Virus record (IMG/VR): IMGVR_UViG_3300037189_004221
Location: 1-25,456 of that record
From: a virus
Reading direction: 5' to 3' (one strand)
DNA length: 25,456 nucleotides
The translations under genes and the position numbers were made by a program. Positions within the stretch are counted from its first letter, which is position 1. The number at the start of each line of letters is the position of its first letter. The notes beneath the pieces are model-generated. The model saw only the letters and a list, made by a program, of their open reading frames with translations, was not told where the DNA came from and ran no database searches. Of this stretch, positions 1 to 25,456 are shown in pieces.

Positions 1-2795
1 CCTGTACCGGTTGGGCTTGAGCAATCCGCAGCCGTGCCGATTGAGTTGGTCGCGTTTTTGGTCTGGAATGACGAATAGGTATCCGAGCGTGACTCCGCTT
101 CGAACTTCATCGGCAGCATGACCCGCACGCGAGTCAACAAATTGACCGCCGTCGCGAACTGATTCCAGACCTCGGCGCTGTTCAGCGTGTTCGGCCACGG
201 ACCAAAGCTCTGCGGTAGATCTGGGCGCGTGTCTTTGGTTCGCGTGTGCGCTGTCGCTTCAGATGCCAGCGGGGAAATCCACTGTCCTTGGAACGCATCG
301 AAGCAGAGGTTGGTAAACGTGTAGTCATACCATGACGAAATCCCAGACGAGCATGCGTATTCCTCGGACGTTTTGCCGTCTATGTAGCCTTCGCACATGG
401 CGCGCAGGTATAGCTCGGCCTGCGTGAGCGTGTCGTGCAGCAGCGGCGTGTCTACGCTGTTCTGGGCGTCGTTTCCGTCCAGATATGGGACCGGCATCAG
501 CTTGGTCATGACAATCGTCGGGAACACTGTCCCAAATGGATTGTCGGCCAGGGAGTCAACGCCTGACCCAACCGCAGAGTCACCCGGCTTGCCAGCGATG
601 GCATTTTGCCCGGTGTTGGTGAAAACCAGATACTCGCGGATGGCGTTTTCCGTCGACCTGTAAGCCTCGGCGCGCAGCGCGGTGACATCCCACGTCGTCA
701 CGTCGCGGTCAATGGATGAAACCGCATCGTCCGAGTAATGCAGGCGTCCCTTCAGCGTGATCTTGACCACGTCAACGCCGTTCTCGGTCAGTTCTTCGGC
801 GCTTTCGACCTCGATGTCTGGCTCGTAGATGCGGCACGACTTGTAGCGGTCCACGTCGCCCACGGAGTTGTTCACTCCCTTGGCGTAGCGGTACCCAGGT
901 GCGCCTTCAGGGCTGAGACTTAGCGTCTGTCCGTAATCGAAATGCTGCTGAAGGTCGGACGGGTATGTTGGATGGTAGAAGTGGCAGCGGTCCGAGAAGG
1001 TGAAGTAATCCGAGAACGCCGACGGCTTCCAGATGCTGCTTTCGCTTGGGTGGTAGGCTTTGAACTGAAAGCCCATCATCCACTCATTCGTAAATCCTCG
1101 AGGATCTGCCGTGTGGGCGATTCCACCGACACCGTTGACCGGCGCGATGCCAGCGAACGTGTCGGCACGGATCGTGTTCTGGCGTACAAACCACAGGACG
1201 CTTTTTCCGTCCTCAAGTGCGTACCCGATCAGTTGATTGCGCGAAAGGATGCGGACGCATTGGGACATTCTGCGGAACGCATCGTAGACCGCATTGGAGT
1301 TGATCACCGCGTCTTCAAACGGCAGCCCGGGACCTGGCACAATGCAGCCGTAGGCTTTGTAGCCGTCCCAGATCTCCTTTGCCGCTTCCTCCTCCAAACC
1401 GCTGCCGTGGACGGTGCCTGTTTTTGCTGACGCCACACGGAGCAGGATGTAGGCGTCCGAAGCGTTGGGTTTGTACGGGTAGAGTTCTGTGGTCTGAACG
1501 GTCAGTGTACCGGCACCACCAACAAAGCGCAGGGAAGCCGCAAGGCGCGCTCGGATCGCTGTCGGCGTTGCTGGACTAGGGAGCCAGTGAATTGCCTCCG
1601 CTACGCCACCCGCAGGAACAGCGCTGACGGTTGCCAGCACGTTGTTGGCGTCGTCCAGGATTTCAACCGTCACCGGATCCGCAACATTGTCGGCGCGGAT
1701 GTAAACCGCGTCAATGACGTACCCACTGGCGAACGCGTGGCCGGTGCCTGAGACGGTCCCGCTCGCCTGATCAGTAGTCCAATAGAACGTCGGGTACGTC
1801 GCCGTGATCTCGTTGCCGACCTGCTGGCCTCGGTTGGGCGCGAGCGAGTATTGCCGCGTCAGGAACCGCTGAAAATCGAACGCGTTCCGATTCCACCCGC
1901 GCTCGCGTTGCGCTTCGGTGCCTCGGAAATCTTTCGTGTACCGATCAACAGCGCGGTCCAGTTGCCCGCCCACGTCGCGTTTCAGTGACCCGCCTCCAGT
2001 GTACGGTCCCTCAATCCACTCCGTTCGTCGGTAGTAGTCCGTGTCACCGTTGTTCAGGACGACCACGTAGAGGTCAGACAGCCGCAGGATGTAACCGACG
2101 TGCGTGGGTTCCTCTGGACATGATCCAGGATATGTGACCTCCGAGCCGTCGATAAGGCTCGTGAACTTGTACAGGTAGTTGGCGGGCGTGAATCCGTCCG
2201 CTGGATCGCATGGCGTCGCGCCAATCTCGGGGATCGGCTGGAAGCCTCCGTAGCTGTTTCCGTAGGGACTGCGCACGCTGTACGCAATCCGCATGTGTAG
2301 GCGCGCAGCATCAAGGGCAGGCGATGCAATGGCACCAGTGTCCGGGTCGATCGCTCCGCGTTGGAGTTGCCCGAGCGTCCAATAGTCCGCGAGCGTTGCA
2401 GGTGCAGCGCCGTTGACCAGAAATGCGACCGTTTCAATCCGGTCCGTCTCGTTGTCGATGTCCGCGCTCTGGTTTCCGAAGACGAAAGCGCCGAGCGGGT
2501 TGCTGACGTTTACACCCTCCGGCGTGCCAGCAAACGAGTTTGGCCATTGCCCGTCCTGTGGCTCCAAGCTCTGGTACTGCTCAAAAAACTCGCCCTGGCT
2601 TGGAAATAGAAAGCCGCCGTCAGAGTTTCGGATCTGACGTGCGGCCTGAAACAGGTAGTAGGGAATCCGGTAGGTTGCGTCACCGAGACCAGACCGGATG
2701 CGCGAGTTGAAGGCGTCAGCGAGCGACGCCATTTGTCGCGAGGTTATCGCGTCGCCTGGCTCAACCGTCTCCGCTCGCGTGAATGTGATCGGCAT
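1..2795 (-). CDS. Large virion structural protein, C-terminus cut by window edge
   Basis: An open frame of at least 931 codons starts at the ATG at 2793-2795 and runs off the left edge without a stop, so the C-terminus is missing. It begins MPITFTRAETVEPGDAI. I checked several stretches codon by codon, including the region near 1500-1620 and the last 100 bases at the edge, and they are open. Composition is rich in aromatic residues, Gly, Asn and Thr, as in secreted or virion beta-proteins. I see no signal peptide, membrane segment or collagen repeat. Only 3 bases separate it from the preceding gene, with a weak GAGAAG ribosome site. It is the last visible gene of the tail cluster, downstream of the tape measure gene, where siphoviruses encode tail-tip or distal tail proteins. 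I do not recognise the family. A tail-tip or receptor-contact role is inferred from position and size only. Confidence 0.8.
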   Translation of the reverse strand, partial: MPITFTRAETVEPGDAITSRQMASLADAFNSRIRSGLGDATYRIPYYLFQAARQIRNSDGGFLFPSQGEFFEQYQSLEPQDGQWPNSFAGTPEGVNVSNPLGAFVFGNQSADIDNETDRIETVAFLVNGAAPATLADYWTLGQLQRGAIDPDTGAIASPALDAARLHMRIAYSVRSPYGNSYGGFQPIPEIGATPCDPADGFTPANYLYKFTSLIDGSEVTYPGSCPEEPTHVGYILRLSDLYVVVLNNGDTDYYRRTEWIEGPYTGGGSLKRDVGGQLDRAVDRYTKDFRGTEAQRERGWNRNAFDFQRFLTRQYSLAPNRGQQVGNEITATYPTFYWTTDQASGTVSGTGHAFASGYVIDAVYIRADNVADPVTVEILDDANNVLATVSAVPAGGVAEAIHWLPSPATPTAIRARLAASLRFVGGAGTLTVQTTELYPYKPNASDAYILLRVASAKTGTVHGSGLEEEAAKEIWDGYKAYGCIVPGPGLPFEDAVINSNAVYDAFRRMSQCVRILSRNQLIGYALEDGKSVLWFVRQNTIRADTFAGIAPVNGVGGIAHTADPRGFTNEWMMGFQFKAYHPSESSIWKPSAFSDYFTFSDRCHFYHPTYPSDLQQHFDYGQTLSLSPEGAPGYRYAKGVNNSVGDVDRYKSCRIYEPDIEVESAEELTENGVDVVKITLKGRLHYSDDAVSSIDRDVTTWDVTALRAEAYRSTENAIREYLVFTNTGQNAIAGKPGDSAVGSGVDSLADNPFGTVFPTIVMTKLMPVPYLDGNDAQNSVDTPLLHDTLTQAELYLRAMCEGYIDGKTSEEYACSSGISSWYDYTFTNLCFDAFQGQWISPLASEATAHTRTKDTRPDLPQSFGPWPNTLNSAEVWNQFATAVNLLTRVRVMLPMKFEAESRSDTYSSFQTKNATNSIGTAADCSSPTGT

Positions 2796-2798
2796 CGA

Positions 2799-3188
2799 TC
2801 ACTTCTCAACGATGGCGTAAAACAGACTCGGCGTTCCCGAGGAGGCGATTGCGTAAATTGTGGTTCCTGATGGAACGACAAGAAAGCATTCATCTCCTGG
2901 AGCCAGAACCGTTACAGGGGTTCCCGAAACCGGAGTTGCCCTGTCAATGCTGATGGTTGTCGTGCTTGGGCTCACCTCCATGTTCATCATGTAAATTCGA
3001 TACGGCGCGACAACGGAACCCAGAGGAATAGCGGATGTCGTGGTGCTGGTTGCGTGCGTGCCGGAAATCATATCGGCCCCGGTCATGTCATAAGACGCTG
3101 ACGCAGGCCCGGTTGCTCCGACGGTGTTGATTGATGCTCCGCCCTTAGAAGCGGACATTGATAGTGCGATCGTGATCTCGTTTGCCAT
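2799..3188 (-). CDS. Small beta-rich virion protein, unknown role
   Basis: This 129-residue protein begins MANEITIALSMSASKGGASI. It is rich in Ser, Thr, Gly and Val, with few charged residues after the N-terminus. That composition suggests an all-beta fold exposed on a virion. There are no cysteine clusters, membrane segments or recognisable catalytic motifs. The ATG at 3186-3188 is preceded by GGGGATAATTT, a good ribosome site. The gene lies between a 67-codon gene and the very large structural gene in the tail cluster. A small tail or decoration component is the likeliest role, but the family was not recognised and function is inferred from position alone. Confidence 0.75.
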   Translation of the reverse strand: MANEITIALSMSASKGGASINTVGATGPASASYDMTGADMISGTHATSTTTSAIPLGSVVAPYRIYMMNMEVSPSTTTISIDRATPVSGTPVTVLAPGDECFLVVPSGTTIYAIASSGTPSLFYAIVEK

Positions 3189-3191
3189 AAA

Positions 3192-3395
3192 TTATCCCCA
3201 TCGAGGAACGCTGCCTGAACCGTTACCGCGAGCCGACGGTTTGACCGCCATTGTGACGCCATTTGTCGTCGTGCTGACCGAGACGCTGGCGCTGTCACGC
3301 GGCTGGATCGTGCGCAGGTAATCAACCAATTGATTGAACGCTCGCCGAAGCTCAGGCTCCAGACCCTGCTCGGAAACTTTGTTCGGAATCCTCAT
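3192..3395 (-). CDS. Small tail-cluster protein, unknown
   Basis: This 67-residue protein begins MRIPNKVSEQGLEPELRRAF. Residues about 8-30 look like an amphipathic helix with Leu/Arg spacing, followed by a Ser/Thr-rich and then Gly/Ser-rich tail ending in PRWG. The ATG overlaps the stop of the upstream gene as ATGA, so translation is probably coupled. A similar short protein made of one helix plus a flexible tail can serve as an assembly adaptor, but I do not recognise it. It is supported as a gene by coupling on one side and a clean ribosome site for the next gene on the other. Confidence 0.65.
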   Translation of the reverse strand: MRIPNKVSEQGLEPELRRAFNQLVDYLRTIQPRDSASVSVSTTTNGVTMAVKPSARGNGSGSVPRWG

Positions 3396-4204
3396 TGGAT
3401 CAGTCGGTAGATACCCTGCAGAGCGGAGCCTTCAGGCCACGCGTTCCAACTACCAAAGCGCCATCCGAGGTTTTCAGTGACCTTAAGCGCGCTTCGTTCC
3501 CGCTGATAGCTGAAGTCCTGACGCGACAGATACCAGCCCCAGACAAAGCCTTCCGGCAAAGTCTCAGCCGGATCAAGCGGGATACGTTCTGACAGCGGGG
3601 AAATGATGCCAAAGTCACGCAGCAACGCTGCCCGCGTGTAGACCAGACCCTGCGTCACGACCCGGTGAGGTGTGCCGGTGTAGGTCAGTGAATACGTGCG
3701 GCTCCGGTTCAACACAGGCATTCCGCGCGGGTACGTGTCGATGCCTTGCGAAAGCAGGTTGTAGATGTACCAACCAACCGGGTATTGGGTTTGATCGAGC
3801 GGGTAGGCTTCGCCTCCGCGTGCCGCCTCCTCAATGTCTGATCGGTATTGCGCCTTGCTGACGTAGCCTTGGGCCTCCTCAACGGCGCGGTCCATCGAGA
3901 ACAGGCTGACTTGGTATTCCTCCTGCGAGATCGACCAAGTGTCAAAAGTGGTCTCAGCAGCCGCCGGTTGCGTTGGGTCACGGACGAATGATGCAACAAG
4001 GCGCGAGACCGGACCGCTGTTGTCGACCGTCGTCCTGGCTCCAGCCGCCTGCATGTCTGCGGCCTGCGTCGCAATCCCAGATGCCGTGCCCTCGTAAGTG
4101 TATTCCCACGTGTTGCCGTTGCCTTGGTCAAAGACTGGGCGCGTCGAGACCAGCGTGATGCCGGATGCGACAAACGATGGCGAGCCTTGAGTATATGCGC
4201 TCAT
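3392..4204 (-). CDS. Tail-cluster structural protein, unknown
   Basis: This 270-residue protein starts at the ATG at 4202-4204, which overlaps the stop of the tape measure gene as ATGA. It begins MSAYTQGSPSFVASGITLV and ends in an aromatic-rich section with several Trp and Tyr residues. The alternation of short beta-like strands with a central charged segment around residues 90-125 (SISQEEYQVS and following) fits a virion structural protein. No signal peptide, transmembrane segment or enzyme motif is visible. Its position immediately after the tape measure gene is where siphoviruses place distal-tail or tail-tip proteins, which is the basis for calling it structural. The specific family was not recognised. 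Confidence 0.75.
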   Translation of the reverse strand: MSAYTQGSPSFVASGITLVSTRPVFDQGNGNTWEYTYEGTASGIATQAADMQAAGARTTVDNSGPVSRLVASFVRDPTQPAAAETTFDTWSISQEEYQVSLFSMDRAVEEAQGYVSKAQYRSDIEEAARGGEAYPLDQTQYPVGWYIYNLLSQGIDTYPRGMPVLNRSRTYSLTYTGTPHRVVTQGLVYTRAALLRDFGIISPLSERIPLDPAETLPEGFVWGWYLSRQDFSYQRERSALKVTENLGWRFGSWNAWPEGSALQGIYRLIQ

Positions 4205-5130
4205 TGATCGACGTGAGTCGTGAACGACTGAAGCAGGTCTTCGTTCGCTTTGGCGATTCGCATCAAGAGAGGCGTTGAGTCTTCGGTAGCCTGCTTGGTT
4301 CGGTTTTCAGGCAGTGGTAGCGCAGAATATTTGCGCCCATCTTCATTTTTTAGACCGAGAAATGACGCAGCATTCATTTCAATGGCTTTTCCAAATCCGA
4401 CATCCAGCGCAGACACTGTTTTTACATCTGCCCTAAACAGGTTTAGCAGCGCGGTTAGGCCTTGGATCAATGCCGTTGCAATTGGAGCTCCAGCAATCAT
4501 GAACTCGCGAAACGCTGCCTCAAACTTTTTGACGTTGTCGTCAATGGTTTGAATGTCCCCTTCGCTGATTGTCTTTACGTCTCCCATTTGATTCAACTCG
4601 TCGACAACGAGCCGAAGGTTACCAACTTTTCGACCAAGAAGCTCAAAAGCTGCGGCGCTTTCTTTCGCTGATCCTCCAGAAGACTTTACAGCCCTCTGCA
4701 TGATGTCCATTGAGGATGACTCCGGGTTGATTCCGAGCATTCCAAAAATGCGATTGGCACGCTCGTCTCCGGTAAGCGCTTGAGCCTTCATTTGCTCAAT
4801 ACGCTGAAACGCCCCAACAATAACCTTGAAACTCTGCCCTGAAGTTTCAGCTGCTTTCTGCAAGCGCTGGACTTCGTCAGTAGAAATTTCAAGGAGTTCG
4901 GACATGTCCTTGATCTCCCCGACGATATTTTTTAATTCGCCGAAATAAGACTTTGCCGCTGACACCGTGAACATGCCAGCAAGTGCGCCCTTGATGCTGT
5001 CGTTCTCACGCTTGAGGCTTTCCGAAATGCCCTTGCCGAGACCAGACGCGGACGATTGCGCACGTTTAATTCCGGTCTGGAAGTCCGTCGTGTCGAGGCC
5101 GAGCTTGGCTAGAAATGTGAAAATGGCCAT
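4201..5130 (-). CDS. Short tail tape measure protein
   Basis: This 309-residue protein begins MAIFTFLAKLGLDTTDFQTG. It has the N-terminal pattern of phage tape measure proteins, which set tail length and are ejected with DNA: a short beta start, then GLDTTDF, then long Ala/Ser/Lys helices. Residues about 70-190 are helical with heptad-like spacing (GEIKDMSELLEISTDEVQRL), followed by a hydrophobic stretch near residue 235. The ATG at 5128-5130 is chosen because GGAGG lies 7 bases upstream. An in-frame extension to 5217 would overlap the preceding gene and reads as low-quality sequence. At 309 residues it is far shorter than the lambda protein (853 residues). Gene order (tube candidate, chaperone candidate, tape measure) supports the call. 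Confidence 0.75.
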   Translation of the reverse strand: MAIFTFLAKLGLDTTDFQTGIKRAQSSASGLGKGISESLKRENDSIKGALAGMFTVSAAKSYFGELKNIVGEIKDMSELLEISTDEVQRLQKAAETSGQSFKVIVGAFQRIEQMKAQALTGDERANRIFGMLGINPESSSMDIMQRAVKSSGGSAKESAAAFELLGRKVGNLRLVVDELNQMGDVKTISEGDIQTIDDNVKKFEAAFREFMIAGAPIATALIQGLTALLNLFRADVKTVSALDVGFGKAIEMNAASFLGLKNEDGRKYSALPLPENRTKQATEDSTPLLMRIAKANEDLLQSFTTHVDQ

Positions 5131-5131
5131 G

Positions 5132-5674
5132 TCAGTTCCTCCGGGAATGCTCCTCGCACAAGCGCAGGTAGTCGCGCTGCCGGTCGCTGACGAACTCAAC
5201 CGCACCGCTTGCTTCAAGCCTTGCGGCCACGATAAGCGACAACGTCCGCAAAGGCATCACCAAGGCATCCTGATAACTGATACCTGCCTCCAGTGCCTGC
5301 GACAGCCTATTGAGCCACCACGGGGCGGCTAGCTCGGTCTTTCGGCCTTTGCTGTCCGTGGCCCAAGTCTCAGGAAGTTGGATTTGCGACCTCAGCCAAT
5401 CCATGAAGCGTTCCGCGTCGCCGTTGGGTGACCAGAACTTGCCCCAAAGCTTGAACACCAGCGGGCACCATCGAGAGGACAATAAATCGCGGGACTTTGC
5501 AGCAGGCCACGCGCAAATAAACGCAGCCAGTGCAACGTCCCCAATGGTGACCAGTCCGCCAGTCACCACAGGGGAATCGACCTCAGCGAGCAACAGCACA
5601 TGAGCCAGCGTCACAGGCTCACGCAAGGTAAGCCCGAGAACGCGTGTCGGCTGAATGGCTGTTGCCCAGTCCAT
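5132..5674 (-). CDS. Putative tail assembly chaperone
   Basis: This 180-residue protein begins MDWATAIQPTRVLGLTLREP. The first half is hydrophobic and helical (LAHVLLLAEV and DVALAAFICAW) but does not read as a clean membrane segment. The second half is mixed and Trp-rich. It lies between the tail tube candidate and the tape measure gene, the position of lambda G/GT, whose products keep the tape measure protein soluble during tail assembly. Its ATG overlaps the upstream TAA as TAATG, and its stop lies one base from the tape measure ATG. I saw no slippery heptamer for the usual programmed frameshift. Function is inferred from synteny and general character, not from a diagnostic motif. Confidence 0.55.
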   Translation of the reverse strand: MDWATAIQPTRVLGLTLREPVTLAHVLLLAEVDSPVVTGGLVTIGDVALAAFICAWPAAKSRDLLSSRWCPLVFKLWGKFWSPNGDAERFMDWLRSQIQLPETWATDSKGRKTELAAPWWLNRLSQALEAGISYQDALVMPLRTLSLIVAARLEASGAVEFVSDRQRDYLRLCEEHSRRN

Positions 5675-6195
5675 TAGATCACGATTGCAGCGCCACCAAC
5701 AATGCCAGGGTAACGGCGCAAGGTGATGCTGCCGGTGCTGCTGCCAGTCGACGTGCGGCGGATGGTCATGCCAGGCATTGGATGCCAGCGGCTGGTCTCT
5801 GGAGCGGATCCGCCAGCGACGTTAATCGCGTCGGTAAAAGATCCCATTGCGCGAACTGGCGCTCCAGAAATGGTAATCGTGGAACCCGGCGGAAAACCGC
5901 GCTCCGCAAGCGCAAGGTTGGCTTCGCTCGATCCAACGAAAACCAAATCGCACGAGAGTTCGAGATACTCGCCATGCACGGTGTGGGAATCGTAGTCGCC
6001 ATTTCCGAGACGCGTGTTGGAGGTCTCGTAGTTATGCGTCAGCGTGAATCCGTCGACCGTGGGCATGACAAACCCGCCGCTCGTGATTTCTGTATTTGCC
6101 GCGTTGTAGACCCGGAACACAACCGGCGTCCTTGTCCCTGCTACTCCGCCGTATGTCCCGAATCCGTTAGCTGCACCCTGCGTTTGTGAGGCCAT
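5674..6195 (-). CDS. Putative major tail tube protein
   Basis: This 173-residue protein begins MASQTQGAANGFGTYGG. It is Gly/Thr/Ser-rich and beta-dominated, with few Lys and no cysteine cluster beyond one Cys in the ELSCDLVFVG strand. A segment GEYLELSCDLVFVG followed by a short helix (SEANLALAERG) and PPGSTITISG is compatible with the tail-tube fold, in which beta strands polymerise into hexameric rings. The ATG has a strong ribosome site (AAAGGA, 6 bases upstream), as expected for an abundant protein. It lies between the tail terminator candidate and the chaperone candidate, matching lambda U-V-G order. The call combines position, size and composition. A decoration protein is the main alternative. 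Confidence 0.6.
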   Translation of the reverse strand: MASQTQGAANGFGTYGGVAGTRTPVVFRVYNAANTEITSGGFVMPTVDGFTLTHNYETSNTRLGNGDYDSHTVHGEYLELSCDLVFVGSSEANLALAERGFPPGSTITISGAPVRAMGSFTDAINVAGGSAPETSRWHPMPGMTIRRTSTGSSTGSITLRRYPGIVGGAAIVI

Positions 6196-6204
6196 GTGTA
6201 TCCT

Positions 6205-6654
6205 TTAGCTGATGTCGGACGGCGCTGCCGTCAGTTGAAACTCAAATCGAGTGACCCACTTGCGACCCATCTGGTCGAAGCTTTGATTCACGTTTCCACG
6301 ACCAAATGCCGTGAAACCAGAATACGCACTCAGATCAGAAATGAATGAGTCGCCGTGAATCCAATCCGCGACCTCAGCCACGGATTGCAGATGATCATCC
6401 GGCGTGCTGTCGTCCGCCTGGTGCCTGACCTCGACAGAGACGGAGACCTCAAAGTTTGCGATCTGCGGCGTGATCTGGGATGCCGTGCTAGCGTTGGCGA
6501 TGATTGAAGGAAGCGGATTGCTGGCAGGCGAGGCCGTTTCGTCGTCGTCCAGCGGTCCCCGCGAAATCCCGGCGCGGATAGACGCTGGCCATGTCCAAGC
6601 CTTGGCCTCCATTGCGTCACGAAACGCAAACATGGTTTTGCTTAGGATGCTCAC
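6205..6654 (-). CDS. Putative tail terminator (lambda U-type position)
   Basis: This 149-residue protein uses a GTG start at 6652-6654 that overlaps the protease stop as GTGA and is preceded by GGAGGGG about 8 bases upstream. It begins (V)SILSKTMFAFRDAMEAKAW: an N-terminal helix followed by a strand-rich body including FEVSVSVEVRHQ and a C-terminal strand WVTRFEFQLTAA. Helix-first alpha/beta proteins of 120-150 residues immediately before the tail tube gene are typically tail terminators, which cap the finished tail and contact the head. The shared order with lambda Z/U/V supports this. There is no diagnostic motif that can be read by eye. Confidence 0.5.
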   Translation of the reverse strand: MSILSKTMFAFRDAMEAKAWTWPASIRAGISRGPLDDDETASPASNPLPSIIANASTASQITPQIANFEVSVSVEVRHQADDSTPDDHLQSVAEVADWIHGDSFISDLSAYSGFTAFGRGNVNQSFDQMGRKWVTRFEFQLTAAPSDIS

Positions 6655-7442
6655 AGGTTAATCCCCTCCAGGAAGGATTTGATCGCCTCTTCGCGAGTCA
6701 CAAACACGCCATCCAATAGACCGAGTCTAACACCCTGCTTTCCGCTAACGGCGCGACCGTCAAACACGTCAACGTCGACGTTTTCCCGGTAGGTCGTGAC
6801 CCATTCCGCGAAGTCGCTCCCGACCTCGGAAACCATTGACTGGAAATGCGCGGCTTCAGCCTCGGACAATGCAGTGCCCGGATAACCTGCGGCCTTCAGC
6901 TCGCCACTGCGGAAGACCTGCACCTTGATGCCGGACTGATCCAGCATTGACGAGTAGTCGTAGAACGCGAGCACGCATCCAACGGACCCAACGACCGAGG
7001 ACGGCGTGGCGTAGATCACGTCTGCGCTCGCAGTGATCCAGTAAGCAGCGCTGCAAAGCTCGCCTTCGGTCCACACCATGAGAGGCTTGGAAATGCGCGC
7101 AATACGCTCGGCGGCTTCAGGCGTGCCGTTGACGGTTCCGCCTGGGCTGTCCATCTCGACGATGATGGCGGTTACGTTGGCGTCTGCGTCCGCCTCTTCA
7201 ATCTCCTCGGCAAGCTCGTCCAGATCGCAGCAGCCGAACCAACCGTCAACGTTGAGCGCCAAAACGCCACGGGCCTTGATCACGGCAACGGACATCTCCA
7301 TGCCTGTCATTTCATCCTCGAACTCAATCAATTCGTAGGGAGGCGCGGAAATCGGCTCGTCTTGGCATTTCTTTGGGCGCAGCGCCTCGACAGCCTCGGA
7401 CGTGACCTCTGGGCGAATCGCAAAAATCTTGTGTTGGCTCAC
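6651..7442 (-). CDS. S49-family (SppA/lambda C-like) prohead protease
   Basis: This 263-residue Ser-Lys peptidase of the ClpP/crotonase-like fold would act in the prohead on scaffold, portal or capsid proteins. Key landmarks are the DSPGG motif at residues 98-102, the nucleophile Ser131 in GELCSAAYW, the GSVGCV motif near 152-157 and Lys183 in SGELKAAGYPG. The Ser-to-Lys spacing of 52 equals that in bacterial SppA single-domain enzymes. The start is the GTG at 7440-7442, which overlaps the portal stop as GTGA and has AGGAGG 7 bases upstream. A longer in-frame reading to 7727 lies inside the portal gene and is not credible. Unlike lambda C, there is no long C-terminal scaffold (Nu3) extension after the protease domain. 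Placement directly after the portal matches lambda B-C. Confidence 0.9.
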   Translation of the reverse strand: MSQHKIFAIRPEVTSEAVEALRPKKCQDEPISAPPYELIEFEDEMTGMEMSVAVIKARGVLALNVDGWFGCCDLDELAEEIEEADADANVTAIIVEMDSPGGTVNGTPEAAERIARISKPLMVWTEGELCSAAYWITASADVIYATPSSVVGSVGCVLAFYDYSSMLDQSGIKVQVFRSGELKAAGYPGTALSEAEAAHFQSMVSEVGSDFAEWVTTYRENVDVDVFDGRAVSGKQGVRLGLLDGVFVTREEAIKSFLEGINL

Positions 7443-8911
7443 GGTGTTACCTCCTGCGTCTGATCGGTTGGCGTTTGAGCCGCCCCAGAGTTCGTGTTGA
7501 TTGCCTTCACTTCGTCCGTTGAGATTCCAGCTTCGGCGCATTTTTCGCGGAACCGAATGGCAAAGGCGATTTGCTGATCCATCACGTGCTCCCAGTCGTT
7601 GCCAATCTGCGCGGCCTCGATCTGCGGTGAAGACAACCCGCGCTCCATGCGGATCTCGGAAACCTGCCCGGCGTATTTGGCATCCGCCGTTATATTGGCC
7701 GCGCCCTGGTAGCGCCACCGGTACCAATCATCCGACGGAGGCAGCATCCCCTCCTTGATAGCCTTGGCGATGCGCCACGAGTCAACCGAACGAGCCAGCG
7801 GAAACAGGCATTGGCTGCGCATCATGCCGACATGACGATTGATGCGCTCAACCACAACACGCATTGCAGCGCCGCCCACCTTGGACGGGTCCAGGAAGTA
7901 GTCAATTGACCATCCCATCCCAGCCATAGCCTGACGGATGATGGAATCCGCAAACTGCTGTTGCGCGGGAGTGGGTCGGTCAGCCTTGAGCGCCTCCAGT
8001 TTGCCTCCGGTTCCGCTGCGGAAGTATTGGATCTCGCCCCCACGCATTGAGTGCATGGCAAGATTTGCGTCCGGGTTGGTCTCGGTCGAATCCTCGCCGA
8101 GCAGGCTTTCCGCAGTCGCTGGAGGAAGTCCGGTTTCGTTGGTCTCAGCGAGGACGATCGAAGCCGCAAGCTTCTGCGCAATCAGCTCAAAGCGCCGAAC
8201 CTCGTCGACATCCTGAAAGTCCGTCATGGCGCATCCAAGCGCCGAGAATCCGCGCACCTGATCGGCGTACCGAGGCAGGAAGCGCACCTTCATGTCGACG
8301 GCGCTGATGTCCTGATACGTCGTCCTTGCGTCGTCGTATACCCGGTAAGCGAGCGGTCGCCCCACGTCATTGACGATCACTCCGTCAACGATTCGATAGC
8401 CTTCCCAAGGCGAGTCGGAGCCAGCGGTTCCAACTCCATTGTCTCGGATGCGATGCGCCGGGATGGTCTGCAAAAGAGGGTAGCCACCAGCGCCCTCGGT
8501 AAAGATAACGCCTACGTCTCCGTCGCGGATGATGTGAAGCATCCATAGGCGTTGCAAAGTCTGCATTGGGTACAGGTCCCCGCGCACGTCGCAGAGTCGG
8601 TCGTGATCCTCCAGCCATTGTTCCGCAAGCATCCCCCAGCCAGAGTCAGACCCGGCAAACTGCGGCGTGAGTTCGCCAGACACAATTGCGGCCTGATCGT
8701 CGACGGATCCAGCCACCAGCGAGTTGTTGGCGTAAAGCCAGCGCCCCATCGACATCAGCAGCAGGCGATCTGTGCCGCTGTACAGATTAGCCGCGTCGCG
8801 ATCGAATCCAGTGCGAGCCCTGCGTTGCTGCGAGCCAATGGCAGCAGTACTGATCCGGGTCGGCATTAGCCGCCCGAACTGGTCAAAAAGTCTGACGGGT
8901 TGCGTGGCCAT
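7439..8911 (-). CDS. Portal protein, lambda gpB family
   Basis: This 490-residue protein would form the dodecameric ring through which DNA enters and leaves the head, and to which terminase and the connector bind. Recognisable lambda-B-type features are an N-terminal segment with many Arg and Gln, a wing region (LAEQWLEDHDRLCD then QTLQRLWMLHIIRDGDVGVI), PLLQTIPAHRI, and a Pro/Gln-rich C-terminus ending QTQEVTP. A polar stretch around residues 230-330 (ADQVRGFSALGCAMTDFQDV and following) fits the stem/clip and crown helices. Length is close to lambda gpB (533). The ATG overlaps the upstream TAA as TAATG. Flanking gpW-like and S49 protease genes give the lambda W-B-C order, which strengthens the call. 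Confidence 0.9.
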   Translation of the reverse strand: MATQPVRLFDQFGRLMPTRISTAAIGSQQRRARTGFDRDAANLYSGTDRLLLMSMGRWLYANNSLVAGSVDDQAAIVSGELTPQFAGSDSGWGMLAEQWLEDHDRLCDVRGDLYPMQTLQRLWMLHIIRDGDVGVIFTEGAGGYPLLQTIPAHRIRDNGVGTAGSDSPWEGYRIVDGVIVNDVGRPLAYRVYDDARTTYQDISAVDMKVRFLPRYADQVRGFSALGCAMTDFQDVDEVRRFELIAQKLAASIVLAETNETGLPPATAESLLGEDSTETNPDANLAMHSMRGGEIQYFRSGTGGKLEALKADRPTPAQQQFADSIIRQAMAGMGWSIDYFLDPSKVGGAAMRVVVERINRHVGMMRSQCLFPLARSVDSWRIAKAIKEGMLPPSDDWYRWRYQGAANITADAKYAGQVSEIRMERGLSSPQIEAAQIGNDWEHVMDQQIAFAIRFREKCAEAGISTDEVKAINTNSGAAQTPTDQTQEVTP

Positions 8912-9171
8912 TAGACAGCAGCACCCATGACCGCCACCGATCTAGTCGGCGGAATCTGGGAAAGCGGATACAAATCCGGGTTGATGGCGAACAGTGCCTT
9001 TTGGACCAAAACAAACCGCTGGAATGGTCCCATCTGGATGATGGATGACGCCTGAACGTCGCCAGCGGACGAGGATTGCAATTGCGATCCAGACAGCATC
9101 TCAGTCTGGATGCTCCTGCGAGCAGCCAGCAACTCCGCCTCAGTCAGTCCGACGAACGGGTTGAACGCCAC
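8911..9171 (-). CDS. gpW-like head-tail joining protein
   Basis: This 86-residue protein starts at a GTG (9169-9171) and begins (V)AFNPFVGLTEAELLAARR. The sequence LTEAELLAARRSIQTEML followed by a Ser/Gln turn and short polar strands resembles the start of lambda gpW (an EELAAARAAL-type helix then a beta hairpin). It also sits exactly between large terminase and portal, as W does. gpW joins the portal after DNA packaging and is needed for tail attachment. The 26-base gap after the terminase stop contains TTAAGG close to the start codon. Size is slightly larger than lambda gpW (68). The match is by eye over about 30 residues, so the family call is probable rather than certain. Confidence 0.7.
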   Translation of the reverse strand: MAFNPFVGLTEAELLAARRSIQTEMLSGSQLQSSSAGDVQASSIIQMGPFQRFVLVQKALFAINPDLYPLSQIPPTRSVAVMGAAV

Positions 9172-9196
9172 ACCTTAACCCGTAACCGCAACACCG

Positions 9197-10951
9197 CTAC
9201 GCGACGCCCTTTGCCATTGCGGCGAAAACTTGCATCCGTGCCACGTCCCACGCGTGCGGTTCGCACCCAACTTGCTCCCACGTTTCCGGTTCCCCCGGCT
9301 TCTTTCGGATTTTCATCATGCTGTTGAGTTGGTCCGTGTAGTCCTGTTCTGCCTTTGTCATTGGCTCGACTTTGGGCTCAACCCATAGACCGGAGTCACG
9401 CAAAGCCTGCAAACGGTCGGCGGTTGATGGTTTGGAGATGAAGAAAGCCAAAGCCTTTTTGCCTTTACTGGTCAGCCCATTGGAGTCCGGGTCGCCCCAC
9501 CAGGACAGGCTCCACGGTTTCTCCACCCACGTCGGCGCTTTACCTGGCTCGGTAACCTTGTGCTTCCAAGCCCTGCGAGCGTCGCCCCGAATGCAAACCC
9601 AATCGTAATTGGCTGCCCACGTGTAGACCATGCGAGCATTCCAAGCTGCGTCAATGATCACGCATCGCGGCTTGATGTTCATCGCGATTCTCAACGCCTC
9701 AATCTCCTCTGGCGTTTTAACCTGCCCCCAATGCAATCGGCGGCTTTCCCCGGTTTTAGCCCATGCGCGAGCCATGACGTGAAAGTGACCGTGCTGCGTG
9801 TCGACCGCCATGAACCGGAAAGCCTCGTCTGGCCATTCCTCCGAAGCTGACATTTCGACGCGTTGCAGCGGGTTTTCCGATTCGGCAACGGTCCGCTCGT
9901 TGGCGAACTCCGCCAGTTGCTTCTGGGTGAAGTCTACCAGAGGCTTCCAATTGCCACGCTTGGATTGGACGCGGGCAGCAAGAAACAAAGCGACAAGATC
10001 GCGCCATTGGGCGCAGATGACATCGTTCCAGTGATAGCTGTGCGACTCCGAGGACCCACCCTCGACACGAGCGTATCGACCCATGGCATTCCATCGGCCT
10101 TGCGTCTGCTTGCACTCTTTGTGCTCGTGCCCGCAGAACTGGCAGACGTAACGCGTCGTCGCTTTGGCGCCCTCAATGTCGTAGGATCCGTCTGCCCTTT
10201 TGTCGGCTGCAAACACGATTCCGTATCGGCTGCCGTCGTCGTGCTTGCCCGAAAAAACAGGTCGCTGATAGACGCCGCATGCGTCGCACGGGACTTCCCA
10301 CTCATGCACGGTCCCGGCTGTGTATTGCTGCCACCATTCCCCGCCAGTCTCTCCGCCTTGGGAGATGCCGAGGAACTTGTCGGACTGGTTGCGCCTGAAG
10401 TCTCCAAGCCGCGTCTTGGCCTGTCCCAGTCGTCCATGTGGCCAAAGCCAAAGCTCGTCTCCAATCAGGTAGCGATAGCCTCGCGCTTGCAGATTGCCGA
10501 ATGCCGGACCCTTTACGTGGACCGGGTAGCCATTGGCCAGTTGAATCTCGGTTGAGCGGTCCTTGTGCCGGTTTTCTGGCAGCAGCGACTGGACTGCCTC
10601 GCACGCGTGCAGAATTGGCATCAGGCGCGTTTCGCAGTGCAACCGTGCCTGATCATCCACTGCAAACACCCAAAGCAACGGACCGGGATCCTGGGCGATT
10701 GCCCACGGCGCAAACACATCCGCGATCAAAGTCTTTCCGGTCCGAGGAGGAGCGAGAATGTTGACCTCGCGCACGCGGTCGGATTTGAGCGAGTCCAACG
10801 GTGCGATGAAGTGACGCGAGATCGACGGATCAAACTTGCCGGAAAACGTAAGCGTTGGAGGCAACGTCACATTGTCCGCCGCCCACTCTGAAATGGGCCT
10901 TCGGTCAGGAACCCACTGTATTCTCCGCCACTCTTCTGCCAGATCAATCAC
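9197..10951 (-). CDS. terL: Terminase large subunit, lambda gpA family
   Basis: This 584-residue packaging ATPase and nuclease would pump DNA into proheads. The GTG start at 10949-10951 overlaps the upstream stop as GTGA. The N-terminal motor domain has a Walker-A-type motif APPRTGKT at residues 67-74 and Walker B YLIGDE at 161-166. A four-cysteine zinc-binding insertion lies at about C222/C225 and C270/C273, with more Cys/His after, a hallmark of the gpA type. The C-terminal nuclease domain has candidate acidic residues D384 (MAVDTQHGH) and D434 (VIIDAAWN). The C-terminus is slightly shorter than lambda gpA (641). It precedes gpW-like, portal and protease genes as in lambda. Its small-subunit partner is not adjacent but lies about 10 kb upstream. 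Confidence 0.93.
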   Translation of the reverse strand: MIDLAEEWRRIQWVPDRRPISEWAADNVTLPPTLTFSGKFDPSISRHFIAPLDSLKSDRVREVNILAPPRTGKTLIADVFAPWAIAQDPGPLLWVFAVDDQARLHCETRLMPILHACEAVQSLLPENRHKDRSTEIQLANGYPVHVKGPAFGNLQARGYRYLIGDELWLWPHGRLGQAKTRLGDFRRNQSDKFLGISQGGETGGEWWQQYTAGTVHEWEVPCDACGVYQRPVFSGKHDDGSRYGIVFAADKRADGSYDIEGAKATTRYVCQFCGHEHKECKQTQGRWNAMGRYARVEGGSSESHSYHWNDVICAQWRDLVALFLAARVQSKRGNWKPLVDFTQKQLAEFANERTVAESENPLQRVEMSASEEWPDEAFRFMAVDTQHGHFHVMARAWAKTGESRRLHWGQVKTPEEIEALRIAMNIKPRCVIIDAAWNARMVYTWAANYDWVCIRGDARRAWKHKVTEPGKAPTWVEKPWSLSWWGDPDSNGLTSKGKKALAFFISKPSTADRLQALRDSGLWVEPKVEPMTKAEQDYTDQLNSMMKIRKKPGEPETWEQVGCEPHAWDVARMQVFAAMAKGVA

Positions 10952-11736
10952 GCGCCAGTTATGGCTTCGTCGGCAGCTTGCGCAAGCTTGTCCGCAAGGT
11001 GCTTCTCCATCTCAATCCGCTCGTCCCGGAATGCGCGTGTGGCAGCAGTAGTGTAAATCGCGTTGACCCGTTCCAATTGGTTATCGGCGATGCCAATTGA
11101 CAAATTCATCCACGCTTCTGTCTTCGACCCAGACAATCCCGGCTTTGCCGTCCAGACCTGAAACTTTGCGCCCCTATGTCTCGCCACGTTTCCGGTTCCA
11201 TCAAGTCCACCGTATTCGCGGACCAGTCGCATGAACGCGGCGTTGCCGGAAATCTGCTTACCTTTGGACTTCTTAGACGATCCGCCAAACTGCGTGAAGT
11301 GCCCTTGGAACTTTCTGATGGCCCCAATCAATCCTGATTTGAGGTAGCCCACTGAGCCGATAGACTTGCGCCTGAGCGATGCAGCAGCCTTGGCCATTCG
11401 GGCTCCGTAAAGACCTTTGGACCCTTCTCCCTCAGTCGGCATCTTTGCCCTGCGAGCCTGCGCGATGAGATGCACGCGCCGAAGCTCTCGCGCCCGACCC
11501 ACCTTCTTTCCCGTCTTCTTGTCCATGCGCCGATCGCCAATCGGCTGGTTTAGGTAAGCGCGAATCTCATCCCGCTTCTGCTGCACACGATGCGGAGGGA
11601 TCAGGACAAACATCCGCATCAAAAGAAATGCCATGCGCGCATTTACAGCCATGGACATTTCGCGACTGGTCGTCACCATCCAGCGCTTCATGACCTCGTT
11701 GAACCTCTCCGTCTCAATTGTGAGTTCGGCTTTCAC
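10948..11736 (-). CDS. Putative tail completion protein (lambda Z / HK97 gp10-type)
   Basis: This 262-residue protein starts at a GTG (11734-11736) overlapping the upstream stop as GTGA. It begins (V)KAELTIETERFNEVMKRW. It is strongly basic (segments DRRMDKKTGKKVGRARELRR and KKSKGKQ) with an N-terminal helix, an Arg/Lys-rich middle and a C-terminal helix (RIEMEKHLADKLAQAADEAI). This layout (helix, basic loop with an RLVREYGG-type strand, C-terminal long helix) resembles phage tail completion proteins that connect the tail to the head. It follows a stopper-like gene and precedes large terminase, so the connector genes here are split from the tail terminator by the packaging block. The family call is tentative. 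Confidence 0.5.
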   Translation of the reverse strand: MKAELTIETERFNEVMKRWMVTTSREMSMAVNARMAFLLMRMFVLIPPHRVQQKRDEIRAYLNQPIGDRRMDKKTGKKVGRARELRRVHLIAQARRAKMPTEGEGSKGLYGARMAKAAASLRRKSIGSVGYLKSGLIGAIRKFQGHFTQFGGSSKKSKGKQISGNAAFMRLVREYGGLDGTGNVARHRGAKFQVWTAKPGLSGSKTEAWMNLSIGIADNQLERVNAIYTTAATRAFRDERIEMEKHLADKLAQAADEAITGA

Positions 11737-12104
11737 GCGTTGGCATCAGCACACATCAGGATGATGTACACGTTGTCAGGGGAAAACGCAGTTTTCACGA
11801 TCCTCCGGGTCGATCCCTGATAGACGATTGTCTTGCCCGTCACCGGAGTTGGTCGGTCGTTGTCCATGGTGTAGAGTTCGGAATCCATGGTGATCAGTGT
11901 AGAGTCTACGGTCAGGAACTCTTCGCGATCGACAAACAGCGTCAGTGACACCGTCATGTCATAGCCGCCGTCGGCCACGATTGATCCCACGCCGAGCGTA
12001 TTAGGCACACACGGGACCGGCAGCGACTTCCAGGTAAAAGTCGGCGATTCCAGAAGCGTTCGCAGGCTCGAAAGACCTGCCCTTGTCATGTTGGCAATGC
12101 TCAT
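11733..12104 (-). CDS. Putative head-tail connector/stopper protein
   Basis: This 123-residue protein is read from the ATG at 12102-12104, which overlaps a preceding TGA as ATGA. An in-frame start at 12149 would add 15 residues of low-quality sequence. It begins MSIANMTRAGLSSLRTLLE and ends with strands TGKTIVYQGSTRRIVKTA, then DNVYIILMCADANA. The pattern of an N-terminal helix, a central loop and a C-terminal beta-hairpin containing YQG/RRIV recalls small stopper proteins such as lambda FII (117 residues), which seal the filled head and receive the tail. It is immediately followed by a completion-protein candidate, consistent with a connector pair. There is no diagnostic motif, so this is inference from size, shape and neighbours. 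Confidence 0.5.
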   Translation of the reverse strand: MSIANMTRAGLSSLRTLLESPTFTWKSLPVPCVPNTLGVGSIVADGGYDMTVSLTLFVDREEFLTVDSTLITMDSELYTMDNDRPTPVTGKTIVYQGSTRRIVKTAFSPDNVYIILMCADANA

Positions 12105-12217
12105 CGCATCAGCTTGTAGACTGCTTCCTTTTCGGCCATGGAAAACCACTCAGGCACAACGCCGGAATCTGCGGCGTCGACAAGCTCCTGCGCGGTCGCC
12201 CTAGCGGATCTTCCCAA
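12101..12217 (-). CDS. Possible 38-codon coupled ORF
   Basis: A short frame in the gap between the lipoprotein stop and the stopper-like gene reads LGRSARATAQELVDAADSG, then VVPEWFSMAEKEAVYKLMR, and stops at a TGA overlapping the next ATG (ATGA). The TTG at 12215-12217 is the only in-frame start that covers the whole conserved-looking part, and it overlaps the lipoprotein end. A shorter 12-codon reading begins at an internal ATG. The residues have the balanced, amphipathic composition of a real small protein, and the four-base overlap is the same device used by neighbouring genes. There is no clear ribosome site, so confidence is low. Confidence 0.3.
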   Translation of the reverse strand: MGRSARATAQELVDAADSGVVPEWFSMAEKEAVYKLMR

Positions 12218-12488
12218 GAATGGAGTCGAGCGCTTCAAGGGCTCGGACTGCGTTGGTTCCGCTGGATTCCTGGGAGAGGCTTCCAACGCTTGCTCCTTGC
12301 TGCTTTTCGGTTTGGCTGGCTTTGAAGTTTGCAAGCTGCGATCGAGACGTGAAGAGCGTGGAAGCCGAGACGATCGTGCTGACCTTGGTAATCTGTCCAT
12401 CTGGTGCCTTTCGTTCGTCGATCTGGGTCGTCCTAAATCTAGCGCAGCCACCCATGGCAAGCGCGGCGATCAGTGCAATGCGTTTCAT
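12201..12488 (-). CDS. Small lipoprotein, possible outer-membrane spanin
   Basis: This 95-residue protein begins MKRIALIAALAMGGCARF: a basic N-terminus, a short hydrophobic core and a lipobox-like MGGC with Cys15 as the acylated residue. The mature part of about 80 residues is polar and Ser/Gln/Lys-rich, with a C-terminal helix (NAVRALEALDSILGKI). Such lipoproteins encoded right after a phage holin can be o-spanins, which disrupt the outer membrane during lysis. The partner could be the one-TM coiled-coil protein encoded two genes upstream. The ATG overlaps the holin stop as ATGA. The lipoprotein call is good. The spanin role is inferred from position, and a host Gram-negative envelope would be required. 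Confidence 0.7.
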   Translation of the reverse strand: MKRIALIAALAMGGCARFRTTQIDERKAPDGQITKVSTIVSASTLFTSRSQLANFKASQTEKQQGASVGSLSQESSGTNAVRALEALDSILGKIR

Positions 12489-12760
12489 TTCTTGATGATC
12501 TCTGTGTTTCCGGTCCGACGCTTAACGTCGTCCGCTGCGCCTTTGACGCCTTGGTGAATGCCGGTGGCACCTAGGCCAGCCACAAATCCAGACACCACGT
12601 TGAGCGCATCCCATCCGGACAACGCGGGCACCAGCACAGCGCCAGCGACCGCAGCTAGCGTCGGGATGTAGGCGTTTGGAAACTTCGGCCAAGACTTGGC
12701 CAAAGCTCCAAGCCCTAGGCTTGCCGTGGTTGCCAGTGGGATGGCTTCAGCGAGTGTCAT
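12485..12760 (-). CDS. Putative holin, two transmembrane segments
   Basis: This 91-residue protein is read from the ATG at 12758-12760 and begins MTLAEAIPLATTASLGLGAL. Two hydrophobic segments, about residues 30-46 (YIPTLAAVAGAVLVPAL) and 50-68 (WDALNVVSGFVAGLGATGI), are joined by a tight turn and followed by a charged C-terminal tail (KRRTGNTEIIKK). This is the profile of small phage holins with two hairpin TM helices, which permeabilise the inner membrane at a set time. A TTG start 27 bases further upstream is possible. The start overlaps the upstream coiled-coil gene by about 14 bases. The following lipoprotein gene fits a lysis cassette, although no endolysin is seen nearby. Confidence 0.7.
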   Translation of the reverse strand: MTLAEAIPLATTASLGLGALAKSWPKFPNAYIPTLAAVAGAVLVPALSGWDALNVVSGFVAGLGATGIHQGVKGAADDVKRRTGNTEIIKK

Positions 12761-12998
12761 ATTTTGCGATTCCGGTTTTGGCTTCAATCTTGATCAACCT
12801 GCGCTCGTGGTCGTCCAATCGACTGTTAAACGACTCCAGCTTACGCTCAATGCTGGCGATGCTGCGCTTGATCTCAGACAAGTGGTTAAAGGTTGCCGCC
12901 AGCCAAAACCCTCCAAATCCGACGCCAAACAAAATTGCCCAAAGCAATCTAAGAGGAAGGTTTACCCGCGTGGTTTCATCAATCTGCGCTTCGCTCAT
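12747..12998 (-). CDS. One-TM coiled-coil membrane protein (lysis-like)
   Basis: This 83-residue protein begins MSEAQIDETTRVNLPLRL. Residues about 15-36 form a single hydrophobic segment (LLWAILFGVGFGGFWLAA). The rest, from about 38 to 75, is a heptad-patterned coiled coil (SIASIERKLESFNSRLDDHE). A short N-terminal tail, one TM helix and a coiled coil recall phage proteins of the XhlA type and inner-membrane spanins. Its place directly before a holin and a small lipoprotein gene supports a part in lysis. It is shorter than classical Rz. No good ribosome site is visible before the ATG, and the upstream stop lies 3 bases away, so translation is probably coupled. Confidence 0.65.
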   Translation of the reverse strand: MSEAQIDETTRVNLPLRLLWAILFGVGFGGFWLAATFNHLSEIKRSIASIERKLESFNSRLDDHERRLIKIEAKTGIAKYDTR

Positions 12999-13001
12999 GG
13001 C

Positions 13002-13409
13002 TTAAAGATTTGATGCGTTCCGAAACAACTCGTCAACGTAAGCCTCGTCCCAATTCAGCAGTTGCTGCATCGCAGCGATGTGCGGCGAGCCACGCGAGAT
13101 GGTTTCCTTGTTGTCCCATCGATTGCGGGCAATGGACTGCTGGGGTTCGGGCAGCATTCCAAGCGCTGCGTCGATCGGCTCGGAGTGACCGGCAAGCAGG
13201 CACACCTCCTTGAGCGCCCACATCGGCACCTCGTTCGGCACAGGGTCTGGCGCTGGCTCAGGCTGTGGCGCGAGTTCTTGGTGTGTCTCTTTCCAGGCGT
13301 CGAGAGCAGCGAGCGACTCGAACTCGACGTGGTTGTCCGGCACATGGCCAGCGTGGTCCCATGATACAACCCGGTCTGGCCATTGGTTGCGGAGAGTGAT
13401 GAGAATCAC
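13002..13409 (-). CDS. Possible tail fibre assembly protein
   Basis: This 135-residue protein starts at a GTG (13407-13409) overlapping the fibre stop as GTGA, with GGAGGA 9 bases upstream. It begins (V)ILITLRNQWPDRVVSW, then has a Pro/Glu-rich linker around residues 45-60 (PQPEPAPDPVPNEVP). A helical C-terminal domain follows (MWALKEVCLLAG, then QSIARNRWDNKETISR and YVDELF). Similar helical domains after Pro-rich linkers occur in small proteins encoded directly downstream of phage tail fibres, some of which help fibre folding. Its coupling to the fibre gene supports that reading. No diagnostic motif was recognised. Confidence 0.5.
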   Translation of the reverse strand: MILITLRNQWPDRVVSWDHAGHVPDNHVEFESLAALDAWKETHQELAPQPEPAPDPVPNEVPMWALKEVCLLAGHSEPIDAALGMLPEPQQSIARNRWDNKETISRGSPHIAAMQQLLNWDEAYVDELFRNASNL

Positions 13410-15364
13410 GAGATGGTTCCTCCAGATCCTGCGGTTGTTCGGAGAGCGACTAACCTAATGAATCTGCGCGTGGTAAATTTGGCCGTTGTGCCAAGTGTCT
13501 TTGCGCCTACCAGCGACGGCTGGAAAGTGCTCCCCGCTGCCGTTCCGGTCGTGTCGACGTGAGTCGTGAAAGACCCACCAAAGTCGGCAGCGCTGCACAG
13601 CCTGACGCGCCCGCGATTTGCTGCCGGTCCGGTGGGTTCCCATGTTGCGACCAAGAAGGCCGAACCGGAGGCGGCAACAATCCCAGTGTCAATGTAATGC
13701 GTGGTCGTAGAAGCCAACCGAACCATTGCCCTCAGGTTCGAGCCGGATGCGCCTTGGCCGAGGGTGTTGCGGTCGTCCATGACGAATCCGAAATCATCAG
13801 TCTGGAGGGCAGCGGTAGCCGTGTATTGCTGAGGCTGGAAAGTTGCCCTCCAGTGCCATTCATCGGTTCCAACTGAAGATACTGCATCAGCAGTCCCAAG
13901 CCACGACATCACGAGCGCCAGCTTCCGCGACGGGTCAGCGGTTGTTGATGAGATTGCGAACACCGTCGTGCCTCGAAATGTACCGGTCGACGTTGTGCCG
14001 GTTGTGGCCGTAAATCGCATTGGCCGCGCGCCGTCAGCAGATGCCGCAAAGACGCTGGCACCAGTGCCGGAAGTGAATGCGGCGAAGTTGCCTGCGTTGA
14101 TGTTTGTGCCGTCGCCGTAGGTGCTTAAGAACGGCCCGTGAAACAGCGCCCCAGAACGAGCCACATCCAGCGCCCACTGCGGGAAATCTGGATCCGCGCG
14201 AGGTTGCACCCGGTCGGAGAATGTCACCCATCCAGCGCCAGTCCAGATGCACATGTCGCCGACAAGCTGGCCAGTGGTGGCTCCAGAGGTGAAGCAGTCC
14301 GAGCAATAGGCGATCCGCAGCTTCGCAGACTCGGTCGACGACAGCGCGAGAAGATCGGCGGTGGTGAAAGAGTCCGAGAATCCGATGTTGCGACGGGCTG
14401 TCCGCTTCTGTGTGGCGGTGGCCGACTGATCTGCATCAAAGCGAGGAAACACCGTGACGGCTGCAAGGTCAGCATCCACGGCGGCACGGTTCTTCCAAAG
14501 CCCGCTCACGCTGTCGTAGTAGAGCGCCTGCGTGCTGTCCTTCGGATCCGTGATTAGGACATTGTGAAGCTCGTCGATCTCGTAGCCGTTTTGGATCTTT
14601 ATGAACGCGGATCCGTTGCTGCCATTACTCGCGTTGATTACCCGGCCAATGTACACGCCATTGGCAGGCGCAACCGCAGGAGTGGTTTGCCAGCCGCCAG
14701 CGGTGGACGACAGCCACAGCGAAGCGCCATTGGTGAACGACGCCGTAGGAAGGTTGCTCAGGCCCGTTAGCAGTCCCTCGACAATGACGTAACCCTCCGT
14801 TGATGCGGTGATGGTCTCGGCGGCGACACCGAAAGTCTTGGAGGACGTGGGCTCAGTATCCGCATCGGCAAGCTCCACCTCCAGATGCGATCCAGTCGAT
14901 CCAGTGATGTAGACCACCTGGCCCTTGGTGATCGTTCCAGCGGATTGCTTGCGGCAGGAGCGAAGGAGCGCCTCGTTGACGTTGGACGTGTAGGATCCGG
15001 TGACGACGCCGACGCCTTGCAACGTGCCGCCGGTCAACGTGACGTTGTTTGCGTTTTGCGTCGCGACGGTGCCTAGACCAAGCTGCGTCCGAAGGTTGGC
15101 AGCATCAGCAGCGACGCGGGCAGAAAGCGTGCTAGGCGTGTCCAAGACTCCACCAGTGACCGACACGAGCCCGGTGCCAGCAGGCGCAGGACCAGCGGGG
15201 CCAGTAGCACCAGTGGCACCCGTTGCGCCAGTCGCACCAGTTGGACCCTGCGGCCCAACAACGCCGTTGGCGACCACGTTGAGCGTCAATGGAAGCGTCT
15301 GCTCGGTCTTGGTAAATTCCAGACCGTTCGGACCGTAGACAACCGCTACATTCACGTCGCTCAT
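13406..15364 (-). CDS. Tail fibre with collagen-like Gly-X-Y segment
   Basis: This 652-residue protein begins MSDVNVAVVYGPNGLEFTKT. Residues about 37-60 are eight collagen-like triplets (GPQ GPT GAT GAT GAT GAT GPA GPA), a trimeric rod common in phage fibres. A beta-rich shaft follows with repeated Thr/Ser/Gly stretches. Residues about 290-330 hold a conserved-looking piece (SATATQKRTARRNIGFSD) like those in many tail fibres that carry an array of ARRNIG-type repeats. The C-terminal third is Thr/Ser/Gly-rich and probably the receptor-binding head. The ATG overlaps the upstream stop as ATGA. It is probably a side or tip fibre that recognises the host surface. Assignment as a fibre is strong, the receptor is unknown. 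Confidence 0.85.
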   Translation of the reverse strand: MSDVNVAVVYGPNGLEFTKTEQTLPLTLNVVANGVVGPQGPTGATGATGATGATGPAGPAPAGTGLVSVTGGVLDTPSTLSARVAADAANLRTQLGLGTVATQNANNVTLTGGTLQGVGVVTGSYTSNVNEALLRSCRKQSAGTITKGQVVYITGSTGSHLEVELADADTEPTSSKTFGVAAETITASTEGYVIVEGLLTGLSNLPTASFTNGASLWLSSTAGGWQTTPAVAPANGVYIGRVINASNGSNGSAFIKIQNGYEIDELHNVLITDPKDSTQALYYDSVSGLWKNRAAVDADLAAVTVFPRFDADQSATATQKRTARRNIGFSDSFTTADLLALSSTESAKLRIAYCSDCFTSGATTGQLVGDMCIWTGAGWVTFSDRVQPRADPDFPQWALDVARSGALFHGPFLSTYGDGTNINAGNFAAFTSGTGASVFAASADGARPMRFTATTGTTSTGTFRGTTVFAISSTTADPSRKLALVMSWLGTADAVSSVGTDEWHWRATFQPQQYTATAALQTDDFGFVMDDRNTLGQGASGSNLRAMVRLASTTTHYIDTGIVAASGSAFLVATWEPTGPAANRGRVRLCSAADFGGSFTTHVDTTGTAAGSTFQPSLVGAKTLGTTAKFTTRRFIRLVALRTTAGSGGTIS

Positions 15365-15723
15365 AGATTCGTCGGTCCGTCAGCCAGCTTGATCAGATAT
15401 GTCTTCGTCGCGGACTTGGTCACGGAGTTTGCCCAGAAGAAAAAGTCCACGTAATACGTTCCAGCTTCAAGCGTCCCGGTCGTGGCGCTCGGAATCAGAA
15501 TGGTAGCACTTGCCGATCCAGACCCGGCAACCGTTGCCGAGACATTTCCAGAATCCCAGATCAGTTGATCAGATGAGTTTCGAAGCTGTCCCTTGATTGT
15601 AAGCCCAGTCCAGCTAACAGACGCAGAGGCAGCAAACGAGAAGGCGAACGAGATATCCTCGTATCGCTTTTTGTAGATCGGGTTTGCCGAATCTACGCTT
15701 TGGCCTGATGTGGTGAGTGGCAT
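15361..15723 (-). CDS. Small beta-sandwich virion protein, fibre-associated
   Basis: This 120-residue protein begins MPLTTSGQSVDSANPIYKKR. After about 20 residues it has a run of strand-like segments (ISFAFSFAAS, LTIKGQLRNSSD, QLIWDSGNVSATV, SASATILIPSAT, TYYVDFFFWAN, KTYLIKLADG). This pattern is typical of an immunoglobulin-like or BppU-N-terminal-like domain used in phage baseplates and fibres. There is no signal peptide or membrane helix. The gene starts 14 bases after the tailspike stop with no obvious Shine-Dalgarno and ends overlapping the collagen-like fibre gene, so it probably belongs to the same adhesion unit as an adaptor or chaperone. Function is inferred. Confidence 0.65.
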   Translation of the reverse strand: MPLTTSGQSVDSANPIYKKRYEDISFAFSFAASASVSWTGLTIKGQLRNSSDQLIWDSGNVSATVAGSGSASATILIPSATTGTLEAGTYYVDFFFWANSVTKSATKTYLIKLADGPTNL

Positions 15724-15737
15724 GGTTTTGCGATGCG

Positions 15738-18218
15738 TCAGGGTGCAGGATCAAGAATCACCCAGGCGACTGTGGACGTATCGAGAACGCTGGAAGACGT
15801 GATGGTAAATGACGTTCCATTCACTCGCGTTGATACCCGCAGAAAACCCGGAGTGCCTCCGTCGGATTGACTCGTCAGGAAAACTCGACTCGTTGAAGCG
15901 ACCGCCGTCGTGCTCACGACGACTGACCCAGCGGTGAGGGTTGCCGTGCCCATTTTGGCGTTGGATCCCTCCTTGATTCGGATGCCCTTGCCAGCAGTCG
16001 ATATATAGAGGTCGCCCACACTGAGGCGGACGTCACCGTCACCCTCGACGACAAATTTCGAGGTAGGCGATTGCTGGGTCGTTCCGCTAGCCCCAGCGTC
16101 CCCGGTGAGGACGGCAAATGCGTCAGTCAGATCCGCATTGCCTGTCGACAAGTCTGCCTGAATCCGGACAGGGGCTCCGGGGATGTTGGTGCCAGCCGCT
16201 TCTGCGGAGGAAACAACTGCCGCAAACGGGGCTGCTGTGTTTCGTGGTCCGATAAAGATTCTGGAAGTCGTTCCGGAATTGTTGAGGTCGGCAATCGCAT
16301 TGTTTCCGGTCTCGTCAAAGATAGAGGCTCCACCAGCGGAGACTCCGATTCCGGTCGTCTGTGTGATTCCAGAGGTTCGGTACATTTTCACCATTCGTTG
16401 ACCCGTCGCATTGCCATACAGGTTCAACGAAGTGGTTTGCGCGCTGTTTCCAATGTCTGCGCCAGATACGAATGTGGCATTGGTTGCAGTCAATGCGCCG
16501 GAAAGCGATTGGCTAACTGGGAGCTGATTTGTTCCGGTGCTCACGTTCACGAAATTGGTGAGCACGGAAGTGTAGGTTGCGTTGACCGAGTTATTGTAAG
16601 CATTCGACCTGACGACAAACCCGATGGGTTGAGTCGCAATCGTGCCGAAGACGTTGTTGTTGTACGCATCCTTGTCGAACAGGACGCCGGTCTTGCTCAA
16701 GTCAGGAATCGTCTCACTCTGCGGGGCCGGACCCGTGTTGTCATAGGCTTCCAGTCCGTAGACGTGATTGCCGTATGCGTTTCGGAACGTAATACCAGGT
16801 CCGGAGTTCTGGTCGGCGCGAATGTTGACGAATGTGTTGTATCTGGCACTGCCACTCGCGTACAGGCCGGAAGGTTCGCCAATCGTGAAGTAGTTCGTTC
16901 CAGAGGCTGCCCCGCTTCCAGCCAGATAAGTCCCGGCATAGGCAAGCGCACGATTTGTGTGCAGTCCAAATGCAGTCGTCGACAGCTTTACGGCGAAATA
17001 AAGCTGCGTGTCGCTGAATCCGGTCGGAAGGTTTCCGGTGGTCCTTAGCTCCACTGGGTCCCCGGTCTCCAGCGGAACTGTCGATGCGAAATTGGCGACC
17101 GTGTTGGTCGTCCAACTGGACACGGTCCAGATTGAATTGGTCTGCCAATTGTTATAGATGAGGGAGTCCGAGAAGAGGGTCAGCCACGAACTTGATCCGT
17201 TGTACCAGACCGAGGGTCCATTGAAATTTCCTGCCTCAATCGTGTTGAAAATCGTGTCGGACACGGAGTAGACAAACATGCCCTTTGACGGGTTCATTGA
17301 TGCGGACCCGCCGTTTCCGACAAGGAAAAGGTTGGTCAGCCTCAACACGTTTCCGTCGAATAGGAAGATGCAGTAACCTTTGATGGATTGAAACGAGCAG
17401 TTGTTGATCCTGGCGTACCACTTGGCGCGGGACACGATGCCGTGACAGTCGCCTCTGGTTTGGGAGGACGCGTTGCCGAAGAAGCAGATGTTTTCAACCA
17501 ACGAGTTCTGCACGATGTTGTCGACAGTCTCGCCGTCTTCAATGATGTCCCCAGCTTGCGCCACAGGGCCAGTGGTCGAATTGAACGTAAGCATGTTGGT
17601 ATTAGCTCCGTTCATCAGTCGGATGGTCGTCGGCGCGGATCCTAGGTAGTTGATATTTCCAACTACAGACGAAACACCAGAGCCCCACCTCCATCCGTCA
17701 GCGCCACGCAAATTTGCGCGATAAGGTACGAGAATGGTCGTTGAGATTTCGTATTGCCCAGCAGATAGCTGAACCGTGCCAGCGGTCAGGGCTGCCACAT
17801 AGTTCAACGCATTGTTGATCGCTGCGGCATCATCAACTCCATCGTTCGGAAACCCACCAAACCATTCAGGCCGAACGGTCGTATTGTCCCAGACCCTGAG
17901 CCAGGCGAAATTGGTGTTGAACGTCGAGACTGCGGAGATGGCTACCAGATTTGTGATCCCGCTAGACGAGACCCGGCGAAATGTTCCGCCCCCTCCATCG
18001 CCAGCCGTCAGGTATCCGGCAACGTCGACCAGTGCGTCATCCACGACCGGGTTGAGTGTCTTTAGATCGGCAATAGTAGTCGCCGACAGAGTCGGAGGAG
18101 CGCCAGCGATGCTCAGGTTGGTCTTGACCGTGAAGTTGTTCACGGTCGTCTGGGCGAACAATTTCGCGCAGAGCAATAGAGCGAAGAATGCGTAAACGTG
18201 TCTCATGTTCAAATCCAT
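15738..18218 (-). CDS. Beta-helix tailspike with N-terminal signal peptide
   Basis: This protein has up to 826 residues (ATG at 18216-18218, with an alternative ATG four codons later at 18204-18206). Residues about 5-23 form a Sec-type signal peptide (MRHVYAFFALLLCAKLFAQ) with a plausible signal peptidase I site after LFA. An N-terminal adaptor-like region holds GYLTAGDGGGGTFRRV. VRPEWFGGFPNDGVDDAAAI then marks entry into a pectate-lyase-like right-handed beta helix, in which single-strand rungs (rich in Asn, Gly, Ser, Val) repeat for some 400 residues. The C-terminus has a beta domain around GKGIRIKEGSNAKMG that probably trimerises the spike. Such spikes bind or cleave host polysaccharide. 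It overlaps the preceding fibre gene. A signal peptide is odd for a virion protein, which is assembled in the cytoplasm. Confidence 0.85.
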   Translation of the reverse strand: MDLNMRHVYAFFALLLCAKLFAQTTVNNFTVKTNLSIAGAPPTLSATTIADLKTLNPVVDDALVDVAGYLTAGDGGGGTFRRVSSSGITNLVAISAVSTFNTNFAWLRVWDNTTVRPEWFGGFPNDGVDDAAAINNALNYVAALTAGTVQLSAGQYEISTTILVPYRANLRGADGWRWGSGVSSVVGNINYLGSAPTTIRLMNGANTNMLTFNSTTGPVAQAGDIIEDGETVDNIVQNSLVENICFFGNASSQTRGDCHGIVSRAKWYARINNCSFQSIKGYCIFLFDGNVLRLTNLFLVGNGGSASMNPSKGMFVYSVSDTIFNTIEAGNFNGPSVWYNGSSSWLTLFSDSLIYNNWQTNSIWTVSSWTTNTVANFASTVPLETGDPVELRTTGNLPTGFSDTQLYFAVKLSTTAFGLHTNRALAYAGTYLAGSGAASGTNYFTIGEPSGLYASGSARYNTFVNIRADQNSGPGITFRNAYGNHVYGLEAYDNTGPAPQSETIPDLSKTGVLFDKDAYNNNVFGTIATQPIGFVVRSNAYNNSVNATYTSVLTNFVNVSTGTNQLPVSQSLSGALTATNATFVSGADIGNSAQTTSLNLYGNATGQRMVKMYRTSGITQTTGIGVSAGGASIFDETGNNAIADLNNSGTTSRIFIGPRNTAAPFAAVVSSAEAAGTNIPGAPVRIQADLSTGNADLTDAFAVLTGDAGASGTTQQSPTSKFVVEGDGDVRLSVGDLYISTAGKGIRIKEGSNAKMGTATLTAGSVVVSTTAVASTSRVFLTSQSDGGTPGFLRVSTRVNGTSFTITSSSVLDTSTVAWVILDPAP

Positions 18219-18766
18219 CCAGTGTTACCCGACCCAGTTGCCTTGATGTACATTACCGGTGCGCTCGGATCCGTCGTGTCAAAGTAGATCGCTGGAGCGG
18301 TTGCCGATTGCACCCCGTTTGGATTTCCAACACCAGCAAACATGTTGGTTGGGAGTGTCGAAAATTCAGCGTCACCATTTACCGCATCTGTGAGCTTCAG
18401 GAACTGCCCGACGGTTGCTGTATTAGCCACTACAGCCGGGGTCAGCATTGTGAGCTTCTGCTGCGCTCTAATCTCAACCTCTCCTTGCCCTGCTCCGACA
18501 CCGTTTGCACCGATGGACACGCTGCCTACGCCTGAAAGGTTGAGGATCGTCGCGTCCAATGTGAGAGTCGCAATGTCGTTGAACTCAACGTCCTCGGTGA
18601 GATTGCCGTCCCATATTTTGGTCCCGGTCAGCGTCGTGGTTCCCTCAGTGTCATTAAGCGCGACAGCGTCAAAGTTAGCGTTGATCTTTTGAGCTGCGAC
18701 ACGAAGGGAGTCTCCAGTGCCGTCATTGGCAATTGTTCCAGCGGCAATTGTTTGAAGCGGATCCAT
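18209..18766 (-). CDS. Short tail fibre / fibre-base protein
   Basis: This 185-residue protein begins MDPLQTIAAGTIANDGTGDS. The motif TIANDGTGDSLRVAAQKINA, followed by NFDAV, is the recurring N-terminal element of many phage fibre and baseplate proteins (a TGD-LR-A-KIN-NF pattern). The remainder is beta-rich with repeated short strands (TTTLTGTKIWDGNL, ATLTLDATILNLSG, EVEIRAQQKLTML) and ends in GSGNTGWI. There are no membrane or secretion signals. The ATG follows a terminator hairpin and U-tract by about 7 bases and has no Shine-Dalgarno, so expression probably depends on read-through of that hairpin. It heads the adhesion gene group and overlaps the tailspike gene, so it may anchor the spike. 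Confidence 0.75.
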   Translation of the reverse strand: MDPLQTIAAGTIANDGTGDSLRVAAQKINANFDAVALNDTEGTTTLTGTKIWDGNLTEDVEFNDIATLTLDATILNLSGVGSVSIGANGVGAGQGEVEIRAQQKLTMLTPAVVANTATVGQFLKLTDAVNGDAEFSTLPTNMFAGVGNPNGVQSATAPAIYFDTTDPSAPVMYIKATGSGNTGWI

Positions 18767-18773
18767 AGGAATG

Positions 18774-18805
18774 AAAAGGGCCGATCTGGATGAGCAGACC
18801 GGCCC
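18774..18805 (-). terminator. Rho-independent terminator after capsid genes
   Basis: On the minus strand, GGGCCGGTCTG (18795-18805) pairs with the arm at 18778-18788 (11 pairs with one mismatch or wobble) around a 6-base loop. It is followed by TTTT at 18774-18777. It lies after the decoration gene and just before the start codon of the short fibre gene. A third copy of the arm sequence at 18827-18832 could pair with the middle segment instead (see findings). Confidence 0.75.
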
Positions 18806-18842
18806 AGTGTGACCAATGAGCGGTAAGGGCCGAGCGTTAAGA

Positions 18843-19238
18843 TTACGTATCCAGACGGATGCCAGCAGTGATCGCGGTCAGATCGCCAGTCGTCGCCGAC
18901 ATGGCGATGTTGACCCGAATGTAGCGGCGAACCGTGGACGGCAGACGCCAGCGTCGCGTGGTAGCGGCGGTCGCGTTGGAAGCGCCAGTGAGCACCAGCG
19001 TCGCAAGCTGCGAGACGGCAGCGAAGGAACTGTTATCCGCGCTGTCGTTGATCGTGAACGTGATGGTCTGACCAGTCGCGCAAGTAGTCGCCGGGACAGC
19101 GATCACAAGCTCGGACTGCTCACCGACGTATTCGGGCAGCGCCACACCCAGGTCGATCGACGAGGAGTTGGCGTTGGTGTTCTGGGCGGGCAGCACGCGG
19201 CTGACCGTAAGGAGTGCGTCCTGAGTTTGACGAGGCAT
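18843..19238 (-). CDS. Capsid decoration (cement) protein, Bbp16-like
   Basis: This 131-residue protein begins MPRQTQDALLTVSRVLPAQN. The segment NTNANSSSIDLGVALPEYVG followed by strands TGQTITFTINDSADNSSFAA and RRWRLPSTVRRYIRVNIAMS is an all-beta plan resembling the Bbp16 type of cement protein of Bordetella phage BPP-1, which stabilises the HK97-fold shell. It is encoded immediately after the major capsid gene with a 27-base gap and has a strong ribosome site (AAAGGAACC), as expected for a stoichiometric virion protein. A terminator hairpin follows. The resemblance is by eye. A tail-spike head-binding or other decoration type is the alternative. Confidence 0.7.
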   Translation of the reverse strand: MPRQTQDALLTVSRVLPAQNTNANSSSIDLGVALPEYVGEQSELVIAVPATTCATGQTITFTINDSADNSSFAAVSQLATLVLTGASNATAATTRRWRLPSTVRRYIRVNIAMSATTGDLTAITAGIRLDT

Positions 19239-19265
19239 GGTATTGGTTCCTTTCGGGCAGTTGCG

Positions 19266-20228
19266 TTATTCGATGGAGTCCGTGATGCCGATGTTGTCAG
19301 ACAGCACGATGGGGATTCCGTCCCAGTCCTGCACGCGGCTCGCGATGTTCGGCGTGGTGCGCGCAGCGTTGGGCGCGACACCGGCCTGCGAGAAGATCGT
19401 GACCGATCGGGACCGGGCAAGCTGGCCAGCGGACCGGCGCGACATGAAGAGCACGTCAGGCGTATAGCCGACCGGGAACTTCTCAATCAGCTGCGAGATC
19501 AGCGAGTCGCTCGCCGTCTTGCCGGAATCGGCAGTGACGTTCAGAATTCGGCCCACACAGTTGACATTGCCAAGCTGGAGCCCGACATGAGCGGTAAGAT
19601 CCGCGACCCGGCCACCATACTTGTTGCCGGAGCTGTCGGTGAGCTGCTGGTCGCGGAACTCGCCAAGCTGGAGCGTGTTTCCGTTGCCGAACACAAGATG
19701 CGCATCCTGGAGGCCGAACTTTACCGCGTAGATCGAGGACGCCGTGGTCGCCGTGGTGCCGGTGGCATCCACAACGATCGCCGACGTGCCGGACGTGGCG
19801 GTCTTAGGCGTGAACGCCTTCATTCCACCGAAGCCAGCGGTCGACGTGCCATTGAAGATCTGACCGCCAAGCGTGATCAACGCGGAGCGAGTCACGCGGC
19901 TGGCCTCGATCATTTCGAGATCAGGCAAACCGAGACCCTCGGAGGCTCGCGAAACGGCAAGGTCGATTTCAACCGCGCCCCGGAAAATGAAGCACTCAGT
20001 GAGGCGTTGATCGAAGGTCGACCGGCTGGGCGCAATGCCCTGGTTGGCGGCGGTGAAGCCGGTGGTGGGCAGCGTGGTGGCGACTGCGGTCTTGTACTGC
20101 GTGCCCGGAATCACCCGGGACAGGAAGGACATGACCTCAGGCGCGAAGGTCTGATTCTCTTCGATCAGGCCAACCGCCACGTCGTTGCCGGTAAGCTTGG
20201 CAACATCGAGCAGGGTATGAACTGGCAT
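19266..20228 (-). CDS. Major capsid protein
   Basis: This 320-residue protein begins MPVHTLLDVAKLTGNDVAVG. Segments LIEENQTFAPEVMSFLSRVI, GTQYKTAV, ECFIFRGAVEIDLAV, SALITLGGQIFNGTST and the C-terminal DVLFMSRRSAGQLARS with DGIPIVLSDNI form the recognisable pattern of a widespread HK97-fold capsid family. In that family a long spine helix and the P-domain strands frame an SRR-type helix near the C-terminus. It follows a scaffold candidate and precedes a decoration gene, the normal head-gene order. Its start lacks a Shine-Dalgarno site; the upstream bases are C/A-rich (AACCAAAACACACACG). No protease-processed delta domain is evident at the N-terminus. It is the main building block of the icosahedral shell. 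Confidence 0.88.
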   Translation of the reverse strand: MPVHTLLDVAKLTGNDVAVGLIEENQTFAPEVMSFLSRVIPGTQYKTAVATTLPTTGFTAANQGIAPSRSTFDQRLTECFIFRGAVEIDLAVSRASEGLGLPDLEMIEASRVTRSALITLGGQIFNGTSTAGFGGMKAFTPKTATSGTSAIVVDATGTTATTASSIYAVKFGLQDAHLVFGNGNTLQLGEFRDQQLTDSSGNKYGGRVADLTAHVGLQLGNVNCVGRILNVTADSGKTASDSLISQLIEKFPVGYTPDVLFMSRRSAGQLARSRSVTIFSQAGVAPNAARTTPNIASRVQDWDGIPIVLSDNIGITDSIE

Positions 20229-20242
20229 CGTGTGTGTTTTGG

Positions 20243-20680
20243 TTAGGGTTTGGCGGACGCGGCGCGGGCGGCCTTAGCGCGCGCCAGCCCCGTAAGGGTG
20301 GGGTCGATCGTCTTCTTGACCGGATTTGCGGACGCGCCGGAATCGGCGGCGGCAGCCGGATGACCAACGGTCCCGAGGATCGCTGCAGCCTGGGCAGACG
20401 GACTGGCAGTCAATCGGCTTGCCTCAAGCTTCAGCGATTCGGCAGCGGCGTTAGCCTCTTCGGCGGTCTTGGCAGCAGCAGACGCAGACGCCTTTGCGGT
20501 CTCGACCTCGCCAGTCAGACGCTGGACTTCGGCATTCAGCCGGTCCCGGTCCTGGGAAACAGACGAGAGATCGGAAAGCGCTTTGTCACGCTCGCCAGTG
20601 AGTGCCGCGACCTTGGACGCGTGCTGCTCGGCGGATCCGAGGAGCGCGGTGGCGCGGGCAAAAAATTCGCCTACGTTCAT
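20243..20680 (-). CDS. Scaffold candidate, coiled-coil Ala-rich protein
   Basis: This 145-residue protein is read from the ATG at 20678-20680 (AGGG four bases upstream; a TTG one codon earlier is also in frame). It begins MNVGEFFARATALLGSAEQH. Residues about 20-100 are a continuous heptad-patterned helix (ERDKALSDLSSVSQDRDRLN and onward) rich in Ala, Glu, Lys and Arg. The tail has a PAAAADSGASANPV linker and a basic Lys/Ala helix (GLARAKAARAASAKP). A long acidic-to-basic coiled coil with a short basic C-terminal tail, placed directly before the major capsid gene, is the standard profile of phage scaffolding proteins that guide capsid assembly. The basic tail could be the capsid-binding part. 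Confidence 0.7.
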   Translation of the reverse strand: MNVGEFFARATALLGSAEQHASKVAALTGERDKALSDLSSVSQDRDRLNAEVQRLTGEVETAKASASAAAKTAEEANAAAESLKLEASRLTASPSAQAAAILGTVGHPAAAADSGASANPVKKTIDPTLTGLARAKAARAASAKP

Positions 20681-20724
20681 CAACCCTATGTTCTAACCGC
20701 AACACGGTGTTGATGGTTGGACTG

Positions 20725-21099
20725 TCAGCCATTGCGTTTTCGTCGATGCGTCTTTGTTATCCCCGGAGGAAGTCCAAGCTTTTTGACCACTCCAGCAGCC
20801 ATACGGCGAATTGCCTGGCCAGACATCCCGCACAGTTTGCCGATGTGCTCCAGCGAGTACAGGGTCTCATGCCCTGGCATTCGCAGGACGTAGACCGCAA
20901 TCATTACGCGAGCCTGAGCAGCCCGACGGTATCGCGCCTGAAAGGTTGGCGTGGTAGACAGCAAGACCAGCGATGCAAACGCCCTGGCTCCACGCTCGAC
21001 GGCTGCGCGCTCAAGCTCACTGTTCCAGCCTTGCGGTTGCATCTCGCCTAGGCCGCGCTCTACCTCGTCCAAGTCAAAGTCTACGGATGGCTCGTTCAT
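20725..21099 (-). CDS. Small protein with C-terminal HTH
   Basis: This 124-residue protein begins MNEPSVDFDLDEVERGLGEM. The acidic N-terminus leads to a helical middle. Residues about 80-112 (YSLEHIGKLCGMSGQAIRRM, then AAGVVKKLG) form a helix-turn-helix like sigma-70 region 4 or response-regulator DNA-binding helices, followed by a basic tail (KTHRRKRNG). It is coupled to the small terminase gene by an ATGA overlap and has a GAGGAG ribosome site. Its place between small terminase and scaffold suggests a DNA-binding helper for packaging initiation or a late regulator. I do not recognise the family. There is no enzyme motif. Confidence 0.6.
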   Translation of the reverse strand: MNEPSVDFDLDEVERGLGEMQPQGWNSELERAAVERGARAFASLVLLSTTPTFQARYRRAAQARVMIAVYVLRMPGHETLYSLEHIGKLCGMSGQAIRRMAAGVVKKLGLPPGITKTHRRKRNG

Positions 21100-21578
21100 T
21101 TGGATTTCTCCTCAAACTCAACCGCACAGGAAGCCAGCACATGGCCGATAGCATCCCAGACCTTGCGCACCTCCTCGCGGATCTCGGCAACGTCCTTTCC
21201 CACCATGCGGAGCGGAGCCTGGGATTCGGATTGCGTCCTAGCCTCGGCGATCTTGGACGCGATGCGACCGAAAGCGCCAGCGACCAGTGAGCGCTCGACG
21301 AGCGTCCCGGCTTTGCGGTCGTTGATCAGCTTGAGCTGCCGGATCTGCTCTTGGAGCTTCTGGTCTTTGAGCGGGCCTGACGATGCGCGTGATCCTGCGG
21401 CTTCAAGGGCAGCTTTGGCTTGAGCCTCAGTCCATGCCGGGTCGCCGTGTTCTGACGTGCCAGTGGGAGTGACGTTGACCAGCGCAGCGCGCAGAGCCTC
21501 GCGGCCCACCTTGAGGATGCGGGCAAGCTTTGTGACCGACAGCGGGACGGCTCCTGCGGCTTGGGTTGATTTTGCCAT
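21096..21578 (-). CDS. terS: Terminase small subunit, Nu1-like
   Basis: This 160-residue protein begins MAKSTQAAGAVPLSVTKLAR. Residues about 14-35 (SVTKLARILKVGREALRAAL) form a winged-helix/HTH N-terminus as in lambda gpNu1 and DUF1441-type small terminases. The rest is two to three long helices (KLQEQIRQLKLINDRKAGTL; RIASKIAEARTQSES; VAEIREEVRKVWDAIGHVL) that would form the oligomer. The small subunit binds the packaging site and recruits the large subunit. The upstream 195-base spacer carries phased A-tracts and 20-bp repeats, a plausible binding site. The large subunit partner lies about 10 kb downstream. Start at 21578 has no clear ribosome site, but the HTH begins immediately after it. 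Confidence 0.75.
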   Translation of the reverse strand: MAKSTQAAGAVPLSVTKLARILKVGREALRAALVNVTPTGTSEHGDPAWTEAQAKAALEAAGSRASSGPLKDQKLQEQIRQLKLINDRKAGTLVERSLVAGAFGRIASKIAEARTQSESQAPLRMVGKDVAEIREEVRKVWDAIGHVLASCAVEFEEKSK

Positions 21579-21773
21579 GTTTAGACAGAGGTCGATCTGC
21601 TGCGGTCACCTGTTATCCAGCCCCAACGGGAGCCTCCTAATTGATCCAAAACCGGTAAAAAATGCCGGAAAACAACAAAAAACGCCGATTGGTCGATAAA
21701 AACCAGCATTTTGCCACAAAAGCCTCGACATTGGCATGCAAAACCCCTTTCCAATCCCCAAGACGCGAGTAGC
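21579..21773. other. Curved, repeat-bearing spacer before terS (candidate cos/pac)
   Basis: This 195-base non-coding spacer is AT-rich against its surroundings. On the plus strand, A/T tracts are centred near 21650, 21660, 21670, 21680, 21700, 21711 and 21720, close to one helical turn apart, a pattern that produces intrinsically curved DNA. The 11-base element AAAAAAYGCCG occurs at 21657 and 21677, exactly 20 bases apart, with a degenerate copy at 21697 (TAAAAACCAGC). Its place directly upstream of the small terminase parallels lambda cosB, where Nu1-binding repeats flank a DNA bend. No promoter with well-spaced -35/-10 boxes was convincing. Confidence 0.45.
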
Positions 21774-22040
21774 TCACAACAAGTTCTCAAGCTCCTGCCT
21801 TGCCTTCTCCAGCTGGCTCGATGAGTAGATGTTGGCGATCTTCCATGCCGCCTTCCTAAGCTTGTCGGCAACACGACGAGCATCATCACGCTCCTGCTCC
21901 AGCTTGCGTGCGAGCTCAACAGACACGACATAGACTTCGGGTCTTGGGTCGCGACCAGTAGCCCAATCCTGCCAAACCTTGGTGACGGGTTGGCTTGCCA
22001 CATCTGACTCCGGCGTTGCACTGATCTTTTTTGGTTTCAT
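21774..22040 (-). CDS. Small coiled-coil protein, unknown
   Basis: This 88-residue protein begins MKPKKISATPESDVASQPV. After a polar N-terminus, residues about 40-80 form an amphipathic helix with heptad spacing (SVELARKLEQERDDARRVAD, then KLRKAAWKIANIYSSSQLEK). No catalytic motif, signal or membrane segment is visible. Its ATG overlaps the preceding stop as ATGA. It is the last gene of the replication-side cluster before the packaging spacer. Small helical proteins of this kind are common and usually uncharacterised in phages. No function is proposed. Confidence 0.65.
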   Translation of the reverse strand: MKPKKISATPESDVASQPVTKVWQDWATGRDPRPEVYVVSVELARKLEQERDDARRVADKLRKAAWKIANIYSSSQLEKARQELENLL

Positions 22041-22204
22041 TGCTCAAGTTCCTTCTCAAGTTTCTTGATGGCTTCCTCTAGATCGCTGGCTGCACGAGCG
22101 GCAACTTCATGCATTTCCTTGTGCGCATCACGCTCGCTGGTCAGCAGAATGTGATGTAGCCGCATACGTCGCAGTGTGTTTTCCAACTCCCATTTGTCGC
22201 TCAC
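22037..22204 (-). CDS. Small helical protein, unknown
   Basis: This 55-residue protein starts at the GTG at 22202-22204, which overlaps the preceding stop as GTGA. AAAGGA 6 bases upstream is a good ribosome site and decides against a longer in-frame reading to 22270. It begins (V)SDKWELENTLRRMRLHHIL and has a long charged helix through EEAIKKLEKELEQ at the end. Coiled-coil pairing with the following coiled-coil gene product is possible because the two genes are translationally coupled. Function unknown. Confidence 0.6.
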   Translation of the reverse strand: MSDKWELENTLRRMRLHHILLTSERDAHKEMHEVAARAASDLEEAIKKLEKELEQ

Positions 22205-22383
22205 TTGGTTTCCTTTCTCGCTGCCTTCCACGCTTCGTATGCCACTTCGCGGATGAACGTGGTATTGCACGCCCTGGTCTCAGCCCACTCCCTCCACCAC
22301 CTCCCGAACTCTATGCGTTGATGCACGATTCGGTCTAGACGTTGTTGCGTCTCCTGCTCGTCGCTGTTGATTGCTGGTATCAT
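22201..22383 (-). CDS. Small Trp-rich protein, unknown
   Basis: This 60-residue protein begins MIPAINSDEQETQQRLDRIV. The middle is helical and notable for Trp and Glu (FGRWWREWAETRACN), followed by FIREVAYEAWKAARKETK. The ATG overlaps the DnaB-like helicase stop as ATGA and its own stop overlaps the next start as GTGA, so it belongs to a tightly coupled run. It has the look of small phage proteins encoded next to replicative helicases, but the family was not recognised. Confidence 0.55.
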   Translation of the reverse strand: MIPAINSDEQETQQRLDRIVHQRIEFGRWWREWAETRACNTTFIREVAYEAWKAARKETK

Positions 22384-23726
22384 TCCGGCCTTTCGCGTTG
22401 CGTTGGTGTAAACTCGGTGATGGATCGTTGGAACACGAACGGCACGTCCAGTTGTGCGCTTCCCCTGCGGTTCTTGGCTACGAACATGTTGACCTCAATC
22501 GTGTCCGCGTCGTCTACGTCGAACTCCGTCGGCGCTTTCGGTCGGTACAACATGCCCACAAAGTCCGCGTCTTGCTCAATTGCGCCAGACTCGCGCAGGT
22601 CGGACAGGCGCGGTTTGCGGTCTTTGTCCTTTTCGATCTCGCGGTTTAGCTGCGCCAAGACGACCACGGGTATCTTCAGTTCCCGCGCCAGCCTCTTAAT
22701 GCCGGAACTGATTGCGTCGACCTGCTCGCGCCGTTGAAGCTTCGGGTTGCCTTGGATAAGCTGGAGGTAATCGACGAACACGATGCGGACGCCTTGATTG
22801 CGGACCCATCGACGGGCTTTGGCTGCAATGCCGCCCACCGTGATGGACGCACCCTCGTACACGATGATTGGGAGCTTGCCGACAACCGAGGCCGCAGTCG
22901 TCATCCGGCGGTACTGATCGTCGGTCGGCGGGTTATTCTGGTCGAAGTCATCCCAGTTCATACGCGATTCCTGCGCCAGAAACCGGCCTCCAAGCTCTTG
23001 ATCGCTCATTTCGAGGCTGACGATTCCAACCGGCACTCCAGACCCCGCCAGCAGGTGAGCCATGGATAGCGCGAGCGAGGTTTTACCGGTCGCCGGTCTT
23101 CCTGCCATGACGATCATCTCGCCTGGACGGAATCCGCCTCGGGTAATGTGGTCAAGGTATCGCCACCCAATCGGCAGACCGTCGCACACTCCAGCAATGC
23201 GCTCCTGAAGCGCTTCAACGGCCCGCCGCGCCACTTTCTTTGCCGTGGTGTCACTCTGGGTGCCGAATTCGCCTCTTACGCCTAGGATGGCCGTTTCCGC
23301 TTCAGCAATGGCCATTTCGGCATCTTCAGGCTTTCCAAATACCGAACCGACAATAGTTGTCGCGGCCGACAGCAGGCGGCGAAGTTGCCATTTCTCGCGC
23401 AGGATCGGCAGGTAGTACGGCAGGTTGGCGGCTGACGGCACTGCGTCCATCAGTTGCGACAGGTAGGCAAGACCTCCGACGTGATCGAGTTGGCCTTGAG
23501 CCTTGAGACGGTTGGCTGTCGTGATCAGGTCAACGGCGGTTCCATCGGAGTGAACGTCGAGCAACGCGTTCCATGCCTCCTTATGGCGCAGGTCGTAAAA
23601 CCACGATCCGTCCACTCCAGCTTCCGCGGAAGCGTCGATGCATTCTCTCGACGTTAGGCAGCATCCGATCACTCCCATTTCCGCATCGATGTCGTGCGGC
23701 GGCAGCTTGTCAATCGATTGGCTCAT
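22380..23726 (-). CDS. DnaB-family replicative DNA helicase
   Basis: This 448-residue hexameric 5'-3' helicase would unwind phage DNA at the fork and recruit primase. The N-terminal helical domain runs to about residue 150 (PPHDIDAEMGVIGCC start). After a linker, the RecA-like core has Walker A GRPATGKT at 209-216, Walker B VFVDYLQLI at 316-324, the H4-type VVLAQLNRE with Gln359, and an arginine-finger region LSDLRESGAIEQDAD around 374-388. Length is close to bacterial DnaB (about 470). The ATG overlaps the initiator stop as ATGA, so the two are coupled. It probably replaces the host helicase or helps load it at the phage origin. Confidence 0.95.
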   Translation of the reverse strand: MSQSIDKLPPHDIDAEMGVIGCCLTSRECIDASAEAGVDGSWFYDLRHKEAWNALLDVHSDGTAVDLITTANRLKAQGQLDHVGGLAYLSQLMDAVPSAANLPYYLPILREKWQLRRLLSAATTIVGSVFGKPEDAEMAIAEAETAILGVRGEFGTQSDTTAKKVARRAVEALQERIAGVCDGLPIGWRYLDHITRGGFRPGEMIVMAGRPATGKTSLALSMAHLLAGSGVPVGIVSLEMSDQELGGRFLAQESRMNWDDFDQNNPPTDDQYRRMTTAASVVGKLPIIVYEGASITVGGIAAKARRWVRNQGVRIVFVDYLQLIQGNPKLQRREQVDAISSGIKRLARELKIPVVVLAQLNREIEKDKDRKPRLSDLRESGAIEQDADFVGMLYRPKAPTEFDVDDADTIEVNMFVAKNRRGSAQLDVPFVFQRSITEFTPTQRERPE

Positions 23727-24541
23727 GGCATGGCCTTGTATTTGGTCAGCATCTCGGAGAACTCGGAAAGCTGCTGAGACGTTGCCGTAGAGTGCGCGAT
23801 ATGGTTTGGGTTGCCTGGGTGAGCGCGTAGCTTGTCTGCAAGCATCTCCTTCGTTTGCGGAACTTCAATCAGGTCTTCCCACCGTTTTTGATTAAGGTAA
23901 CTGGCAGGATGAGGGATGTATTGGCCGTTCTCTTTCGTCCAAGCCTCGGATGCTTTTCTGGCAACAACGTCTTTCAGAATTAGCGATTGGGTCTCTTGGT
24001 CTGGTTCAGCTTTCTTCCATGCGTTGATCGCTTTTACCTTCGATTCCTTTCTTGGGTAGACTTCCCAGAAGTCTGCGAAGCCTACAGGCTCCGCCCCCTT
24101 GGGGGCTTTGGGGGGCTTTCTATCTTCTCTTCTCTTCTCTTCTCTATCGGTTACCCGGTCGGTTTGCGGTGGGTTAACCGGTGGGTTTCCGCTGGGTTTC
24201 TGGGGGTCAATGTTTACGGCCTTCGGACGCCCTCCACGCTTTCCATTCTTCCATGCTGAAATTAGGGCTGCATTTGTTTGCGCCCAACCATGAACGACCA
24301 CGTTTCCACCGTCAATTTTGAGGAAGGTTTTGCCCATGGCTTCCCACAGGGTTAACCCGTCGGTTTCCCATCGGCATACCGACGCCAAAACGTCCGGATT
24401 CCAGCCGGTAAACCGGTCGGTTTTACGCTGCTGGCAATGTGCCCATAGGCGAATGACGTAAATCGGGGCGCGTTCGTCCTTTAGGAGTCGCGCAAGCATG
24501 CGCGTCTTCCAATGGTCTAAAAAATCGGGTTCGACGATCAT
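23723..24541 (-). CDS. Replication initiator/primosome-like protein
   Basis: This 272-residue protein is read from the ATG at 24539-24541 and begins MIVEPDFLDHWKTRMLARLL. The N-terminal domain (about 1-100) contains IYVIRLWAHCQQRKTDRF and GGNVVVHGWAQT, resembling the winged-helix part of phage replisome organisers. A low-complexity basic linker follows (about 110-165, Lys/Arg/Glu/Pro). The C-terminal domain has FWEVYPRKESKVKAINAWKK and ASYLNQKRWEDLIE, the pattern seen in replication proteins that recruit DnaB. It is coupled by ATGA overlap to the DnaB-like gene. Its start overlaps the stop of a 31-codon leader ORF and lies 6 bases after a U-tract, with no Shine-Dalgarno. The linker DNA carries a GAGAA pentamer four times and a G6 tract. 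Extra upstream residues (to 24580) would not be plausible. Confidence 0.75.
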   Translation of the reverse strand: MIVEPDFLDHWKTRMLARLLKDERAPIYVIRLWAHCQQRKTDRFTGWNPDVLASVCRWETDGLTLWEAMGKTFLKIDGGNVVVHGWAQTNAALISAWKNGKRGGRPKAVNIDPQKPSGNPPVNPPQTDRVTDREEKRREDRKPPKAPKGAEPVGFADFWEVYPRKESKVKAINAWKKAEPDQETQSLILKDVVARKASEAWTKENGQYIPHPASYLNQKRWEDLIEVPQTKEMLADKLRAHPGNPNHIAHSTATSQQLSEFSEMLTKYKAMP

Positions 24542-24633
24542 GACACAAAAAACCCCACCGCACACAGGGTGAGAAAGCAACGAGCAGAGCGTCGCTGTGT
24601 CCTGTGAGGGTGGGGTAAAACTGGTTTGTTCAT
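24538..24633 (-). CDS. 31-codon leader ORF overlapping the initiator start
   Basis: The frame begins at the ATG at 24631-24633, reads MNKPVLPHPHRTQRRSARCF then LTLCAVGFFVS, and stops at a TGA that overlaps the initiator ATG (ATGA). The peptide has a basic N-terminal half and a short hydrophobic C-terminal half. It is too short for a normal enzyme or structural role. It covers the hairpin described at 24547-24616, so ribosomes translating it would melt that structure. The ribosome site is weak (AGAAAG). Because a start codon with no Shine-Dalgarno follows directly, coupled re-initiation is the most economical reading. Moderate confidence. Confidence 0.45.
   Translation of the reverse strand: MNKPVLPHPHRTQRRSARCFLTLCAVGFFVS
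24547..24616 (-). terminator. Terminator-like stem or attenuator before initiator gene
   Basis: On the minus strand, ACCCCACC (24609-24616) and CACAGG (24601-24606) pair with CCTGTGT (24562-24568) and GGTGGGGT (24552-24559), with a small bulge. An inner imperfect hairpin (arms 24576-24582 and 24590-24596) fills the loop. Six U residues (24547-24552) follow directly. The U-tract ends 6 bases before the initiator ATG. It could end methyltransferase transcription or attenuate the replication genes. Confidence 0.6.
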
Positions 24634-24688
24634 GTCTGCTTTCTGTGGTTGCCGCTCGGTTCTCACACCTCGCGTCAACGGCTTCTGT

Positions 24689-25456
24689 CTAGCTATCCTG
24701 CTGAGACTGACCAGTGGTTTGTTTGGGTTTCAGCACAGATCCCAGATCTGCGTCCTGGCTGAGATGGGCGGCAATCAGTGCTCGACTGAATCCACATGGG
24801 ACAGCATTGCCGATCTGCCGGACCTGCTCGGTCTTGGTGCCGGTGAATTGGTAGTCCGACGGGAACCCCTGCGCTGCCGCCAATTCGTGCGGTTGGAGCA
24901 TGCGGAACCCAATGCGGTCCTCGCCGAACTCGACCAGAGCGAAACGGTCGTTGCAGGTCACGGTTGGCAACGGATCCGTCACCGGTCGAGCCTGACCATT
25001 GCCGTAGTACTCAACGACGAGCGCAATGGCTCCAGACGTGGCAACCGTAGGTGCAGGCTCGTCCGCTCGCCTCAGACGTCCATCCGACTGCTGTGGCAGC
25101 AAATACGCGACTCCCATTGCCCCGCCTTTGGCGCAGGTCACCGTGGGCAAAGGAACGGATGCATCAATGGTCCTGCCGCCATGCTCCATCGCGACGACGA
25201 AAGGCCCGCCACCATACCGGCGAATGCCTTCCTTGATACGCGCCATGGTCTTCGGCGCCAGTGGGCGCTTTCTGCTAGAGATCAGTGGCGTGGGAATGCT
25301 CCAGTCAATCACCGCATCCGCAGCAGATCGCCAGACCGGTTTTCCAAACATGTCGGACTGCGGAACGTGCGTTGGCTCCGGCCACACGATCCGGCGGTCA
25401 CCTCGGACAGCCTGGACAAACAATCTGCGTCGCGTTGTTGGGTCGCCGTAGTCGGC
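24689..25456 (-). CDS. C5-cytosine DNA methyltransferase, N-terminus cut by window edge
   Basis: The visible 255 residues are the C-terminal part of a C5-cytosine methyltransferase that adds a methyl group to cytosine in a short DNA site. The frame is open to the right edge, and the N-terminal part with the SAM site, catalytic Pro-Cys and ENV motifs lies outside the window. Visible motifs are ADYGDPTTRRRLF at the edge (motif VIII region), a target-recognition stretch with repeated PTVTC/PTVAT phrases, motif IX HELAAAQGFPSDYQFTG and motif X RQIGNAVPCGFSRALI. The tail after motif X is polar and Gln-rich. A phage orphan methyltransferase that shields DNA from host restriction is likely, but no restriction partner is visible in this window. 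The target sequence cannot be read. Confidence 0.9.
   Translation of the reverse strand, partial: ADYGDPTTRRRLFVQAVRGDRRIVWPEPTHVPQSDMFGKPVWRSAADAVIDWSIPTPLISSRKRPLAPKTMARIKEGIRRYGGGPFVVAMEHGGRTIDASVPLPTVTCAKGGAMGVAYLLPQQSDGRLRRADEPAPTVATSGAIALVVEYYGNGQARPVTDPLPTVTCNDRFALVEFGEDRIGFRMLQPHELAAAQGFPSDYQFTGTKTEQVRQIGNAVPCGFSRALIAAHLSQDADLGSVLKPKQTTGQSQQDS

Follow-up and report, generated by a model that had tools for sequence, protein, structure and literature searches.

A probable cos site with a predicted bend and conserved right-flank elements beside the small terminase gene of an uncultured phage

For an uncultured phage, the genome termini almost certainly fall in the spacer next to its small terminase gene (TerS), and this spacer likely contains a cos site, the modular right flank of which probably aids the terminase, a reading that jointly best explains our data. 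We analysed one stretch of DNA, the 25,456-nt virus record IMGVR_UViG_3300037189_004221 (hereafter the window), in which nearly all apparent genes lie on the minus strand. The spacer, 21579-21773, is bounded by the TerS ORF (21096-21578) and an ORF at 21774-22040, both on the minus strand, and divides TerS from the small ORFs and the DnaB helicase gene (22380-23726). The original prediction had given these limits correctly and had suggested a packaging initiation site between them, which is supported by the termini of relatives mapping inside the spacer. Assembled contigs were sufficient to locate the genome ends of an uncultured phage group, and a match of only 12-14 nt between the two ends of a contig can be the sign of a complete cos genome in cases where a database labels it 'linear'.

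Table 1. Positions of the putative cos site, its flanking elements and the terminase genes in the window
Feature	Position	Strand	Remarks
cosN, putative 14-nt 5' cohesive end GGTGACCGCAGCAG	21597-21610	-	homology to ends of relatives
Phased A/T-tract array, strongest predicted bend of the window	21646-21743	-	bend centred ~52 bp to the right-end side of the cut
Repeat copy 1, AAAAAAYGCCG = AAAAAATGCCG	21657-21667	+	proximal edge 47 bp from the cut
Repeat copy 2, AAAAAACGCCG	21677-21688	+	AAAAAAYGCCG at 21677-21687, exactly 20 bp from copy 1
AGGAnnCT copy AGGAGGCTCC, candidate cosQ-like site	21629-21638	-	-28 from the cut
Outer flank element GGGGATTGGAAAGGGGTTT	21741-21759	-	about -150 from the cut
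Left-flank motif TCGACCTCTGTCTA, just inside the left genome end	21582-21595	-	core YCRACCTC
TerS (small terminase)	21096-21578	-	weak matches: phrog_141 E=0.0015, phrog_57 E=0.012
TerL (large terminase), GpA family ATPase + nuclease	9197-10951	-	PF05876 E=2e-24, PF20454 E=8e-9, both above cut-off

The position of the cut was derived from related phages. A search of viral contigs with TerS returned five relatives, and four of the five contigs end 32 nt before the TerS ATG. In the alignment G002, G003, G004 and G005 terminate at one identical base, GGTGAMCGC, where G002 and G003 (L002/L003), being identical over 5.5 kb, were counted once. G004 (35,689 nt) opens with GGTGAACGCTGCAG and closes with the same 14 nt, a terminal repeat that is too short for an assembler overlap and fits end repair (fill-in) of 5' cohesive ends. 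At the homologous base L040, the TerS of which is 54% identical to that of the window, begins with CCGATCT, followed by GGTAACCGC. We take CCGATCT to be the end of a common Illumina adapter, and such a remnant would apparently mean that the adapter had been joined to a native DNA end. L055 and L056 (TerS ~53% identical to that of the window and 86% to that of L040) carry the same GGTAACCGC and continue through the site. In addition, contigs with other terminases were reached through a 60-aa ORF located close to the right end. One of them, G018 (39,789 nt; TerL 22% and DnaB 65% identical to those of the window), has a different TerS and, at the equivalent site a few tens of bases ahead of this gene, the 12-nt terminal repeat TGAGGCGAAGCT. 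The 14- and 12-nt repeats of G004 and G018 suggest 5' overhangs, the strandedness being deduced from the presence of the repeat at both contig ends. Fixed, unique genome ends at one base are seen in close relatives and would apply to the phage of the window, the contig of which runs through the putative cut site, by homology of the end sequence only. On this basis, the top strand of the window would be cut between 21611 and 21610, with the left genome end starting at 21610, and the distance from the cut to the TerS ATG would be 32 bp, of which 18 lie beyond the cohesive end.

In the last 20 nt before the cut, G018 and L068 have a short inverted repeat (GCAGG...CCTGC in G018); predicted hairpins of this kind are found in the window and L066 in addition to L068, and not clearly in L055. 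The contig end of G001 (L024 11700-11949) folds back, as CAGACCGGTTTGCCAAACAT is an inverse repeat of a stretch 100-200 nt earlier, which is probably an assembly artefact.

The right flank of the putative cut is dominated by A/T tracts that recur about once per helical turn, as had been described for the spacer. We confirmed the centres at 21649.5, 21659.5, 21670.5, 21679.5, 21700, 21710.5 and 21719.5 and add an eighth at 21741.5, all within 21640-21743. Their phase coherence at ~10.5 bp amounts to 7.54, with 8 as the maximum, a value that none of 1000 dinucleotide shuffles reached and that is the highest of all 110-bp stretches in the window. The two AAAAAAYGCCG copies do start at 21657 and 21677, exactly 20 bp apart, and an equally good pair occurs in 10% of the shuffles, so that the pair alone is not significant. 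Of the 'degenerate copy' described at 21697 the A-run is present and little beyond it, with 6 of 11 positions kept. Copy 2, with 21688 included, reads on the minus strand as the element TCGGCGTTTTTT at -78 from the cut. As L001 carries GGCRTTTT three times, spaced 9 and 10 bp, a single helical turn, and not 20 bp, seems to be the repeating unit.

Curvature was calculated with two dinucleotide wedge models, with parameters after the published tables, and came to 106 degrees (Bolshoy) and 102 degrees (AA-wedge) per 63 bp at the array. The predicted bend, centred at ~21662, is the strongest anywhere in the window, by both models and for three different spans, and the predicted curvature of the spacer exceeds that of 500 out of 500 shuffles of the spacer. 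The curvature check proposed with the original prediction therefore came out in its favour. The phased tracts recur in G004 and L001, two relatives with a TerS of the same family, as the prediction had implied. Together with the window, both have predicted bends of 92-112 degrees, followed by L066 with 76 and G018 with a moderate 57 degrees; in L068 the bend is weak and not above background, and in L055 and L056 it is absent. The strongest predicted bend of the whole G004 genome falls in the homologous flank. An Rfam search for an RNA element gave no match at E up to 0.5.

Besides the tracts, three elements of the right flank, at about -28, -80 and -150, are common to seven genomes with differing TerS, TerL and helicase (the window, L001, G004, L055, G018, L068 and L066, where the cut positions of L066 and L068 were set by homology to G018 rather than observed). 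AGGAnnCT begins 28-31 bp before the cut and TC(G)nGCGTTT lies at -78 to -87 in all seven, and the outer element (GGGGATT) lies 149-159 bp before the cut in six of them and 184 bp before it in L055. In place of the bend, L055 and L056 have four copies of TGCRTTTGCA, 19, 11 and 19 bp apart, and none elsewhere in their 9.5 and 15.6 kb contigs. On the left side of the cut, the YCRACCTC core at about +16 to +23 is common to the window and the lineage with the 54% identical TerS. Within the first 150 nt on the TerS side, the window has no iterated words, and none stood clearly above shuffles in the seven genomes (lowest p 0.05, in L066).

The original prediction had tied the repeats to TerS, and this part found no support. 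G004 has a diverged TerS DNA-binding domain, yet nearly the flank of the window, and L001 has a window-like DNA-binding domain, yet different repeats. These pairings rule out covariation of the repeats with TerS; the repeat class changes independently of TerS, and direct recognition by TerS is thus unsupported by covariation. Some relatives, moreover, retain the other flank elements but lack the bend. Covariation of the flank with the helicase was likewise ruled out, by G004 with its different primase-helicase and by L043, which has a DnaB 88% identical to that of the window, another terminase and none of the flank elements. The elements occur in those genomes in which a cos end was mapped to this position or assigned to it by homology. 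As few and related genomes were compared, shared descent explains part of the conservation of the flank. In L043 (5300-9135) an unrelated TerS/TerL pair lies directly downstream of DnaB, marking a module boundary between helicase and terminase.

The arrangement resembles lambda cos in its fixed, putatively cohesive ends beside the TerS gene, a TerL of the GpA family and a static, here predicted, bend near cosN. In lambda, TerS anchors at R sites, static bends are located close to the cut and cosQ has its role in termination (PMC4856287). In addition, the title of Higgins and Becker 1994, in the reference list of PMC4856287, refers to a specific site ~47 bp from the cut of lambda, which resembles the position of repeat copy 1, and the title of Yeo et al. 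1990, in the same list, refers to bends on both sides of cosN. The R sites and the IHF site of lambda lie between cosN and Nu1, whereas only 32 bp are present there in our phage and the array lies on the opposite side. The analogy to cosB that had been drawn for the spacer thus stands for a bend near cosN, but not for its location, as the array is on the right-end side and not between cosN and TerS. No match to WATCAANNNNTTR, allowing one mismatch, was found in 21579-21773, so that the spacer lacks an IHF-like match, unlike lambda cos. The lambda cohesive end has 12 nt, compared to a putative 14 nt of different sequence here. cosQ of lambda is on the right-end side, where the conserved AGGAnnCT at -28 to -31 is a candidate counterpart only. 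A resemblance to lambda cosN (ACAGGTnAC...CGACCTC) was not used, since the cut position within it differs.

Other packaging systems offer further parallels. In SPP1 pac (pacL-pacC-pacR) the TerS sites flank the cut and pacL is intrinsically bent, and what SPP1 TerS recognises is reported to be the structure of the DNA and not one particular sequence (PMC4856287). By analogy, SPP1 is a possible model for a flank that is read by its shape and tolerates sequence change, although SPP1 packages by headful and has variable ends, whereas the ends are fixed in our relatives. In HK97, TerS recognises positions +15 to +29, near the cut, and reads the shape of an A-tract there (PMC11331095). HK97 shares fixed ends with our phages, and YCRACCTC lies within its TerS-bound range; its overhangs, however, are 10-nt 3' ends, whereas 5' ends are deduced here. 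Among the best annotated relatives of TerL is that of the Verrucomicrobia phage P8625 (24% identical), the record of which ends in the iterated words TATCGGCA beside a helicase gene, a likeness to our flank by inspection. TATCGGC words are numerous in the last 140 nt and first 50 nt of P8625 (L057), and the paper on this phage does not report its physical ends.

We propose that a GpA-type terminase would nick concatemers in a staggered fashion at cosN, giving rise to 5' cohesive ends of 14 nt. TerS would thereby come to lie with the late genes at the left end of the genome, and the bent array would be at the right end, together with the small ORFs and the genes for replication. Between about -28 and -150, the right flank would be a cis element, made of phased A/T tracts or, in other relatives, of TGCRTTTGCA iterations, with which the spaced motifs at about -28, -80 and -150 may act in the assembly of the terminase at cosN or in its stopping there. 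The flank probably helps the terminase in one of these two steps, and on balance we favour a role in packaging; that TerS itself binds the repeats is a more tentative proposal, which we regard as somewhat less likely than not. Three roles may be considered for the flank, namely a mirror-image cosB, an enlarged cosQ region and late-gene control, of which the first two are favoured because the spacing is kept relative to the cut and promoter-like sites are missing. In the mirror-image version, which we put forward as a speculation with rather low expectations, the terminase would assemble on the right-end flank through DNA shape and spaced words, a single flank could work with TerS/TerL pairs that are unrelated to each other, and packaging may begin at the right end, which, with the terminase gene as the reference, would be the reverse of lambda. 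Should terminase bind the flank, the recognition side of a cos site can be opposite to that of lambda and exchangeable independently of TerS, and both packaging polarity and shape recognition become testable in a new group.

Late-gene control is the strongest alternative for the flank, although we consider it rather unlikely. Here the cos site would be real and the flank adjoining it a control region with a promoter, activator sites and A-tract upstream elements. The late operon does start with TerS just across the cut, the flank has the replication genes on one side and the late operon on the other, the orientation of its elements is constant, it is common to phages with unrelated terminases, and an HTH-like protein is predicted next to TerS (20725-21099; a reading of the sequence only). 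However, no sigma-70-like promoter was found on either strand in the window region or in the spacers of L001, L056, L066 and G018, and no terminator on the late-gene strand divides early from late genes. The distances of the elements are kept relative to the cut, and in L043 the late operon also begins there, with another terminase, yet without the elements.

It is improbable that the repeats are iterons of a replication origin, the unwinding element of which would be bent and rich in A/T. Direct repeats with a spacing of about two helical turns and a bend near the genes for a replication initiator and DnaB would suit an origin, as would the TGCRTTTGCA copies of L055, confined to one place in the contig; but the window and G004 have near-identical flanks with different helicases, and L043 lacks the flank despite its similar DnaB. 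A short protein encoded in the spacer (a 51-aa ORF at 21606-21761 or a GTG frame) is very improbable. Small ORFs span the flank, with start/stop overlaps with their neighbours in some relatives, but the reading frame is broken in L001, nonsynonymous changes are as frequent as synonymous ones between G018 and L068 (pN 0.16, pS 0.19), the window and G004 differ by three nonsynonymous and no synonymous changes, and no family match was found. Finally, that the contig ends are assembly breaks in ordinary A/T-rich intergenic DNA, in line with the several contigs, including the window, that run through the site and the variable places at which contigs break, is close to refuted by the shared base in independent assemblies (G004, G005, and G002/G003 as one), the matching 14- and 12-nt ends of two near-complete genomes and the apparent adapter junction at the same base in the distant relative L040. 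Open frames cross the cos cut in L055 (about 1052-1300), L001 (about 4331-4529) and at the right end of G018, and the frame of L055 has ATGA overlaps with both neighbouring ORFs.

With regard to TerS itself, the AlphaFold2 model has a winged helix-turn-helix followed by long helices, at a mean pLDDT of 73 and a pTM of 0.35 (low global confidence). Neither a PF07471 match nor an hhalign match to lambda Nu1 was obtained, and with its weak phrog_57 and phrog_141 matches TerS is a candidate member of the Nu1 family. The Foldseek neighbours of the model were MerR proteins, none of them significant, and relatives of TerS were found neither in annotated phages nor, by pattern search, in genome contigs. 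A distance of ~10 kb, occupied by genes for the capsid and other structural proteins, separates TerS from TerL, and the same split is present in G004 (TerS 33-515, TerL 8224-9975). Among L002, L004, L005 and the window, the N-terminal DNA-binding part of TerS (residues 1-60) is highly variable and the C-terminal part nearly invariant, a pattern that suggests domain exchange. The replication helicase has been swapped as well, with DnaB in the window and a primase-helicase in G004 (L022 13069-15006), while the flanking genes are conserved.
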